Below are positions 1 to 64,000 of a stretch of 64,000 bases of DNA, piece by piece. The translations under genes and the position numbers were made by a program. The notes under the pieces are model-generated. The model was not told the DNA's origin and searched no databases. It worked only from the letters and a program-made list of their open reading frames with translations. Positions within the stretch are counted from its first letter, which is position 1. Each line of letters starts with the position of its first letter. Source of the DNA: Sandaracinus amylolyticus (lineage in GTDB: Bacteria > Myxococcota_A > Polyangia > Polyangiales > Sandaracinaceae); assembly GCF_021631985.1 (NCBI RefSeq), contig NZ_CP070225.1:806001-870000 (forward strand), given 5' to 3'.

Positions 1-906
1 ATGTGCTCGGACGGGCTCTCGGGCCTCGTCCACGGCGACATGATGCGCGAGGTGCTCAAGAGCTCGCGCGATCTGAGCGAGGCCGCGCAGCAGCTCATCG
101 CGATGGCGAACGCGGGCGGCGGTCACGACAACATCACCGTGATCGTCGCGGAGTTCGACGGCGCGACGCTGCGTCCCGCGTCGAACGAGGTGCGCGTCGC
201 GTACCAGCAGTATCCGCTGCCTCCTGCGGATCCCGCGGATGCCGAGCCGCTCCCGCCGCGTCCCACGACGATCAAGTCGGGCGGTCCGAAGCCGGGCGCC
301 GACGTGAAGGTCGAGCCCACGCGCGACGACGCGTCGGGCGCCGAGGGCGGCGCGAGCGGTCGCTGGTGGGTCGCGGGGCTCGTGCTGCTGCTGATCCTCG
401 TGTGCGTGGCGGCGGTGATCGTGCTGATGGACACCGGCGAGCACACGAGCGCGGCCGACGTCGCGCCGACCACGCGGGTGACGATCGAGAGCACGGTGTC
501 GAGCCGTCCGCCGAGCGCGGCGGCGCGCGTTGCCTACGGGCGCGTCGCGGTCGCGACCGACGTCGAAGAGGGCGTGCTCTACGTCGATGGGATCGCGCGC
601 TCGGGCGCGCCGACCGCGACGCTGACGCTGCCCACGGGCGAGCACCGGCTCGAGGTGCGGCAGGGCGAGGTCCGCATCGCGGAAGCGCGCGTGACGATCG
701 AGGCCGACACCGAGACGCGTGTGGATCTCACGATGCCGGCGGGCGCGATTCCGGGAGGCGAAGAGCTCGCGGCGACCGCGCCGGCGACGACGCCGGTGGT
801 CGCGCCGGTGCACGCGCAGCAGCCGGCCGTGCGAGCGCGGGCCGAGAGCTCGCAGGCGCGGCCGATGCCGGCGCAGGCGCCTGCGGAGCCCGGCTCGGTC
901 CTCTGA
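1..906 (+). CDS. PP2C-type Ser/Thr phosphatase, C-terminal part with membrane segment and PEGA-like domain (partial)
   Basis: The gene enters from the left edge; the in-frame ATG at base 1 lies inside the domain and is not the start. The first 50 residues hold the closing PP2C motifs CSDGLSG and GGGHDNITVIV, whose Asp residues bind catalytic metal in this family. A proline/acid linker follows, then one membrane segment at about residues 122-143, then an extracytoplasmic beta-rich region at about 178-245 that resembles a PEGA domain, then an Ala/Pro tail. Known for the family: it dephosphorylates Ser/Thr-phosphorylated proteins. The FHA gene begins 18 bases downstream, so the two probably share a transcript and a kinase-signalling role. 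The call for the phosphatase end is firm; the PEGA assignment is weaker. Confidence 0.85.
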   Translation: MCSDGLSGLVHGDMMREVLKSSRDLSEAAQQLIAMANAGGGHDNITVIVAEFDGATLRPASNEVRVAYQQYPLPPADPADAEPLPPRPTTIKSGGPKPGADVKVEPTRDDASGAEGGASGRWWVAGLVLLLILVCVAAVIVLMDTGEHTSAADVAPTTRVTIESTVSSRPPSAAARVAYGRVAVATDVEEGVLYVDGIARSGAPTATLTLPTGEHRLEVRQGEVRIAEARVTIEADTETRVDLTMPAGAIPGGEELAATAPATTPVVAPVHAQQPAVRARAESSQARPMPAQAPAEPGSVL

Positions 907-924
907 GCGCGGGAGGGGCGCCCG

Positions 925-1776
925 ATGCTCCGCTTGCAGCAGACGTTCGGCGCGCACGCGGGCCGCGTTCGCGAAGTCGATCAGGACGTCGTGCGCTTCG
1001 GGCGACTGCCGACGAACGACTACGCGTTCGATCCGCACGCGGACCTCGACGCGTCGGGCAACCACGCCGAGATCCGCAAGGAGAACGGGCGCTACGTGCT
1101 CGTCGACGTGGGCAGCCGCAACGGCACGCTCGTCAACGGGCGTCCGGTGCAGCGACACGTGCTCGAGGGCGGCGAGGAGATCGAGTTCGGCACCGGCGGC
1201 CCGCGCGTGCGCGTGGAGATCACGGCGCAGGCGTCGACGGGACGCGGCGCACCGACCGCGCCTGCGACGCCGATCGCGCCGATCGACGTGCCGGTGTCGC
1301 CACAAGGACCGACCGCCTTCGCGCCGCCGATCGGCGGGGCCGCGGTGCCGACCCCGCAGTGGCCAGCGTCATCGCCGCCGTTCGGGCCGCCGGTCGCGGC
1401 GGTGCCACCGAGCGCAGTGCCACTGCCGCCGAGCGCGGTGCCACCGAGCGCAGCGCCGCCGCCGATGGTGCTCTCGCCGGCGCCGATCCCACCGGGCGGA
1501 TCGCCGAAGCTCTACGGGCAGAAGACCGTCGATCTGATGATCCAGTCGGCGGTCGCTGCATCGAGCCCGGGCGCGGGCACGCCCGCGCCGATCCCACCGA
1601 GCGCCGCGCACGACACCGCGTACATCCGGAAGATCGCGGACGATGCCGCGGGCAAGAAGTCGCGGCCGATGGTGTTCGTGCTCGCGATCGTGCTCGCGCT
1701 CTTCCTGGTCGTGCTCTGCGGCGTGTCCGGGATCATCGCGGTGCTCTGGCTGCGCGCGTACGGAAGCGCGCTCTAG
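925..1776 (+). CDS. FHA-domain membrane-anchored protein
   Basis: The 283-residue protein has an N-terminal FHA domain at about residues 20-100, with the RFGR turn, the NHAEI strand and the SRNGT loop that contact phosphothreonine in this family. A long Pro/Ala-rich linker follows (about 110-190, with repeated PPSAVP units), then a C-terminal membrane segment at about 248-276. The ATG has a strong GGGAGGGG site six bases upstream, which fixes the start. It lies 18 bases after the PP2C gene, so the pair probably reads and erases Thr phosphorylation near the inner membrane. The specific partner is unknown. Confidence 0.88.
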   Translation: MLRLQQTFGAHAGRVREVDQDVVRFGRLPTNDYAFDPHADLDASGNHAEIRKENGRYVLVDVGSRNGTLVNGRPVQRHVLEGGEEIEFGTGGPRVRVEITAQASTGRGAPTAPATPIAPIDVPVSPQGPTAFAPPIGGAAVPTPQWPASSPPFGPPVAAVPPSAVPLPPSAVPPSAAPPPMVLSPAPIPPGGSPKLYGQKTVDLMIQSAVAASSPGAGTPAPIPPSAAHDTAYIRKIADDAAGKKSRPMVFVLAIVLALFLVVLCGVSGIIAVLWLRAYGSAL

Positions 1777-1832
1777 GCCGCTTTCTTGACCCTGCGCGCG
1801 CCCGCGTTCGAAAAGGACCGCGGAGGGTCACG

Positions 1833-2435
1833 ATGTACGACGGTTCGCGGGTCACGGACGCGGTCGAGTACTGGCGTCGTCGCGGCGAGCTCAAGGGCGC
1901 GCTCACCGTCGTGCGCGGGCGCAAGCCGGAGCGCTTCCGATGGCGTCGCGCGGTCGGCGCGGTGAGCCAGAGCGTGGGCGCGCTGAGCGGTCGCGATCGT
2001 ATGCGCGTCGAGGAGCCGGTGCGCGAGATCGTGCTCGACCTCGGCGACGATCAGCTTCGTCGCGAGGTCGTGATCGACGCGCGCCGCTGGGGCGTCGATC
2101 TCGATCGCGGCGAGGTGCTCCCGCGGCGCACGCTCGCCGAGCTGCAGCGCATCGCGTTCCTCTCGGGCACCGATCTCACGCGGGTGTCGAAGCACGTTCG
2201 GCTGCCCGACGATCGCGAGGCGCCGATCGACACCGCGGGTGTGATCGTCGTCGGCCGCGCGCTCGCCGATCAGTACAAGGTGCGTGCGCAGCGGCTCCTG
2301 CTGCAGGTGCCCGACGAGGACGGCCCCGAGCCGCTCCGCGTGCACCACCGCATCATGGTCGAGCGCGCGGCGCAGGATCGCGCGGACTCGCAGCGCTGGT
2401 TCGCGTTCGCGCGCGCGCTGCTCGAGACGCGGTGA
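1833..2435 (+). CDS. Uncharacterised 200-residue soluble protein
   Basis: I do not recognise this protein. The ATG is preceded by GGAGGG five bases upstream. It is rich in Arg, Asp and Glu and has no signal peptide or membrane segment. A mid-region DARRWGVDLDRGE and a C-terminal ERAAQDRADSQRW stretch look like alpha/beta and helical cytoplasmic structure. It follows the FHA gene by 56 bases on the same strand, so it may belong to the same signalling unit. Its TGA stop is the first triplet of the tandem hairpin array that follows. The same frame stays open upstream to base 3 only because of base composition. Confidence 0.65.
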   Translation: MYDGSRVTDAVEYWRRRGELKGALTVVRGRKPERFRWRRAVGAVSQSVGALSGRDRMRVEEPVREIVLDLGDDQLRREVVIDARRWGVDLDRGEVLPRRTLAELQRIAFLSGTDLTRVSKHVRLPDDREAPIDTAGVIVVGRALADQYKVRAQRLLLQVPDEDGPEPLRVHHRIMVERAAQDRADSQRWFAFARALLETR

Positions 2436-2689
2436 GTCCTTGCGGGAGTGCTCGTCCCGCAGGTCCCGGACGGGAGCGCGCAAAGCGCGCGGACGGTAGG
2501 GCCCGCGGGCGAGCCGAGTTTCGACAGTCCTTGCGGGAGTGCTCGTCCGCAGGTCCCGGACGGGAGCGCGCAAAGCGCGCGGACGGTAGGGCCCGCGGGC
2601 GAGCCGAGTTTCGACAGTCCTTGCGGGAGTGCTCGTCCCGCAGGTCCCGGACGGGAGCGCGCGGACGGTAGGGCCCGGCGGGCGAGCCG
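2435..2689. repeat. Tandem array of about 2.8 copies of a 90-bp hairpin-rich unit
   Basis: Units start at 2435, 2526 and 2616; the third is truncated. Each unit carries three self-complementary blocks. The first pairs TGCGGGA with TCCCGCA (2441-2447 with 2455-2461). The second pairs GCGCGC with GCGCGC across AAA (2476-2490). The third is a GCCCGCGGGC palindrome. Unit 2 has lost one C of the first hairpin and unit 3 has lost half of the second. The array begins at the stop of the plus-strand gene and ends just before the stop of the minus-strand gene, so it fills the whole convergent gap and could act as a bidirectional terminator. Confidence 0.9.
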
Positions 2690-2695
2690 TTGGGC

Positions 2696-3616
2696 TCAGC
2701 GCATCAGCGTCACGGTGCCGAGCGTGCCCTGATCGGGCCCGCCGGTCGGCTGCGTCGCGACGATCACGCCCGCGGTGACGCCGCCGGCGACCAGCACGCC
2801 GATGATCACCCAGAACCAGGCCTCTTCCGCGACGCTGCCGCCGCCGCCCTCGTCGCGCTCGGTCCCGTCGAGCGGCGCACCGCCTTCACCGCTCGCGGCG
2901 ATCGCGACGCCGCGCGGATCCGGGACCTCCGCGGGGATGCGCAGCTGCAGCGGCTCGGCGTCCGAGCCCACCCGGCCGAGCTCGGCGCCCGAGGGCGCGA
3001 GCGCGGTCAGGTAGTACGCGACGTCGAGCGCGCGATCGCTGGTGCCGACGACCGGGATGCGCGCGGTCCAGGTGCCACCGTCGCGCGGGTTCATCACGAC
3101 CTGCGAGTACCCGGGCTCGCCCGTGGTGCGATACGCGAGGCGCACCTCGGACACTGCGTTGGCGCCTTCGCCCACGCGCAGCTCGATCACCGGCGGCTCG
3201 CGCCGCGGCAGCGTGCCCGGCGATGCGTGCTGCAGATCGAGCGCGATCGGCTGGGGCCGCGCTTCGCGCGCACGCGCGAACGCCGAGATCACCGGCGGGC
3301 TCGCGTCGGGATCGCTGAGGCGATGACCGGGATCACGCGAGTACAGCGTCGCGAGCGTCTGTCGCGCGTCGGCGGGCTGGCGGTTCGCGATCTGCGCGGT
3401 CGCGATGAGCTCGAGCGCGGCGTTGCGCTGCGTCGCGCTGAGATCGCTGCGCCCGAGGATCGCCTGTCCCGCGGTGATCGCCTCGGGGTACCGCGCGTAG
3501 AGCACGAGCTCGCGCGCCTGCGCCAGCGCGACGTCGGGGCTCGCGACCTGCGCCTCCGCGACGCCGGTGAGCCACAGCGAGATCGAGAGCGCGAGCGAAG
3601 CGACGAGTGTGCGCAT
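2696..3616 (-). CDS. Exported TPR-like protein with C-terminal membrane segment
   Basis: The 306-residue product has a signal peptide ending in VAEAQ near residue 23. A helical TPR-like region follows at about 30-95, then a beta-rich middle with VRLAYRTTGEPGY. An acidic/Gly linker leads into one membrane segment preceded by EEAWFW at about 262-290. The same layout and the aromatic lead-in to the membrane segment recur in the protein at 18795-19610, so the two are probably paralogues. Likely an envelope protein with its repeats in the periplasm. Function is unknown. It is convergent with the 1833-2435 gene across the tandem array. Confidence 0.75.
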   Translation of the reverse strand: MRTLVASLALSISLWLTGVAEAQVASPDVALAQARELVLYARYPEAITAGQAILGRSDLSATQRNAALELIATAQIANRQPADARQTLATLYSRDPGHRLSDPDASPPVISAFARAREARPQPIALDLQHASPGTLPRREPPVIELRVGEGANAVSEVRLAYRTTGEPGYSQVVMNPRDGGTWTARIPVVGTSDRALDVAYYLTALAPSGAELGRVGSDAEPLQLRIPAEVPDPRGVAIAASGEGGAPLDGTERDEGGGGSVAEEAWFWVIIGVLVAGGVTAGVIVATQPTGGPDQGTLGTVTLMR

Positions 3617-3639
3617 CGCTCGCGAGCATAGCGCGCGCG

Positions 3640-5394
3640 TCAGCCCGCGAGGGGCCCGACGTACGCGAGGAACGCCTCGACGAGCGACTCGAGCATGCGC
3701 TCGCCGCGCGCGCGCGCCGAGTGCACCGGCTCCTTCTCGCCCATGACCTCGCGGAGATCGAAGTAGTACTTGATCTTCGGCTCGGTCCCGCTGGGGCGCA
3801 GCATCACGCGGTGCCCGCCGTCGAGCTCGAACGCGATCACGTTGCTCGGCGGAAGTGCGAGCTTCTCGACCGTCCCGCCGCGCACCCGCCGCTCACCTCG
3901 CGCGAGATCCTGCATCGCCAGCACCGCGTGGGTGCCGAGCGTCTCGGGCGGGTTCGCGCGCGCGCCGTCCATGATGCGCGCGATCTTCTGCGCGCCGTCC
4001 GCGCCCTTCATCGTCACCGACACCTGGCGGCTCAGGAAGAGCCCGTAGCGCCGCGACATCAGCTCGAGCTCGTCGATCAGCGAGCGACCGTGCGCCTTGC
4101 ACCACGCCGTCATCTCCGCCGTGAGCAGCGCCGCGCTCACGCCGTCCTTGTCGCGCACCAGCGAGCCGACGGTGTAGCCGAGCGCTTCCTCGTAGCCGAA
4201 GACGAACCGATAGCCGTCCTTCTCGAGCTCCATCGCGCGGTTCGCGATCCACTTGAAGCCCGTGAGCACGTGCTCCCAGTGCGCGCCGTGCGCCAGCGCG
4301 ATCGCGCCGAGCATCGGCGAGCTCACGATCGAGCTGATCACCGTGCGCTTCGGATCCTTCGCGCCGTGCTCGAGCAGGTAGTGGCCGAGCAGACACCCGA
4401 CCTCGTTGCCCGTGAGCTGCACGTACGAGCCGGGCGCGGTGCGCACCGCGACCGCCAGGCGATCCGCGTCGGGATCGTTCGCGAGCACGACCTCGGCGTC
4501 GACCTCGCGCGCGAGCTCGAGCACCGCGTCCATCGCGCCCTGCTCCTCGGGGTTCGGGAAACGCACCGTGGGGAACGCGCCGTCGGGCTCGGCCTGCGAC
4601 GCGACACTGTGCACGCTCGTGAACCCCGCGGTCGCGAGCGCGCGGCGCACGTGGCGATCACCGACACCGTGCAGGGCGGTGTACGCGATGCGCAGATCGC
4701 GCGGGGTCGTCGGCGCGACGAGGAGCTTCTGGATCTCGGTGTGGTACTCGTCCTCGAGATCCTTCCCGAGCATCGTGACGAGGCCGTTCGCCTTCGCCTG
4801 CTCGAAGGGCAGCAGCGGCACGTTCATCAGCGGGCCGACCGCGTCGATCGCCGCGGCGATGCCCACGTCGTGCGGCGGGACGATCTGCGCGCCGTTGCCC
4901 CAGTAGACCTTGTAGCCGTTGTACTCGGGCGGGTTGTGGCTCGCAGTGACCATCACGCCCGCGGCCGCGTTCATGCGCTTGCACGCGAAGGCGAGGACCG
5001 GCGTGGGCTCGACGCTCTCGAAGAGGTGCACCCGGAAGCCGCGCGCCGTCGCGACCTCGACCGTCTCGCGCGCGAGCTCGAGGCTGAGGCGCCGGCCGTC
5101 GTAGCCGATCGTGATCCCGCGCTCCTTCGCGTCGCTCGTCGTCTGCTCGAGGTACGCGCAGAGCCCCGCGCTCGCGGCGCGCACCACCGCGCGGTTCATG
5201 CGGTTCGGGCCCGCGCCGAGCACGCCGCGCAGCCCCGCGGTGCCGAATTCGAGGCGCCCCGCGAACCGATCGGCGATCTCCTTCCAGTCCCCCGCGATCA
5301 TCAGCGCGCTCAGCTCGTCGCGCATCGCGGTGTCGGGGTCGTCTGCGATCCAGGCCTGAGCACGCGCGCGGAGATCGTCGGTCGTCACTGTCAT
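3640..5394 (-). CDS. Phosphohexomutase (phosphoglucomutase/phosphomannomutase family)
   Basis: This 584-residue enzyme interconverts sugar 1- and 6-phosphates, feeding glycogen, cell-wall and polysaccharide precursors. Its four family signatures are present in order. TASHNP carries the phosphoserine, DPDADR binds Mg, GYEEALGY binds sugar, and RPSGTEPK binds phosphate. The length fits the long PGM2/PgcA-type branch. The chosen ATG has AGGAG five bases upstream; the frame is open further upstream, but that stretch is Arg/Ala-rich with no second ribosome site. It stands alone on the minus strand, divergent from the PEGA/TPR-kinase operon. Substrate preference (glucose or mannose) cannot be read from the motifs. 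Confidence 0.95.
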   Translation of the reverse strand: MTVTTDDLRARAQAWIADDPDTAMRDELSALMIAGDWKEIADRFAGRLEFGTAGLRGVLGAGPNRMNRAVVRAASAGLCAYLEQTTSDAKERGITIGYDGRRLSLELARETVEVATARGFRVHLFESVEPTPVLAFACKRMNAAAGVMVTASHNPPEYNGYKVYWGNGAQIVPPHDVGIAAAIDAVGPLMNVPLLPFEQAKANGLVTMLGKDLEDEYHTEIQKLLVAPTTPRDLRIAYTALHGVGDRHVRRALATAGFTSVHSVASQAEPDGAFPTVRFPNPEEQGAMDAVLELAREVDAEVVLANDPDADRLAVAVRTAPGSYVQLTGNEVGCLLGHYLLEHGAKDPKRTVISSIVSSPMLGAIALAHGAHWEHVLTGFKWIANRAMELEKDGYRFVFGYEEALGYTVGSLVRDKDGVSAALLTAEMTAWCKAHGRSLIDELELMSRRYGLFLSRQVSVTMKGADGAQKIARIMDGARANPPETLGTHAVLAMQDLARGERRVRGGTVEKLALPPSNVIAFELDGGHRVMLRPSGTEPKIKYYFDLREVMGEKEPVHSARARGERMLESLVEAFLAYVGPLAG

Positions 5395-5415
5395 GGCGGC
5401 TCCTTCATACGCCCG

Positions 5416-5434
5416 CCTCGCGCGCGATGCGAGG
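5416..5434 (-). promoter_or_regulatory. Small hairpin in the 5-prime leader of the phosphohexomutase gene
   Basis: A perfect 6-bp inverted repeat CCTCGC/GCGAGG with a 7-base loop lies 21 bases upstream of the phosphohexomutase start, in the divergent spacer 5395-5567. It could be a leader hairpin or an operator half-site pair. No proof of function. Confidence 0.25.
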
Positions 5435-5519
5435 GGGGTGGCGCCCATGTCGCCCCCGGGCGCGAGCCCTCGCACCGCGGCGCGTCGACGCACACGAATG
5501 CGCGGGTGTCGGGAGGGTC

Positions 5520-5549
5520 TTGACCCACGACGCAACGCGTCGGCATCCT
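5520..5549 (+). promoter_or_regulatory. Possible sigma-70-type promoter for the PEGA/TPR-kinase operon
   Basis: TTGACC (5520-5525) is followed after 18 bases by CATCCT (5544-5549), placing transcription start about 10 bases before the ATG at 5568. The -35 box is good; the -10 box is poor. Confidence 0.3.
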
Positions 5550-5567
5550 GATCGTGTCGGGTCGGAG

Positions 5568-6656
5568 ATGCATCGACGACTGCGCCGCGGTGACTCGAGC
5601 GGAAGACGCTCGGGGAGACGCTCGCTGCTCCAGCGGGCGCGCGGCATACGTTTCGTCCTCGCGACATGCGCGTGTCTGCTGCTGAGCGCGCTCGCTTCGA
5701 CGCCATGCGTCACGCGCGCGCAAGCTCCCTCGTCTCCGAGCAGCGCGCGAGAGCCCACCGCCGAGGAGCGCCAGGCGGCGGCCGACGCGTTCGATCGCGG
5801 CACGCGTGCGTACCTCGCGCGTGACTATCCGCGCGCCGCGCAGTGGTTCGAGACCGCGTACCGCATGGCGCCCGCGTCCGCGGCGCTCGTGCAGGCGGTG
5901 CGCTCGCACGAGCGCGCCGGCAACACGGTGCGCGCCGCGACGCTCGCGCTGCGCCTCCGCGCGATGCACGCCGGTGATCGCGACGCCGATCGCCAGAGCG
6001 AGCAGACGCTGCGCCTCGCGTCGCAGCTCGTGCGCATCGACGTCCTCTGCGATCGCTCGTGCACCGTCGAGCTCGACGGCACGCTGATGGAGCACCCCTC
6101 CTTCTTCGTCGCGCCGAGCACCGATCACGTCGTGCGCGCGTCGTTCTCGACCGGACCGGTCGAGCAGGACGTCGCCGGTGGCGAGGCGGGCGCGACGCGC
6201 GAGCTCCGCTTCGAGGCGCCTCCTGCTCCGCCCGAGCCGGTCGCGGTCGCGACGCCCGAGCCCACGGCGGTCGAGACGACCCAGCCCACCGAGTGGGCCG
6301 AGCCCGTGCAGCCCGTCGAGAGCGAGGGCGCCGGCATGTCGCCCGCGTTCGCCGTCACCGGGATCGCGCTCACCGCGATCTCCGGAGGCGTGCTCACGTG
6401 GTCCGCGATCGACACGCTCGACGGAGTCGACGCGTACGAAGCGAATCCGACGGCAGAAGGCCTCGCCGACGGTCAGGCGCGCGAGACGCGCACCAACGTG
6501 CTGATCGGCGTCACGGCGGGCCTCGCCGCGGTCAGCGTCGTCTTGATGATCTTCACCGACTGGGACGGCGCGCCTTCGAGCGACGAGCCCTCGGTGTCCG
6601 CTGCGCTCGTTCCGACCGAGGGCGGTGCTTACGGCTTGGTGGGAGGGACGTTCTGA
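5568..6656 (+). CDS. Exported TPR/PEGA-like protein coupled to a Ser/Thr kinase
   Basis: The 362-residue product starts with an Arg-rich leader and a hydrophobic export segment ending in TRAQA. A helical TPR-like block follows at about residues 65-145, with DYPRAAQWFETAYRMAPAS. A beta-rich PEGA-like region lies at about 150-215. A Pro/Glu linker precedes two hydrophobic segments near the C-terminus. The stop TGA overlaps the kinase ATG (TGATG), so translation of the kinase is coupled to it. Context suggests a periplasmic input or structural partner for the kinase at 6656. No strong ribosome site is visible at the ATG. Confidence 0.75.
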   Translation: MHRRLRRGDSSGRRSGRRSLLQRARGIRFVLATCACLLLSALASTPCVTRAQAPSSPSSAREPTAEERQAAADAFDRGTRAYLARDYPRAAQWFETAYRMAPASAALVQAVRSHERAGNTVRAATLALRLRAMHAGDRDADRQSEQTLRLASQLVRIDVLCDRSCTVELDGTLMEHPSFFVAPSTDHVVRASFSTGPVEQDVAGGEAGATRELRFEAPPAPPEPVAVATPEPTAVETTQPTEWAEPVQPVESEGAGMSPAFAVTGIALTAISGGVLTWSAIDTLDGVDAYEANPTAEGLADGQARETRTNVLIGVTAGLAAVSVVLMIFTDWDGAPSSDEPSVSAALVPTEGGAYGLVGGTF

Positions 6657-8278
6657 TGACGGCTGCGCCCGCCTCGCTGCTGCGAGATCTCAGTGGCCGA
6701 CGGCTCGGTCGCTACGAAGTGCTCGTCCAGCTCGCCTCGGGCGGCATGGCGACGGTCTACGTCGCGCGTGCGCAGGGCGTCGCAGGCTTCGAGCGGCTCG
6801 TCGCGATCAAGGTGCTGCACCCGCATCTCGCGCACGACGAAGAGTTCATCTCGATGTTCCTCGACGAGGCGCGTCTCGCGGCGCGCATCCGTCATCCCAA
6901 CGTCGTGCCGACCCTCGACATCTCCGACACCGAGGGCGACGGCTACTTCCTCGTGATGGAGTACATCGAGGGCGATCACCTCGGCGCGCTCCTCCGCGAG
7001 GCCGCGCGCGCGCACACGCCGATCCCACCGTCGATCGCGGCGCGCCTGGTGATCGATGCGCTCGAAGGGCTCGGCGCCGCGCACACGCTGACCGATCAGG
7101 ACGGCCACGCGCTCGGGATCGTCCATCGCGACGTGTCTCCGCACAACGTGCTGATCGGGAGCGACGGCGTCGCGCGCATCACCGACTTCGGCGTCGCCAA
7201 GGCCGAGGTGCGCCTCAGCTCGACGCGCGACGGACAGTTCAAGGGCAAGCTCTCGTACATGGCGCCCGAGCAGGCCTCGAGCGGGCGCGCCGATCAGCGC
7301 AGCGATCTCTTCAGCATGGGCATCGTGCTGTGGGAGACGTTGACCGGGCGGAGGCTCTTCCGCGCCGACAACAACGGCGAGCTGCTCAATCGCCTGCTCA
7401 ACGAGGCGATCGTTCCGCCCTCGACCTACGTGCCCGAGGCCGCGGCGTTCGACGCGATCTGCGCGCGTGCGCTGGAGCGCGACTCCGATGCGCGCTTCCA
7501 GACCGCCGACGAGTTCGTGCAGGCGATCGAGGACGCCGCGGTGGCGTGTGGTGGCGTCGCGAGCCCGCGCGCGGTCGGCCGCCTCGTGCGCGAGCTGCTC
7601 GGGCCGAAGATCGACGCGCAGAACGCGCGGATCCGCGCGGCGACCGACACGCTCGGTCGCGCCGAGATGCGCGGCGGTCTGCTCCCGCTGCCCGGGCCCG
7701 GTGGATCGCAGCCGAGCCAGCCGAGCAGCAACCGCCCTGCGTCGCTCACCCCGAGCGCGGTGCGCCCGATCGTGCTCGACGCGGGTGAGATGACGATGGG
7801 CGCGAAGCCCTCGACGCTCGCGAGCGAGGTGTCCGGCGAGCAGCCTGCGCCGCGGCGATCGCGATCGATGGCGTGGGTCGTCGCGCTGCTCGTGCTGCTG
7901 GTGATCGGTGGTGTGGGCGCGGCGTTCGCGCTGGGCCTCGTCGGCGGTGTGCCCGCGGTGACCGCGACGCCGGTGGTCGCGACGCCGCCTTCGAGCGTGA
8001 GCGTGCCGCCGGTCGCCGAGCCCGCAGCGCCCGCCGCGATCGCGCCCGAGGTGACCGCGCCGGCCGTGGCCGATACCGCGCCCGAGCCGACGAGCGCCGA
8101 GCCCGCCGTGGCGGCCGAGCCCGCGCGGTCCGACGAGGCATCGTCGTCCGAGCGCCGCGAGAGCGAGTCGGCGCGCGAGGCGCGTCGTCGTCGTCGCGCC
8201 GAGGCCGAGGCAGCCGCGGCGGCGCCGAGCGACGACGAGGACGATGGCGATCTGATCGTGAACCCCTACCGGCGCTGA
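6656..8278 (+). CDS. Transmembrane Ser/Thr protein kinase
   Basis: This 540-residue Hanks-type kinase has a cytoplasmic N-terminal catalytic domain at about residues 18-290. Key residues are present: the ATP lysine in VAIK (Lys52), the catalytic loop HRDVSPHN (His157, Asp159), DFG (Asp177-Gly179), and YMAPEQ. HRDVSPHN in place of HRDLKPEN is common in myxobacterial kinases. A linker leads to one membrane segment at about 403-425. The outer tail is Pro/Ala/Glu-rich and ends in a basic-acidic stretch, without a recognisable ligand domain. GGGAGGG lies about 10 bases before the start. It should be an active kinase, unlike the pseudokinase at 16519. Confidence 0.95.
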   Translation: MTAAPASLLRDLSGRRLGRYEVLVQLASGGMATVYVARAQGVAGFERLVAIKVLHPHLAHDEEFISMFLDEARLAARIRHPNVVPTLDISDTEGDGYFLVMEYIEGDHLGALLREAARAHTPIPPSIAARLVIDALEGLGAAHTLTDQDGHALGIVHRDVSPHNVLIGSDGVARITDFGVAKAEVRLSSTRDGQFKGKLSYMAPEQASSGRADQRSDLFSMGIVLWETLTGRRLFRADNNGELLNRLLNEAIVPPSTYVPEAAAFDAICARALERDSDARFQTADEFVQAIEDAAVACGGVASPRAVGRLVRELLGPKIDAQNARIRAATDTLGRAEMRGGLLPLPGPGGSQPSQPSSNRPASLTPSAVRPIVLDAGEMTMGAKPSTLASEVSGEQPAPRRSRSMAWVVALLVLLVIGGVGAAFALGLVGGVPAVTATPVVATPPSSVSVPPVAEPAAPAAIAPEVTAPAVADTAPEPTSAEPAVAAEPARSDEASSSERRESESAREARRRRRAEAEAAAAAPSDDEDDGDLIVNPYRR

Positions 8279-8304
8279 CGTCGGGTGGGAGGGCCCACTT
8301 GCTT

Positions 8305-9420
8305 ATGAACCTCGACATCCGAGCGACCACGACGTGGCTCGCATGCGTGATCGCGATCGTTCCGCTCGCGTCGGGATGCCGCGTCTACGATCCCGATCTC
8401 CTCGATCGCGCCGACGCGGGGCCCGGCGAGGCTTGCGCGCAGCGGAGCCAGCCACCGCAGCGTCCCTCGAGCGCCGACGGTGACGGCCCCGAGGTCGCGT
8501 TCGGCCTTCGCATGGTCGTGATGGCGCAGGGCAACGACTGGCCGATGTACGGCTACGACGTCGACGGCTTCTGCACCGAGCAGCCCGACCTCGTCAGCGA
8601 GTGCACGCCGCCCGCCGTCGAGAACCCGCCCGCCGACGGCGTGGGCGGCGTCGACAACGTGTTCGGCGATCAGTTCTTCCCGCTCGTCGAGGCGACCACG
8701 CCCGATCTCGAGGCCGAGGCCCGCGAGGCGCAGGAGCTGGGCCAGGGCCTTCCGATCATCCGGATGCGCGGCTGGAACGGAGAGCGCAACGATCCGCGCG
8801 TCGACGCCGCGATCATGCAGGCGGTGTTCGGCGCGCCGGGCAGCGCTTCCGAGGAGCCGCCCGCGCGCCCCGACGATCCGGCGAGCTCGCGGCCGGTGTG
8901 GGACGGACGCGACTGGTTCTGGGTGCGCGACGACGCGTTCCTCATGGACGATCTCGGGCGCCCGCTGATCCGCGACGACAACGCGTACGTCGCGGACGGC
9001 GTGCTGGTCGTGCGACTGCCCGATCGCATCGACATCATCTTCCCGGCCGACGCGTACGGCGTGCTGGTGCGGCTCACCGGCGCGCAGGCGACCGGGCGCA
9101 TCTCCGAGGACGGCACGACGCTCGAGAACGTGCGCGTCTCGGGGCGCTGGTCGCTCAACGATCTCCTCGTGACCGCGCGGAACATCGGCGTGTGCGAGGG
9201 CGAGCGCGACTACGAGCTGCTCAACTCGCAGCTCGATCGCATCGCCGACGTGCGCTCGACGCCGGGCTCGGGTGGACCGGGCGTGGAGTGCGACGCGATC
9301 AGCCTCGGCGTCGGGTTCACCGGCACGCGGGTGCGGGTCGCCGGCCTGGCCGAAGGACCCCCGCTCGCGGATCTCTGCTCGACGATGACCGACGGCGGCG
9401 TGCCGGACGGCGGGACGTGA
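8305..9420 (+). CDS. Uncharacterised lipoprotein
   Basis: The 371-residue product has a lipobox ending LASGC near residue 25, so it should be lipid-anchored in the envelope. No known domain is recognised. A mid-region rich in Asp, Trp and Pro (WDGRDWFWVRDD) and a C-terminal beta-rich part with paired Cys residues suggest a secreted binding domain. GGGAGGG lies 11 bases upstream of the ATG. It follows the kinase gene by 26 bases and precedes the caspase-like lipoprotein by 28 bases on the same strand. It may be co-transcribed with either, but the caspase gene has its own start-site hairpin. Confidence 0.75.
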   Translation: MNLDIRATTTWLACVIAIVPLASGCRVYDPDLLDRADAGPGEACAQRSQPPQRPSSADGDGPEVAFGLRMVVMAQGNDWPMYGYDVDGFCTEQPDLVSECTPPAVENPPADGVGGVDNVFGDQFFPLVEATTPDLEAEAREAQELGQGLPIIRMRGWNGERNDPRVDAAIMQAVFGAPGSASEEPPARPDDPASSRPVWDGRDWFWVRDDAFLMDDLGRPLIRDDNAYVADGVLVVRLPDRIDIIFPADAYGVLVRLTGAQATGRISEDGTTLENVRVSGRWSLNDLLVTARNIGVCEGERDYELLNSQLDRIADVRSTPGSGGPGVECDAISLGVGFTGTRVRVAGLAEGPPLADLCSTMTDGGVPDGGT

Positions 9421-9440
9421 GCGCTCGGCGCGTCGTACAA

Positions 9441-9457
9441 CTGTCTCGATGAGACAG
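9441..9457 (+). promoter_or_regulatory. Perfect inverted repeat overlapping the caspase-like gene start codon
   Basis: CTGTCTC (9441-9447) and GAGACAG (9451-9457) pair perfectly across GAT. The ATG start (9449-9451) sits in the loop and first stem base. It could be an operator over the start site or an mRNA hairpin controlling initiation. No Shine-Dalgarno sequence is present here. Confidence 0.5.
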
Positions 9458-11116
9458 GCGATCGCGCTCCTCCTGATGTTCGTCATGGTCGCGGGATGCG
9501 GCGGCGCGACGGTGCCGCGCGGACCGGCGCGCAACGCGCGGAGTGTGGCGGACGGCGATGCCGCGGTGGTGGTCGGACCGCGACGCATCGCGCTCGGAGC
9601 GTTCGAGGACGCGCTCTCGCCGGGAGATCCCGTCGACGACGCGGGCCGTCATCAGCGCGCCTACGAGATCGAGCTCGATCCCTCGCAGCGCGTTCGCTTC
9701 CGCGTGCCCGCGGGCGAGCTCGATCCGATGCTGCGCGTCTCGGGCCCCGACGGATTCGCGCTCGAGAATGACGACGTGTCGCCGCACTCGCTCGACGCGA
9801 TGCTCGAGTTCGTCCCGCCGAGCCCCGGCACCTACCGCGTGATCGTCACCACTGCGCCGCCTGGGCAGAGCGGTCGCTTCCAGCTGCGCGTCGATGCGCG
9901 CGCGCCCGACGGAGTCGGCGCGCGCATGCAGCTCGGGCAGCGCGTCGTGGGCGCGCTCGGTGGCGCGCCGATCGATCCCGATCTCGGGGCCGGCGTGGTG
10001 CCGCTCTGGTTCGAGGCGCAGGGCGGATCGATCGTGCGCGTGCGCGTGACCTCGCGCGAGTTCGACACCATCGCCGAGGTGCGCGGCCCGCACGGGCAGC
10101 AGTGGATCAATGACGACGCGAACGATCTCGGGCCCGACGGCACCGAGCGCGCGCTCGACAGCACGTTGATCATCGCCGCGCCGGTGACCGGCATCTACCA
10201 GCTCCTCGTCAGCGCGTACGGCCACACGGGCGGCGGCTCGTTCCAGGTCACGACGTCGGTGCGCCCGCCGGTGATCGTCGCGGCGGGCGACGCCTCGCCC
10301 GCGGGCGCGTTCGCGGGGCCCGAGGGCGCCGGTCGCGTGCTCGGCCTCTACGCCGGCATCACCGAGTACGTCACCCACGGTCGCCTCTACGGGTGCGCCG
10401 ACGACGCGCGCCTGCTCGGCGAGGCGATGCGCAGCGCGCACCTGCAGCGCGTCGACGAGCAGGTCGTGCTCACCGATGCGATGGCCACGCGTGCCGCGTT
10501 CCTCGACGGGATCCGCTCGATCGCGTCGCGCGCGCAGCCGCAGGACGTGGTCGTCGTGTTCTGGTCGGGGCACGGCAACGTGCAGCCCGCGGCGAACGAT
10601 CCGAGCGAGCTCGACGGGCTCGACGAGACCATCCAGATGATCGACGGCGCGATCACCGACACCGAGCTCGTCGCGGCGCTCGACACGGTGAACGCGGGCA
10701 CCGTCGTGCTCGCGCTCGACTCGTGTCACTCGGGCGGCTTCGCCGACGACTTCGTGCGGCGCGCGGGACGCGTCGGGCTCTTCTCGAGCGACGAGGACGT
10801 GCTGAGCGACACCGCGGAGCCGCGCCGCGCCGGCGGATATCTGTCGTGGTATCTGCGCAACGGCGTGCTCGGCCACGCCGATCGCCGCCCCCACGACGGC
10901 GTGCTCTACGCGGGCGAGCTCACCGACTACCTGACCGACGGGTTCGTCGCCGATCACCGGCTCATGAACCGCGACGGGAGCCTCGACCCGATGCAGCGCC
11001 TCGTGGTGCGTCGCGGCTCGGTGCGCTGGAGCGACGTGCTCTGGGTCTATCCGCGCGGCGCCGATCTCACGATCCCGACGCTGCCGTCGATCGCGCTGAC
11101 CAGCCCGCCTCCGTGA
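9449..11116 (+). CDS. Caspase-like (C14 family) protease lipoprotein
   Basis: The 555-residue product begins with a lipoprotein signal ending in VAGC. Two beta-sandwich repeats resembling bacterial pre-peptidase (PPC) domains span about residues 45-150 and 165-270, each with RFRVP- or SGRFQL-type strands. The caspase-haemoglobinase fold spans about 285-500. It carries both catalytic residues, His375 in SGHG and Cys426 in DSCHSGG. Family knowledge: clan CD cysteine proteases that cleave after Asp or basic residues. The lipid anchor implies envelope location rather than cytoplasmic cell death. Its stop codon directly abuts the stop of the convergent AlkB-like gene. The substrate is unknown. Confidence 0.9.
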   Translation: MRQAIALLLMFVMVAGCGGATVPRGPARNARSVADGDAAVVVGPRRIALGAFEDALSPGDPVDDAGRHQRAYEIELDPSQRVRFRVPAGELDPMLRVSGPDGFALENDDVSPHSLDAMLEFVPPSPGTYRVIVTTAPPGQSGRFQLRVDARAPDGVGARMQLGQRVVGALGGAPIDPDLGAGVVPLWFEAQGGSIVRVRVTSREFDTIAEVRGPHGQQWINDDANDLGPDGTERALDSTLIIAAPVTGIYQLLVSAYGHTGGGSFQVTTSVRPPVIVAAGDASPAGAFAGPEGAGRVLGLYAGITEYVTHGRLYGCADDARLLGEAMRSAHLQRVDEQVVLTDAMATRAAFLDGIRSIASRAQPQDVVVVFWSGHGNVQPAANDPSELDGLDETIQMIDGAITDTELVAALDTVNAGTVVLALDSCHSGGFADDFVRRAGRVGLFSSDEDVLSDTAEPRRAGGYLSWYLRNGVLGHADRRPHDGVLYAGELTDYLTDGFVADHRLMNRDGSLDPMQRLVVRRGSVRWSDVLWVYPRGADLTIPTLPSIALTSPPP

Positions 11117-11725
11117 TCACGCGGTGCGCTCGCTCCGGAACGCGCGCAGCGTGACCGAGATGCGACGCCCTTCGTTCTTCGCGGCGTGGGGTACCTCGTG
11201 CGTGTACGCGAGGTTCGTCTCCCACGGCATCACGAGCACGCTCCCGTCGCGCACCGCGAAGTCGCGCAGCCCCTGCGCGCGCCACGGGCGGAGTCGGAAC
11301 GCGCGCTCGCTCCCGAACGACACGGTCACGATCGGCGCGCCCTCGACCATGTTGATCGTGCTGTCGCGATGTTTGCCGATGTAGTGCTCGTGCGCGGCGT
11401 CGTACCAGTTGAGCAGGAGACCGTTGAGGCGCGGATCGATCGTCGTGCGCGCCCACTCGTGCAGCGCCTCGAGATCGGGCGGCACCGGCAGCGCGCGGTT
11501 CACGTTGCCGGTGTAGCGATAGTCGGCGCCGTAGGCCTGCTGCCAGCGCGGCGTCTTCACGAGACGGCCGTGCATCTTGATCTCGTGGAACGTCTCGGGG
11601 TGCAGCGCCCAGAGACGCTCGAAGATCGCGGCGTCGGGGCGCAACGCGGGCGGGAGCTCGCCGGCGTAGAGCGCGTGTGTCTCGTCGAGCGCGTGACGCG
11701 TGAAGAGCGCGGGATCGAGCTGCAT
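11117..11725 (-). CDS. AlkB-like 2-oxoglutarate/Fe(II) dioxygenase
   Basis: This 202-residue protein matches the AlkB family, which oxidatively removes alkyl groups from nucleic acid bases. The iron triad is His119, Asp121 (KHRDS) and His176 (THEVPH). Arg188 in RRISVTLR would bind 2-oxoglutarate. VSFGSERAF and the LLLNWYD strand are the expected core. It lies 32 bases downstream of the CPBP protease gene on the same strand, so the TetR regulator that faces them probably controls both. The start chosen is the first good ATG; no strong ribosome site is present. Substrate (DNA, RNA or protein) is not determined. Confidence 0.9.
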   Translation of the reverse strand: MQLDPALFTRHALDETHALYAGELPPALRPDAAIFERLWALHPETFHEIKMHGRLVKTPRWQQAYGADYRYTGNVNRALPVPPDLEALHEWARTTIDPRLNGLLLNWYDAAHEHYIGKHRDSTINMVEGAPIVTVSFGSERAFRLRPWRAQGLRDFAVRDGSVLVMPWETNLAYTHEVPHAAKNEGRRISVTLRAFRSERTA

Positions 11726-11757
11726 CCGAGGGATGCTGAGCCGATGTTCAGTGAGGG

Positions 11758-12516
11758 TCAATCGGTGGCGAGGACGAGCACGATCGTCGCGATCGTCGCG
11801 TCTGCGATCACGTGCGCGATCACCGGCGCGACCAGGCCACGCGCGTGACGTCGCAGCGCGCCGAGCATCACGGCCCACGTCCCCGCGAGCACCACGCCGA
11901 CGACCCCGCGCGGAACGCCGTGCGCGTGCGCGACGCCGAACGAGAGCGCCTGCAGCACGATCGCGGCGACCGGCCCGACGAGCGCCTCGAGCCGGTCCTG
12001 CAGCACGCCGCGCCAGATCAGCTCCTCGAGCGCCGCGTTGACGATCGCGAACACGACGCCGCCCGCGATCATCAGCGCGAGCGGGGTCTCGTCGGGCACG
12101 TACGTGCGGAGCACGTCGCCGAGATCCGGCTGCATCACGACGAGCCAGAGCACGAGCGCGATCGGCGTCACCCCGCCGACCACGAGCGTCGCGAGCCACG
12201 GGACCTCGCCGCGCGCGCGCCACGTCGGACCGGGCGCGAGGCGCGGCAGCGAGCGCGCGAGGAGCGCGAACGCTCCGAGCGCGATCGCCATCGCGGGCTG
12301 CCACAGGATCCCGGTCCACGACACGACCGCGAGCACCGCGACGAGCGACGTGATCGCGCGGGTCGCTGGCGCGGTGCGCATCGCGCCGAGCGCGATGACC
12401 AGCGAGGCGACGACCGGCACGAGCGCGAGGTCCGTCGGCGCGAGCACGGCCTGCGCGCCGAAGGCGATCAGGGACGCGATCGCGAGCGCACGATCACGCG
12501 GGGAAGGGGAGTCCAT
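11758..12516 (-). CDS. CPBP-family intramembrane metalloprotease
   Basis: The 252-residue polytopic protein has about eight hydrophobic segments. The glutamate-type protease motifs are EELIWRG (Glu164, Glu165, Arg169), FGVAHAHG (His197) and HVIAD (His235). These match the Rce1/CPBP (Abi) family, which cleaves substrates within the membrane. AGGAG lies eight bases before the ATG. It is the first gene of a probable two-gene operon with the AlkB-like gene, divergent from the TetR gene, with two palindromes in the 83-bp gap. Family members act in CAAX processing, bacteriocin immunity or stress; which applies here is unknown. Confidence 0.92.
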   Translation of the reverse strand: MDSPSPRDRALAIASLIAFGAQAVLAPTDLALVPVVASLVIALGAMRTAPATRAITSLVAVLAVVSWTGILWQPAMAIALGAFALLARSLPRLAPGPTWRARGEVPWLATLVVGGVTPIALVLWLVVMQPDLGDVLRTYVPDETPLALMIAGGVVFAIVNAALEELIWRGVLQDRLEALVGPVAAIVLQALSFGVAHAHGVPRGVVGVVLAGTWAVMLGALRRHARGLVAPVIAHVIADATIATIVLVLATD

Positions 12517-12530
12517 CGACAGCTCCTCGC

Positions 12531-12554
12531 GAAGTCGAGCAATCGCTCGACTTC
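12531..12554. promoter_or_regulatory. Palindromic operator 1 (TetR site)
   Basis: GAAGTCGAGC and GCTCGACTTC form a perfect 10-bp inverted repeat across AATC. It lies 14 bases upstream of the CPBP protease start, in the divergent gap to the TetR gene. Confidence 0.8.
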
Positions 12555-12557
12555 CAT

Positions 12558-12581
12558 GAAGTTGAGCGAACGCTCGACTTC
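12558..12581. promoter_or_regulatory. Palindromic operator 2 (TetR site)
   Basis: GAAGTTGAGC and GCTCGACTTC pair with one mismatch across GAAC. It has the same arms and 4-base spacer as operator 1, centred 27 bp away, and ends 18 bases before the TetR ATG. Confidence 0.8.
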
Positions 12582-12599
12582 GGTCAACCTCGCCGCGCG

Positions 12600-13220
12600 A
12601 TGTCCACGCACGACGAGCGCCCGGTGCGCCGCCCGGTGCAGGAGCGCGCGCGCAAGCGGCGCGAAGCGCTGCTCGATGCGACCGCGCGCATCCTCGACCG
12701 CGAGGGCTGGGACGCGCTCACGACGAACGCGGTCGCGCGCGAAGCGGGCGCCGCGGTGGGCACGGTCTACGAGTACTTCCCGAGCCGCGAGGCGCTCCTC
12801 GTCGGTCTGCTGGAGCGCCACGGCGAGCGGCTCGGTGCGGTGATCGACGAGGCGATCGCGGGCTCCGAGGGCGATCTCGCGCGCGGGTGCGACGCGGTGG
12901 TCGACGCGTTCGCACGCTTCTGGATCGAGGAGCCGGGCTACCGCGCGGCGTGGCTCGGCGCGCAGGCGAGCGAGGTGCTCGCGAAGACCGGCGCCGAGTG
13001 GGGCGATCGCTTCGGCAAGCGCCTCGCGGACGTGCTCGCGGTCTTCGCGCCCGCGCTGCCGTCGCGCGAGCGCGGCATCGTCGCGCGCACCGCCGTGCAC
13101 CTGGTGAGCGGGCTGCTCCTGGTCGCGGTCACGTCGTCGCCCCGCGCTCGTCGCGCGATGATCGCAGAGACGAAGATCGCGCTCCGCGCGTACCTCGGCG
13201 CGAGGCTTCCTGCTCGTTGA
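12600..13220 (+). CDS. TetR-family transcriptional repressor
   Basis: The 206-residue protein has a TetR N-terminal helix-turn-helix at about residues 20-65, with TTNAVAREAGAAVGTVYEYF ending the recognition helix. A helical ligand/dimer domain follows. The last third is hydrophobic, as expected for a small-molecule pocket. It is divergent from the CPBP-AlkB operon, and the 83-bp gap holds two matching palindromes. Inference: it represses both directions and is released by an unknown ligand, perhaps a membrane- or DNA-damaging compound. No Shine-Dalgarno sequence is visible. Confidence 0.93.
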   Translation: MSTHDERPVRRPVQERARKRREALLDATARILDREGWDALTTNAVAREAGAAVGTVYEYFPSREALLVGLLERHGERLGAVIDEAIAGSEGDLARGCDAVVDAFARFWIEEPGYRAAWLGAQASEVLAKTGAEWGDRFGKRLADVLAVFAPALPSRERGIVARTAVHLVSGLLLVAVTSSPRARRAMIAETKIALRAYLGARLPAR

Positions 13221-13279
13221 TGTGCGCGCGGCAGAACGTGCCGCGCGATCGCGTACGATGCGCCCGCGTGGAGGTGTCG

Positions 13280-13759
13280 ATGCGGAGCTGGCTCACGGGG
13301 ATCTCGATCGCGCTCTCGATCACGGTCGCGGGCTGTGGCGCGGCGCCGGGCGAGGAGGAGACGACACCGGTCGCATCGTCCGCGCTGCGTCCGCTCGAGA
13401 TCGCGCGTCCCGAGGCGCAGCTCCGCGCGATCGAGGGCGAGCAGGCGGTCTTCGACATCCGCGTGATCGTCACGAACCCGAACGAGGCCGACGTCGTGCT
13501 GCGTCGCGCCACGGGCGAGCTGATGCTCGACGGCAATCGCGTCGCGCGGCTCGAGATCGACGGCGAGGAGCCGCTCGAGGCGGACTCGGAGCGCGTGTTC
13601 GTGTTCGACGTGTCGGTGCCGGTCTCGATGCTCGCGACGGTGCGCGCCGACCAGTACGTCGCCCGCGGGACGCTCTATGCGGACGGTGGGACCGGCGACG
13701 GGGCGCTCCAGACGCCCTTCGAGCTCACCGGCGACGTCCCCTCGCTCACCGCGCCCTAG
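13280..13759 (+). CDS. Small lipoprotein with LEA14/WHy-like domain
   Basis: The 159-residue product has a lipobox ending TVAGC near residue 17. The mature part is a single beta-sandwich with TNPNEADVVLRRATGELMLDG, the pattern of LEA type 2 (water stress and hypersensitive response) domains. Such domains occur in envelope lipoproteins of unclear function. GGAGG lies five bases before the ATG and TACGAT at 13254-13259 may be its -10 box. It precedes the acyl-CoA synthetase by 20 bases, though that gene seems to have its own promoter. Confidence 0.75.
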   Translation: MRSWLTGISIALSITVAGCGAAPGEEETTPVASSALRPLEIARPEAQLRAIEGEQAVFDIRVIVTNPNEADVVLRRATGELMLDGNRVARLEIDGEEPLEADSERVFVFDVSVPVSMLATVRADQYVARGTLYADGGTGDGALQTPFELTGDVPSLTAP

Positions 13760-13765
13760 TCGCGA

Positions 13766-13771
13766 TAGCCT
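13766..13771 (+). promoter_or_regulatory. Candidate -10 box for a leaderless acyl-CoA synthetase transcript
   Basis: TAGCCT lies eight bases before the ATG at 13780, with no Shine-Dalgarno sequence between. It matches the TA-N3-T boxes seen before several other starts in the window. Confidence 0.35.
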
Positions 13772-13779
13772 CGCTCGCG

Positions 13780-15705
13780 ATGCTCGAGCTCGGCCCCGAT
13801 CTCCCGGCCCGCACCACCGCGCCCAACGCGCGAACCCTCGGCGAGATGTTCTTCCTGCGCTGCGCCCGCAGCGCCTCGCTCCCCGCGCTCCATCGCAAGC
13901 GCGAGAGCGAGTGGGATCCGATCACCTGGCAGGGCTTCCTCGACGGTGCGGCGAAGGTCGCGCGCGGCCTGCTCGCCCTCGGCCTGGTGCCCGGCGATCG
14001 CGTCGCGATCCTCGGCCCGACGCAGCCGACCTGGGCGATCGACGATCTCGGCGCGCAGCTCGCGGGGATGGTGAGCTTCGGGATCTATCCGAAGCAGTCG
14101 CCCGAGCAGGTGCGCTATCTGCTCGAGCACAGCGAGGCGAAGGTCGTCTTCGTCGACGAGGCGGAGGAGATCGAGACCGTCCTCGCCGCGGCGAAGGGCC
14201 TCAAGAACATCGTCGCGATCGTGCCCTGGACGATGGCGCTCCACCGGCGCTTCGAGGGTCGCGATCCGCGCCTCGTGCCGCCCACGCGCTTCGAGGGCGA
14301 GGCGCTCCCCGAGCGCGACATCCGCGACATCCAGGAGCGCATCGATCCCGACGACACCGCGATCCTGATCTACACGTCGGGCACGACGGGCCCGCCGAAG
14401 GGCGCGATGATCGCGCACCGCAACATCCTGTCGATCCTGCGCAGCGCGTCGGAGGCGACGCTGCTGCGGCAGAGCGATCTCTCGCTGAACTTCCTGCCGA
14501 TGGCGCACGCCGCGGAGCGCGTGCTCGGCTTCTACGGGCGCGTCGACGCGGGCATCCCGGCCGCGTACGCGCAGAGCACCGCGACGGTGCTCGACGATCT
14601 CAAGAGCGTCGGGCCGACGGTGTTCGGCAGCGTGCCGCGCATCTTCGAGAAGGCGCACGCGAAGATCTTCTCGGAGATGGAGAAGCAGAAGCCCGCGGTG
14701 CAGCGGCTCTTCGCGTGGGCGAACGACGTGGGCAAGCGCCGCCTCGAGCACGTGCTCGCCGGGCGTCCGGTACCGGCGCGCATCGCGGCGCAGCACGCGA
14801 TCGCGGATCGGTTGGTGTTCAAACGAATCCGCGAGGCGTTCGGCGGTCGCGTGCGGATGATGGTCACCGGCGCGGCGCCCACCGCGCCCGCGATCCTCGA
14901 GTTCTTCTGGGCCGCGGGCCTGCCGATTTACGAGGCGTACGGGATGACCGAGTCGACGGTCATCACGCACATCAACCGCGAGGGCGCGGTGAAGCTCGGC
15001 ACCGTGGGTCGCGTGATCCCGCCGAGCGAGCATCGCATCGCGCCCGACGGCGAGATCCTCGTGCGCGGCCCCTGGGTCTTCAAGGGCTACCTCAAGAACC
15101 CGCAGGCGACCGAGGAGATGCTCGAGGGCGGCTGGCTGCACACCGGTGACGTCGGCGTGATCGACGGCGACGGGTACCTGAAGATCACCGATCGCAAGAA
15201 GCACCTGATCATCACGGCCGGCGGCAAGAACCTCTCGCCCGCGAACATCGAGAAGGCGATCAAGGAGCAGGACCCGCTGATCTCGCAGGTGCACGCGCAC
15301 GGCGATCGCCGCAACTACGTCGCCGCGATCATCGCGCCGAGCCCGATCGAGACGCTCGAGTGGGGCATCCCGCGCGGGCTCTGCACGAAGGAGGAGCTCG
15401 ACGCGCGCCAGAAGGAGCTGATGGCGAACCCGACGGGCCGCACCGAGGCGCTGAACCGCGCCATGGCGAAGGTCGTCGCGCATCCCGAGCTCCGCGAGCG
15501 GATCCGTGCGGCGGTGCGCCGCGGCAACGAGCACCTCGCGCGCGTCGAGCAGGTGCGTCGCTTCGTGATCCTCGATCGCGACTTCAGCCAGGAGCAGGGC
15601 GAGCTCACGCCGACGATGAAGGTGAAGCGCAAGGAGGTCGAAGCGAAGTACGCGTCGCTGCTCGACCGCGCTTATGTGGAGGACGGCTTCGCACTCGAGC
15701 CGTGA
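13780..15705 (+). CDS. Long-chain fatty acid-CoA ligase (AMP-forming)
   Basis: The 641-residue enzyme activates fatty acids to acyl-AMP and then acyl-CoA, for degradation or lipid synthesis. The AMP-binding P-loop motif YTSGTTGPPKG lies near residue 203. YGMTES, the TGDVG acid motif and the C-terminal ITDRKKHLI hinge follow, with GGKNLSP and a late TMKVKR catalytic lysine region. Length and an insertion of about 130 residues after the core match the FACL/FadD15-type branch rather than short acetyl-CoA synthetases. No membrane segment is evident; it is likely peripheral. It stands before a haem lipoprotein with no clear pathway link. Confidence 0.93.
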   Translation: MLELGPDLPARTTAPNARTLGEMFFLRCARSASLPALHRKRESEWDPITWQGFLDGAAKVARGLLALGLVPGDRVAILGPTQPTWAIDDLGAQLAGMVSFGIYPKQSPEQVRYLLEHSEAKVVFVDEAEEIETVLAAAKGLKNIVAIVPWTMALHRRFEGRDPRLVPPTRFEGEALPERDIRDIQERIDPDDTAILIYTSGTTGPPKGAMIAHRNILSILRSASEATLLRQSDLSLNFLPMAHAAERVLGFYGRVDAGIPAAYAQSTATVLDDLKSVGPTVFGSVPRIFEKAHAKIFSEMEKQKPAVQRLFAWANDVGKRRLEHVLAGRPVPARIAAQHAIADRLVFKRIREAFGGRVRMMVTGAAPTAPAILEFFWAAGLPIYEAYGMTESTVITHINREGAVKLGTVGRVIPPSEHRIAPDGEILVRGPWVFKGYLKNPQATEEMLEGGWLHTGDVGVIDGDGYLKITDRKKHLIITAGGKNLSPANIEKAIKEQDPLISQVHAHGDRRNYVAAIIAPSPIETLEWGIPRGLCTKEELDARQKELMANPTGRTEALNRAMAKVVAHPELRERIRAAVRRGNEHLARVEQVRRFVILDRDFSQEQGELTPTMKVKRKEVEAKYASLLDRAYVEDGFALEP

Positions 15706-15759
15706 CGTGGACATCGGGTCGCGCGCGGGTGTAAGAGGGCCGACATCGGAGAGGTGCTC

Positions 15760-16341
15760 ATGCGGGTTCGTTCCCTGATCGCGATCGTCTCGTTGCTCGT
15801 CCTCGGCGCGTGTGGTGGCGGTGGATCGGGCTCGAGCGAGACCACGGGCTCGAGCACGGAGGGCGAGGGCACGAGCGGCGGACAGGCGACGTCGTCGGAG
15901 CTCGAGGGATTCGACACGGAGGGCTTCGAGGAGGGCGAGCCGACGGTCGATCACGGTCGCGGCAGCGCGCGCGAGCTGCTCGGGATCAATCCGCCGCCGC
16001 AGCCCTGGGATCAGATGAGCCACGCCGACCAGGAGATGTACATGGTGGCGTACGTGCTCCCGATCCACGCGGAGATCTTCGCGGAGCACGATCGCGAGGA
16101 GTACGCGCAGTTCGACTGCGCGAGCTGCCACGGCGACGACGGACCGCAGCGCAACTACGAGATGCCGTCGCGCTCGCTCCCGCCGCTTCCGCCCGAGGGC
16201 AGCGAGCGCTGGCAGCGCGCGGCAGAGCGCGATCCCGAGGACTGGGCGTTCATGACGAACGTGGTGCTGCCGACGATTCGCACGCAGCTCGGTGAGCCCG
16301 AGATGACGTGCTTCGGCTGCCACCCGCAGTCGGGCCGCTGA
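15760..16341 (+). CDS. Di-haem cytochrome c-like lipoprotein
   Basis: The 194-residue product starts with a lipoprotein signal ending LGAC. A Ser/Thr/Gly-rich linker of about 30 residues follows, then a domain with two CXXCH haem-attachment motifs, CASCH near residue 128 and CFGCH at the C-terminus. HAEIFAEHDREEY between them may supply a distal His ligand. It should hold two covalent haems in the periplasm and move electrons. The partner is unknown; no oxidase genes are nearby. GAGAGG lies just upstream of the ATG. An in-frame GTG two codons earlier is an alternative start. Confidence 0.85.
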   Translation: MRVRSLIAIVSLLVLGACGGGGSGSSETTGSSTEGEGTSGGQATSSELEGFDTEGFEEGEPTVDHGRGSARELLGINPPPQPWDQMSHADQEMYMVAYVLPIHAEIFAEHDREEYAQFDCASCHGDDGPQRNYEMPSRSLPPLPPEGSERWQRAAERDPEDWAFMTNVVLPTIRTQLGEPEMTCFGCHPQSGR

Positions 16342-16414
16342 CCAGCGAGCTCATAGCGAAGACCGCTGCGTCGCGCCGACGCAAGTGGTCGGAGCGCTTC
16401 GGGTGGGAGGGGGA

Positions 16415-16438
16415 CCCGATCCGGCTTCGCCGGTCGGG
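16415..16438 (+). terminator. Terminator hairpin 1 after the cytochrome gene
   Basis: CCCGA-T-CCGGC pairs with GCCGG-TCGGG across TTC, giving ten base pairs with one bulge. It lies in the 177-bp convergent gap. No T tract follows. Confidence 0.6.
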
Positions 16439-16441
16439 GGA

Positions 16442-16460
16442 GGGTTCGCCGCACGAACCC
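16442..16460. terminator. Hairpin 2 in the convergent gap
   Basis: GGGTTCG and CGAACCC pair perfectly (7 bp) across CCGCA, four bases after hairpin 1. Confidence 0.55.
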
Positions 16461-16473
16461 TGCGGGAAAAGGC

Positions 16474-16522
16474 CTGATTGCAGCGCGCTGGCGCGTCAGC
16501 GCAAAGCGCGCGTCGCAATCAG
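16474..16522 (-). terminator. Hairpin 3 overlapping the pseudokinase stop codon
   Basis: CTGATTGC (16474-16481) pairs with GCAATCAG (16515-16522). An inner GCGCGC/GCGCGC stem (16483-16488 with 16506-16511) extends it. The right arm contains the minus-strand stop at 16519-16521. Confidence 0.6.
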
Positions 16523-18762
16523 AAGCCGGGGTCGGTGACGACGGTCGGGCGCCGCGGCGGCGAAGACGTCGTCGCGGGCGCCGACGTGCTCGGGCTCGCG
16601 GGGCGGATCGACGATGCGGTCGTGCGCGGCGGCGTCGTGGTGCGCGGGGGCGTCGTGGTGCGCGGCGTCGCCGTGGCCGTCGCGCGGGGCGCGGTGGTGC
16701 GCGGCGCCGTCGTGCGCGGTGCGGTCGCGCGGCGCGCGCTCGGACGGGTGGGGCGCGTGGCGCGCGGCGGCGTCGTGGGGCGCGGCGGGGGCGCGACCTC
16801 GCGCGCCGGAGTGGGCGGCGGCGCGACCACGGGCGTCGTCGTCGCGACCGGCGGCGGCGTGGGCTCGGGCGCTGCGGGCTGCGGCGCCGGAGGCTGGGGG
16901 GGCGGAGCCGAAGGTTCGGGGTCCGAAGTATCCGGCTCCGCCGCCGTGACCGCGGTGGGCGCCGCGGGGCTCGCGCTGGGAGGCACGTCGCTCGTCGCGG
17001 TGGTGCCACGCTGGGTCGCGATCCATCCGATCAGCACGACGAGCGCGGCGCCGAGCCCGATCGCGATCGCCCAGGGCAGGCGCGCGCTCGAGCTCGGCGG
17101 GGGCGCATCGAGCGCGCCGGGATCGAACGGCGCGACCGGCATCGGCGAGGGCATGAACGCGGCGGAGTCGAGCGCGGCCGAAGGCGGTGGTGCGCTGCTG
17201 GGCTTCGCCGGAGGCGGAGGAGGAGGGGCCGAGCTCGCGGGCGCGGCCGTCGGCGGCACGAGCTCGAGCTCCGAGCTCGACATCTCGATCGAGTCGCCCG
17301 CGGATCGGCGCGGCGCGCTGGTCGTGCCGGCGCTCGACTTCGTGGGGAGCGAGGGCGGCTTCGCGGGCGCGACCTCGTCCGGCACGTCGATCTCTTCGAA
17401 CGAGGGACGCGCGGGCTCGGCGAGCGCGACGAGCTCGACCTCGCTGGGCCGCGCATCGCGCACTTCGTCGTCGCGCACGTCGAGCGACGTCTGCGAGGTC
17501 TCGGCCGGCTTCGGAGCGTCGGCCTCGACGTGCGGCTCGCTCGGCTTGGCCGATGCGTTCGTGTCGGCCTTCGCGGGCAGCTTCGACGCGGGCACCGCCT
17601 TCGCCGCGGGCGCGGGGAGCTTGGTCGCCGGCACCGCGGCGACCTTCGTCGCGCCTGCGGCAGGGGTGGGGAGCTTGGTCGCGGGCAGCTTCGCGGCGGC
17701 GGGCTTGGCTTCGGTGGCGGGCTTGGCTTCGGTCGCGGGCTTGGCTTCGGTCGCGGGCTTGGCTTCGGTCGCGGGCTTCGCCTCGGTCGCGGGCTTGGCT
17801 TCGGTCGCGGGCTTCGCCTTCGCGTCGCCCGGCTTCGCCGGGCTCGCGGCCTTTGCGCCTGCCTGGAGCACACCGGTCTCGGGATCGCCGATCGGCTTCC
17901 GCGGCCCGACCGGCAGCTCCATCGACGCGACGCTCTTCGACATCAGCAAGCACGACTTCAGCGCGCGCCCGAGCTGCTTCGCGTCGGCGTAGCGCTTCTT
18001 CGGCTCGCTGCTCATCGCGCGATCGAGCGTCAGCGAGAACGCCGCGAGCTCCTTCTTCACGCTCTGCAGCGCCGGCGGGCGCTTGTGCAGCACCGCGTCG
18101 ACGAGCGCGATCGTGTTCTTCGCCATGTGCGGCGGGCGCCCCGCGAGCCCCGCGTAGAGCACCGCGGCGAGCGAGTAGAGATCGGCCTCCGGCGTCGCCA
18201 CCACCTCGCCGCGCACCTGCTCCGGCGCCGCGTACGCGTAGAGGTTGTGCAGCGTCGCGAGCGACGTGCGCTCCGCGTCGTCGCTCGCGCGGATCTGCGC
18301 GCGGTTGAGCGCGATCCCGATCAGCTTCGGGATCTCCCGACCGCCTTCGCCGTGCAGGAAGACGTTGCCCGGCTCGAGATCGCCGTGCGCGAAGCCGGCC
18401 GCGTGCAGCGCTGCGAGCCCCTCGCTGATGCCCACCGCGACGTCGACGATCTCGCTGACCGTGATCGGCGCGCTCGCCCAGCGCATCGCGAGGCTCTCGC
18501 CGTCGAGCCGCTCGACGACGAGATAAGGCACGCCCTCCTCGGTCTCACCGTGGTCGAACGCGCGCACGACGTTCGGGTGATCGATGCCGCGCAGCTTCTC
18601 CGCGCTCGCGAAGAAGAACTTGCGCGCCTCGTCGCCCGCTTCCTCGTCGAGCTGCATGACGACGACCTTGCGGTCCGCCTCGGCGTCTCGCGCGGTCCAC
18701 ACGCTGCCCAATGCGCTCTCGCCGAGCGGTACTTCGAGCGTGTATCGTCGGCTGAACGACAC
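16519..18762 (-). CDS. Membrane-anchored Ser/Thr pseudokinase
   Basis: The 747-residue protein has a kinase-like N-terminal domain (about residues 5-275) whose chemistry is degraded. The glycine loop reads GESALG, the VAIK lysine position reads VVMQ, HRDLKPEN reads HGDLEPGN, and DFG reads IGI. YAAPEQ and the helical C-lobe remain. So it should fold as a kinase but bind ATP-Mg poorly or not at all. A Lys/Ala/Pro linker holds six ATEAKP repeats (about 318-354). A membrane segment lies at about 555-580, and a Pro/Thr/Arg-rich outer tail follows. It starts with GTG and is divergent from a PEGA/TPR gene. Confidence 0.88.
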   Translation of the reverse strand: MSFSRRYTLEVPLGESALGSVWTARDAEADRKVVVMQLDEEAGDEARKFFFASAEKLRGIDHPNVVRAFDHGETEEGVPYLVVERLDGESLAMRWASAPITVSEIVDVAVGISEGLAALHAAGFAHGDLEPGNVFLHGEGGREIPKLIGIALNRAQIRASDDAERTSLATLHNLYAYAAPEQVRGEVVATPEADLYSLAAVLYAGLAGRPPHMAKNTIALVDAVLHKRPPALQSVKKELAAFSLTLDRAMSSEPKKRYADAKQLGRALKSCLLMSKSVASMELPVGPRKPIGDPETGVLQAGAKAASPAKPGDAKAKPATEAKPATEAKPATEAKPATEAKPATEAKPATEAKPAAAKLPATKLPTPAAGATKVAAVPATKLPAPAAKAVPASKLPAKADTNASAKPSEPHVEADAPKPAETSQTSLDVRDDEVRDARPSEVELVALAEPARPSFEEIDVPDEVAPAKPPSLPTKSSAGTTSAPRRSAGDSIEMSSSELELVPPTAAPASSAPPPPPPAKPSSAPPPSAALDSAAFMPSPMPVAPFDPGALDAPPPSSSARLPWAIAIGLGAALVVLIGWIATQRGTTATSDVPPSASPAAPTAVTAAEPDTSDPEPSAPPPQPPAPQPAAPEPTPPPVATTTPVVAPPPTPAREVAPPPRPTTPPRATRPTRPSARRATAPRTTAPRTTAPRATATATPRTTTPPRTTTPPRTTASSIRPASPSTSAPATTSSPPRRPTVVTDPGF
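17701..17808 (-). repeat. Six 18-bp tandem coding repeats in the pseudokinase linker
   Basis: Six in-frame copies of GGGCTTGGCTTCGGTCGC and close variants encode ATEAKP hexapeptides. The fifth copy differs at three bases. Such a run is prone to copy-number change between strains. Confidence 0.9.
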
Positions 18763-18794
18763 TGCTGACCACTTCTATCAGACGTGGAGCCGAG

Positions 18795-19610
18795 GTGGCG
18801 AGCGCTTATCCGATCGCATCGAGCGCGTGGACGAAGGCGGCAACGATCGCCGTGTTGATGGTCGCATCTCACGTCGCATCCCCGCACGCACACGCACAAC
18901 AGAGCAGCGTGCTCGAGGCGGATGCGCGCGAGCGGCGCACCGATCTCGCGCGAACACTCTTCGCCGAGGGCGTGCAGCTCGTCGCGGAGCAGCGCTGGGC
19001 GCAAGCGGAGTCCCGCTTCCGACAGGCGCTCGCGAACCGCGATGCGCCGCCCATCCGCTACAACCTCGCCTCGGTGCTCTTCGAGCAGGGCGAGTACCCG
19101 GAGGCATCGGTGCTCGTCGAGTCGGTGCTCGCCGATTCGACCACACCACCCGAGATCCGCGAGCACGCGGCCGATCTCCGCAGGCACATCGCGGAGCGCG
19201 CGGGCTACGTGCGGCTCGACGTGCGTGACCTCGACGGCGCCGACATCGCGATCGACGAGTACACGCTGCGCGACCCGAGCACCGAGGTCCCGCTCGCACC
19301 TGGCGCACACGCCGCGACCGCGTCGTACGGTATGCGCCGCGAGGCGCGCGCCGAGATCCAGATCGCGACCGGCGAGCATCGTGTCGTCGCGCTCGAGCGC
19401 GCGCAGCACGCGCCCGAGGACGCGGTGAGCACCACGCCGTCGACCGGCGGCGAGCGCATCGAGGAGCAGTGGTGGTTCTGGACCGCGATCGGCGGCGGCG
19501 TGGTCGCGATCGCGGTCGTGATCGGCGTCGTCGCGGCCGTGAGCAGCGACGATGGTCAGCTCGAGGCGCCGATCCCCGGCGACTTCGAGCCGGGGGTGCT
19601 GCGATGGTGA
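18795..19610 (+). CDS. Exported TPR/PEGA protein with C-terminal membrane segment
   Basis: The 271-residue protein starts with GTG and has a signal peptide ending PHAHAQ. TPR-like helices follow at about residues 45-135, with RWAQAESRFRQAL and IRYNLASVLFEQGEY. A PEGA-like beta domain follows at about 140-205, then an EEQWWFW lead-in and one membrane segment at about 222-248. Domain order and the aromatic lead-in match the protein at 2696-3616. It is divergent from the pseudokinase by 32 bases and overlaps the next lipoprotein start by seven bases. It may be the extracytoplasmic partner of the pseudokinase; that is inference. Confidence 0.8.
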   Translation: MASAYPIASSAWTKAATIAVLMVASHVASPHAHAQQSSVLEADARERRTDLARTLFAEGVQLVAEQRWAQAESRFRQALANRDAPPIRYNLASVLFEQGEYPEASVLVESVLADSTTPPEIREHAADLRRHIAERAGYVRLDVRDLDGADIAIDEYTLRDPSTEVPLAPGAHAATASYGMRREARAEIQIATGEHRVVALERAQHAPEDAVSTTPSTGGERIEEQWWFWTAIGGGVVAIAVVIGVVAAVSSDDGQLEAPIPGDFEPGVLRW

Positions 19611-20554
19611 AGCGCTCGTTCGTGCTCGCGCTCGCGCTGATCGCGACCCTCACGTCGTGCAGCAACACGACGCCGCGCACGCAGGTCATGGTCGTCGTCG
19701 ACACCGACCTCCGAGGCCCGCTCGGGATCGACAACGTGATCGCGACCGTGATCGCGCCCGGCGGCGAGGTGCAGATGGCGAACGCGCAGATCGGCGCCGG
19801 TCAGCCCGACTGGCCGCGCACGCTCGCGCTGGTGTGGGAAGAAGGGCGCCGCGGTCTCTTCACGGTGCGCCTCAGCGGCAACCGCGGGGGCGCGCTGCTG
19901 GTGCAGCGCACGCAGCGCTTCACGTTCCAAGAGGGGCGCACGCTCATGCTGCGCATGGACCTCTTCGCGCGGTGCGCGGCCGCGGTGTGCGGCTCCGAGC
20001 AGACGTGCGGCGAGAACGGGTGTCGTGCGATCGACGTCGCGCCCTCCGAGCTCACCGAGTGGAGCGGAACGCCCGCGCCGTTCCCGATCGACGCGTCGGT
20101 GTCGAGCATGGACGCCAGCGTCCCGATCGACGCGCCGATCGCGGTCGACGCGCCGCCTCCGATCGACGCGTTCGCCCCGCCCGACGCCCCGCCCGACGTC
20201 GACTCGGGCCCCCCGATCGACTCGTGCATCGTCGCGACCGAGACGTGCAACACGCGCGACGACGACTGCGACGGGACGACCGACGAGGGCTTCGACCTCG
20301 ACGTCGACGAGGCGAACTGCGGCACGTGCGGCGTCGCCTGCGACTTCCGGAATTCGACCGGCGAGTGCATGGCCGGCTTCTGCGAGATCGCGGCGTGCGA
20401 CGCGAATTTCGAGGACTGCAACCTCTCGGGCCTCGACGGCTGCGAGATCGATCTGCAGTCCGACGAGATGCACTGCGGTGCGTGCGGGAACCGCTGCAAC
20501 GTCGGCCCCGCGCGCGTCTGCTGCCGCGGTGTCTGCGCGCGCGACTGCCTCTAA
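19604..20554 (+). CDS. Cysteine-rich lipoprotein with MopE-like motif
   Basis: The 316-residue product has a lipobox ending LTSC near residue 19. A beta-rich domain of about 110 residues follows, then a Pro/Asp linker with repeated PIDA units. A Cys-rich end holds CNTRDDDCDGTTDEGF, the short MopE-type putative metal-binding motif (PF11617-like), and two CG-C-GN/GV disulfide repeats. The first residues overlap the preceding PEGA gene (ATGGTGA), so the two are translationally coupled. The stop overlaps the stop of the convergent methyltransferase by three bases. Role: envelope or cell-surface protein; ligand unknown. Confidence 0.8.
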   Translation: MVKRSFVLALALIATLTSCSNTTPRTQVMVVVDTDLRGPLGIDNVIATVIAPGGEVQMANAQIGAGQPDWPRTLALVWEEGRRGLFTVRLSGNRGGALLVQRTQRFTFQEGRTLMLRMDLFARCAAAVCGSEQTCGENGCRAIDVAPSELTEWSGTPAPFPIDASVSSMDASVPIDAPIAVDAPPPIDAFAPPDAPPDVDSGPPIDSCIVATETCNTRDDDCDGTTDEGFDLDVDEANCGTCGVACDFRNSTGECMAGFCEIAACDANFEDCNLSGLDGCEIDLQSDEMHCGACGNRCNVGPARVCCRGVCARDCL

Positions 20555-21114
20555 CGCTTGCGGGCGAGGACGCGCGCGATCGCGCGCTCGCCGAGCCAGC
20601 CCTCGCGGTAGTAGATGACGTCGAGCCCTTCGCACGCGCGCAGCAGCTCGTTGCGCTCCGCGAGCCAGCGCGCGCTCGGCTTCGTCGGATTTCGCTCGAG
20701 GCTCGCCACGGTCGCGACCTCCGCGATCAGCACGCCGCCCGAGGCGAGCGCGTCGCGGAACTGCAGGAAGAGATCGGGCTGGCGATAGTGGAAGCACGCG
20801 ATCGCGTTCCACGTGCCGTCGGGCAGGCCGTGCTTCTCGAGATCGCGCACCGACGTCGAGATCTTCACGCCCTCGTCACGCGCGGCCTCGCGCGCGAGCG
20901 TGAGCCCGACCGGCGAGATGTCGACCGCGGTCACGTCGAGCCCGCGCCGGGCCATGTAGAGCGCGAGCCGGCCCGAGCCCGCCGCGACGTCCAGACCGCG
21001 ACCGTCGCGCGGGATCTCGGCGTCGAGCTCGGCGACCCAGCCCGGCGAGGAGCGCGGACGATCGACGCGCTCCGACCACTTCTTGTCCCACTTGACCCGA
21101 TCTTCCTCGGCCAT
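20551..21114 (-). CDS. Class I SAM-dependent methyltransferase
   Basis: The 187-residue protein carries the SAM-binding motif I GLDVAAGSGRLA near residue 40, motif post-I VTAVDIS, and an ACFHYRQPD motif IV. Size and layout match small TehB/UbiE-like methyltransferases acting on small molecules. The substrate cannot be told. It stands alone on the minus strand between two plus-strand genes. Confidence 0.88.
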   Translation of the reverse strand: MAEEDRVKWDKKWSERVDRPRSSPGWVAELDAEIPRDGRGLDVAAGSGRLALYMARRGLDVTAVDISPVGLTLAREAARDEGVKISTSVRDLEKHGLPDGTWNAIACFHYRQPDLFLQFRDALASGGVLIAEVATVASLERNPTKPSARWLAERNELLRACEGLDVIYYREGWLGERAIARVLARKR

Positions 21115-21207
21115 TTCGGTCGCGGAGCGTGGCGATCACGCGACGCGACGTCAACCGCTCGCCGGGTTTGCGCGCGGTACACGGGCATGGCTATCCTCCG
21201 CGCCGTC

Positions 21208-21462
21208 ATGGCCCACGACACGCACGGCGCAGCAGTCGATCACGCGCACCACGCCGGGGGCGAGCACCCCGAGCTCCCGCCCGTCCAGGACGAAGCGGCG
21301 GACACCCCGATGTGGCTCCCGGTCACCGGCCTCGCGCTTCTCGCGGTGCTGACGCTCTTCGTGCTCCATCGCGCGGCGCAGCCCGCGGTGGAGCCGCCCG
21401 CCGAGGCCGCAGCGGCCGAGGCCGACGCGCCCGCCGAGGCCGAGGCCGCGCCCGCCGAGTGA
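21208..21462 (+). CDS. Small single-pass membrane protein
   Basis: The 84-residue product has a His-rich N-terminus (HDTHGAAVDHAHHAGGEH), one membrane segment at about 35-53, and an Ala/Glu/Pro tail. I do not recognise a family. TATCCT at 21192-21197 lies ten bases before this ATG and fits the leaderless pattern seen elsewhere, so I prefer it to the in-frame ATG at 21187. The His-rich head could bind metal. Its TGA directly abuts the stop of the convergent histidine kinase gene. Confidence 0.6.
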   Translation: MAHDTHGAAVDHAHHAGGEHPELPPVQDEAADTPMWLPVTGLALLAVLTLFVLHRAAQPAVEPPAEAAAAEADAPAEAEAAPAE

Positions 21463-22875
21463 TCACGCGCGCCGGAGGCGCACCACGAAGCGGGCCCCGC
21501 CGCTCGGTGCGTCCTCGGCGCTGATCGTCCCGCCCACGCGCTCCACGATCGTCCAGCACACCGCGAGCCCGAGCCCGGTGCCGCTGCCCGTGGGCTTCGT
21601 GGTCACGAAGGGCTCGAACAGGCGATCGCGCACCTCGGGCGCGATCCCGGGCCCGCTGTCGTCGACGGTCAGCGTGATCGCGTCGTCGGTGTCCGCGATC
21701 GTGATCGTGATCGCGCCCTCGCCCTCGATCGCGTCGGCCGCGTTGAGCAGCAGGTTCAGCACGAGCTGCGTCAGCGCGTCGGCTTCGCCGCGCACCGCCG
21801 GCAGATCTTCGGGCACGCGCTGCTCGATCGTGATGCGGCGCAGATCCTTCTGCGGCGCGACGAGGTGCACCGCGTTCGCGACGACCTCGCCGAGATCGGC
21901 GCGCCCGATCGGCGCGTCCGCACCGGCGCGCGAGTAGTCGAGCAGGTCGCGGATGATGCGATGGATGCGCTCGGTCTCGTGCTGGATCCGCTTGAGGAAC
22001 TCCGCCTCTTCGGCCGGCTCGAGCCCCCCGCCGCGCACCAGCTCGAGCAGCCCGAGGATCGCGGAGAGCGGATTGCCGATCTCGTGCGCGACGCCCGCCG
22101 CGAGGCGCCCGACGGACGCGAGCTTCTCGCTGCGCACCAGCGAGTCCTGTGCGGCGCGCAGCTCCTTCGTCGCGCGCTCGAGCTCGGCGAGACGCTCGAC
22201 CAGCGCGGCGCGCTCGCGTCGCAGATCGTCGGCCATCGCGTTGAACGAGATGGAGAGCCGCTGCACCTCGGCCGCGCCCTGCACCGGCGAGCGCGCGCTG
22301 TCGCGTCCCGCCGCGAGCTGCTCCGACGCGCGCGTCAGCGCCTCGACGGGCGTGACGATCAAACGCGTGAGCAGCGCATAACAGAGCACGAGCATCGCGA
22401 GCGACGTGATCACCGCGTAGAGCACGACGAGCCGCACCAGCGCGTTGCCCGCACCGTCGCCCTCGATCGCGCTCGAGACCCACACCCGCACCACGCCGTC
22501 CGCGAGGCGCGCCTCGCCGATCACGCCGCGCCCGACCTCACCGCGCTCGGAGCGCACCGTGCCGTCGTCGCCGACGATCGCGAGGCCGATCACCGACGCC
22601 GGTCCCATCAGCGCGTGCTCGACGCGATCGACCGCGATCTCCGGCGCGTCGGCGCGCACGATCATCGCTGCCGCGCCCTGCGCCGCGATCGTCGCCGCGC
22701 GCTCCCGCTCCTGCTCCAGCGCTCGCGACGCGAGCCGATCGATCGCGATCGCGACGAGCGTGACCGAGATGCCGAGCGCCGCGATCAGCGCGAGCGTGAT
22801 CTGCGCGCGCAATCCGAGCCCGCGCACCCGCGACGCGGCATGCCGTCCGAACGGATCCGCGACGCGCTCCGACAC
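21463..22875 (-). CDS. Membrane sensor histidine kinase
   Basis: The 470-residue kinase starts with GTG. It has two membrane segments at about 22-44 and 145-172 enclosing a periplasmic sensor of about 100 residues. A HAMP-like linker follows, then a dimerisation/phosphoacceptor domain with GVAHEIGNPLSAIL (H box). The ATPase has N box NLLLNAADAIEG, G1 DSGPGI, F box LFEPFVTTK and G2 GTGLGLAV. All catalytic elements are intact. No response regulator is adjacent, so it is an orphan kinase. It follows the glucanotransferase gene by 16 bases on the same strand, which may place it in that operon. Confidence 0.94.
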   Translation of the reverse strand: MSERVADPFGRHAASRVRGLGLRAQITLALIAALGISVTLVAIAIDRLASRALEQERERAATIAAQGAAAMIVRADAPEIAVDRVEHALMGPASVIGLAIVGDDGTVRSERGEVGRGVIGEARLADGVVRVWVSSAIEGDGAGNALVRLVVLYAVITSLAMLVLCYALLTRLIVTPVEALTRASEQLAAGRDSARSPVQGAAEVQRLSISFNAMADDLRRERAALVERLAELERATKELRAAQDSLVRSEKLASVGRLAAGVAHEIGNPLSAILGLLELVRGGGLEPAEEAEFLKRIQHETERIHRIIRDLLDYSRAGADAPIGRADLGEVVANAVHLVAPQKDLRRITIEQRVPEDLPAVRGEADALTQLVLNLLLNAADAIEGEGAITITIADTDDAITLTVDDSGPGIAPEVRDRLFEPFVTTKPTGSGTGLGLAVCWTIVERVGGTISAEDAPSGGARFVVRLRRA

Positions 22876-22891
22876 GCGCCGGGATCCTACC

Positions 22892-24454
22892 TCAGCGCGC
22901 GATGCGCTCGGTCAGCTCTGCGAGCCGACGAAGCTGACGGCGACGCCCGCGCACGATCGCGTCCTCCTCCATCACCGAGATCGTCCACGGCATGCGCCAC
23001 GACCAGTTCTCGGGGCCCACCGTGTTCGGCGTGTTCACGCGATCGCGCAGCGCGAGCACGTCCTGCACCGGAAGCAGCGCGAGCCGCGACGGGCTGCGGT
23101 ACACCGCGTCGAGCAGCGCCGCGTGCACCTCTTCGCCGTACTTCCGCGCGCGCTCCGCGGGCACGTCCGCGAGCTGCGGGATGCGCCGCGCCTGGTTGCG
23201 CTCCCACTCGGGCAGCGCGTCCCACCACTCGATCGAGCTCTCGGTGTCGTGGGTGCCCGTCGTCGCCACGCTGAGCTCGGGCCACGCCGCGGGATCGCGG
23301 AAGCGATCGTGATCCTTCTCCCAGCGCAGCACGCGATAGCCCGGGATGCCGAGCTCCTTCAGCGACGCGCGCACGAAGTCCGGGATCACCCCGAGGTCCT
23401 CGGCGATCAGCTCGGTGCCCGACGACGCGAACGCGCGCAGCACGGCCTCGCCCTGCGCGCGCTGCTGCGGCTCGTGCTGCGGCCAGAAGTAGTGCGCGCT
23501 CTTGTCGATCGGCCGGTGGTAGGTGCGGTAGAGCCCGACCACGTGATCGATGCGGATCAGATCGTAGAGCTGCGCGGTGTGCCGCCCGCGCTGCGCGAAG
23601 AGCTCGTAGCCCTCCTCCGCGATGCGCTCCCAGCGATACGGCGGCAGGCCCCACTCCTGACCGTCCGCACTGAACGCGTCGGGCGGCGCGCCCACGGTCG
23701 CGTCGAAGCGATAACGATCCTTGCGCGCCCACACGTCCGCGCTGTCGTCGGCGACCAGGAACGGCTCGTCCCCCCCGAGCGCCACGCCCGCGGCCGCCGC
23801 TTCCCTGCGCGCGGCCTGGTGCTGCCCGAACGCGAGGTGCTGCAGCCACGTGCGGTACGCGATCTCGCGCGCGTGCTCGCGACGCAGCTCCGCGCGGCGC
23901 TCCGGGCTCGCGTCGCGCACCTCGAGCGGCCAGTCGCGCCAGCTCTGCGGGAAGCGCTCCTTGAGCGTGCGGAAGAGCGCGTAGTCGTGGATCCAGTGCC
24001 CGTGCTCGTCGACGAAGCGCGCCAGCGCGGCGCGACGCTCGCTCGACGCGTCCACGTCGCGCTCGAAGCGCTCGAAGCAGCGGCGCAGCACTCCGTCCTT
24101 GAGCCGTCGCACGTCGGCATGGCGCACCCGCGGCGACTCGCTCACCGCGTCGAGCAGCGCGCGCTCCTCCGAGGTCAGCGCGCTCATCCCGCCGAGCGCC
24201 TCGAGCTCCGGCACGTCGGCGATCCGGAGATAGAGCGGATCGAGCGCGAAGAACGAGCACGACGAGTACGGGCTGTCGTTGCCCGGCGAAGGCTCGAGCA
24301 GCGGCAGCGTCATCACGAGCGAGAACCCGGCGTCGCCGGCCCACTTCGCGAAGCGCGCGAGGTCGGGGTACTCGCCCACGCCCCACTCGCGTCCGGTCCG
24401 AATCGAGAAGAGCGGGACCAGGACGCCCGCCGAACGCCGTCCGAGGATCTTCAT
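22892..24454 (-). CDS. malQ: 4-alpha-glucanotransferase (amylomaltase, GH77)
   Basis: The 520-residue enzyme moves glucan segments between maltodextrins and pairs with glycogen/starch use. GH77 signatures are present: SPYSSCSFFALDPLYL near residue 65, the nucleophile region LIRIDHVVGLYRTYHRP, the acid/base region ELIAEDLGVIP, and the C-terminal GTHDTESSIEWW. Length fits the family. The frame is open upstream of the chosen ATG, but the N-terminal LVPLFSIRT is where family members begin. No good ribosome site is visible. It is divergent from the Crp-family gene, which could regulate it through the 167-bp gap. Confidence 0.92.
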   Translation of the reverse strand: MKILGRRSAGVLVPLFSIRTGREWGVGEYPDLARFAKWAGDAGFSLVMTLPLLEPSPGNDSPYSSCSFFALDPLYLRIADVPELEALGGMSALTSEERALLDAVSESPRVRHADVRRLKDGVLRRCFERFERDVDASSERRAALARFVDEHGHWIHDYALFRTLKERFPQSWRDWPLEVRDASPERRAELRREHAREIAYRTWLQHLAFGQHQAARREAAAAGVALGGDEPFLVADDSADVWARKDRYRFDATVGAPPDAFSADGQEWGLPPYRWERIAEEGYELFAQRGRHTAQLYDLIRIDHVVGLYRTYHRPIDKSAHYFWPQHEPQQRAQGEAVLRAFASSGTELIAEDLGVIPDFVRASLKELGIPGYRVLRWEKDHDRFRDPAAWPELSVATTGTHDTESSIEWWDALPEWERNQARRIPQLADVPAERARKYGEEVHAALLDAVYRSPSRLALLPVQDVLALRDRVNTPNTVGPENWSWRMPWTISVMEEDAIVRGRRRQLRRLAELTERIAR

Positions 24455-24605
24455 CCGTGCACCACCACCGGGCCCGAGGTGTGCCCGAAACGGAACGCCA
24501 AGTCGAGTCACGTTCACCCGAGCAGGCCCCGAGCCCTCGACGTATGCACGGAAGCGCTCGGCACGAACGTGCGGAAAAGGTGGGCTCGCCGCGTCCCGGT
24601 TGAGG

Positions 24606-24611
24606 TAGTCT
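24606..24611 (+). promoter_or_regulatory. Candidate -10 box for the Crp-family gene
   Basis: TAGTCT lies ten bases before the ATG at 24622 with no Shine-Dalgarno sequence, suggesting a leaderless transcript. Confidence 0.35.
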
Positions 24612-24621
24612 GCGCTTCCCG

Positions 24622-25290
24622 ATGCAGGAGCTCGGACAAGCCGACCGCCAGCGTCTCTTCGAGCGCTTCGGCCGTTCCTACGCCGCCGGCGACACGATCT
24701 ACGACGAGGGCGAGTCCGCGGAGCACTGTTATCTCCTGCAGGACGGCCGCGTCCGGCTCGTGAAGAACATCCGTGGCGCCGAGCGCAGCCTGACGGTGCT
24801 GAAGCCCGGCGATCTCTTCGGTGAGGACGCGCTGCTCCCGCGGGTGCGCCGGAGCGCCTCGGCCGTCGCGCTGACCGACGCACAGGTGCTCGCGCTCGAC
24901 CGCCGCACCTTCGGCGTGCTGCTCGCGGGCAACCCCGAGGTCGCGAGCCGCTTGGTCGAGCAGCTGGTGCGGCGGCTGCGCCACGCCGAGGAGCAGCTCG
25001 AGAACGCGATGCTGCGCGACCAGCCCTCGCGCGTGGTGAACACGCTGCTCCGGCTGACGGCGGGGCTCGAGGCGAGCGGCGAGGGATACGTCCTCTCGAT
25101 CTCGCCGCTCGAGCTGTCGAGCCGGGTGGGCCTCGACGTCGACGCAGTGAAGAAGGCCGTCCAGCAGCTGCGCGACGGCGGGTACCTCCGCATCGCCGAC
25201 GAGAAGATCATCCTCCCCGACCTCGACGCGCTCAGGCAGCTCTACCAGCTGCTCGGCATGAAGGAAGAGGTACGGGGCGGGTTTCCGTGA
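24622..25290 (+). CDS. Crp/Fnr-family transcription regulator
   Basis: The 222-residue regulator has an N-terminal cyclic-nucleotide-binding barrel at about residues 12-120. It includes the phosphate-binding cassette GEDALLPRVRRSASA, which keeps the Gly-Glu and Arg-Ser pair used by CRP to bind cAMP. A long dimer helix follows, then a C-terminal winged helix with LSSRVGLDVDAVKKAVQQL. No Fnr-type cysteine cluster is seen, so oxygen sensing is unlikely. It is divergent from malQ and could regulate it or itself. Target sites were not identified. Confidence 0.9.
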   Translation: MQELGQADRQRLFERFGRSYAAGDTIYDEGESAEHCYLLQDGRVRLVKNIRGAERSLTVLKPGDLFGEDALLPRVRRSASAVALTDAQVLALDRRTFGVLLAGNPEVASRLVEQLVRRLRHAEEQLENAMLRDQPSRVVNTLLRLTAGLEASGEGYVLSISPLELSSRVGLDVDAVKKAVQQLRDGGYLRIADEKIILPDLDALRQLYQLLGMKEEVRGGFP

Positions 25291-25446
25291 ACGGGTCCCC
25301 CGACGGGGTCTCCGCGATCGGGTGCGTCGGAGGGTGACTGCCGCGAACGGTGACCCCGGGGCGCAGATCCACCGGCGGTATCGGTGTACAAGCACCACCG
25401 CAGCACAATCGGGCGCTTCCCCACGAAATTCGGGGCCTGGATCCGA

Positions 25447-25475
25447 TTGACGGCCCGCCGACACCCCGGTAGATC
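25447..25475 (+). promoter_or_regulatory. Sigma-70-type promoter for the TPR lipoprotein operon
   Basis: TTGACG (25447-25452), a 17-base spacer and TAGATC (25470-25475) form the best canonical promoter in the window. It lies 35 bases before the ATG at 25511, in the 220-bp gap after the Crp-family gene. I see nothing else clear in that gap. Confidence 0.6.
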
Positions 25476-25510
25476 TGGCCGCCGCCGCTTCCGGGCGGGT
25501 GGCCGTACGG

Positions 25511-26380
25511 ATGCACCGAGTTGTTTCCAGGTTCGCGGGCCCAGGGCCGCGAAGCAGAGTCATCAGCACCACGGCGCTGCTCACAACCCTGTGGGCGATG
25601 TCGCTGGGCGCATGCGGCGGGGGACCGAGCGAGGAAGACGTGCGGCGTTCCCAGGCGGAATACGACCTCGGAGTCGGGCTGATGCAGGAGCAGAACGTCG
25701 CCGGGGCGTTCCAGCACCTCCGTGAGGCCGTCCGTCTGGATCCCGACAACGCCGAAGCGCACCTCGTCCTCGGCACGCTGCTGATGCTGCGCGGCGATCA
25801 TCCCGAGGCCGAGCGCGAGCTGCGCGAGGCGCTCCGCGCGAACACCGCGCTCGGTGGCGCCGGCCTGCCCTCGCTGACCCCCGAGGCGCACAACACGCTG
25901 GGCGTCCTCTATCTCAACACCCGGCGCTACGACGACGCAGTCCGCGAGCTGCGCATCGCGACGGGCGACGAGCTCAACCGGACGCCGCACCTCGCGTGGG
26001 GCAACCTCGGCTGGGCGTACCTCGAGCTCGGGGACCTGAGCGAGGCCGAGCTCGCGCTGAGCGAGGCCGTGCGGCGCGAGCCGCGTTATTGCGCGGGGTG
26101 GTTCTTCCTCGCGCGCGTCCACTCCTCGCGCGGGACCGCAGCGAGCGAGGCGGATGCCGAGGCGCACTTCCGCGCCGCCGACGACGCGCTGACGCACGCG
26201 CTCGAGGTCGACCTCGAGGAGTGCCGGCGCCTTCAGGATGCTTGGAGATTGCGCGGGGAGACCCGCGCTCGGCTCGGACGAAGCGAGGAATCCGTCGCGG
26301 ACTTCGAGCGCTGTGTGGAGCTCGATCGGGAGACCGAGTCGGGCCGTGCTTGCAGTGGCTTCCTCGAGGCGAGCCCGTGA
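25511..26380 (+). CDS. TPR lipoprotein (PilF/Tgl-like)
   Basis: The 289-residue product has a lipobox ending LGAC near residue 35. At least four TPR-like repeats follow, with AEYDLGVGLMQEQNVAGAF, AHLVLGTLLMLRGDHPEA, AHNTLGVLYLNTRRYDDAV and AWGNLGWAYLELGDLSEA. PilF/Tgl lipoproteins of this build help assemble the type IV pilus secretin. The next gene is RodZ-like, as next to pilF in many proteobacteria, which supports the assignment. A GTG at 25499 is an alternative start. Its stop overlaps an in-frame GTG of the next gene. No other pilus genes are in the window. Confidence 0.8.
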   Translation: MHRVVSRFAGPGPRSRVISTTALLTTLWAMSLGACGGGPSEEDVRRSQAEYDLGVGLMQEQNVAGAFQHLREAVRLDPDNAEAHLVLGTLLMLRGDHPEAERELREALRANTALGGAGLPSLTPEAHNTLGVLYLNTRRYDDAVRELRIATGDELNRTPHLAWGNLGWAYLELGDLSEAELALSEAVRREPRYCAGWFFLARVHSSRGTAASEADAEAHFRAADDALTHALEVDLEECRRLQDAWRLRGETRARLGRSEESVADFERCVELDRETESGRACSGFLEASP

Positions 26381-26418
26381 TCGGGGCTCGAGATCACCGT
26401 TTCCCGGAGAGGCGGCAA

Positions 26419-26898
26419 GTGGAGTCGATCGGAAGGTGGTTGAGGCACGAGCGCGAGGTCCGGCAGATCTCGCTCGAAGAGCTCGCGCAGACGACCCGCA
26501 TCCCGCTGAAGATGCTGCAGCACCTGGAAGAGGATCGTCACGATCATCTCCCAGGGGAGGTGTTCGCTCGCGGCTTCCTCAAGAGCTACGCGCGCGCCAT
26601 CGGCGTGCCGGAGGGCGAGGCGGTCGAGCGTTGGGCGCAGCACCGTCGCCCCCAGATCGCGGCGCCCGCCCCGATCGCCGCGGCGACCATCACGCCGCCC
26701 GAGCGCAGCCGTCGCTTCGGCATCGCGATCGCGCTCGTGATCCTGCTGATCCTGTTCACGCTCGCGCTCTCGATCGTGCTCCGGCCGCGTCACCGCGACG
26801 CGCCCGTCGAGCTGAGCTGCCCCGGGGGGCTGTGCGCCCCCCTGTCGACCCCCGAGCGCGCGACCACGGTGCTCGACGCGGAGACGGCGCGGACTTAG
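26419..26898 (+). CDS. RodZ-like helix-turn-helix membrane protein (short)
   Basis: The 159-residue protein has the RodZ-type N-terminal HTH at about residues 1-75, with LRHEREVRQISLEELAQTT, the LEEDRHDHLPGEVFARGF motif and KSYARAIG. One membrane segment follows at about 96-120, then a tail of only about 40 residues. Full RodZ proteins have a much longer periplasmic domain. The GTG chosen has GGAGAGG six bases upstream; a GTG at 26377 overlapping the previous stop is an alternative. Residues 131-146 are encoded by a copy of the stop-anchored hairpin repeat, which may have replaced an older C-terminus. The recO start is nine bases downstream. Confidence 0.82.
   Translation: MESIGRWLRHEREVRQISLEELAQTTRIPLKMLQHLEEDRHDHLPGEVFARGFLKSYARAIGVPEGEAVERWAQHRRPQIAAPAPIAAATITPPERSRRFGIAIALVILLILFTLALSIVLRPRHRDAPVELSCPGGLCAPLSTPERATTVLDAETART
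26811..26857 (+). repeat. Hairpin repeat copy B, inside the rodZ-like coding sequence
   Basis: This 47-bp block matches the copy at 49834-49880 (opposite strand) at 44 of 47 positions. GGGGGGC (26824-26830) and GCCCCCC (26836-26842) form a 7-bp all-GC stem with loop TGTGC. In other copies the TGA in GCTGAGC is a stop codon; here it is out of frame and the gene reads through. Confidence 0.9.
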
Positions 26899-26907
26899 AC
26901 GCCGCGT

Positions 26908-27636
26908 GTGGCGACGCAGACCGAGGTGACGCACGCGGTCGTCCTGCGAAGCGTCGCGTACGGCGAGGCGGATCGCATCCTCACGCTGTTGACCGAGGCA
27001 CACGGGAAGGTGTCGCTGATGGCGCGCAACGCGCGCGCGAGCCAGCGACGCTTCCCGGGGGGCGCCCTCGAGCCGTTCGGGTTGATCGAGATCGAGATGG
27101 CGCTGGGGCGCGGGGACGTGGGACGCCTCGCGAGCGCGCGCTTGGTGCGGGGGTTCCCTCGGCTGCTCGGGTCGCTCGAGTGCATGCGCGAGGCGGGTGC
27201 GGGCATCGAGCTTCTGCGCGACGTGGTGCCGCCCCGCGAGCCCGACGTGCGCTGGCTGATCGAGATCGAGCGCTTCTTCGAGACGCTCGACGCGCGCGCG
27301 CCGGAGCCCGGGCCCGAGGTGCGGCTCGCGTTCGCGCTGCGCATCCTCGCGCTCATGGGGCTCGCGCCTCGACTCGACGCGTGCGGCCGGTGCGGGCTGC
27401 GGGCCGAGGAGCGCGCGGCGCTGTTCGACGCGGGGCTCGGCGCGATCGTGTGTCGCGCGTGCGGAGGTGGTCCGCTGCACCTCGCGGCGAGCACGCGGGC
27501 GCGCATGATCGCGAGCCAACGCGATGCGTGGACCGACGCGGTGCAGGGCTGGGACGATCGCGCGCGGAACGAGGCGGAGAGCGCGATCGACGCGTTCGTG
27601 CGACGGCACGTGGGGCGGACGCGCAGTGAAGGGTGA
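26908..27636 (+). CDS. recO: DNA repair protein RecO
   Basis: The 242-residue protein matches RecO, which anneals single strands and loads RecA with RecR in recombinational repair. The N-terminal OB fold carries VLRSVAYGEADRILTLLT. The C-terminal helical part has the zinc-ligand pattern CGRCG (about residue 155) and CRACG (about 185). It starts with GTG, nine bases after the RodZ-like gene, and is followed by the DUF971 gene within eight bases. The order suggests one transcript from the promoter at 25447. Confidence 0.93.
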   Translation: MATQTEVTHAVVLRSVAYGEADRILTLLTEAHGKVSLMARNARASQRRFPGGALEPFGLIEIEMALGRGDVGRLASARLVRGFPRLLGSLECMREAGAGIELLRDVVPPREPDVRWLIEIERFFETLDARAPEPGPEVRLAFALRILALMGLAPRLDACGRCGLRAEERAALFDAGLGAIVCRACGGGPLHLAASTRARMIASQRDAWTDAVQGWDDRARNEAESAIDAFVRRHVGRTRSEG

Positions 27637-27643
27637 GGCGGTG

Positions 27644-27994
27644 ATGAGCGACGAAGACGTGGTGCCGGTCGAGATGCGCGCGCCCGAGGGCGCGCGGGTG
27701 ATGGAGATCGACTGGTCGGACGGGACGACGACGCGCCATCCGCACGTCGTGTTGCGCGGCTTCTGCCCGTGCGCGCACTGCCAGGGGCACCAGGGACCGA
27801 TCCAGTGGGCGGGCGACTTCGAGGGCGCGTCGCTCGACATCACGAGCCTCGAGGAGGTCGGCAGCTACGCGGTGCGCATCGCGTGGGGCGACGGTCACGC
27901 GACGGGCATCTACACGTGGCGTCACCTGCGCGCGCTCGGACCGCTCGGTGAGGGCTCGCTGGACGACGCCCGCGCGGCCCGTTTCGGGCGCTGA
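27644..27994 (+). CDS. DUF971 (GBBH-like N-terminal domain) protein
   Basis: The 116-residue protein is a single DUF971 domain: IDWSDG near residue 25, HPHVVLRGFCPCAHCQG with three clustered Cys, and the late YAVRIAWGDGHATGIYTWRHLR. The same domain begins gamma-butyrobetaine hydroxylases, where its Cys/His residues bind zinc. Stand-alone versions often sit by iron-sulfur or Mrp genes, but not here. GGTGAGG precedes the ATG. An upstream in-frame GTG at 27626 overlaps recO and is less likely. Confidence 0.88.
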   Translation: MSDEDVVPVEMRAPEGARVMEIDWSDGTTTRHPHVVLRGFCPCAHCQGHQGPIQWAGDFEGASLDITSLEEVGSYAVRIAWGDGHATGIYTWRHLRALGPLGEGSLDDARAARFGR

Positions 27995-28005
27995 CCGTAT
28001 ACGGT
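27994..28005. promoter_or_regulatory. 12-bp palindrome before the outer-membrane barrel gene
   Basis: ACCGTATACGGT is a perfect palindrome that begins at the last base of the DUF971 stop. It contains a TATACG -10-like core 48 bases before the next ATG. Operator or promoter function is a guess. Confidence 0.35.
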
Positions 28006-28052
28006 GAGGTGTGCGCGACAAACGCGCGGACGCGACTATGGTTGCGCGCACT

Positions 28053-28661
28053 ATGTCGCCCACACGCAAGACCCAAGGACCGCGCGCGGTGGTTTCGCGC
28101 GCCGGGCTGCTCTTCGCAGGCCTTCTCTTCGCTGCTGCGCTCTTCGTCGCCCCATCCCGCGCGGAGGCGCGCGGCCCGCTCTACGCCGGCTTCGGGCTCG
28201 GACCTTACGTCCTCGTCGCGCACGACTACGCCGACGTGTTCGACGACGCGCACTTCCGCACGAGCTTCGAGTTCGGCATCCACTTCAGCCGCGACGACAC
28301 CGGCTTCTTCATCGCGTTCGAGGCGGTGCCGACCTTCGGCGACCACTACGTGATGTTCTTCGGCGGGATGCGGCTCGGTGGCGACATCGAGGTCTACGCG
28401 AACCGCGACATCGGCGTCCTCGTGCGGCCGAGCGGGCTCTTCGGTGGCGGCATCTGGGAGCCCGACGGTCCGGACAACGACCTCGCGTTCTTCGTGCTGC
28501 AGCCCGCGTTCGATCTGCGGCTCGCGCTCGCCGATCGGCTGATGCACCTGTGGATCCGGCCGGTCTCGTTCGACCTGCTCTTCTACCCGGACTGGTACGA
28601 CGGCGACTTCCACTTCGACGCCGGCTACTCGTTCATGGCCGGTCTCGACTTCAACTTCTGA
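28053..28661 (+). CDS. Outer-membrane beta-barrel-like protein
   Basis: The 202-residue product has a signal peptide (hydrophobic core about residues 18-36, cleavage near RAEA). The mature part alternates short beta strands rich in aromatics, for example FGIHF, FFGGMRLGGDIEV and FHFDAGYSFMAGLDFNF. It ends in Phe, the usual signal for outer-membrane assembly. Together these suggest an eight-strand barrel. An in-frame ATG at 28038 would add five residues. Role unknown. Confidence 0.75.
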   Translation: MSPTRKTQGPRAVVSRAGLLFAGLLFAAALFVAPSRAEARGPLYAGFGLGPYVLVAHDYADVFDDAHFRTSFEFGIHFSRDDTGFFIAFEAVPTFGDHYVMFFGGMRLGGDIEVYANRDIGVLVRPSGLFGGGIWEPDGPDNDLAFFVLQPAFDLRLALADRLMHLWIRPVSFDLLFYPDWYDGDFHFDAGYSFMAGLDFNF

Positions 28662-28671
28662 CCCTCCGCGG

Positions 28672-28704
28672 GGCAGTCCGGTCCGTGCGCCGGGCCGGGC
28701 TGCC
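28672..28704 (+). terminator. Terminator hairpin after the barrel gene
   Basis: GGCAG-T-CCGG pairs with CCGG-G-CTGCC, ten base pairs with one T-G pair and a 13-base loop, starting 11 bases after the stop. The rest of the gap to 28820 shows only the -10 box noted below. Confidence 0.55.
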
Positions 28705-28806
28705 GCCCACACGCGCCTCCACGTGGCACGATCGGTCACCTCCCTACCGATCGTGCTCTCGCACGAAAGCCTCTCGTCATACTGGCCGAGACCGATGCGA
28801 TTTCGG

Positions 28807-28812
28807 TAGGAT
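28807..28812 (+). promoter_or_regulatory. Candidate -10 box for the che operon
   Basis: TAGGAT lies eight bases before the ATG at 28821 with no Shine-Dalgarno sequence. It is probably the promoter of a leaderless che transcript. Confidence 0.4.
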
Positions 28813-28820
28813 CGGCCCCG

Positions 28821-29216
28821 ATGCTCGAGCGCGTGCTGATCGTGGAGGACTCCAGCGCCATGCGCGCATTCGTCCGCGCGACGTTGGAGGCACAAGGGAT
28901 CACCAAGCACGTCACCGAGGCCGCGAGCGGCTTCGAGGCGCTGCGCCTCCTGCCGCGTGATCGCTTCGACCTCGCGCTCGTCGACATCAACATGCCCGAC
29001 ATCCACGGGCTCGAGGTCATCAAGCTGATCCGCGCGAGCCCGCAGCATCACCAGGTGCCGGTCGTGGTGATCAGCAGCGAGGCCTCGGCGCGCGATCGCG
29101 AGCGCGGCATCGCGCTCGGCGCGGACACGTGGCTCGCGAAGCCGTTCACGCCCGAGCAGCTCGTCGAGACCGTGCGTCGCGTGCTCGCGCGCCGGAGCAG
29201 CAGCGAGGCGCCGTGA
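28821..29216 (+). CDS. cheY: CheY-like single-domain response regulator
   Basis: The 131-residue receiver has the acidic pocket VEDS (Glu9-Asp10), phosphoacceptor Asp55 in LVDINMPD, the Ser switch in VVISSEAS and the conserved Lys in LAKPF. There is no output domain. It heads the che operon and its stop overlaps the cheA start (GTGA). Probably phosphorylated by the adjacent CheA. Its output target is unknown. Confidence 0.93.
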   Translation: MLERVLIVEDSSAMRAFVRATLEAQGITKHVTEAASGFEALRLLPRDRFDLALVDINMPDIHGLEVIKLIRASPQHHQVPVVVISSEASARDRERGIALGADTWLAKPFTPEQLVETVRRVLARRSSSEAP

Positions 29217-31339
29217 GCGACGAGGTCGAACGGATCCGCGAGGAGTTCCTCGCGGAGTCGCAGGAGATCATCGAGTCGCTCTCGCGCGACCTCCTCCTGC
29301 TCGATCACGGGCAGAAGGAGGGGAAGCCCGACCCCGATCTCGTGAACTCGGTGTTCCGCGGCGTGCACACGCTGAAGGGCATCGCGGGCATGTTCGGGCA
29401 CGTCGCGCTGAGCGAGCTCGCGCACGAGCTCGAGGACCTGCTCGATCAGCTGCGGCTCGGGAAGATCCCGCTCTCGCAGGAGGCCCTCGACGTGATGTTC
29501 GAGGGCGTCGAGGTGCTGCAGCGCCTGCTCGGCGCGGCGCGTCGCAACGCCGATCCTGCGAGCGAGGTCGACCTCGCGACGTTCCGTCGCTCGCTGCAGA
29601 TGCTGATGGGGCTGCAGAGCCAGCATCCGCGGCTCGATGCGCTCGGCGGCTACGATCTCGATCCCGGCGTGCTCACCGTGCTCACGGAGTACGAGGAGCA
29701 CCGGCTGCGCTCGAACGTCGAGCAGAGCGTGCCGCTCTATCGGCTGCGCGTGCGCTTCTCGCTCTCGTCGATCGACAGCGACCTCGAGGAGCTCAAGCAG
29801 CGCGTCAAGCCGTGGGCGGAGATCATCACGTACCTGCCGTCGATGGAGGGCGGCAGCGACGACGCGATCGATCTCGAAGTGCTCATGGCGAGCCGCACGC
29901 CGGTCGCGGAATTGCGCGACGCGATCGGCGGGCCCGACGTGACGATCGAGCCGGTCACGCGGCGTGATCCCGGTCGCACCGTGCCGCCGCCCGCGCCGAC
30001 GACGCGCGAGGGCGAGTCGCGCGACGAGGCCGCGGCGATGAAGGAGCCGGGCGCGGCGGTGGTGCGCCCGCCCTCGGTCGTGCCCGCGAAGGACGTGAAC
30101 CTCGGCGCGGACGCGCTCGCGGTGCGCACCGTCGCGAAGACCGTCCGCGTCGACATCGAGAAGCTCGATCACCTGATGAACCTGGTGGGCGAGCTCGGCA
30201 TCGTGAAGAGCGCGGTGGGGCGCATCGTGGAGCGCCTGCGGCAGCGCGCGGACATGCGCCCGCTCGCGTCGGAGCTGCACCGCATCCATCGCGCGTTCGA
30301 GCGTCAGCTCGCGGGGATGCAGGAGGGCATCCTCGACGTGCGCATGGTGCCGCTCGGACAGACGTTCGATCGGCTGGGACGCGCAGTACGCCAGGTCGCG
30401 CGCGAGCACGGCAAGGACGTGCGGCTCGTGGTCACGGGCGCCGAGACCGAGATCGACAAGCTCATCGTCGAGGAGCTCACCGATCCGCTGCTCCACATCA
30501 TCCGCAACGCGGTCGATCACGGCATCGAGCGCGCCGAAGCGCGCCTCGCGATCGGCAAGCCCGAGACCGGCACCCTCGCGCTGAACGCGTACCAGAAGGG
30601 CAGCCACGTCGTCATCGAGATCGAGGACGACGGCGCGGGGATCGATCCCGCGCGCATCCTCTCGCACGCGATCTCGCGCGGCCTGCTCAGCGCGGAGTCG
30701 GGCCAGGACATGAGCGCCGAGGAGCTGCGGCAGCTCATCTTCCTGCCGGGCTTCAGCACCGCGGCGGAGGTCACCGATCTCTCGGGGCGCGGCGTCGGGA
30801 TGGACGTCGTGAAGACGAACATCGGGCGCCTCGGCGGCGTGATCGACGTGCACAGCCAGGTCGGCATCGGCACGAAGTTCACGCTCACGCTCCCGATCAC
30901 GCTCGCGATCCTCAGCGCGCTCGTGCTGCGGGTGCGCGGTCAGACGTTCGCGATCCCGCTCAACGTGGTGCAGGAGGCGCTCTTCCTCGACGAGACCGCC
31001 GTGCGCCTCGTCGAGGATCACGAGGTGATCACGCTGCGCGGGCAGAGCCTTCCGATCGTGCGCCTCGCGTCGCTCTTCCGGATCTCGGGCGAGCCCACGG
31101 GCGCGCGCTCGTTCGTGGTGGTCACGGCGCTCGGCAATCGGCGCCTAGGGCTCGTCGTCGACGCGCTCGAGGGGCAGCAGGACATCATCACCAAGCCGCT
31201 CGGCAAGAGCCTCCACAACGTGCGTGGCTTCTCGGGCGCGACCGACCTCGGTGATCAGCGCGTGGTGCTCGTGCTCGACGCGCCCTCGATCCTCGAGGAG
31301 GTCCTCGCGAGCGGCGATCGCCGCGGGGTGGCGGCATGA
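29213..31339 (+). CDS. cheA: Chemosensory histidine kinase CheA
   Basis: The 708-residue kinase has an HPt domain with phosphoacceptor His52 in HTLKGIAG. A poorly conserved middle domain of about 100 residues follows (about 150-255), where CheY/CheB docking would be, then a Pro/Glu linker. The dimerisation helices begin KLDHLMNLVGELGIV. The ATPase has DPLLHIIRNAVDHG, EDDGAGI and GRGVGMDVVK. A CheW-like regulatory domain ends the protein. All catalytic motifs are intact. GTG start, four-base overlap with cheY. It should couple to the two CheW proteins that follow and phosphorylate the receivers at 28821, 35409 and perhaps 37504. Confidence 0.96.
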   Translation: MSDEVERIREEFLAESQEIIESLSRDLLLLDHGQKEGKPDPDLVNSVFRGVHTLKGIAGMFGHVALSELAHELEDLLDQLRLGKIPLSQEALDVMFEGVEVLQRLLGAARRNADPASEVDLATFRRSLQMLMGLQSQHPRLDALGGYDLDPGVLTVLTEYEEHRLRSNVEQSVPLYRLRVRFSLSSIDSDLEELKQRVKPWAEIITYLPSMEGGSDDAIDLEVLMASRTPVAELRDAIGGPDVTIEPVTRRDPGRTVPPPAPTTREGESRDEAAAMKEPGAAVVRPPSVVPAKDVNLGADALAVRTVAKTVRVDIEKLDHLMNLVGELGIVKSAVGRIVERLRQRADMRPLASELHRIHRAFERQLAGMQEGILDVRMVPLGQTFDRLGRAVRQVAREHGKDVRLVVTGAETEIDKLIVEELTDPLLHIIRNAVDHGIERAEARLAIGKPETGTLALNAYQKGSHVVIEIEDDGAGIDPARILSHAISRGLLSAESGQDMSAEELRQLIFLPGFSTAAEVTDLSGRGVGMDVVKTNIGRLGGVIDVHSQVGIGTKFTLTLPITLAILSALVLRVRGQTFAIPLNVVQEALFLDETAVRLVEDHEVITLRGQSLPIVRLASLFRISGEPTGARSFVVVTALGNRRLGLVVDALEGQQDIITKPLGKSLHNVRGFSGATDLGDQRVVLVLDAPSILEEVLASGDRRGVAA

Positions 31340-31911
31340 GCAACGGGCCGCTGGTGAAGCAGCAGGGCTCGATGATGCCCGCGAACCTGCGCGGGCCGCG
31401 CACCGATCGCATCCGCAGCGCGAGCACCGCGGAGAACATCACCGAGTTCCTCGTGTTCACGCTCGGGACCGCGCGGATGGGGCTGCCGCTCGAGAGCGTG
31501 CAGGAGATCCTCAAGCTGGTCGCGATCACCGAGGTGCCGCGCGCGTCGCACGAGGTGCTCGGGATCCTGTCGGTGCGCGGTCGCATCACGACGGTGCTCG
31601 ATCTGCGGCGACGGCTCGGTCAGCCCTCGGTCGAGCCGACGCGCCACACGCGCATCCTGCTGGTCGCGGGATCGGACGAGACGCTCGGGCTCGTCGTCGA
31701 CACGGTGCTGCACGTGGTGCGGCTCCGCGAGGACGAGATCGAGGCGTCGAGCGTGGTCGCGGCGGATCTGCCCGAGCACGTGCTGGGGCTCGGACGGCCG
31801 CGTCGTCGCGACGCGGTGCGCGGTGTGGTCGGCGCTTCGGAGACGAAGGGCGATTCCGGTGAGGCGGAGGTGATCGTGCTGCTCGATCCCGATCCGCTGC
31901 TGCGGAGGTGA
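31336..31911 (+). CDS. cheW: CheW adaptor 1
   Basis: The 191-residue protein has a 35-residue basic N-terminal extension and then a CheW fold, with FLVFTLGTARMGLPLESVQEIL, GILSVRGRITTVLDLRRRL and ETLGLVVDTVLHVV. It would link CheA to a receptor. The ATG overlaps the cheA stop. An extra segment of about 25 residues near RPRRRDAV sets it apart from the next CheW. Confidence 0.93.
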   Translation: MSNGPLVKQQGSMMPANLRGPRTDRIRSASTAENITEFLVFTLGTARMGLPLESVQEILKLVAITEVPRASHEVLGILSVRGRITTVLDLRRRLGQPSVEPTRHTRILLVAGSDETLGLVVDTVLHVVRLREDEIEASSVVAADLPEHVLGLGRPRRRDAVRGVVGASETKGDSGEAEVIVLLDPDPLLRR

Positions 31912-32414
31912 GCGTGGCGCGCGAAGTGCGACGCAGGGGAAGCGATCGCGACAAGAACCTCGTCGGGTTCTTGATCGGCGACGTGCACTACGCGGTCGAC
32001 ATCCAGCGCGTGAAGGAGATCATCCGCCCGCTGCCGCTGGTCTCGCTGCCGCATCCGCCGCCCGCCGTGGTCGGCGTCGCGGATCATCGCGGCGAGGTGG
32101 TGCCGGTGCTCGACGTGCGCCGTCGCTTCGGGCTCGCCGCGGCCACCGAGTCGCGCCGCACGAAGTGGCTGCTGGTGACGCTGCCGGGACGCACCGTCGG
32201 GCTCGTCGTCGACGCGGTCACGGAAGTGTTCGCGGCGGGCGAGGAGGACCAGCGCGCGGTGCCTTCGATCGGCATGGGCGATCAGGCGCGCGGCATCGTC
32301 GCCGTGTTCGGTCATCGCGGCACGCTGGTGTTCGTGCTCGACGTCGATCGCATCGGCGCTGCGGCCGAGCTCGTCGACGTCGAGGGCGCGATGGAGATGC
32401 GAGGTCGGGCATGA
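31908..32414 (+). CDS. cheW: CheW adaptor 2
   Basis: This 168-residue protein is a second CheW: GFLIGDVHYAVDIQRVKEI, GVADHRGEVVPVLDVRRRFG and TVGLVVDAVTEVF. It is closer to the standard CheW length than its neighbour. The GTG at 31908 gives the operon's usual GTGA overlap. A GTG at 31914 has GGAGG at better spacing and may be the true start. Two different CheW proteins in one operon suggest mixed arrays or two receptor classes. Confidence 0.92.
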   Translation: MSVAREVRRRGSDRDKNLVGFLIGDVHYAVDIQRVKEIIRPLPLVSLPHPPPAVVGVADHRGEVVPVLDVRRRFGLAAATESRRTKWLLVTLPGRTVGLVVDAVTEVFAAGEEDQRAVPSIGMGDQARGIVAVFGHRGTLVFVLDVDRIGAAAELVDVEGAMEMRGRA

Positions 32415-34525
32415 CCAGCGCGCCGCCTCCGCAGTCGCGATGGGACGACGAGAGCGAGGCCGCCGAGGCGCGGCGGCTCGCGGCGCGCGCGCTCGGTGAG
32501 CGTCCGGGCGCCGATGCGCCCGAGCGTCTGATGGCGGCGCTCGCCGACCCGGACTGGCGCGTGCGCAAGGAGGCGGCGAGCGCGGCGGTCGCGCTCGCGG
32601 GCGACGTGCGTGTGATCGAGCGACTCTCGGACGCGCTGCTCCAGCCCGACGAGGTCGGCCTGCGCAACGCGGCGATCGAGGCGTTCGTGCGCATCGGTCC
32701 GCGCGCGGCGTCCGCGCTGCTCGATGCGCTGGAGCGCGCGACCGCGACGGCGCGCAAGTTCGTCGTCGCCGCGATGGCGGGCGCGGGCGAGCAGGTCGTG
32801 CCTGCGCTCGCGCGGCTCGCGGGCGATCCCGATCCGAACACCGCGACCGTCGCGCTCGAGTCGCTCGCGCGCATCGGCGGGGAGGGCGCGGAGGACGCGC
32901 TGCGCAAGCAGCTCGAGGCGAGCGACTGGGTCGTGCGCCTCGCCGCGCTCGAGGGGCTCGCCGCGCTCGGTGCGCGCGCGCCGGTCTCGCTGCTCGCACC
33001 GATGGTGACCGATCCGCTGGTGCGCCGCTTCGCGCTGCGCCTGCTCGGCCGCAGCCGCGATCCCGACGCGGTCGCGCCGCTGATCGCGACGCTCTCGACC
33101 GCGACCGGGCTCGCCGAGGTCGCCGAGATCGCGCTCGCGTTGATCGCGCTCCACGATGCCGACGAGCGTGCGGCCGCGTCGATCGCGCGCTCCGCGCGCC
33201 GGCTCTCGGGCGCGGATCGCGCGCTGCTGCGCCAGCCGATCGCGACCGAGACCGTGAGCACCGAGGAGCATCTTCCGGCACAGCGCGCCGCGGCGATGCT
33301 CTCGCTGCTCGCGCGCGACGTGCAGGCACTGCCGGCGATCGCGGCGCTCGCGGCGCGCGCCGAGCTCGGCCCCGCGGCGCTCGCTGCGCTCCGCGCGTTC
33401 GGTGCGGAAGCGGTGCGCCCGCTGCTCTCGATCGCGCCCGCGCTCGATCCGCCCGCCCGCGCGTGGTCGCTCGAGGCCGCGGCCGAGCTCGCGACGATGC
33501 CGCTCGACCCCACGGACGACGATCGCACGCCCGATCCCGAGCTCGGCCGCGAGGTGCACGCCGCGCTGCGCGACGCGCTCGAGGCGCGCGACGAGGTCGT
33601 GGTGCAGGCCGCTGCGCGCGCCCTCTCGATCTGGGCCGAGCCCGGAGATGCGCCCGCGCTCGTGAAGCTCGGCTCGACGCGTGGTGGTGCGGTCGCGCGC
33701 GCGACGAGCACCGCGCTCGAGGCGCTCTCGCACTCGGCCCCGCACTCGGTCGAGATCGCGCTCGACGACGCGTCGCCCGATCGCGCGGATGCGTGGTCCG
33801 AAGCGGTCGCCGCCCTCCCGCCCGAGGTCGCGCTCGAGAAGCTGCGCGCTGCGATCGCGTCGGGCGAGGCACCGGCGCGCCGCGCCGCGCTGCTCGCGCT
33901 CGATCGGGTCGACTCCGCCGAGGCCGCCGAGGTCGCGTCGATGGCGCTCGCCGACGAAGACGTCGACGTGCAGGTCGCTGCCGTGTCGGTGCTCGCGCGG
34001 ATGCGCCACGTGTCGGCCCGCGCGATCGCCGCGGCGACGTTGCCCGTCGCGCTGCGCGACGAGAGCCCTGCGGTGCGCGCCGCCGCGGCCCGCGCGATCG
34101 GTGCGCTCGGTGATCCCGAGGTGCGCGGCCGCCTGCGCGATCTGCTGCGCGATCCCGGCCCGGGCGTCGCGCTCGCCGCGCTCTCCTCGCTGCGTGCGCT
34201 CGGTGGCGCGGAGCCCGCGAGCGAGCCCGATCTCGAGGAGCTCCTCGTCGACGTGCTCGGACATCCCGACGAAGAAGTCGTGAAGGAAGGCCTGCGCGTC
34301 GTCGCCGAGAAGATCCGCGACCGCCGCGAGGCGCGCCTCGCAATCGGCCTCTCGCACCCCGCGTGGGACGTGCGCCGCCTCGCCGCCGCGCTGCTCGGCG
34401 CCATCGGCAGCGAGGGCGCGCTCACGCACCTGCACGCGCGCCGCGCGATCGAGACCGACGATCTCGTGCGCGCCGCGATCGACGACGCGCTCGATCCCGC
34501 GAAGAACGGAGGCGCGGGGGCCTAG
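32411..34525 (+). CDS. HEAT-repeat protein of the che operon
   Basis: The 704-residue protein is almost wholly HEAT-like helical repeats, with recurring units such as LADPDWRVRKEAASAAVAL, GDPDPNTATVALESLARIG, LRDESPAVRAAAARAIGALG and LSHPAWDVRRLAAALLGAIG. It has no signal peptide or membrane segment. It sits inside the operon with four-base and one-base overlaps on either side, so it is made with the Che proteins. HEAT solenoids are scaffolds; here it may organise the array or link it to a non-flagellar target. Similar genes occur in some myxobacterial che clusters. Confidence 0.88.
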   Translation: MTSAPPPQSRWDDESEAAEARRLAARALGERPGADAPERLMAALADPDWRVRKEAASAAVALAGDVRVIERLSDALLQPDEVGLRNAAIEAFVRIGPRAASALLDALERATATARKFVVAAMAGAGEQVVPALARLAGDPDPNTATVALESLARIGGEGAEDALRKQLEASDWVVRLAALEGLAALGARAPVSLLAPMVTDPLVRRFALRLLGRSRDPDAVAPLIATLSTATGLAEVAEIALALIALHDADERAAASIARSARRLSGADRALLRQPIATETVSTEEHLPAQRAAAMLSLLARDVQALPAIAALAARAELGPAALAALRAFGAEAVRPLLSIAPALDPPARAWSLEAAAELATMPLDPTDDDRTPDPELGREVHAALRDALEARDEVVVQAAARALSIWAEPGDAPALVKLGSTRGGAVARATSTALEALSHSAPHSVEIALDDASPDRADAWSEAVAALPPEVALEKLRAAIASGEAPARRAALLALDRVDSAEAAEVASMALADEDVDVQVAAVSVLARMRHVSARAIAAATLPVALRDESPAVRAAAARAIGALGDPEVRGRLRDLLRDPGPGVALAALSSLRALGGAEPASEPDLEELLVDVLGHPDEEVVKEGLRVVAEKIRDRREARLAIGLSHPAWDVRRLAAALLGAIGSEGALTHLHARRAIETDDLVRAAIDDALDPAKNGGAGA

Positions 34526-35412
34526 TGTCGATCCTCTTCGACAGCGGCCCGAAGCTCCGGATCGAGGAGTTCCGACTCCTCCGCGATCTCGTGAACCGCT
34601 ACTCGGGGATGCACTTCGACGACGCGTCGATGTTCGTCTTCGAGCGTCGTCTGCGCGATCGCCTCCGCGCGCTCGATCTCCCCGACTTCACCGCGTACTA
34701 CCACCACCTCCGCTACCACCCGAGCGCGCAGGCGGAGCTGGAGGACGCGGTCGAGGCGCTCGTCACGAACGAGACCTACTTCTTCCGCGAGGAGTACCAG
34801 CTCCGCGCGTTCCGCAACGATCTGCTCCCCGCGATCCACGAGCAGGCGCTCGCGCGCGGCACCAAGCGCATCATGCTCTGGAGCGCGGGCTGCTCGACCG
34901 GCGAAGAGGTCTACACGCTCGCGATCCTCGTCGCGCGCAGCGGGCTCTTCGACGGGTGGGACGTGCGCGTGTTCGGCAACGACATCTCGCGCCGCGTGCT
35001 CGCGACCGCGCGCCGCGCCGTCTATCCGCCCTCGAGCTTCCGCGCGATGCCGCCGGAGTACGCCGAGTTCTTCGTCGAGGAAGAGGGCGGCATGCGCGTC
35101 ATCCCGCGCATCCGCGCGATGTGCCAGTTCGGACACCTCAACCTGCTCGACGGCGACAAGACGACGTTGCTCGGTCGCGTCGACGCGATCTTCTGCAGGA
35201 ACGTGCTCATCTACTTCGACACGACCTCGCGCAAGAAGGTGATCGACACCTTCTACGAGAGGCTCCATCCCGGAGGTCATCTGCTGCTCGGCCACAGCGA
35301 GTCGCTGCTCCACGTCTCGACCGCGTTCGAGCTCGCGCACCTGAGCTCCGACATGGTCTATCGCCGCCCGCTCGAGAGCGCGCGGGCGCGTCGAGAAGGA
35401 GGCGATCGATGA
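34525..35412 (+). CDS. cheR: CheR-type protein-glutamate methyltransferase
   Basis: The 295-residue enzyme methylates receptor glutamates with SAM. The N-terminal helical domain contains LVTNETYFFREEYQ. The SAM-binding part has WSAGCSTGEEVYTLAI, FGNDIS, and CRNVLIYFD with the catalytic loop. The late GGHLLLGHSESL is typical. GTG start overlaps the HEAT gene stop by one base (TAGTG). Its presence implies methylatable receptors exist elsewhere in the genome. Confidence 0.95.
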   Translation: MSILFDSGPKLRIEEFRLLRDLVNRYSGMHFDDASMFVFERRLRDRLRALDLPDFTAYYHHLRYHPSAQAELEDAVEALVTNETYFFREEYQLRAFRNDLLPAIHEQALARGTKRIMLWSAGCSTGEEVYTLAILVARSGLFDGWDVRVFGNDISRRVLATARRAVYPPSSFRAMPPEYAEFFVEEEGGMRVIPRIRAMCQFGHLNLLDGDKTTLLGRVDAIFCRNVLIYFDTTSRKKVIDTFYERLHPGGHLLLGHSESLLHVSTAFELAHLSSDMVYRRPLESARARREGGDR

Positions 35413-36509
35413 CCGCGGAAGGTCGCGCGCTGCGCGTGCTCGTGGTCGACGACAGCGCGTTCAACCGGCGCACGATCGGCGATCTGCTCGCTGCGATCCC
35501 GGGCGTCGACGTGGTGGGCAAGGCCGCGGACGGCGAAGAGGCGCTCCGCCTCGTGCTCCAGCTCAAGCCGGATCTCGTCACGCTCGATCTCGAGATGCCG
35601 AAGATGGACGGCTTCACGTTCCTGCGCCTCGTGATGGCGCGGCAGCCCACGCCGATCCTCGTGGTCTCGGGGCGCGGCGCGAAGGCCGACGTGTTCAAGG
35701 CGCTCGAGCTCGGCGCGCTCGACTTCATCGTGAAGCCGAGCCCGACCGTCTCGACCGAGCTCGGCACGATCCGCCGCGAGCTCGAAGAGAAGGTCGCGAT
35801 GGTGCGGATGCTGCGGCCGCTCGATCACGGAGCGATCCAGCAGCACGCACGCGACAGCACCGCGACCGCGCTCATCCGCCTGCCGCGCGCCGACGGTGCG
35901 CGCCCCGCGCCCGAAGATCCGACGCCCCGGCGCGTCGTCGTGATCGGCTCGTCGACCGGCGGACCGCCCGCGCTGGTCGAGGTGTTCTCGCGGCTCCCGA
36001 GCGACTTCGCGAGCTCGGTCGTGATCGCGCAGCACATGCCCGAGCGGTTCACCAAGACGTTCGCGGATCGCCTCGAGCGCCTCGGCGGGATCCGTGTCGC
36101 GGAGCTCGAGGAGCGCGAGCCGCTGCGCGCCGGTCGTGCGCTGGTCTGCCCCGGCGGTCGCTGCGTCGAGGTCCAGCACAAGGCGGGCACCACCTACGCG
36201 CAGGCGCTCGCGCCCGCGCAGGACGATCGCTACGTGCCGAGCGTCGACCGCCTCTTCAAGAGCGCGGCGAACGTGTACGGGCCGCGCTGCATCGGCGTGA
36301 TCCTCACCGGCATGGGCGACGACGGCACCCGCGGCGCCGAGGCGATCAAGAAGGCCGGCGGCACCGTGCTCGCGGAGAGCCAGGAGACCGCGGCGATCTG
36401 GGGCATGCCGGGCTCGGCGGAGCGCGCCGGTGTCGTCGATCGCAGCGTGCCGCTGCACGGGATCGCCGACGCGATCATGCGCGCATGTGGGGAGCGACGC
36501 GGCGCTTGA
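35409..36509 (+). CDS. cheB: CheB-type methylesterase/glutamine deamidase
   Basis: The 366-residue protein has an N-terminal receiver with VDDS and phosphoacceptor Asp60 (TLDLEMP). After a linker comes the methylesterase domain with catalytic Ser in GSSTGGPPAL, His in AQHMPE and Asp in GMGDDGTRG. AAGGAGG lies just upstream, and the ATG overlaps the cheR stop. It closes the che operon; a 55-bp gap follows. Confidence 0.95.
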   Translation: MTAEGRALRVLVVDDSAFNRRTIGDLLAAIPGVDVVGKAADGEEALRLVLQLKPDLVTLDLEMPKMDGFTFLRLVMARQPTPILVVSGRGAKADVFKALELGALDFIVKPSPTVSTELGTIRRELEEKVAMVRMLRPLDHGAIQQHARDSTATALIRLPRADGARPAPEDPTPRRVVVIGSSTGGPPALVEVFSRLPSDFASSVVIAQHMPERFTKTFADRLERLGGIRVAELEEREPLRAGRALVCPGGRCVEVQHKAGTTYAQALAPAQDDRYVPSVDRLFKSAANVYGPRCIGVILTGMGDDGTRGAEAIKKAGGTVLAESQETAAIWGMPGSAERAGVVDRSVPLHGIADAIMRACGERRGA

Positions 36510-36511
36510 TG

Positions 36512-36524
36512 CATCGTCACGATG
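36512..36524. promoter_or_regulatory. 13-bp palindrome between cheB and the GAF gene
   Basis: CATCGTCACGATG is a perfect odd-centred palindrome just after the cheB stop. TACCGT at 36547-36552 may be the -10 box of the next gene. Confidence 0.3.
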
Positions 36525-36564
36525 GCATCGCGCACGCGCGATCTGATACCGTCGCAAGGACGCG

Positions 36565-37449
36565 ATGAGCGAGGACGAACGGGAGCGACGAACGAGCGAG
36601 CACCCCGCGGATCTGACGCGGGAGCGCGAGGCGTTCGTGCGGCAGTTCCTGCGAAAGGGCGTGGAAGTCACGGAGTCTCTGCTCGAAGAGAACCGTGAGG
36701 TCCGCGAGCAGCTGTCGCGTGTGCGCGACGAGAACGCGCGGCTCCGTGCGCAGGTCGCGAGCGACGACGCGATCCGCGATCTACTGCGGAAGATCGAGCA
36801 GCTCGAGGCCGAGCGGAAGGCGCTGCTCGCCAAGAGCGACGAGCTCGACGAGCGCACGAAGCAGAGCGAGGTACGCACCTTCGAGATCGAGCAGGAGCTC
36901 CACGATCTCGCGAACCTCTACATCGCGAGCAGCCACCTCCACGCGACGCTCTCGGTGCGCGGCGTGGTGAAGCACCTCTCGGAGCTGCTCCAGCAGCTCA
37001 TGGGCGGCGAGCGCTACGCGATCTTCCTGATGGAGCGCGGCGGCGAGCGCGCGTGGCCGCTCCTGAGCGAGAACCTCGGCAATCTCGGGTCGATCGTCGT
37101 CGGCGAGGGCCCGATCGGCATCGCGATGATGACCGGCGTGCCCCGCATCCGCGACGACGAGCCGCTGCCGCCGGGGACGCTGGAGGAGCCGCTCGCGATC
37201 GTGCCGATGATGGTGCGAGGCGTGTGTGTCGGCGTGATCGTCGTGGTCTCGGTGCTCGCGCAGAAGGAGCGCTGGGCCGCGGTGGATCACGCGCTCTTCG
37301 ACTTCCTGGGCTCGCACGGTGGCACCGCGCTCATCGCGGCGAACCAGTACGCCAGCCAGTCCGATCCCCGGACCGCGCTGGATGGAATCGAGCGGCACCT
37401 CTCGGCGCCGCACGTCGGGCAGTCCTCGGCGCCGCCCGCGGGTGAGTGA
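36565..37449 (+). CDS. Coiled-coil GAF-domain protein
   Basis: The 294-residue protein has a long N-terminal coiled coil (about residues 10-120, Glu/Arg/Leu-rich heptads), then a GAF domain (about 125-270) with LSVRGVVKHLSELL, GERYAIFLMER and AIVPMMVRGVCVGVIVV. It has no catalytic output, signal peptide or membrane segment. AAGGA precedes the ATG. Lying between the che operon and a second CheY, it could be a cytoplasmic sensor or scaffold for that system. The GAF ligand is unknown. Confidence 0.85.
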   Translation: MSEDERERRTSEHPADLTREREAFVRQFLRKGVEVTESLLEENREVREQLSRVRDENARLRAQVASDDAIRDLLRKIEQLEAERKALLAKSDELDERTKQSEVRTFEIEQELHDLANLYIASSHLHATLSVRGVVKHLSELLQQLMGGERYAIFLMERGGERAWPLLSENLGNLGSIVVGEGPIGIAMMTGVPRIRDDEPLPPGTLEEPLAIVPMMVRGVCVGVIVVVSVLAQKERWAAVDHALFDFLGSHGGTALIAANQYASQSDPRTALDGIERHLSAPHVGQSSAPPAGE

Positions 37450-37503
37450 TGTCGAGCCACGAAGAACTTGGACGGGCTCTTCTTGTCGGATCGAGGATGA
37501 CGG

Positions 37504-37881
37504 ATGGCTGATTTCTCGTGTCTCGTCGTCGAGGACTCGCCCATGATGAGGCAGCTCCTCGTCTTCGCGCTGGCCCGCGTGAAGCGCGTCGCCGTGACGG
37601 AGGCGGAGGACGGCGTCGATGCGCTCCGGAAGCTCGCGTCGAACCGCTACGACCTGATCCTGACGGACATCAACATGCCGATCATGGACGGGCTCAAGCT
37701 GGTGAAGCGGATCCGCTCGGACGCGCAGCACGCGAACGTGCCGATCATCATCATCACGACCGAGGGCTCGACCGAGGACCGGCAGCGCGCGATGGCGTTG
37801 GGAGCGAACGCCTACATCACGAAGCCAATCCAAGCGCCGCAGGTGATCCAGAAGGTCAAAGAGCTGCTCAAGCTCGAGTGA
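37504..37881 (+). CDS. Second CheY-like response regulator
   Basis: The 125-residue receiver has VEDS, phosphoacceptor Asp55 (LTDINMP), Thr switch in IIIITTEGS and Lys in YITKPI. It is standard length for CheY. It lies 54 bases after the GAF gene. It probably shares the upstream CheA with the operon-head CheY, giving two outputs or one output plus one phosphate sink. Confidence 0.93.
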   Translation: MADFSCLVVEDSPMMRQLLVFALARVKRVAVTEAEDGVDALRKLASNRYDLILTDINMPIMDGLKLVKRIRSDAQHANVPIIIITTEGSTEDRQRAMALGANAYITKPIQAPQVIQKVKELLKLE

Positions 37882-37935
37882 TCCGTCAGGCTGTCCCTCT
37901 TCCCGGTGGCGCTGAGCGGCCATCGCGGCGAGACC

Positions 37936-38553
37936 ATGACGGCGATCAAGATCTGCGGGATCACTCGGCTCGAGGACGCGGAGCACGCGCTCTCGCTCGG
38001 CGTCGACGCGATCGGGCTCAACTTCTGGCCGCGTAGCAAGCGGCGCGTGGACCACGCGGTCGCGCGCGAGATCGTGCGGCGCGCGAAGGATCGTGCGCGG
38101 GTGGTCGCGATCGTGGTGGACGCGACGCGCGCGGAGATCGCCGACGTTCGCGAGTCGACCGGCATCCGCTGGGTGCAGCTGCACGGCGACGAGGACGCGA
38201 CGTTCACGCGCGCGCTGCTCCCGTGGGCGTACCAGGCGGTCCGGGCACGCGGCGACGAGGGCTTCCGCATCGCGATGGCCGCGCCGGGGATCGAGGTGCT
38301 GCTCGACGCGAGCGTGCCGGGCGAGAAGGGCGGCACGGGCATGATGGCGGACTGGTCGCTCGCAGCGCGTGTCGCGCGGGCGCGGCCGCTCTGGCTCGCC
38401 GGCGGGCTCACGGCGGAGAACGTGGCCGAGGGGATCCGCGTGGTGCGGCCGATGGGCGTCGACTCCGCGAGCGGCGTGGAGCGCGCGCCGGGCGTGAAGG
38501 ACCCCGCGAAGGTCGAAGCGTTCGTGCGCGCGGTGCGCAACGCGTCGCGCTGA
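37936..38553 (+). CDS. trpF: Phosphoribosylanthranilate isomerase
   Basis: The 205-residue enzyme catalyses the Amadori rearrangement in tryptophan synthesis. The catalytic Cys is in IKICGIT at the N-terminus and the general acid Asp is in LLDASV. GGTGMMADW and LAGGL bind phosphate. It is not beside trpA or trpB: three unrelated genes intervene. An in-frame GTG at 37906 is less likely as start. Its TGA stop is the first triplet of a hairpin repeat. Confidence 0.95.
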   Translation: MTAIKICGITRLEDAEHALSLGVDAIGLNFWPRSKRRVDHAVAREIVRRAKDRARVVAIVVDATRAEIADVRESTGIRWVQLHGDEDATFTRALLPWAYQAVRARGDEGFRIAMAAPGIEVLLDASVPGEKGGTGMMADWSLAARVARARPLWLAGGLTAENVAEGIRVVRPMGVDSASGVERAPGVKDPAKVEAFVRAVRNASR

Positions 38554-38599
38554 GCTTCCCCGCGGGCTGCGCGCCCCCACGCTTCGAGCGTTCGCTCGA
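38549..38599 (+). repeat. Hairpin repeat copy C at the trpF stop, with an added stem-loop
   Basis: GCTGAGCTTCCCC-GCGGGCTGCGCGCCCCC (38549-38579) matches copy A with a small gap; its TGA at 38551-38553 is the trpF stop. TCGAGC-GTTC-GCTCGA (38584-38599) adds a perfect 6-bp hairpin. The pair probably ends the trpF transcript. Confidence 0.8.
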
Positions 38600-38699
38600 G
38601 CCGGCGTCTTCGTCGTACGCTCGTGCGCGGCACGACGCGTGCTGAGCACGTGCGGGCGCGCGGAGATCTGTGCCGCTCCGCGCCGTGGAGGAGGGAATC

Positions 38700-39992
38700 A
38701 TGCTCCGACGGCTCTTCGTCGCGACCGCCGTGTGCGCCGCGCTGACACCGCTCTTCGTGCCGGACGTCGCGCGTGCGTGCGGCGGCTGCTTCCATCCTCC
38801 CGAGGGCAATCCATCGCCGGTCACCGGGCATCGCATGGCGATCGCGCTCGGGACCACGCAGACGACGCTCTGGGATCAGATCGCGTACGAGGGCGACCCC
38901 GCGGACTTCGTGTGGGTCCTCCCGATCGCCGGCACGTCGACGGTCGAGATCGCGGAGAACGCGTTCTTCGAGTCGCTCGTCGCGCACACCACGATCACGC
39001 TCGTCGCGCCTCCGCCGCCGCGCGTCTCGTGCGACGACCCGTGCGGGGACTCGTTCTTCGCGTCGTCCGACGCCGCGCCGGGACGCGAGCTCGGCGGCGA
39101 CGGCTCGGTCACCGTGCACCACGAAGGCGTCGTCGGTCCCTACGCGACCGCGACCATCGGCTCGGAAGACCCCGACGCGCTCGTGACGTGGCTGCGCGAC
39201 AACCGCTACCAGGTCCCCGACGCGATGCTGCCGACGATCACGCACTACGTCGATCTCGGCATGAACTTCGTCGTGCTGCGCCTGAGCCCGAGCGCGAACG
39301 TGCAGCGCATGGTGCCGGTGCGCGTGACCGTGCCCGGCCTCTCGACGACGTTCCCGCTGCGCATGGTGGCGGCGGGCGTCGAGGTGTCGGTCGAGCTCGA
39401 GCTCTTCGTGTTCGCGGAGAGCCGCATCGAGGCGGCGAACTTCGGCAACGCCGAGGTCGATCGCGCGGCGGTCTCGTTCGACTGGGCGACGCTCACGTTC
39501 GACTACGACGCGCGCTACGAGGACGCGCTCTTCGCGGGCGAGGGTGTCGGCACGAATTGGGTGACCGAGTACGCGACGATCGCGCCGACGTCGATCGGCA
39601 CGTACCAGAGCTTTCCTCCCGACGGCAGTGCGACGACGAGCGCCGCCGCGGACTGGGCGGTGGTCACGCGCTCGGTGTCCGAGCCGTACCTCACGCGCAT
39701 GCGCACGCGCCTGCCGGTGAGCGAGCTCGGCGTCGACCTGCAGCTGCGCATGTCGGATCGCGAGGACCTCGCGGAGACGCGCGTGATGGTCACGCGCGAG
39801 CGGAACCGAGCCGACGAGCCCGAGTGCCCGACGTTCTGCGCGCATCCCGGCATCGGTCCCGGCACGAGCGGTCGGGGGCGCGGCGATGGGCTGCGCTGCA
39901 GCACGAGCATGCCCGGCGCCGGCGCGCGTGGGTTGATCGCGCTCGCGATCGTCGGTGCCGCCGCGATCGCGCTGCGCAGGCGTCGCGCGTGA
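38700..39992 (+). CDS. DUF2330-like exported protein with MYXO-CTERM-type tail
   Basis: The 430-residue product has a signal peptide ending VARA, then CGGCFHP and DFVWVLPI, typical of DUF2330 proteins. A long beta-rich body follows. The C-terminus has CSTSMPGAGARG, a hydrophobic segment and RRRR, matching the MYXO-CTERM sorting signal that marks surface proteins in Myxococcota. GGAGGAGGG precedes the ATG. It overlaps the next gene by four bases. Function unknown. Confidence 0.82.
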   Translation: MLRRLFVATAVCAALTPLFVPDVARACGGCFHPPEGNPSPVTGHRMAIALGTTQTTLWDQIAYEGDPADFVWVLPIAGTSTVEIAENAFFESLVAHTTITLVAPPPPRVSCDDPCGDSFFASSDAAPGRELGGDGSVTVHHEGVVGPYATATIGSEDPDALVTWLRDNRYQVPDAMLPTITHYVDLGMNFVVLRLSPSANVQRMVPVRVTVPGLSTTFPLRMVAAGVEVSVELELFVFAESRIEAANFGNAEVDRAAVSFDWATLTFDYDARYEDALFAGEGVGTNWVTEYATIAPTSIGTYQSFPPDGSATTSAAADWAVVTRSVSEPYLTRMRTRLPVSELGVDLQLRMSDREDLAETRVMVTRERNRADEPECPTFCAHPGIGPGTSGRGRGDGLRCSTSMPGAGARGLIALAIVGAAAIALRRRRA

Positions 39993-40759
39993 GCGCCTCG
40001 CGCGCAGTGCTCGTCGCGGCGCTGCTGCTCGCGCCATCGATCGCGCGCGCCGACGACGAGCCTGCCGCGTCGCTCGGCGATCCCGCCGCGATGACGGCGC
40101 CGGTGCTCGATCCCCAGCGCTTCCCCGGTGTCGCGGCGCGCCCGCTCACGCTGCCCGAAGGCATGGCGCGCGTCGATCAGCTGATCTGGTATCGCGTCCC
40201 CTCGTTCCCGTTCCCGCGGCGCGGCGTGCCGATGGCGCTCAGCGTCGGCGTGCACGACGACGTGCAGATCGGCGCGTCGTGGGGCGTGCTCGACGATCCC
40301 GCGCTCCACGTGCTCGCGCGATGGATCCACGATCCCGTGATCGACGTCGGCGTCTCGGCCGCGCTCACGATCCCCGCGATGACCGAGGGCGACACCACGC
40401 TGCGCGTCGGCGTGCCCATCGCGATCCGCGCCACGCCGTGGCTGCGCGTCGATGCGTCGATCGATCTCGATCTGCTCTTCTGGACCCAGGTGGTCCCGCT
40501 CGTCGAAGCACCGGTGTCGATCACCTTCGCGCCGATCGAGACGTTCTTCTTCGGCGTGCTCGGGAGCGCGGGATGGCTCGACGACGCGGTCGCGAGCGGC
40601 CCGCCGTGGCTCGCGCAGGCGGGCGGCTTCATCGGATGGAGCGGGCGCAACGCGCATGGGGTCATCGCCGACGGGCGCGTCACGGTCCAGGTGTTCCTGC
40701 CCGGCGACGACGTGGTCGTGTCGCTCGGGCTCCGGTTCTTCCCGCGCTTCTGGCGGTGA
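39989..40759 (+). CDS. Exported outer-membrane-barrel-like protein
   Basis: The 256-residue product starts with GTG, has a short signal peptide ending ARAD, and then alternating beta strands such as MALSVGVHDDVQIGASWGV and LRVDASIDLDLLFW. It ends in FFPRFWR. No family is recognised. The four-base overlap with the DUF2330 gene suggests the two products work together at the surface. Confidence 0.7.
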   Translation: MSASRAVLVAALLLAPSIARADDEPAASLGDPAAMTAPVLDPQRFPGVAARPLTLPEGMARVDQLIWYRVPSFPFPRRGVPMALSVGVHDDVQIGASWGVLDDPALHVLARWIHDPVIDVGVSAALTIPAMTEGDTTLRVGVPIAIRATPWLRVDASIDLDLLFWTQVVPLVEAPVSITFAPIETFFFGVLGSAGWLDDAVASGPPWLAQAGGFIGWSGRNAHGVIADGRVTVQVFLPGDDVVVSLGLRFFPRFWR

Positions 40760-40779
40760 GCGCGCCGCGCTCGCGCGAG

Positions 40780-40785
40780 TAGGAT
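40780..40785 (+). promoter_or_regulatory. Candidate -10 box for the DUF2314 gene
   Basis: TAGGAT lies six bases before the ATG at 40792 and suggests a leaderless transcript. Confidence 0.35.
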
Positions 40786-40791
40786 CGAGCC

Positions 40792-42042
40792 ATGCCGACG
40801 ATCCCGGTCGATCCGCTGCTGCGGAATCTCTTCGCGATCTACCTCGGGCCCGGCGCTCCACCCGACGCGCGCTCGCTGCGCGCGCACGTCGAGCAGGAGC
40901 TCGGCTCGCTCGCCGAGCCGATCGGCGGCATCGCGCGGATGTTGATCGCACGGCCCGAGCTCTTGACCGTCGACGTGCAGCCCGCGCGCGCACTGCCCGC
41001 GCCGCCGCTCGAGATGATGCGCTACCTCGGCACCGGCGAGGACGAGATCGCGCGCATCGCGCGCTCGTCGCACGCCGCGATCGTCGCGGTGACGCTGCCG
41101 ATCCTCCCGGGCTTTCCGGGATCGGCGCTCGCGCTCGCGGGCGCGCGCTCGGTCGCGAGCCTGCACGAGGGTGTGATCCTCGACGTCGATCGCCGTCGCG
41201 CGCTGCCCTCGAGCGACGTCGATCGCGCGATCGACGCGCAGCCGCGCTTCGTGGCGACGCGCGATCTGATCCTGCCGGTCTCGCGCGGCACCGACGGGCT
41301 CGGCTGGATGACGACGCTCGGCATGCCCTCGTACGGCCTGCCCAACCTCTCGATGCGCGCGATCACACCGGGCACCGAGCGCCCCGTGCTGCAGCTCGTG
41401 AACGCGGTCGCGCAGGCGATCGTGGAGTCGCTCGAGCGCGAGGCGATCGACAAGCGCGGCAAGCTCGAGCGCGTCGCGCTCGGCGATGCGATCACCGTCG
41501 ATCAGGGGCACCTCGCGCGAGCGCGCGGCAAGGGGACGCCGAACGATCGCGGGCGCGGCGCAACGGTCGGACTGCGGCTCGCGCCCGCGGGGCAGCACGA
41601 GCCCTTCCTCGAGCTGGTCGCGCCGCCCGGCGTGCGCGACGACGTGTGGGCGGTGCGCGCGCTCGACGTGCTGCTCGGCGCGCCGAAGACGATGGGCGGC
41701 GCGTACGACGCCGATGCGATGGAGGCGGCGCATCGCGAGGCGGTCGCGACGTTGCCGCGCGCGAGAGAGCGATTCGCCGCCGGCCTCGACGTGCACGAGG
41801 CGCTCTACGTGAAGCACGGCTTCGACGACCGGAAGGGCGGCCGCGAGTACATGTGGATCGCGGTCACGTCGTGGCGTGGTGATCGCATCGAGGGCCGCCT
41901 CGCGAACCACTCGACGAACCGCATCGACCTGCGCGCGGGCGTGAGCGTGACGATCGCGGAGGGCGACGTGTACGACTGGATGCTCGCGGGTGCGGGCGGC
42001 GTCATCGAGGGAGGCTTCACGAGCAAGGTGAGCGGGGGCTGA
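40792..42042 (+). CDS. DUF2314-domain protein
   Basis: The 416-residue cytoplasmic protein has no signal peptide. Its last 90 residues form a DUF2314 domain with KGGREYMWIAVTSW, IEGRLANHS and VYDWML. The first 300 residues are alpha/beta and unassigned, with LHEGVILDVDRRRALPSSD in the middle. Function of the domain is unknown. It sits between barrel genes and trpA without clear link. Confidence 0.8.
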   Translation: MPTIPVDPLLRNLFAIYLGPGAPPDARSLRAHVEQELGSLAEPIGGIARMLIARPELLTVDVQPARALPAPPLEMMRYLGTGEDEIARIARSSHAAIVAVTLPILPGFPGSALALAGARSVASLHEGVILDVDRRRALPSSDVDRAIDAQPRFVATRDLILPVSRGTDGLGWMTTLGMPSYGLPNLSMRAITPGTERPVLQLVNAVAQAIVESLEREAIDKRGKLERVALGDAITVDQGHLARARGKGTPNDRGRGATVGLRLAPAGQHEPFLELVAPPGVRDDVWAVRALDVLLGAPKTMGGAYDADAMEAAHREAVATLPRARERFAAGLDVHEALYVKHGFDDRKGGREYMWIAVTSWRGDRIEGRLANHSTNRIDLRAGVSVTIAEGDVYDWMLAGAGGVIEGGFTSKVSGG

Positions 42043-42049
42043 CCAAGCG

Positions 42050-42079
42050 GGCGCAACGCCGCGATCCAACGCTTGCGCC
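42050..42079 (+). terminator. Weak terminator hairpin after the DUF2314 gene
   Basis: GGCGCAA (42050-42056) pairs with TTGCGCC (42073-42079) across 16 bases, starting eight bases after the stop. Confidence 0.35.
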
Positions 42080-42107
42080 TGCACGCGTGAGCCCCCAACC
42101 TCGCCCC

Positions 42108-42887
42108 ATGTCGCGCATCGCCCAGGCATTCGAGCGTGCTGCCGCGGAGAAGCGGCCCGCGCTGATCACGTACCTCTGTGCCGGCGATCCCGACCTCGCG
42201 TCCACGCCCGATCTGATCGTCGCGATCGCCGAGGCGGGCGCCGACGTGATCGAGCTCGGCGTGCCGTTCAGCGATCCCACCGCCGATGGTCCGGTCATCC
42301 AGCGCGCGAGCGAGCGCGCGCTGCGCGCGGGCGCGACGGTCTCGGGCGTGCTCGACGCGGTGCGTGCCGCGCGTGCCCGCACCAGCGTGCCGATCCTGCT
42401 CTTCGGGTACTACAACCCGCTCGCGGCGCGCGGCGAGGCGAAGGTCGTGCGCGAGGCGAAGGACGCGGGCGCCGACGGATTCCTCGTCGTCGATCTGCCG
42501 CCCGAAGAGGCGCCGCCGCTGCGCGATCACGTGGTCGCGCTCGGGCTCGACTGGGTGCCGCTGGTCGCGCCGACCAGCACGCCCGCGCGCGTCGCGCGTG
42601 CCGCCGAGGTCGCGACGTCGTTCGTGTACGTCATCTCGGTCGCGGGCGTGACCGGCGCAGGGCACGCGGACCTCGAGGTCGCGGCGAAGCGCGCGGCCGA
42701 CGTGCGCACCGCGACGGGCCGCAAGGTCGCGCTCGGGTTCGGCATCAAGACCGCCGACGACGCGCGCCGCGCCGCGCCCCACGTCGACGGCATCGTGGTC
42801 GGCAGCGCGCTCGTCACCGCGATCGCCGAAGGCGGCGTCGCCAGCGCGAGCCAGCTCGTGCGCTCGCTGCGCGGCGCGCTGGGCTGA
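42108..42887 (+). CDS. trpA: Tryptophan synthase alpha chain
   Basis: The 259-residue barrel enzyme cleaves indole-3-glycerol phosphate. Catalytic Glu49 and Asp60 lie in IELGVPFSDPTADGP, at the same numbers as in enteric TrpA. YYNPL, YVISVAGVTG and GFGIKTADD complete the signature. It precedes trpB, the reverse of the usual order, and a 126-bp gap separates them. No clear ribosome site is seen. Confidence 0.96.
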   Translation: MSRIAQAFERAAAEKRPALITYLCAGDPDLASTPDLIVAIAEAGADVIELGVPFSDPTADGPVIQRASERALRAGATVSGVLDAVRAARARTSVPILLFGYYNPLAARGEAKVVREAKDAGADGFLVVDLPPEEAPPLRDHVVALGLDWVPLVAPTSTPARVARAAEVATSFVYVISVAGVTGAGHADLEVAAKRAADVRTATGRKVALGFGIKTADDARRAAPHVDGIVVGSALVTAIAEGGVASASQLVRSLRGALG

Positions 42888-42888
42888 T

Positions 42889-42938
42889 CATCGACGCCAT
42901 CGATGGCTCTCTCACGAGCCATCGACCGCATCGATGCC
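42889..42938. promoter_or_regulatory. Direct repeat pair and hairpin between trpA and trpB
   Basis: Two 19-bp copies related by 16 of 19 bases (42889-42907 and 42920-42938, form CATCGAC-N3-ATCGATG) are spaced 31 bases apart. Between and across them TCGATGGCTC (42900-42909) pairs with GAGCCATCGA (42916-42925), a perfect 10-bp stem with a 6-base loop. It could be an operator pair, an attenuator-like structure or the trpA terminator. Confidence 0.55.
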
Positions 42939-43013
42939 TCGCGCGCGGCCCGTCGATGTGGGCCACGCGGCACCTCGACGCTCCCGTCCCGTACCTCTAG
43001 AACGTCGCTCCAC

Positions 43014-44204
43014 ATGTCCACGTCGCTGCCCGGTCGCTTCGGTCCCTTCGGCGGCCGCTTCGTCGCCGAGACCCTGATCCCCGCGCTGGACGAGCTCGAG
43101 AGCGCCTACGCCTCCGCGCGTGCCGACGCGGCCTTCGAGGCGCGCCGGCTCGAGCTGCTCGCGCGCTGGGTGGGCCGGCCGACGCCGCTCTTCTTCGCCG
43201 AGAACCTCTCGCGCGAGGTGGGCGCGCGCGTGTGGCTGAAGCGCGAGGACCTCTGCCACACCGGCGCGCACAAGGTGAACAACACCGTCGGTCAGGTCCT
43301 CCTCGCCAAGCGGATGGGCAAGCCGCGCGTCATCGCGGAGACCGGCGCGGGCCAGCACGGCGTCGCGACCGCGACCGCGTGCGCGCTCCTGGGCCTGAAG
43401 TGCGAGGTCTTCATGGGCGCCGAGGACGTGCGGCGTCAGTCGCCCAACGTGCAGCGCATGGAGCTGCTCGGCGCGAAGGTCATCCCGGTCACGAGCGGCA
43501 GCGCGACGCTCAAGGACGCGATGAACGAGGCGATGCGCGACTGGGTCACGAACGTAGCGACCACGTACTACTGCGTGGGCTCGGTCGCGGGGCCGCATCC
43601 GTATCCCTCGATCGTGCGCGACTTCCAGCGCGTGATCGGCGACGAGGCGCGCGCGCAGCTCCTCACCGACGAGAACGTGCTGCCCGACGCGGTGGTCGCC
43701 GCGGTCGGCGGCGGCTCGAACGCGATGGGCATCTTCGCGGCGTTCGTCGACGACTCGAGCGTGAAGCTGATCGGCGTCGAGGCCGCGGGGCACGGCGTCG
43801 CGAGCGGCAAGCACGCCGCGACGCTCACCGCAGGCAAGCCCGGCGTGCTGCACGGGATGCGCACCTACGTGCTGCAGGACGAGGACGGACAGATCGTCGA
43901 GGCGCACTCGATCAGCGCGGGCCTCGACTATCCGGGCGTCGGTCCCGAGCACGCGTGGCTGCGCGACACCGGGCGTGCGCAGTACGTGAGCGTCGACGAC
44001 GAGGAAGCGCTCGCGGGGTTCCAGCTGCTCGCGCGCACCGAGGGCATCCTTCCCGCGCTCGAGAGCAGCCACGCGATCGCGGCGCTGCACGGCGTCGCGA
44101 AGCAGCTCTGCAAGGACGCGCGCATCCTCGTGTCGCTGAGCGGCCGCGGCGACAAGGACCTCAACACGGTGCGCGACGCGCTCGCCGCGCGCACTGCGCA
44201 CTGA
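43014..44204 (+). CDS. trpB: Tryptophan synthase beta chain
   Basis: The 396-residue PLP enzyme joins indole and serine. PLP-binding Lys87 is in [14 protein letters not shown] follows, and the phosphate loop is GGGSNAMG. The late SGRGDKD is typical. It belongs to the standard TrpB1 type that pairs with TrpA. The frame extends upstream, but [20 protein letters not shown] is the family N-terminus. Its TGA stop starts a hairpin repeat. Confidence 0.97.
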
Positions 44205-44240
44205 GCTTCCCGCGGCGCTGCGCGCGGGGCCCCAGCCCCG
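44202..44240 (+). repeat. Hairpin repeat copy D at the trpB stop
   Basis: TGAGCTTCCC-GCGGCGCTGCGCGC is a diverged copy of the stop-anchored repeat; its TGA is the trpB stop. CGGGGC-CCCA-GCCCCG (44225-44240) forms a 6-bp GC hairpin. It lies in the convergent gap to the gene at 44256. Confidence 0.7.
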
Positions 44241-44255
44241 CTTGCTCGATGCGCG

Positions 44256-44690
44256 TCAGACCGGCGTCGGCTCGAGCTCGGCGCAGATCACTTCGCCGTT
44301 CTCGTTCGCGCACTCGAAGCCCTGGGGACAACCGGCGCCTTCGGGTGCGCAGGGATGATCGTCGGGCACGCACACCGATGCGGTGGGCAGCTGGCCGCGC
44401 CCGGTCAGGCTGCGGCAGGCCGCGCCCTCACCGCAGTCCGCGTCGGTCTCGCACGTGTGGCAGATGCAGTAGGGCCCGCCGGTCCAGTCGCCGCAGCACG
44501 GCGTGTACGCGCCGACGATCTCGACGGTCCAGCGACATCGCGCGCGGTCGGGATACGCGGCGGCGCACTCTTCGGGCGTGTCGGGGCCCGGGATGTACGT
44601 GTCCGTGGTGCGCGGGATTGGCTCCGGCGGAGGGCGCGTCGTGGTCGCGCACGACGCGAGGACGAGCGCGAGGAGTGCGATGCGCCGCAT
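44256..44690 (-). CDS. Small cysteine-rich lipoprotein
   Basis: The 144-residue product has a lipobox ending LASC near residue 14. The mature part holds about 13 Cys in a disulfide-style spacing (CCGDW, CICHTCETDADCGEGAAC, CVPDDHPC). Start codon directly follows the stop of the DciA-like gene (TGAATG), so it is translationally coupled. Function unknown; the coupling to a replication protein is probably incidental. Confidence 0.7.
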   Translation of the reverse strand: MRRIALLALVLASCATTTRPPPEPIPRTTDTYIPGPDTPEECAAAYPDRARCRWTVEIVGAYTPCCGDWTGGPYCICHTCETDADCGEGAACRSLTGRGQLPTASVCVPDDHPCAPEGAGCPQGFECANENGEVICAELEPTPV

Positions 44691-45209
44691 TCAGCGACCC
44701 GTGCGCCGCGTCGGCGCGCGCGGAGTGCGCGGTGCGAGCGACTGCGCCGCGGCCCTCGCGACGGCATCGCGCACCTGATCGTCGGCGATCGTGATCAGCG
44801 ACGCCGCGACCTGATCGGGCAGGTCGGTCAGCGCGAGCGGCGCGATCGGCGGCGGCACCGGCTTGCTCGGCGGCTTCGGCGGCAGCGGGCCGACCTTCAC
44901 GCGCACCTTCGTCGGGTCGATGCCCGGCACCGCGCGCGCGAGCGCCTGCATCCAGCCCGGCAGGAGCATCGAGATCTCCTGCGACCACGCGCTCGTGACC
45001 GCGTGGATCATCAGCGTTCCGCGATAGAGCTTGGTCGGGCGCGCGTTGCGCGACACACGCGGGGGCACGTGGCGATCCCACCACGCGATCGTGCGCACGA
45101 GCCGCAGCTCGTCGGGCTCGTTCGACGGGTACACGCGCGGCATCAGCTCGGCGATGCTCGCCACGCCGTGCTGAGGACCCCTGCGTCGTCGTCGAGTGCG
45201 GCTCTGCAT
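44691..45209 (-). CDS. DUF721/DciA-like protein
   Basis: The 172-residue basic protein matches DUF721 in its middle, with WWDRHVPPRVSRNARPTKLYRGTLMIHAVTSAWSQEI. DciA, the DUF721 founder, loads the replicative helicase in bacteria lacking DnaC/DnaI. The C-terminal half is Pro-rich and then helical. The chosen ATG follows the RNase D promoter region, from which it diverges. Upstream in-frame extension would run into that promoter and is unlikely. I am fairly sure of the domain, less of the helicase role. Confidence 0.72.
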   Translation of the reverse strand: MQSRTRRRRRGPQHGVASIAELMPRVYPSNEPDELRLVRTIAWWDRHVPPRVSRNARPTKLYRGTLMIHAVTSAWSQEISMLLPGWMQALARAVPGIDPTKVRVKVGPLPPKPPSKPVPPPIAPLALTDLPDQVAASLITIADDQVRDAVARAAAQSLAPRTPRAPTRRTGR

Positions 45210-45243
45210 CGCGATCGGGCGCGAGCGTAGCACTGCGTTGCGA

Positions 45244-45249
45244 TACGCT
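45244..45249 (+). promoter_or_regulatory. Candidate -10 box for the RNase D gene
   Basis: TACGCT lies six bases before the ATG at 45256, with no Shine-Dalgarno sequence; probable leaderless start. Confidence 0.4.
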
Positions 45250-45255
45250 TCGTCG

Positions 45256-46380
45256 ATGATCGATCGCCCCGAAGAGCTCGAGCGCCTCGCTCGTGCGCTC
45301 GCCGCCGCGCCGGCGATCGGTCTCGACACCGAGGGCGACGGCCTCTATCGCTACCGCACGCGCCTCTGCACGATGCAGATCGCGCATCCGCAGGGCGTCG
45401 CGCTGATCGACACGCTCGCGCTCGCCGATCGCCGCGCGCTCGCGCCGATCATCGGCGAGAGCGGACCGGAGAAGGTGCTGCACGACTGCGCGTTCGACGC
45501 GCGCCTGCTCGCACGCGAGGGGCTGCCGCTCGCGAACGTGTTCGACACCGCGGTCGCGGCGCGCTTCCTCGGCGAGGTCTCGACGGGCCTCTCGTCGCTG
45601 CTCGACAAGCACCTCGGGGTCACGATCGGCAAGGACCTGCAGCAGGCGGACTGGGGCAAGCGCCCGCTCGACGCAGCGGAGCTCGCGTACCTCGAGCAAG
45701 ACGTACGCGACCTGCTGCCGCTCGCGTCGGTGCTGCGCGATCGATGTGCCGACGCAGGGATCCTCGACGAGGTGCGCGTGGAATCGGCGTGGGCTGCGAG
45801 CGCGAACGCCGAGCCGGAGGAGGAGCCCGGGCCCGCGTGGCTGCGCGTGAAGGGCGCGGGCGATCTGCGCACCGGCGCGCAGCGCGCGGTGCTGCGCGAG
45901 ATCGCGGCGCTCCGCGAGCGCATCGCGCAGGAGGAGGACGTCCCGCCGTTCCGCGTGCTGCCGAACCCCGTGCTGATCGTGATCGCGCGCAAGATGCCGC
46001 GTGATCGCGCGGCGCTCGACTCGATCCACGCGCTCGCGAAGCGCCCCGAGCTCGCGACCGAGGTCCTCGACGCGGTCGGTCGCGGGCTCGACGCGCGCGA
46101 GGTGCCGCGCGAAGAGCTCGACGTGCTGCGTCCTCCTGCCCCGCCGTTCGAGCAGCGCGAGCGACGCAAGCGCCTCGAGACCGCGCTCACCGCGTGGCGC
46201 AAGCGCGAGGCCGAGGAGCGCGGGGTGAACGTGCAGGTCGTGCTCCCGGGGCACTGCCTGCGCGATCTCGCGGGCCGAGCACCGCGCGACGAGCGCGCGC
46301 TGCTCGAGGTGCCCGGCTTCGGCGAGTGTCGCGTCGTGCGTTACGGTCGCGCGGTGATCGAGATCGTCAAGGACGCTTGA
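45256..46380 (+). CDS. rnd: Ribonuclease D (DEDDy 3-prime exonuclease)
   Basis: The 374-residue enzyme trims the 3-prime ends of tRNA and other small RNAs. The DEDD residues are Asp24 and Glu26 in LDTEGD, Asp in HDCAFDARLL, and Asp in YLEQDVRDLLPL with the preceding Tyr. An HRDC-like helical domain follows at about residues 215-290. The in-frame upstream region overlaps the divergent gene, so the ATG after the -10 box is preferred. Confidence 0.93.
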   Translation: MIDRPEELERLARALAAAPAIGLDTEGDGLYRYRTRLCTMQIAHPQGVALIDTLALADRRALAPIIGESGPEKVLHDCAFDARLLAREGLPLANVFDTAVAARFLGEVSTGLSSLLDKHLGVTIGKDLQQADWGKRPLDAAELAYLEQDVRDLLPLASVLRDRCADAGILDEVRVESAWAASANAEPEEEPGPAWLRVKGAGDLRTGAQRAVLREIAALRERIAQEEDVPPFRVLPNPVLIVIARKMPRDRAALDSIHALAKRPELATEVLDAVGRGLDAREVPREELDVLRPPAPPFEQRERRKRLETALTAWRKREAEERGVNVQVVLPGHCLRDLAGRAPRDERALLEVPGFGECRVVRYGRAVIEIVKDA

Positions 46381-46386
46381 CCATCG

Positions 46387-47322
46387 TCACTCGCGCTTCG
46401 AGCGGCGCGACATCAGTCGCTCGATCACGCCGGTCGGCGTGAGCTTCCCGTCGAGTGCGTCGGCGAGGGCCTCGATGATCGGCACCTCGATCCCGCGGCG
46501 CATCGCGTGGCGCTGCACGCGCCGCGCGATCGTCACGCCCTCGATGTACGCGCCCGCCTGCTCGCCGGCCTGCTGCAGCGTGAGCCCGCGGCCGAGCGCA
46601 CGACCGAGCTCGAGCTCGGGACGACCATCACCCGCGATCGCCGCGATCAGATCGCCGTAGCCCGCGACGCCCGCGAAGGTGCGGTCCTCGGCGCCGAGCG
46701 ACACGCCGATGCGCGCGGTCTCGACCATGCCGCGCGTCGCGAGGATCGCGAGCGCCGCGGGGTTGATCCCCATCTCCTGCGCGTAGCCGATCGCGAGCGC
46801 GAGCAGACCGACCAGCGCCGCGCTCACCTCGACGCCGACGACGTCTTCGGTCTGGTAGAGGCGCAGCGTCGGCCCCGCGATCGCCTCGCGGACCGCGTCC
46901 GCGACCTCGGGAAAGCCGGTCCCCACGATGCCGCCGCCGGGCACGCCCTCCGCGATCGACTTCGCGGAGATCGGTCCCGCCAGACAGCCGACGCGTCGCG
47001 CCGGCGTCAGCTCGCGCAGCACGCGGCTGACGGTCCGGAGCTCCTCGCCGACGAGCCCGCGGCTGACGTGCACGAGCAGGTGCCGTCCGTCGAGGTGCTG
47101 GCCCAGCTGCTCCGCGACCTTCGCGACGTGCATCGAGGGCACCGACACGAAGATCAGCTCGCAGCGCGCGAGCGCCGCGAGCTCGCGCGTCGGCTCGATG
47201 CGCTCCCCGACCTCGCCGTCGCGCCGGCTCCACAGCGTCGCGTTGCGCCCGGTGCGCGCGATCGCGCGCGCGAGCCCGACGCCGAAGCCGCCTCCTCCGA
47301 TCACTCCGATGGGCGTGCTCAT
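46387..47322 (-). CDS. GpsA-like NAD-dependent glycerol-3-phosphate dehydrogenase homologue lacking catalytic lysines
   Basis: The 311-residue protein has the GpsA Rossmann motif GVIGGGGFGVGLA and the family folds throughout, including AGPISAKSIAEGVP and YAQEMGINPAALAILATRGMVE. Yet the two active-site lysines are replaced: ATKGL reads HVSRGL, and ALKN reads ALVG. The substrate-binding SRN after GLGDL is also lost (GYGDLIAAIAGDGR). So it may bind NAD but is unlikely to be a normal dehydrogenase. GAGGAGGG precedes the ATG. It follows the PlsB-like gene by 11 bases, so it is made together with an acyltransferase that uses the usual GpsA product. Confidence 0.85.
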   Translation of the reverse strand: MSTPIGVIGGGGFGVGLARAIARTGRNATLWSRRDGEVGERIEPTRELAALARCELIFVSVPSMHVAKVAEQLGQHLDGRHLLVHVSRGLVGEELRTVSRVLRELTPARRVGCLAGPISAKSIAEGVPGGGIVGTGFPEVADAVREAIAGPTLRLYQTEDVVGVEVSAALVGLLALAIGYAQEMGINPAALAILATRGMVETARIGVSLGAEDRTFAGVAGYGDLIAAIAGDGRPELELGRALGRGLTLQQAGEQAGAYIEGVTIARRVQRHAMRRGIEVPIIEALADALDGKLTPTGVIERLMSRRSKRE

Positions 47323-47333
47323 CGTGTCCCTCC

Positions 47334-49055
47334 TCAGCCCAAACGAGCGATCTCTCGCGCCGCCGCGAGATCGCCTTCGCCCGCCACGCGCTCCGCGTAG
47401 GGCACGAGACGGTTCTGGTAGTAGAGCAACATCGTCGGATCCTCGGCGGTGATCTGCCCGTCGTGCTCGATGACGATCGTGCGCCGGTGGTAGCCGTTCC
47501 ACGCCGAGAACACGCGATCGATCAGCGTCGTCGCGTCCCCGCGATCCGCGAGCTCGCTGAGGTGCACCTCGCCGCGCGACGCGAGATCGCGCAGCCGCTC
47601 GCGCATCTGTCCGACCTCGCGCGCGAGGTCGTCGCGCCGCACCGTGACCTCGCCGCGATGACGCAGGCGCCCGAAGAGATCGACGCCCGGGGTCGCGCGC
47701 ACGAGGCGCCGGAACAGCGCGTGCGCGACGATCTGCGTCGACATCAGCACCGTGTCGCGCTCGTACTCGCCGACCAGCACCTGCCCCATCTCGCGCGTGT
47801 ACTCGGCGTCGCGCCGCGGCTCGATCGTGGGCACGCCGCGGAACTGCACGTAGGTGCCGGGATCGATCACGCGACCGTCGGGCGTGAGCGAGCCACCGTC
47901 GTCGTCGACCCGGTTGCCGAAGGGATCGAGCGGACGGCCGAAGCGGATCACGCACGCGCTCTCCATCTGCGCGACGCGCCGGAAGAACGCGAGCCAGCGA
48001 TCGAGCTGCGAGAACTCGTCGTCCTCGATGATGTAGCGCGCCTTGCCCGCTTCCTTGAGCCAGTCCTCGACGAGCGTCTCGGCCTCGAGGACGAGGCCGT
48101 AGTTGATCGTCGTCGGCACGAAGAACACGGGGCGCGCGATGCCGCGCACGCGGTTGCGCGAGAACGCCTCGATCGCGGTGCCCGCGAGGCCGAGCTTCAG
48201 CTTGCGCTCGAGCATCCCGGAGCGACTGCGGGTGCCGCCCGGGAAGAAGAGCGAGTGGTAGCCGCGCTCGATCATCACGCACGAGTACGTCTTCAGCACG
48301 TCCTTGTAGAGCGCGGCGCGGATCCGACGATCCACGCGATACGCGCCGAGGTTGTGCATGAAGAAGCTGATGATCGGGTTCGTGAAGAGGTTCTTGCCCG
48401 CGCCGTACACGACGGGCGGCAGGCCCTCGCGCATGAGCGCGTAGCCGAGCGCGATCGAGTCGAGGTTCGACGAGTGGGTCGGGACGAAGACGAGCGTCCC
48501 GCGCTTCGCGAGGTGCTTGAGGTGCTCGATGTTGCCCTCGGTCCGCAGCATCTCGTCGACGACGTGCGTGCCGCTCGCCATCGTCATGAGGTCCTCGGGC
48601 AGCGCCGAGGGCTTCATCACGCCGGTGAGCAGCGGCGGCACCGCGCGCGTGGCGAACTGATAGACGCGCGGATCGAAGTTGCCCGCGATGTCCCACGACA
48701 TCCGCTCGCAGATGAGCCGGAGCGTCTCCTTCTTCTCGCTCTCGCTCATGCGGCCGACCCGACGCATCGTCTGGCGCCAGAAGCCGAGCGAGTCGCGCGC
48801 CTCGTCGTCGCGCTGCGACTCGAGGCGCTTTACCTCTTCGTGCGCGACCTCGTTGAGCACGTACTCGAGCGGGCGCTGCTCGTGCACGTGGCGCTCGACG
48901 CAGCGGCGCGTGACCTCGCGGATGATGTCGTCGCGCTCGCTGTTGAACCAGAAGATCGTCGGATCGTCTGGCGCGGGGACGTAGGGCGTGAGGCGTGGAA
49001 GCCGGATCGGCCGCGTCAGAAGGTGCTTCACCGTGCGCACGGGGCTCTTCGCCAC
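47334..49055 (-). CDS. PlsB-like glycerol-3-phosphate acyltransferase
   Basis: The 573-residue protein is a long-form phospholipid acyltransferase. The catalytic HX4D motif is THSSNLDS near residue 195, and FFPGGTRSRSG near residue 275 is the glycerophosphate-binding block typical of PlsB. VPTTINYG and the late LLYYQNRL region also fit. It is shorter than enteric PlsB (about 800 residues). It should make lysophosphatidate at the inner membrane. Its operon partner is the GpsA-like protein, so the pair looks like a lipid-precursor module, possibly for a special lipid. Confidence 0.85.
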   Translation of the reverse strand: MAKSPVRTVKHLLTRPIRLPRLTPYVPAPDDPTIFWFNSERDDIIREVTRRCVERHVHEQRPLEYVLNEVAHEEVKRLESQRDDEARDSLGFWRQTMRRVGRMSESEKKETLRLICERMSWDIAGNFDPRVYQFATRAVPPLLTGVMKPSALPEDLMTMASGTHVVDEMLRTEGNIEHLKHLAKRGTLVFVPTHSSNLDSIALGYALMREGLPPVVYGAGKNLFTNPIISFFMHNLGAYRVDRRIRAALYKDVLKTYSCVMIERGYHSLFFPGGTRSRSGMLERKLKLGLAGTAIEAFSRNRVRGIARPVFFVPTTINYGLVLEAETLVEDWLKEAGKARYIIEDDEFSQLDRWLAFFRRVAQMESACVIRFGRPLDPFGNRVDDDGGSLTPDGRVIDPGTYVQFRGVPTIEPRRDAEYTREMGQVLVGEYERDTVLMSTQIVAHALFRRLVRATPGVDLFGRLRHRGEVTVRRDDLAREVGQMRERLRDLASRGEVHLSELADRGDATTLIDRVFSAWNGYHRRTIVIEHDGQITAEDPTMLLYYQNRLVPYAERVAGEGDLAAAREIARLG

Positions 49056-49123
49056 GACGTCGATTCCTCCCCTCGTCGCGCCCGGGGGGTGAGGGGCGCG
49101 GACGGCGCATCATACGCGACCGC

Positions 49124-49804
49124 TCAGCGTCGTGTGATGCCGGCGAGCGCGAGGTGCGGCGCGACCAGCGAGACGCGAACATCACGCCGCCGCGCGACGA
49201 TCGCGAGCGGCAGCGCCGCGAGCACGATCCACGGCGCGACGATCGGCAGGAGCACGATCGTGAGCACCGCGCGCAGCGGACGAGGAGGATCGATCGCGAG
49301 ACGCGCGACCCGCATGCCGGGCGATGCGCCGCGGGCGAGCAGCGCGATCGGGAGCGCCAGCGCGATCGCCGGGAGGATTCGCGCGAGCGCGTCGGCGATC
49401 GCGAGCGAGGCGATCGATCCCGGCACGACGATCGCGATCGCGATCAGCACGCCGAGCACCAGCACGTCGGCGACGCTCGCGAGCAAGAGACGCGACGACG
49501 TCCCGCGCCGCGCGTCGCCGGTCCCGCCTGCGAGCGATGCCGCGATCACGATCGCGACGGCCGCGATCTCGGACGCGCGTCGGGTGTGACCGCGGCGCGC
49601 CTCGACCTCCACGTACGCCGCGTCGCTGCGCGCCGCGTCGTACTGCGCGCTGCCCAGCCTCGCCCGCTCCGCGCTCCACACCGCGCGCGCCGACTCGTAG
49701 GACGCGACCTCGATCCCGACCGCGACGGTCGCGATCAGCGCCGCGCCGATCGCGATCGCCCGCGCGATCTCAGACGCTGCAGGAGTCGATCGCACAGCGT
49801 GCAC
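49124..49804 (-). CDS. RDD-like polytopic membrane protein
   Basis: The 226-residue protein starts with GTG and has five to six hydrophobic segments. The central SSRLLLASVADVLVLGVL and the following GASPGMRVARL are the Arg-Asp pattern of RDD proteins, which often act as ion exchangers or accessory membrane proteins. An N-terminal pair of segments encloses a short charged loop. It stands alone after the PlsB-like gene by 68 bases. Function unknown. Confidence 0.65.
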   Translation of the reverse strand: MHAVRSTPAASEIARAIAIGAALIATVAVGIEVASYESARAVWSAERARLGSAQYDAARSDAAYVEVEARRGHTRRASEIAAVAIVIAASLAGGTGDARRGTSSRLLLASVADVLVLGVLIAIAIVVPGSIASLAIADALARILPAIALALPIALLARGASPGMRVARLAIDPPRPLRAVLTIVLLPIVAPWIVLAALPLAIVARRRDVRVSLVAPHLALAGITRR

Positions 49805-49833
49805 CCCGCGAGCGGGCCGAGGACCCGCGCGCA

Positions 49834-49880
49834 GCTCGGGGGTCGACAGGGGGGCGCGCAGCCCCCAGGGGAAGCTCAGC
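49834..49880 (-). repeat. Hairpin repeat copy A at the IMPase-family stop
   Basis: Read on the minus strand the block begins GCTGAGC, its TGA (49878-49876) being the stop of the upstream gene. GGGGGC-TGCGC-GCCCCC forms a 6-bp GC hairpin. It matches copy B at 44 of 47 bases over 23 kb distance. Confidence 0.9.
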
Positions 49881-50703
49881 GCGACGGCTCATCGAGCAGC
49901 GCGAGCAGGTCCTTGTGGAAGAGCCCGTTCGACGCCACCGCGCCCCCGCCGAAGATCGTCGGCTGCCCGTCGAAGCTCGTCAGCACGCCGCCCGCTTCGT
50001 GCACCAGCACCGACGCCGCGCAGATGTCCCAGGGCATCACCGCGGGATCGATCATCGCGTCGACCTGACCGCGCAGGAGCCGGCGGTATCCGTCGAAATC
50101 ACCGAAGCCGCGCTGCGACTCGGTGCGCTCTCCGAGGCGCTGCAGCGCGGGCACCATCGCGGCGCCGGTGAACTGCTGCAGTGTGCCGTGCGAGATCGTC
50201 GCGTCCTCGAGCTTGCCCACGCGCGAGACCGCGAGCGGGCGCCCATTGCCCCACGCGCCATCGCCCCGCACTGCCCAGAAGAGATCCTCCGCGGCCGGCA
50301 TGTACGCGATCCCGAGCACCGGATGCCCGTCCGCGAGCAGGCCGAGCAGCACCGACCAGGTCTCGGTGCCGCGCACGAACGCGCGCGTGCCATCGATCGG
50401 ATCGAGCACCCAGCGCATGCCCGCGGTCTCGGGGCCGCTCTCGCCGGTCTCCTCGCCGAGGAACGCGGTGTCGGGATAACGGCGCCGGAGGAACCCGGAG
50501 AGGCGCTCTTCGACCGCGCGATCGGCCTCGGTCACCGGGGATCGATCGGGCTTGCGCTCGACGCGCGTGCGATCGGTCCAGCGGATCATCCCCGCTTCGT
50601 ACATCCGCCGCGCCGCGTCGCCGGCGACGAGCACCTCGTCGATCAGCTCGGCGAGCGCGCGCCGTCCGCCGATGCGATCGAGATCGAATCCCCCCTTGCT
50701 CAT
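49876..50703 (-). CDS. Inositol monophosphatase-family phosphatase
   Basis: The 275-residue Mg-dependent phosphatase carries GEETGE (metal Glu), WVLDPIDGTRAFVRG (metal and catalytic residues) and PWDICAASVLVHEAGG. It may act on inositol phosphate, histidinol phosphate or a related substrate; RAFVRG in place of NFVHG leans toward the histidinol-phosphatase branch. The start is the ATG before MSKGGFDLD; upstream in-frame sequence is out of character. The stop begins repeat copy A. Confidence 0.9.
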   Translation of the reverse strand: MSKGGFDLDRIGGRRALAELIDEVLVAGDAARRMYEAGMIRWTDRTRVERKPDRSPVTEADRAVEERLSGFLRRRYPDTAFLGEETGESGPETAGMRWVLDPIDGTRAFVRGTETWSVLLGLLADGHPVLGIAYMPAAEDLFWAVRGDGAWGNGRPLAVSRVGKLEDATISHGTLQQFTGAAMVPALQRLGERTESQRGFGDFDGYRRLLRGQVDAMIDPAVMPWDICAASVLVHEAGGVLTSFDGQPTIFGGGAVASNGLFHKDLLALLDEPSR

Positions 50704-50758
50704 GGTGGACGGAATCGCACGTGGGCCCCGCGTCGCGCAACCCTCCGCGCGACGGCGA

Positions 50759-51478
50759 TCAGCGCTGGACCATCGCGGGCACGACGCGCGGCGCGTGCGC
50801 GCGAGCGAGCGATCCGAATCCGTCGATGCGCGCGTGGGCCCGCCATCGCGCGTAGTGCACGAGGCGCACGCGACCGCCCGCGTTGCCCTCGATCGTGTGC
50901 AGCGTCTCGCCGTCGACGCGCTGCACGATCGCGCTGTGGCCCCACGTCGGCGTGGAGATGCGCACGTAGTCGCCGGGCTGCGGCACGAACGTGCGCCACT
51001 CGTGATCGGCGCGCGAGACGTAGGCGCTGCGGCGATCGAACCAACGCCGGATCGACGTGTTCGTCGGCAGCAGCCACCCGCCGCGGCTCCCGCCGGTGAA
51101 GGGCACGCCCGCCGCGCGATAGACCCACGACACGAAGTCGCTGCACCACAGCGCGCCCTCGCGTACGTGCGACGCGAGCGCGCCGGGCTCACCGCGCCGC
51201 GCACGACCGACGCTCGCGAGAGCGTGATCGACCTCGCCGAGCGCGATCTCGACGGCGCGCACCGCGCTCGACGGCGACCACGCCGGCGCGCGGCGACGTG
51301 TCCTCACGCACTCGAGCCCGACCGCGTCGAACCCCTCGTCGCACGCACAGAACGCCTCGCCCTGCTCCGAGGTGCAGAGCCCGTGCAGGCTGCACGTCAC
51401 GCCCACACACGGCGCCTGGGCGCGCGCGGTGCTCGGGAGCATCACGAGCACCAGGACGAGCGCGGCGCGGGACGTCAC
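50759..51478 (-). CDS. Secreted EGF-CHAP domain protein (putative amidase/endopeptidase)
   Basis: The 239-residue product starts with GTG and has a signal peptide ending TARAQ. A six-Cys EGF-like unit follows (CVGVTCSLHGLC, CACDEGF), then a linker, then a CHAP domain. Its catalytic Cys is in LWCSDFVSWVYRAAG and His in WGHSAIVQRV, with IEGN supplying the third residue. CHAP enzymes cut peptidoglycan cross-links. An EGF-like head is unusual for a bacterial lysin. The frame is open far upstream, but only this start gives a signal peptide. Confidence 0.83.
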   Translation of the reverse strand: MTSRAALVLVLVMLPSTARAQAPCVGVTCSLHGLCTSEQGEAFCACDEGFDAVGLECVRTRRRAPAWSPSSAVRAVEIALGEVDHALASVGRARRGEPGALASHVREGALWCSDFVSWVYRAAGVPFTGGSRGGWLLPTNTSIRRWFDRRSAYVSRADHEWRTFVPQPGDYVRISTPTWGHSAIVQRVDGETLHTIEGNAGGRVRLVHYARWRAHARIDGFGSLARAHAPRVVPAMVQR

Positions 51479-51536
51479 GAGGGGTCGGACGTACGAGCGG
51501 CGCGATCGATTTCCGCGCCGGCTCGCGATGGGCGCT

Positions 51537-52052
51537 TCAGGTGGTCGGGGACCGGCGCTCGAAGCGATCGCCGAGGCGCTTCGCGAGCGCGCGAGAGAGG
51601 CGATTGAACGCGCTCTGGGAGTCCTCCGCGCCGCCGAGCGCCGTGGCGTCGATCGTGCGCCCTTCGGGGAGCTGCAGCACCGCGCGGTGATTCCATCCGC
51701 CGCGACTCGCCGGCGTGCGGGTGTGCACCTCGCGCGCTTGGGTGAGCGAGGCCAGCGGGATCTCCCAGTCGAGCTTCTCCGCGAGACGCGCACCGAGCAG
51801 CACGCGCGTGCGACGGAGCCGCATCCCGTGCTCGTCGAGCTCGACGCGCACCTCCTCGCTGAACACGTAGTAGACGAGCGCGAAGAGCACGAGCGCGAGG
51901 GCCACCGGAATCGCGGCGAAGAGCAGGCCGCGCTCCGCGAGCGTGAGCACCGCGCTCAAAGCCGGGAGACCGATGAAGAGCGTCGCGCACCCGATGGCGG
52001 CGCGGCCCTCGGGCGGACGCACGAAGTGCTGCGCGTCGCTCACGTCACTCAC
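51537..52052 (-). CDS. Small membrane protein with two hydrophobic segments
   Basis: The 171-residue product has two adjacent membrane segments at about 20-60, then a soluble beta-rich domain with VRVELDEHGMRLRRTRVLLG, resembling a PH-like domain. No firm family. GTG at 52052 overlaps the upstream gene stop by eight bases; a GTG at 52043 is an alternative just past that stop. It is in the same run as the hydrolase lipoprotein. Confidence 0.65.
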   Translation of the reverse strand: MSDVSDAQHFVRPPEGRAAIGCATLFIGLPALSAVLTLAERGLLFAAIPVALALVLFALVYYVFSEEVRVELDEHGMRLRRTRVLLGARLAEKLDWEIPLASLTQAREVHTRTPASRGGWNHRAVLQLPEGRTIDATALGGAEDSQSAFNRLSRALAKRLGDRFERRSPTT

Positions 52053-54483
52053 CGATCGTCGGCGTCTCGCCCGCGAGCGCCTCGAGCACGAAGCGCGTCG
52101 CGTCGGCGCGACCTTCCTCGCTGCGCGTCGACACGAAGTGCCCGTCCACGCCCTCCGGCGGCGCGTACTGCCGCAGCCCGACGGTGCGCGTCGTGCCGCC
52201 CACGGTGACGTTGCCGCTCAGCGGCGCGGCGATCGTCGGCAGCCCGATCGCGACGCGCTCCGGGAGCACCAGCGGGAGCGCCGCGCTGCGCGCGAACGCG
52301 CTCATCGTGCGCTCCGGCGAGTACGAGTCGCCGAGCCCGTAGGTCATGAAGATCTCGCGCCCGGTGTCGCCCTCGAACGGCTCGCGCCACATGCGGCGAC
52401 CGAGGTTCACGGGATCGACGCGCTCGTAGAACGCCTGCACGAGCGCGAGGGCAGGGTGGTAGTCGCCCACCGCGAGGTTCCCCGCACCGTCGGGATCGAG
52501 CAGCGCGATCGGCACGATGCGCGCGATGTTCACCGGCTCGGTCTTCGTCAGCAGCGACTCGGTGAGATCGCCCCCGAGCCCGCTGAAGAGCACCGCGCGC
52601 ACGCCGGGCTCCCACGGCGTCATCAGCGACGCGTGGGTCGCGCCCTGGCTGTGGCCCCACATCACGATGCGCGACCCGTCGAAGTCGATCGACGCGTCCG
52701 AGTGGCCCTCGGCGAAGCGCACCAGCGCCATGAGATCGGACGCGCCCTGGAACCACACGTCGCGCGCCGCGCGCGGGTTCGTGAAATTGAACACGAGGCT
52801 CTCGGGATCGCGCGTCGATCCACCACGACGCGATCCGTGCTGCGGCATGTCGATCGCGATCATCGCCGCGCCCGCGCTCGCCCACGTCTCGGCGAGCGAG
52901 CCCACCGATCCCGTGAAGCTCCCGCCGGTGCCGTGCGCGGTGATCACGACCGGATATCCGTCCACCGGACGCGCCGCGGTCGGGATCGTCATCACCATGC
53001 AGACCGGCTCTTCGCGCACGACGCTCGCGCTGCCGTCGCTCGTGAGCACGATGCCTCCGCCGTCCTCGGGCGTCTCGTAGGGCGCGGTGCCCGATTGGAA
53101 GATCGGCAGCGTGATGCGCGCGTGGATCTCGGTGAACGCCGGGTTCGGCGCGCCGCATCGACGCTGATCGGTCCCGTCGTCGCACGGCGAGGTCACGCCC
53201 TCGCCGCATGTCGTCACGTCGCTCAGCGCCGGCACGGGACGCGCGCGGATCGTCTCGCGCAGCGCGGGCACGACGTTCTCGACGGTCTGCGTGGTGAACA
53301 CCGCCGCGTTCAGGATCGTGCTCGCGTCGATCGCGCCCGACGCGGCGAACGCGCGCAGCGGCGCATAGGCATCCCACGCGTGCGTCAGCGCGGCATCGCT
53401 CGGCGCGGTGTCGCTCATCACCGCGTCGAAGTCCTCGTCGCGCTCGAACGCGGGCCCGCCCTCCGCGGCGGTGATGCCGCGCGTCAGGATCATCGCGTAG
53501 GTCGTGCCGGGGCGAAGCGGATCGCCGTGGCCCGATCGGAACGCGACCCAGTCGGGGCAGATGTACCGCGTGATCGGCCCGAACGTCGTGATCCACGCGA
53601 GCCCGCGAGCCTGTCCGTAGGTCGGCGAGCCCGGCGTGATGTCGAGCCAGCGCACGTGATCGCCGATCGACGCGCCGTCGTAGCCGCGCGAGAACCGGAA
53701 GTAGATCACCGGGTTCGTCGCGAAGCCGTCGAGGTCCTCCTCGATCGCGTCGATGTGGCGGCCGAGCACGTCGACGGGCAGCGCGGTGCCCGGCGTCGGA
53801 TGCCCGCTCAGATCGATGTGCCCGTCGCGACGACGCACGTCGTTGGGGAAGGGCAGGCGATGGAAGTCGCCGTCGTCCGCGGTGCCGCGCGGCACGCGGA
53901 AGTACGAGGTCGGCGTGCCCTCGTCGGTCTGGCACTGCACGCCGGGCCAATACGGGATGCTCGGGATCTCGCCGCCCACGCCGCCGTCCCCGGTGATCGC
54001 GGGCGGGCTCTGACACGAGCGCGTGCCGGCGAGATCGAGACAGGAGAGGCCCGCGAGGCAGTCGCTCGAGGACCCGCACGTGTCGTTCAGATCGCCCGAG
54101 CCCGAAGGACGACAGCGCCCGCCGAAGCCCTCGATCGTGCACACGAGGCCGTGCGCGCACTCGCTCGTCGACCCGCAGTCCGTGCCGTCTTCGCCGGTGC
54201 CCGCGGGCGCGCAGAGGCGACGTGCATCGCAGTAGAGCGCGGGCCCGCAGTCGCCGGTGAGCGTGCAGACCGCGCCCTCGACGCCGAGCCCGCTCGGCTC
54301 GCAGGTGCTGCCCTCGCCGCAGACCAACCCGGTGCGGCACTCGACGCCGGTGGTGCAGGGATCGCCGACACCGGCATCGCCCGGCCCTGGCCCGCCGTCG
54401 GGTCGATCGCCTTGGTCGAAGAGCTCGCATCCGCTCACCGCGAGCACGACGAGGACAGCGAGCGAAGCGCGCGAGCGGAGCAT
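52045..54483 (-). CDS. Cysteine-rich lipoprotein fused to an alpha/beta hydrolase
   Basis: The 812-residue product has a lipobox ending VSGC and an Asp/Gly/Pro linker. Four Cys-rich repeats follow of the type CTTGVECRTGLVCGEGSTC (about residues 35-160). After a middle region comes an alpha/beta hydrolase with oxyanion region ITAHGTGGS and nucleophile Ser in GHSQGATHA; a late His lies in VDGHFVS. It should be a surface esterase, lipase or peptidase. AAGGAG lies eight bases before the ATG. The frame extends upstream without a ribosome site. Confidence 0.82.
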   Translation of the reverse strand: MLRSRASLAVLVVLAVSGCELFDQGDRPDGGPGPGDAGVGDPCTTGVECRTGLVCGEGSTCEPSGLGVEGAVCTLTGDCGPALYCDARRLCAPAGTGEDGTDCGSTSECAHGLVCTIEGFGGRCRPSGSGDLNDTCGSSSDCLAGLSCLDLAGTRSCQSPPAITGDGGVGGEIPSIPYWPGVQCQTDEGTPTSYFRVPRGTADDGDFHRLPFPNDVRRRDGHIDLSGHPTPGTALPVDVLGRHIDAIEEDLDGFATNPVIYFRFSRGYDGASIGDHVRWLDITPGSPTYGQARGLAWITTFGPITRYICPDWVAFRSGHGDPLRPGTTYAMILTRGITAAEGGPAFERDEDFDAVMSDTAPSDAALTHAWDAYAPLRAFAASGAIDASTILNAAVFTTQTVENVVPALRETIRARPVPALSDVTTCGEGVTSPCDDGTDQRRCGAPNPAFTEIHARITLPIFQSGTAPYETPEDGGGIVLTSDGSASVVREEPVCMVMTIPTAARPVDGYPVVITAHGTGGSFTGSVGSLAETWASAGAAMIAIDMPQHGSRRGGSTRDPESLVFNFTNPRAARDVWFQGASDLMALVRFAEGHSDASIDFDGSRIVMWGHSQGATHASLMTPWEPGVRAVLFSGLGGDLTESLLTKTEPVNIARIVPIALLDPDGAGNLAVGDYHPALALVQAFYERVDPVNLGRRMWREPFEGDTGREIFMTYGLGDSYSPERTMSAFARSAALPLVLPERVAIGLPTIAAPLSGNVTVGGTTRTVGLRQYAPPEGVDGHFVSTRSEEGRADATRFVLEALAGETPTIGE

Positions 54484-54624
54484 GGGCGTTCTCCTTCGAG
54501 AAAGGAAAGATCCGCCCCGAGGATATACGGAACCGCGCGCCGGAAGAACGGCGTGCAGAGGCGGCATCCCATCTCGCGATCGCGACGATCACGGCGGTCG
54601 CGCCGTGATCGTCCTTCCGCGCGA

Positions 54625-55677
54625 TCAGCGCACGCAGATCCCGATGCAGTCCGCGCCGCCGTGCTCGGGGTCGCAGTCGTCGCTCGGGTCGTCGACGCAG
54701 CGCTCGCCCGCGTCGCACTCGAGGCCGGCGAACCCGCCGCACCACCGGCGCGGCGGCGGCTCGCTCGCGCGCTCGCACACGCCGATGCAGTCCGCGCCGC
54801 CGTGCTCGGGGTCGCAGTCGTCGCTGGGATCGTCGACGCACTCGTAGCCCTCGGGGCACGCGAATCCCGCGAAGCCGCCGCACGCCGCGCTCGGCGCGGT
54901 CTCGCAGAGCCCGATGCAGTCCGCGCCGCCGTGCTCGGGATCGCAGTCGTCGCTGGGATCGTCGACGCAGGTCTGACCCTCGGGGCACGCGAGCCCCGCG
55001 AAGCCGCCGCACTGCGCGGGCGACGTGGTCTCGCAGATGCCGATGCAGTCCGCGCCGCCGTGCTCGGGATCGCAGTCGTCGCTGGGATCGTCGAGGCAGA
55101 CGTGGCCCTCGGGGCACGGCAGGCCCGCGAAACCGCCGCACGCCTGAGGCTCGGTCGCGGGATCGGGACTGCAGACGTTCGGGCATTCGCCGAAGTACGT
55201 CGTCGGGTTGCAGATGTCGCGCACGTCGTCGGTGCAGATGAATCCGTCCGGGCACTCGAGACCGGTCGAGCCACCGCACTGCGAGGGGCCCCACGAGATC
55301 GCCCGACAGAAACCGCCGCAGTCCGCGCCGCCGTGCTCGGGGTCGCAGTCGTCGCTGGGATCGTCGACGCACTCCTCACCGGCATCGCACGGTGTGCCCG
55401 CGAGCCCACCGCACCGATCGAGCCCGCAGTCGGAGTCCGGACCCGCGCAGTACGCGTCACACGTACCGTCTCCGTACCACCCGCCGGCGTCGCAGAGATC
55501 GCATGTCGCGCCGAGCCCGAGTCGCGCGCAGAGCACGCGCGTGCGCGCCGGGTCGCCGTGGGCCTGCGCCGCCTCGTCCTTCTGGAGCGACGCATCGCCC
55601 GCCCCGGCGGTGCTGCCGCAACCGATCGCACCGAGCGCTGCGATCGCGAGTCCGAACCGAAGATGCCAAGAGCTCAT
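54625..55677 (-). CDS. Cysteine-rich tandem-repeat lipoprotein
   Basis: The 350-residue product has a lipobox ending AIGC near residue 20. Six repeats of about 43 residues follow a first Cys cluster, each built as CGGFAGL-CP-G-CVDDPSDDCDPEHGGADCIG-C. Five are nearly identical at protein and DNA level; one (about 155-185) is diverged. The Asp-rich core DDPSDDCDPEHGGADC suggests calcium binding. Likely cell-surface adhesion or matrix protein; function unknown. Recent duplication is evident from the DNA. Confidence 0.82.
   Translation of the reverse strand: MSSWHLRFGLAIAALGAIGCGSTAGAGDASLQKDEAAQAHGDPARTRVLCARLGLGATCDLCDAGGWYGDGTCDAYCAGPDSDCGLDRCGGLAGTPCDAGEECVDDPSDDCDPEHGGADCGGFCRAISWGPSQCGGSTGLECPDGFICTDDVRDICNPTTYFGECPNVCSPDPATEPQACGGFAGLPCPEGHVCLDDPSDDCDPEHGGADCIGICETTSPAQCGGFAGLACPEGQTCVDDPSDDCDPEHGGADCIGLCETAPSAACGGFAGFACPEGYECVDDPSDDCDPEHGGADCIGVCERASEPPPRRWCGGFAGLECDAGERCVDDPSDDCDPEHGGADCIGICVR
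54646..55365 (-). repeat. Coding tandem repeats of about 129 bp
   Basis: A conserved block beginning GCAGTCCGCGCCGCCGTGCT occurs at 54646, 54787, 54916, 55045 and 55318. Spacings are 141, 129, 129 and 273 bases; the last spans one diverged unit. Confidence 0.85.
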
Positions 55678-55795
55678 GTATCCCTCTCTGATCCGGTGTC
55701 GCTCGACCCCCGAGCGACACGACGCCCGCTCGCGACGGCCTAGCTCGGCCGCGCGTTCGTCGATCCATCGATCTGGCGCGCGCTCAGCGCGCGCT

Positions 55796-55826
55796 GGAGT
55801 GCTCGGGCGAGCCGATTTTGACTTTC
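55796..55826. repeat. Short relic of the 90-bp array family
   Basis: GGAGTGCTCGGGCGAGCCGA-TTTTGAC matches the two ends of the 2435-2689 unit (GGAGTGCTCG and GGGCGAGCCGAGTTTCGAC) with the middle missing. It ends one base before the stop of the minus-strand lipoprotein gene. A GCGCGC-rich inverted repeat lies beside it. The rest of the gap 55678-55795 shows nothing clear. Confidence 0.6.
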
Positions 55827-55827
55827 T

Positions 55828-56511
55828 TCAGCGCGCGTTCGCGATCAACGTCACTCCGCGCCGGCCCGTGCGCGGCGCGATCATCTCCACGTCGAGCGCA
55901 TCGACCTGCAGTGCGCCATCGCTCGTCCGCAGCGAGAGCTCGATCGTCTCCGACGCGCCCTGGTCGAGCGTGCCGCTCGTATCCGTGATCACTTCGAACG
56001 GGCCCTCGGGATCACGCAGCGCGATCGGCGCGATCCGGATCGCCTCACCGCACGTGTTCTCGATGCGCAGCGAGGCGTGACCACTTGCTGCGAGCTCGAT
56101 CGCGTGCGGCGGCTCGAGACGAACACAGTCGTCCAGCGCGCTGCTCGGCTCGGTCAGGCCTTCCATCGTGACGATGCGATCGAGAGGTGCCGAGCGACCA
56201 GTCGGCGCCTCGATCCAGAACCGGATGCGACCGCCGTCACGCGCCACGAGCCCCGTGCGCGCGAAGCTGCCGTCGGGCTCGACCTGCACCCGCGTGACCG
56301 GGAGGACGTGATCGAGAGGAAGGATCCAGACCTCGCCCTCCGGCGGATCGACCGCGCCCGGTACGCCGGCGATGTCGAACGAGAATTGGACGATTCCGGA
56401 CATCACGTTCGCGGAGAGATCGCCCGGATCGAGCGCCGCCGGTGGATTCCCCGTATCCGTCGGCGCGCACCCGAGCAAGGCCGCGACGATCACGATCCCC
56501 CCGGCTCGCAT
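55828..56511 (-). CDS. Lipoprotein partner of a TIGR02147 protein
   Basis: The 227-residue product has a lipobox ending LLGC near residue 15. The mature part is two beta-rich halves; the first resembles a carboxypeptidase-regulatory or PEGA-like fold (VWILPLDHVLPVTRVQVEPDGSF). One disulfide pair is possible. The ATG overlaps the stop of the TIGR02147 gene by one base. Such lipoprotein/TIGR02147 pairs recur in related genomes as far as I know. Function unknown. Confidence 0.75.
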   Translation of the reverse strand: MRAGGIVIVAALLGCAPTDTGNPPAALDPGDLSANVMSGIVQFSFDIAGVPGAVDPPEGEVWILPLDHVLPVTRVQVEPDGSFARTGLVARDGGRIRFWIEAPTGRSAPLDRIVTMEGLTEPSSALDDCVRLEPPHAIELAASGHASLRIENTCGEAIRIAPIALRDPEGPFEVITDTSGTLDQGASETIELSLRTSDGALQVDALDVEMIAPRTGRRGVTLIANAR

Positions 56512-57362
56512 CACGCGGCCTCCGGCGGTCGGGTCAGCGGGAAGATCTGCACGCCGACGTGCACCACGTGCGTGCCCTCGTCCTCGAGGCTCGCGAGCGT
56601 GATCAGCTCCTGACGGAACCGCTTCACGCGCTCGACGATGCGCTCGTATCCCGCAGCGCTCGTGCACAGCGTGATCGCGGAGAGATTGCGCGTCGTGCCC
56701 GGCAGGTGATCGAGCGCCTCGCGCGCGCGCTCGAGCATCACGCGGTGATACGACGCGAGGTGCACGCCGCGCGTCGCGTCCTCGGTCTTCACGACCCACT
56801 CGGCGGGCGCGAGCGTTCCGTCCTCGTGCCTCGTCAGCAGCGAGAGCGCGACCAGCGTCTCGAGCGCGCTCGCGGCCTGCTCGCGCGTGATCGGCGGCAC
56901 CATGCGTTCCGCGATCCAGCCGGGCTCGCCGCGGAACCCGGGGAGCATCGCCATCTCGCGGATCGCGGGGATGTACCACTGCGAGTAATACGCGGCGTGG
57001 CGCTGATCGAGCGTCTGCGCCTTCCGGTATCCACGGTGCCCGGTAAGCCGCTGGTACGTGTCGGCGCGCTCCGCGGGCGTGCGTGCGTGGTTGAACGCGA
57101 CGAGGTCGAGGAAGTACGCCGACTCGTCCTCGGGGAGCTTCATCGCGGCCGCGTAGCGCACCGCCATCTCCGGCGTGAGCCTGCGCTGCCCCTCGATGAC
57201 GAGCTTCAGGTGGTTCGGCGAGCGCAGCCCGGCGCGACGCGAGAAGAGGCGATACGAGAACCCACGCCCCCGCTCCTTCTGCGCGACGTAGTAGTCGCCG
57301 AGGAACGCGCGATGATCGAGATAGTCGTAGACGCTGATCTCGGCTGCTTTTCGGCGCGCCAC
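56511..57362 (-). CDS. TIGR02147/DUF4423-family protein
   Basis: The 283-residue protein matches the TIGR02147 family, with the opening YDYLDHRAFLGDYYVAQKE, FSYRLFSRRAGLRSPNHLKLVI, and YYSQWYIPAIREM. The N-terminal third looks like a helix-turn-helix, so it may be a regulator. The family is best known from Fibrobacter, Bdellovibrio and Myxococcota, without a defined role. GTG start. It is coupled to the downstream lipoprotein. Confidence 0.85.
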   Translation of the reverse strand: MARRKAAEISVYDYLDHRAFLGDYYVAQKERGRGFSYRLFSRRAGLRSPNHLKLVIEGQRRLTPEMAVRYAAAMKLPEDESAYFLDLVAFNHARTPAERADTYQRLTGHRGYRKAQTLDQRHAAYYSQWYIPAIREMAMLPGFRGEPGWIAERMVPPITREQAASALETLVALSLLTRHEDGTLAPAEWVVKTEDATRGVHLASYHRVMLERAREALDHLPGTTRNLSAITLCTSAAGYERIVERVKRFRQELITLASLEDEGTHVVHVGVQIFPLTRPPEAA

Positions 57363-57470
57363 GGGATCAGCATTGCTCGCCGCGGATCGCAGTTCCAGAT
57401 CGCGCGCTGAAGAAGCGTATGCGGCGCCGGATACACCTCGCGGCGGTGAGTCCGCGAGCCAGCAGGCACC

Positions 57471-58835
57471 TCAGGGGATCGGCGCGGTCGGCGTGAAGAG
57501 CAGCTCGCCGGGATCGCGCGCGATGCCGCCGATGCGCAGCTCGAGCTCGACCGGTGTCGCGCCCATCCGTGCGATCCACGCCCCGCGCTCGACGCGCGTG
57601 CCCACCTCGGCCGCGAGCACGCCGACGCCGACGTACGCAGTGACCCATCCGTTGCGATGCAGGAGCACGATCGACGGACCGCGGCCCGGCAGCTCACCCG
57701 CGAACACGACGAGCCCGTCGGCGGCCGCACGCACCGCAGCATCGGGCGCACCTGCGAGCTGCATCGGCGCGCGCGACGAGCGGAACGGGCGCGCGGTCGT
57801 TCCGTCGCGCACCGGGAAGAGCAGCGTCGAGAACACGCGCCCCTCGACGTGCGAGAGCATCGTGTCGCTCGCCGCGCGCGAGAGCAGGCGACGCGCGAGG
57901 GCGAGCGATCCGAGCTCGAGCCCGTCGAGCTCGCGCAGCGGGGCCTCGCTCGGCGCGCTCGGTGCGACGGGCGGCGCGCTCGCGACGGCGACCACGACGT
58001 CGTCGGGATGCGGCGGCAGCGGCGCCTCGATCGGGCGATCCTCGGCGGTCACTTCCTCCGGCGGCGCGACGCGCCCGCTCGCCGCCGCACGTGACGCGAG
58101 GCGCTGCACGAACGTCGGCCCACCATCGAAGAGCGCGGCGGGGTTCACCGCGTGCCCGTCGTGCCAGAGCTCGAAGTGCAGGTGCGGCCCGCGCGCGATC
58201 CCGGTGCGCCCCACGAGCGCGATGCGCTCGCCGCGCCGCACGCGATAGCCCGGCTGCACCGTGGTCCGCGCGTTGTGCGCGTACAGCGAGACCCACCCGT
58301 TCGCGTGCACGATCAGCACGAGGTTCCCGTATCCGCGCACCTCGTTGTCGCTGTACGCGACGATGCCGTCCGCCGCCGCGCGCACCACCGTGCCCGGCTC
58401 CGCCGCGATGTCGATCCCGCGATGGATCAGATCGGGACGCGTGGTGCGCACGTAGCCGTAGCCGCGCACCCAACGACCCTCGTCGACGGGCCAGAGCAGA
58501 CGTGAAGGCTCGCGCCCGTTCGATGCAGCGACCCACGCATCGAGCGGGCGACCGTGCAGCAGCTGGTGCGCGCACTCGCGCGTGCCGAGCCCGAGCTGCT
58601 CGGCGCGCACCTTCGACGCCCCGCGCGGCGTGGGCACACGACGCGGGCCATCACTGAAGCGCGAGTAGTCGAAGCGCCGCGGCGCGTGATCGTGCTCGTC
58701 CTCGAGGTCGGCATCCCCGGTCGCGCTCTCGACGAGCTCGCGCGCTTGATCCGCGGGATCGGGATCGGCACGCACGAGCATCGAGACGCTCACGATCCCC
58801 GCGACGATCACCAAGCACGACAGCCGCACCCACAT
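57471..58835 (-). CDS. M23 peptidase-like protein with an active and a degenerate LytM domain
   Basis: The 454-residue product has a signal/anchor segment at about residues 5-25. The first LytM domain (about 120-255) has HRGIDIA with the metal His and Asp, and PHLHFELW. A Pro/Ala linker follows. A second domain (about 345-450) keeps the fold (AAADGLVVFAGELPGRG, LHRNGWVTAYVGVG) but lacks the first His and reads VELEL where HLHFE should be. So one half can cut peptidoglycan and the other may regulate or bind, as in EnvC/NlpD-type activators. An in-frame TTG at 58871 is a weaker start. Confidence 0.85.
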   Translation of the reverse strand: MWVRLSCLVIVAGIVSVSMLVRADPDPADQARELVESATGDADLEDEHDHAPRRFDYSRFSDGPRRVPTPRGASKVRAEQLGLGTRECAHQLLHGRPLDAWVAASNGREPSRLLWPVDEGRWVRGYGYVRTTRPDLIHRGIDIAAEPGTVVRAAADGIVAYSDNEVRGYGNLVLIVHANGWVSLYAHNARTTVQPGYRVRRGERIALVGRTGIARGPHLHFELWHDGHAVNPAALFDGGPTFVQRLASRAAASGRVAPPEEVTAEDRPIEAPLPPHPDDVVVAVASAPPVAPSAPSEAPLRELDGLELGSLALARRLLSRAASDTMLSHVEGRVFSTLLFPVRDGTTARPFRSSRAPMQLAGAPDAAVRAAADGLVVFAGELPGRGPSIVLLHRNGWVTAYVGVGVLAAEVGTRVERGAWIARMGATPVELELRIGGIARDPGELLFTPTAPIP

Positions 58836-58943
58836 GCCCCGATACCGACCAGACCCGGATCGATCGGTCAAAGAATCGGCGCGCGGTGGCCCCAGACCGC
58901 GTCATTGACGCCGCCTCGCGCGCATGACCACGATGGCCTCCCC

Positions 58944-59867
58944 ATGTCGGCCACCGAGTCGATCATCCCGTTCTCGCAGTCACCTCGCGGCGTCGCGCAG
59001 GCCCGCCTCGAAGCGCTCATCTCGCGCTTCGGCGATCGCATGGTGCGCATCGCGGAGGACCTGCTCGGCGAAGAGCTCGACGCGCGCCTCGCGCGCATCC
59101 GCACGAGCTCCAACGAGGCCGGCGTCGATCCCTTCGGCTTCGATCCCGGCACCGCGCGCTACGTGCTCGCGCTCTCCGCGTTCCTGCATCGCTACTACTT
59201 CCGCACCGAGGTCCACGGGATCGATCGCATCCCCGAGGGTCGCGTCCTCGTGATCGCGAACCACTCGGGCCAGATCCCGATGGACGGCGTGATGATCGGC
59301 ACCTCGCTGATGCTCGACGCCGAGCCGCCGCGCTTCCCGCGCTCGATGGTCGAGCGCTGGAGCGCCGAGCTCCCGTTCGTGTCGGTGCTCTTCCCGCGTT
59401 GCGGTCAGGTCGTCGGATCGCCCGACAACGCGCGTCGCCTGCTCGATCAGGAAGAGGCGCTCATCGTCTTTCCCGAGGGCTCGCGCGGCATCTCGAAGAC
59501 GTGGGATCAGCGCTACCAGCTCGTGGACTTCGGGCTCGGATTCATGCGCCTCGCGCTCGAGACGAACACCCCGATCGTGCCGGTCGCGGTGATCGGCGGC
59601 GAGGAGCAGCTCCCCTCGGTCGCGAACATCCGCCCGCTCGCGCGCCTGCTCGGCATGCCCGCGTTCCCGGTGATCCCGCACGTGATGCTCGGCCTGCCGG
59701 TGCCGCTGCCCACGCGTTATCGCCTCTGGTTCGGCGAGCCCCTGCGTTTCGAGGGCGATCCCGACGACGACGACGCGGTGATCGAGCAGAAGGTCGCGGT
59801 GGTGAAGCAGTCGATCCAGTCGGCGCTGCACCACGGGCTCAAGGAGCGCAAAAGCATCTTCTGGTGA
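58944..59867 (+). CDS. PlsC-like lysophospholipid acyltransferase
   Basis: The 307-residue protein has an N-terminal helical extension (about 80 residues). The acyltransferase block NHSGQIPMDG near residue 105, FPRCGQVVGS and FPEGSRGIS follow. The HSGxxPxDG spacing differs from the usual HX4D but is found in a known subgroup. It should acylate a lysophospholipid or related alcohol at the inner membrane. TTGACG (58905-58910) and CACGAT (58929-58934) upstream may be its promoter. Confidence 0.83.
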   Translation: MSATESIIPFSQSPRGVAQARLEALISRFGDRMVRIAEDLLGEELDARLARIRTSSNEAGVDPFGFDPGTARYVLALSAFLHRYYFRTEVHGIDRIPEGRVLVIANHSGQIPMDGVMIGTSLMLDAEPPRFPRSMVERWSAELPFVSVLFPRCGQVVGSPDNARRLLDQEEALIVFPEGSRGISKTWDQRYQLVDFGLGFMRLALETNTPIVPVAVIGGEEQLPSVANIRPLARLLGMPAFPVIPHVMLGLPVPLPTRYRLWFGEPLRFEGDPDDDDAVIEQKVAVVKQSIQSALHHGLKERKSIFW

Positions 59868-59941
59868 GGATCCGAGCGGTTGCGCTCGCTCTCTCCCACA
59901 CCTTGACGAAGCCGCGCGCGCGTACTCTTCTTCGCCCCGTG

Positions 59942-60883
59942 ATGACGCGCGCCTCGCTTCGGATCCTGGCTGTTCTCCTTCTCGCGGGCTGTGGGGGCGG
60001 CACGCAATCCACGCTGCCCGACGAGTCGGGCGACGACACGACGGGCGGCATGTCCCATCGCATCGTCGACATGCCGACGGGCCTGGGCGGCACCCAGTGG
60101 CGCTGGATCGAAGCGCACTGCACCGAGGGCCCGCTCGATCTCGCGTCGCGCGGCTTCGCGCAGGAGCTCCGGGTCGAGCAGGACGGCGAGTCGCTGCTGC
60201 TCACCTACGACCAGACCTTCGCGAACGAAGAGTGCTCGCAGACCGTCGTGCAGCGCGTCTCGCCGCCCGAGCAGCCGGGCGAGCTCCGCATGGAAGAGAT
60301 CGCGCGCGTCACGGTGCCCTCGACCGAGGCGTGCTTCGGTCGGCCCGAGCAGCCGCGCCCCGGCGAGGTCCGCCGCAGCGGCCAGCTCCTCGAGGTGCTC
60401 GTGCAGCGCTCGAACTGGTGCAACGGCTTCGAGGTGCGGATGGTCTACGCGCCCGCGTCGCCCGACGAGCTCGACGACGCGGAGATCGTGCGTCGCTGGG
60501 TCGCGCACTACGGCCGCGGCGATGCCGATCGCATCGCGCAGCTCTTCGCCGAGACCGGCTCGCTGCTCGAGCCGTTCACCGAGACGCAGACCGGTGACCC
60601 CTATCGCCACGACGGCCGCGCAGCGGTGCGCACGTGGTTCGCCGAGACCTTCGCGACGGCCCCCTGGCGAGCGATGCGCATCGTGTCGATGCAGCCGGGC
60701 GAACAGCCGCACACGATGGTGGTCGAGTGGGAGTACATGGATCCGCGGCTCGCCGAGCCGCTGCGGGGGCGGAGCCGCTTCACGCTCGCGGCGGGCGAGA
60801 TCTTCGAGGCGCAGCTCGAGCTGCTCGGCGCGCCCGTGCTCGCGCCCGAGGGCGGCGCGGCTGCGCCTGCGACGAGTGGATGA
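59942..60883 (+). CDS. Lipoprotein with NTF2/SnoaL-like domain
   Basis: The 313-residue product has a lipobox ending LLAGC. A first beta-rich domain (about 40-170) with four Cys is unassigned. A C-terminal NTF2/SnoaL-like domain (about 180-295) has EIVRRWVAHYGRGDADRIAQLFAE and a YRHDGRAAVRTWFAETF turn. Such domains bind small molecules or act as isomerases. TACTCT lies 13 bases before the ATG. Function unknown. Confidence 0.72.
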   Translation: MTRASLRILAVLLLAGCGGGTQSTLPDESGDDTTGGMSHRIVDMPTGLGGTQWRWIEAHCTEGPLDLASRGFAQELRVEQDGESLLLTYDQTFANEECSQTVVQRVSPPEQPGELRMEEIARVTVPSTEACFGRPEQPRPGEVRRSGQLLEVLVQRSNWCNGFEVRMVYAPASPDELDDAEIVRRWVAHYGRGDADRIAQLFAETGSLLEPFTETQTGDPYRHDGRAAVRTWFAETFATAPWRAMRIVSMQPGEQPHTMVVEWEYMDPRLAEPLRGRSRFTLAAGEIFEAQLELLGAPVLAPEGGAAAPATSG

Positions 60884-60917
60884 GCACCAGACGATCTCGT
60901 GACCCGGGGGGGTTCGC

Positions 60918-62000
60918 GTGAACGAGTTCAAGCGTCCGAGCGCGCGCGCACCGCGGGGGAGCGGAGCGTCGACCGAGAGTGGGCCGGGCAGCATCCCGGC
61001 CCCGAGCCGTCCCGTCGCCGAGCCGATCGATCCGCTCGCGAACGTGACGTCGCCGGGCATCCCGATGCCCATCCTCGACGAAGGCGAGGGCGCGGTGCTG
61101 ATCACCGGCATCTGCGGTCGCCTCGGTCGCCTGGTCGCGCGCCAGGTCCACCGCGTCGGGCCGGTGGTCGGCATCGATCGACGGCCCTTCCACGGCAAGC
61201 CGAAGGACATCGTCCACCACCAGTTCGATCTCCGCCGCAAGAAGACGCGCGACGTGTTCCGCGCCGGCGGCATCAAGGCCGTGGTGCACCTCGGCGTGAT
61301 GCACGACCCGCGTGCGAGCCGGAAGGAGCACTACTCCTGGAACGTCGTCGCGTTCCAGAAGCTGCTCGAGTACATGACGCAGTACGGCGTGCCGAAGCTC
61401 GTGCTGCTCTCGAGCGCGAACGTCTACGGCCCGAGCCCGGACAACCCGCAGTTCCTCACCGAGGAAGCGCCGCTGCTCGGGGCCCAGCACTTCAGCGAGA
61501 TCCGCGACCTCGTCGAGGTCGACATGCTCGCGCAGAGCTTCTTCTGGAAGCACCCCGAGATCGAAACGGTGATCCTGCGCCCGTGCCACATCCTCGGCAC
61601 GGTCCACAACGCGCCGAGCAACTACCTGCGCCTCGATCGCCCGTGGTCGATGCTCGGCTTCGATCCGATGGTGCAGGTCATCCACGAGCGCGACGTCGCG
61701 TACGCGCTGCAGCTCGCGCTGCGCCCCGGCGTGCGCGGCATCTTCAACCTGAAGGGCCCCGGCGAGGTCCCGCTCTCGCGCATCATGCGCATCCTCGGCA
61801 AGACGCCGATGCGCATCCCGATGACGGTCGCGAAGCCGCTGCTCGAGCGCATGTGGGACCTGCGGATGACGAGCTTCCCGGTCCCCGAGCTCGATCACAT
61901 CCGCTACGTGTGCATGGTCGACGACTCGCGGGCCCGCGACATCCTCGGCTTCCGCCCGCACTTCTCGCTCGAAGACACGGTGCGCGCGGTCGAAGGCTGA
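60918..62000 (+). CDS. Atypical NAD-binding SDR/epimerase-like protein
   Basis: The 360-residue protein has a 55-residue Pro/Ser-rich head and then an extended SDR fold. The dinucleotide loop is ITGICGRLGRL and VVGIDRRPF follows. The Ser of the triad is present in LSSANVYGP, but the YxxxK motif reads HFSEIRD, with Phe and Arg at the catalytic Tyr and Lys sites. LRPCHILG and the late DDSRARDILGF match the family. So it probably binds NAD but has altered or no redox chemistry. GTG start with a G-rich site upstream. Confidence 0.82.
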   Translation: MNEFKRPSARAPRGSGASTESGPGSIPAPSRPVAEPIDPLANVTSPGIPMPILDEGEGAVLITGICGRLGRLVARQVHRVGPVVGIDRRPFHGKPKDIVHHQFDLRRKKTRDVFRAGGIKAVVHLGVMHDPRASRKEHYSWNVVAFQKLLEYMTQYGVPKLVLLSSANVYGPSPDNPQFLTEEAPLLGAQHFSEIRDLVEVDMLAQSFFWKHPEIETVILRPCHILGTVHNAPSNYLRLDRPWSMLGFDPMVQVIHERDVAYALQLALRPGVRGIFNLKGPGEVPLSRIMRILGKTPMRIPMTVAKPLLERMWDLRMTSFPVPELDHIRYVCMVDDSRARDILGFRPHFSLEDTVRAVEG

Positions 62001-62011
62001 CGACGGAACGG

Positions 62012-62044
62012 CGAAGGCCGCGCCCTCTCGGGTCGCGGCCTTCG
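62012..62044 (+). terminator. Strong terminator hairpin after the SDR gene
   Basis: CGAAGGCCGCG pairs with CGCGGCCTTCG (11 bp, perfect) across an 11-base loop, starting 12 bases after the stop. It lies between convergent genes and could serve both. Confidence 0.8.
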
Positions 62045-62064
62045 TCGTCCGCTCTCGATCGCCC

Positions 62065-63063
62065 TCAGCGATTGCGGCAGGTGCCGTTCAAGCAGTCGCG
62101 ACCGTCCGCACAGTCGCTCTCGCGGCGGCACTCGGGCGTCATCGTCTCGCTCGTCGCGAAGCAGTAGTAGACGCCACCCTCGGGACGGCAGAGCGGGAGC
62201 TGCGCGTCGATGCTCAGGCACTGCGAGTCCTGCATCGTCGGGCAGGGCGTGCGGCAGACGCCCGCGACGCACTTGCGGCCGGTCATGCAGTCCGAGTCCT
62301 CGTCGCAGAAGGGCTCGGGCTCCCAGTCGGGGCGGCAGAACGAGTCCTCGGGCGCGCAGTAGCTGCCCGCGCCGCAGGTGCGGGCCGCGCTGCTGCAGTC
62401 GGGCAGGCAGCGGTCGTCGACGCAGTGCTCGCCGAGGTCGCACTGCGAGGTCGTGGTGCACTCGTCCGCGGGACGGCAGAACCCGTTCTGGCACGAGTCA
62501 CCGGCCGCGCAGCCCGCGTCGTTCGTGCACACGCCCGTGCACTCGTTGTTCAGGCAGACGTTGCCGGGGGCGCAGTCGCGGTCGCGGCCGCAGGTGTCGT
62601 CGATCGGGCGGCAGTAGCCCTCGATGCACACCTCGCTCGCGGCGCAGTCGGCGTTCGCGCGGCACGCGTTGGCGGGGCGCGGCGCGCAGGTGCCGCGCGG
62701 GTCGCACCAGAGGCCGTCGGCGCAGTCCTCGTCGTTCTCGCAGGTGCCCGAGGGCGTGCACTCGCCGTCGGTACAGACCTCGCCCGCGGTGCAGTCGCCG
62801 TCGACGCGGCAGGTCGAGGGGCCGCTGGGCACGCAGGTGCGCGAGGCGCTGCAGACGAAGCCGTCCTCGCAGTCGCCGTCGTCGTCGCACTCGCCGGTGG
62901 GCACACACTCGCCGTCGATGCTGCAGATCTCGCCCGTGCGGCAGTCGAGATCGCGGTCGCAGTCGCGACCGGGGCCGTCGTCGCCGTCGTCCGTCCAGAT
63001 CGGGCAACCAGGCAGGAAGGCGAAGAGCGGAAGAGCGAGGAGCACTCCACGCAGCATTCTCAT
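62065..63063 (-). CDS. Cysteine-rich lipoprotein with Dickkopf-like repeats
   Basis: The 332-residue product has a lipobox ending LPGC near residue 20. About nine short Cys-rich units follow, of the form C-x-x-D-x-D-C-x-x-G-x-x-C, for example CDRDLDCRTGEIC, CRVDGDCTAGEVC and CGRDRDCAPGNVC. The repeated Asp next to Cys suggests metal binding. Such proteins are common on Myxococcota surfaces. AAGGAG lies nine bases before the ATG. The 176-bp gap upstream, to 63239, shows no other clear feature. Confidence 0.82.
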   Translation of the reverse strand: MRMLRGVLLALPLFAFLPGCPIWTDDGDDGPGRDCDRDLDCRTGEICSIDGECVPTGECDDDGDCEDGFVCSASRTCVPSGPSTCRVDGDCTAGEVCTDGECTPSGTCENDEDCADGLWCDPRGTCAPRPANACRANADCAASEVCIEGYCRPIDDTCGRDRDCAPGNVCLNNECTGVCTNDAGCAAGDSCQNGFCRPADECTTTSQCDLGEHCVDDRCLPDCSSAARTCGAGSYCAPEDSFCRPDWEPEPFCDEDSDCMTGRKCVAGVCRTPCPTMQDSQCLSIDAQLPLCRPEGGVYYCFATSETMTPECRRESDCADGRDCLNGTCRNR

Positions 63064-63239
63064 CGGGACGACTCCTTTGGAGCGGATGCGGCGCAACGGT
63101 GTGCGATGATCATGCCACGACGGGCTCTCGCGGATCGCAGCGTTTCCGGCGGGATCTGCGGGTGACGTCGTAAACGGAGGTTCACGACGGAGCGCGCGCT
63201 GTCGTGAAGTCGCGTTTTCGATCCCGAGGCTGGAGCCGC

Positions 63240-64000
63240 TCAACCCGGCTCCTCGTCGGGGGGCTCGGGCGCGTCCTCGGCGGGCTCGTCGGCGTCGCTC
63301 TCGGGGCGCGCGGGGCGACCCACGAAGCGACGCAGCGGGTCGCGGGGACGTCCCTCGACGTGCCACTCGAAGTGGAGGTGGGAGCCGTGCGCGAGACCGG
63401 TCGCGCCGACCGCCGCGATGATCTGTCCGCGCCGCACGAGCTCGCCGGCGGCGACGTAGGTCGCGCTGCAGTGCGCGTAGAGGCTGACGCTCCCGTCGCG
63501 ATGCACGAGCACCACGACGTTGCCGTAGCCGCTCATCCGGTTGTCGCTGTAGACGACGAGCGCGTCGTTCACCGCGACGATCGGCGTGCCGGGATCCGCG
63601 CCGATGTCGACGCCCTCGTGGCGGCGTCGTCCGCGTGCGCGTCGCATGCGTCCGTCGCGACCGCGGCGCAGGCGCTGGTGGATCCCGAAGCCGCGCCACA
63701 GTCGGCCGCCCTGCACCGGCCAGAGGAGATCGTCGTGCGCCTCGCCGCTCGGCACCGCGGCGATCCACTCGGGCAACGGTGCGCCCGCGACCGCGTGGTG
63801 CGCGACGCGCGGCTGATCGAGCCCGAGCGCCTGTTGTCGCGCGAGCGCTTCGGGTGAGGCGCGCGGCACGCGGCGCGGCCCTTCGCACACGCGCCGCCCG
63901 TGGCTGCGATGGCAGTTGCGCCCGCCGGTGCTCTCGGCCCACTCGATCGGCCCGACGCCTGCGGGCAACGTCTCTTCCGGTGTCTCGGGCGCGGCTGGCT
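63240..64000 (-). CDS. M23 peptidase (partial, start beyond the right edge)
   Basis: The reading frame is open to the window edge, so the N-terminus is missing. The visible part has a Cys-containing linker (RNCHRSHGRRVCEG) and then a LytM/M23 domain with HEGVDIGADPG (metal His, Asp) and SHLHFEWH, followed by an acidic Pro/Glu tail. Both zinc motifs are intact, so it should cut peptidoglycan cross-links. It resembles the first domain of the protein at 57471, including the VVYSDN and YGN turns, and is probably a paralogue. Confidence 0.88.
   Translation of the reverse strand, partial: PAAPETPEETLPAGVGPIEWAESTGGRNCHRSHGRRVCEGPRRVPRASPEALARQQALGLDQPRVAHHAVAGAPLPEWIAAVPSGEAHDDLLWPVQGGRLWRGFGIHQRLRRGRDGRMRRARGRRRHEGVDIGADPGTPIVAVNDALVVYSDNRMSGYGNVVVLVHRDGSVSLYAHCSATYVAAGELVRRGQIIAAVGATGLAHGSHLHFEWHVEGRPRDPLRRFVGRPARPESDADEPAEDAPEPPDEEPG

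Follow-up and report, generated by a model that had tools for sequence, protein, structure and literature searches.

Short GC-rich palindromes that accumulate close to genes are best described for REP elements and REPINs with their RAYT transposase (TnpA_REP), which are present in many copies, in sense orientation and frequently no more than 15 nt from a stop codon (PMC2817692, PMC12306157). A fixed short head adjoins the stem of these elements, and REPs within 15 nt of the stop codon can stall ribosomes (PMC12306157). Rickettsia palindromic elements and other MITEs fused in frame constitute a second system, in which a palindromic mobile repeat is translated inside a conserved gene that lacks it in relatives, probably without consequence (PMC2229807). 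In addition, ribosome termination structures (RTS) are stable structures immediately behind the stop codon, and structures at this position govern re-initiation (PMC7518266). Finally, intrinsic (Rho-independent) terminators place a GC-rich hairpin after the gene; an E. coli study reports that such a signal is itself almost fully repressed when it follows the gene by only a few bp (PMC4824070).

The window, i.e. the whole analysed stretch of 64,000 nucleotides (G000:C1:806001-870000), is part of a 10.96-Mb genome of two contigs (G000) and harbors a repeat that resembles each of these systems in part. Taken as a whole, the case of the rodZ-like gene is probably explained by a lineage-specific in-frame insertion of 39 bp, in which a REP-like, stop-docked hairpin repeat entered the unconserved tail of the protein. 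The coordinates of the features concerned are compiled in Table 1.

Table 1. Features of the rodZ-like/recO locus and further repeat copies in the window.
Feature	Position	Strand	Basis
rodZ-like gene: HTH_25, one hydrophobic segment, short tail; GTG 26419 preferred, GTG 26377 possible	26419..26898	+	Pfam PF13413; orthologues
A-form repeat copy (only the 5' hairpin half), in frame within the rodZ-like gene	26811..26857	+	44/47, sister gap, absence in orthologues
CTGA before the element, out of frame (CTG AGC = Leu-Ser of VELS)	26812..26815	+	alignment with other copies; orthologue codons
Net 39-bp insertion	within about 26814-26857; precise borders ambiguous	+	39-bp gap in the sister genome
Hairpin GGGGGGC-TGTGC-GCCCCCC	26824..26842	+	folding; stem kept across copies
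recO, start 9 nt after the rodZ-like stop codon	26908..27636	+	Pfam RecO_N, RecO_C; NCBIfam TIGR00613
Divergent related copy directly 3' of a CTGA stop (CTGAGCTTCCCCGCGGGCTGCGCGCCCCC)	38550..38581	+	weak model match
Related copy (3' module) directly 3' of a CTGA stop	44199..44246	+	3' module match
Full-length A-form copy directly 3' of a stop codon; sister site empty	49807..49881	-	model search, docking and sister comparison

An earlier note on this DNA had matched the block at 26811-26857 to a segment at 49834-49880 at 44 of 47 bases, and a recount against the reverse complement of the latter gives the same three mismatches. This likeness far exceeds chance, and the inverted pair can be extended to 54 nt at 93%. 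The 19-nt core matches twice in the window as compared with 0.10 expected from shuffles, while across the whole genome a 20-mer with up to two mismatches yields 15 matches and its reversed control none; clear copies recovered by BLAST number about 20, all counts from pattern, BLAST and model searches being lower bounds. This is no chance pairing: the block belongs to a repeat that is dispersed over the whole genome and comes in three forms, A, B and C. A search of positions 26600-27100 against Rfam 15 matched no curated family up to E = 5, and an exact 21-mer had no match in a genome-contig collection from which records near the window are perhaps absent. Elsewhere in the window, positions 2457-2636 comprise a perfect tandem duplication of 90 bp, the copies of which are 100% identical and reflect either a very recent event or an assembly effect.

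The aligned A-form copies consist of CTGA, four variable nucleotides, CCCCGGGGGGCTGCGCGCCCCCC, TGTCGACCCCCGAGC and then GCTGCGCGCGGGTCCCCACCCGCTTGCG, which together make up two hairpins. A and B forms measure about 70 bp and the C form (GGAGGGGTCTTGGAAGACCCCTCC...) about 100 bp, and all three have a common 3' module. A covariance model recovered further copies, including the B form (GGGGGAGGCTGCGCGCCTCCCC), in G000 and in the same-genus genome G001, none in G002, and weak matches only elsewhere in the taxonomic family. Covariation within the stems provides weak evidence, as a single pair is compensated (U-A for C-G in three copies) and the others are nearly invariant. By itself, the 10-mer CTGAGYTTCC shows no enrichment relative to its reversed pattern, so that the repeat unit is the whole element. 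In some places the element forms tandem arrays (G000:C1:1179597-1179950 and G001:C1:3326135-3326425); since the species of the window has a single copy at the stop codon of the latter array, arrays expand locally. Matches of the 3' module number 68 in G000, 38 in G001, 12 in G004 and 23 in G008, with none in the reversed control. G004 and G008, which represent another genus of the family, carry their own post-stop multi-hairpin elements that end in the same 3' module (L173, L174, L179, L187, L190, L191), and hence this architecture predates the A and B forms.

The copies are normally docked immediately 3' of a stop codon and in sense orientation. The model search gave 29 loci, comprising A, B and three C forms; 27 of them begin at a stop codon closing a long open frame, the exceptions being the rodZ copy and L137, a copy without such a frame. 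The stop reads CTGA in 25 of the 27 docked loci as compared with 10 of 29 gene ends in the window. By manual count, 31 of 41 C copies in 40 further loci adjoin a stop codon, while in three the stop is more distant or falls within the element, and seven lack an upstream stop. With these seven copies, and with TTGA, TAG and TAA stops used as well, strict CTGA targeting fails for the C form. Downstream neighbours are oppositely oriented in 33 of 67 classified cases versus 8 of 29 in the window (the latter counted manually), and from this only modest excess it follows that the copies are not confined to operon ends. Two C-form copies deserve separate mention. At L216 (G000:C1, about 6357632-6357730, minus strand) the copy lies just before the native stop and brings about a real re-termination with the stop inside the element, the protein ending in FVPS in the sister and in FVSGRGHG here. 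At L222 (G000:C1, about 7662158, minus strand) the copy is apparently intragenic, with coding-like sequence in different frames on either side, and may disrupt its host gene.

As far as the rodZ-like gene is concerned, distant orthologues start to match close to GTG 26419 (residues 14-17 of the longer query, read from 26377), and the numbering of the repeat-encoded segment as residues 131-146 agrees with that start. Orthologues were matched in 36 of 38 genomes of relatives. Thirty loci were read, and in each of them conservation stops at VELS or a close variant, behind which a short unconserved tail follows; the insertion lies right after this last conserved motif. The gene of the sister genome G001 retains the same frame and stop codon and is 95% identical in the flanks of a 39-bp gap. 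Its tail reads VELSHATTVLDAETQRT up to the stop, that of the window VELS-CPGGLCAPLSTPER-ATTVLDAETART. In G007, from a related but different genus, it is IELSQASTQVLDARV, resembling the sister without the insertion. From both tails, and from all 29 orthologues of other genomes, in which the peptide is missing, the insertion-free state emerges as ancestral. The block is therefore, as judged by sequence comparison, a derived, lineage-specific, in-frame gain of 39 bp that added 13 residues to the protein and did not truncate it. The earlier note had proposed capture of a repeat in frame, to be recognized by its absence from orthologues and contradicted by distant ones conserving the peptide; the alignment finds the former throughout, and a search among the orthologues for the latter found none. 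Its description of the TGA in the repeat (26813-26815) as out of frame is likewise accurate, and so is that of a 7-bp all-GC hairpin before recO, with stem halves at 26824-26830 and 26836-26842. Identity with classical RodZ, defined by an N-terminal HTH, a transmembrane segment and a long periplasmic domain, was considered and rejected: HTH_25 is present, while the NCBIfam RodZ equivalog models match the N-terminal part only and far below cut-off.

Several other readings of the block have to be weighed against this insertion. The protein is indeed much shorter than typical RodZ, as had been remarked, which together with the N-terminal model matches and the new stop conferred by a C-form copy at L216 might suggest that a longer gene of RodZ type was cut short and given a new stop by the repeat. 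This part of the earlier note does not hold, as 29 of 29 orthologues from other genomes, order-wide, are similarly short and the insertion-free sister ends at the same stop; with shortness ancestral and the stop codon common to both, the insertion lengthened the protein, and re-termination is highly improbable. Even more remote is the notion that the segment represents ancestral coding sequence from which the non-coding copies arose: its 13 codons do read through without a stop, yet the peptide occurs in no orthologue and the other copies follow stop codons. The suggestion that the hairpin attenuates or tunes recO draws on two points: the hairpin precedes the recO start by about 65 nt in the same direction, and only 9 nt separate the two genes. 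On the contrary, the rodZ-like stop codon is located between the hairpin and the recO start, placing the hairpin within translated sequence; the terminator search at the rodZ copy returned neither a terminator-like site nor a U-tract; folds of the region are no stronger than those of shuffles; and the sister junction is built differently without any insertion, all of which renders the suggestion unlikely. As to this junction itself, the gap between the genes (26898-26908) is 37 nt longer in the sister (L059) and contains CCGGAGCGAGCTCCGG and the GAGGAAGGG motif.

Nineteen upstream flanks were located in G001, and the comparison with this genome covered 27 sites. Besides rodZ, 16 sister sites feature the stop codon without the element, with upstream flanks 85-99% identical, while nine sites are filled in both genomes and one is without an assigned state; for the window copies at 38550 and 44201 no sister sites were found, synteny being guessed. 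At L027 the same one-hairpin form as in rodZ constitutes a clean 41-bp insertion directly after TGA, and L029 and L017 are clean insertions too, L017 being the sole site where CTGA, looked for as a target-site duplication, recurs on both sides. Some sister sites display unrelated hairpins 3' of the stop (L019, L020, L140). At sites other than rodZ, loss of the element in G001 may be an alternative to its gain in G000. Of 47 C copies, only two had a filled sister partner when 27 G001 copies were compared. For six sites occupied in both genomes, the 4-nt spacer between stop and first hairpin differs at 15 of 24 positions in spite of upstream flanks mostly more than 90% identical, which points to independent insertion or conversion between copies as a possible origin of these differences. 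In the pair of sister species, nature has provided numerous sites with and without a hairpin adjoining the stop codon, which make both the spread of a REP-like repeat without a known transposase and the effect of a post-stop hairpin on expression amenable to testing.

How the element spreads, and why one copy resides in rodZ, can be outlined tentatively. The mobilising step would recognise CTGA in DNA, so that the out-of-frame CTGA in rodZ would be usable as well; the position of this copy suggests recognition of a DNA motif and not of translation termination, for which a single intragenic case is thin evidence. Docked copies would be kept since a hairpin behind the stop is harmless or useful, either as a ribosome-termination structure or as an mRNA 3' end, and by analogy they are proposed to act like other structures just behind stop codons. 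The off-target copy would have survived owing to a length that is a multiple of three, the lack of an in-frame stop and a dispensable, unconserved tail; being translated, it has lost the post-stop setting and is itself probably neutral. Three orthologues (L064, L071, L073) read CTGAGC or CTGAGT at the insertion site, so that CTGA may have been available at the site in the ancestor. In the sister the codons are CTC TCG, which opens the alternative that CTGA arrived with the element through GAGCT microhomology, a motif present on both sides of the junction.

With regard to the enzyme, the Y1 transposase (RAYT/IS200, PF01797) has no match in G000 and G001 in a search that was positive in 5 of 14 control genomes, and a RAYT/IS200 route would thus lack a resident enzyme in either genome. 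A Y2 transposase (PF04986), as for an IS91-like non-autonomous element, is unlikely to be the sole mobiliser, as it occurs once, on the second contig of G000, and is absent from G001, which has copies of its own. Without motif-specific transposition, selection might keep docked copies as post-stop structures while they spread through gene conversion, or through template switching where there is microhomology (CTGA, GAGCT), rodZ being a copying error. The missing Y1 transposase, the divergent spacers at orthologous filled sites, as conversion would give, the unrelated post-stop hairpins of the sister and GAGCT on both sides of the rodZ junction are in line with this possibility, while L027 and L029, inserted cleanly and directly behind TGA between intact flanks, and the frequent new placement needed where so few C copies have a filled partner, speak against it; on balance it is a doubtful but serious contender. 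Rather speculative is the far-reaching version of motif-directed insertion, namely a modular hairpin family that inserts immediately 3' of CTGA in sense orientation, uses stops as landing sites, is mechanistically distinct from RAYT/REP, MITE and known IS elements, and exposes its DNA motif in the off-target event at rodZ.

Among known systems, the terminator reading was dismissed: there is no U-tract at the rodZ copy, no T run follows the hairpins of other copies, the next gene often runs in the same direction, unlike at intrinsic terminators, and so short a distance from the gene would, by the E. coli study cited above, leave a terminator repressed. RTS agree in position with the docked copies and not with the rodZ copy, and they are a general folding feature of genes, whereas the present family is a dispersed, homologous mobile repeat. 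Rickettsia palindromic elements are set apart by description, with 105-146 bp versus 39 bp here and a different host phylum, and in-gene copies are a rare exception in the present family. In contrast to MITEs, the ends of the A form are not inverted repeats by inspection of the alignment, a 7-bp inverted match at L029 being a single case. The likeness to REP/REPIN comprises the many short extragenic palindromes, whereas the Y1 transposase is absent from both genomes, the head consists of CTGA, located at the stop codon of the host gene, and a 4-nt spacer of variable sequence instead of GT(A/G)G (PMC2817692), and each unit has two or three unlike hairpins with exchangeable 5' parts. In behaviour the family as a whole comes closest to REP sequences, and the rodZ copy to Rickettsia palindromic elements translated in frame. 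Since the tests for the REP transposase, the head motif and MITE terminal repeats were negative, the family is filed as a variant of the known REP-like kind, best as a REP-like, stop-docked mobile hairpin family.
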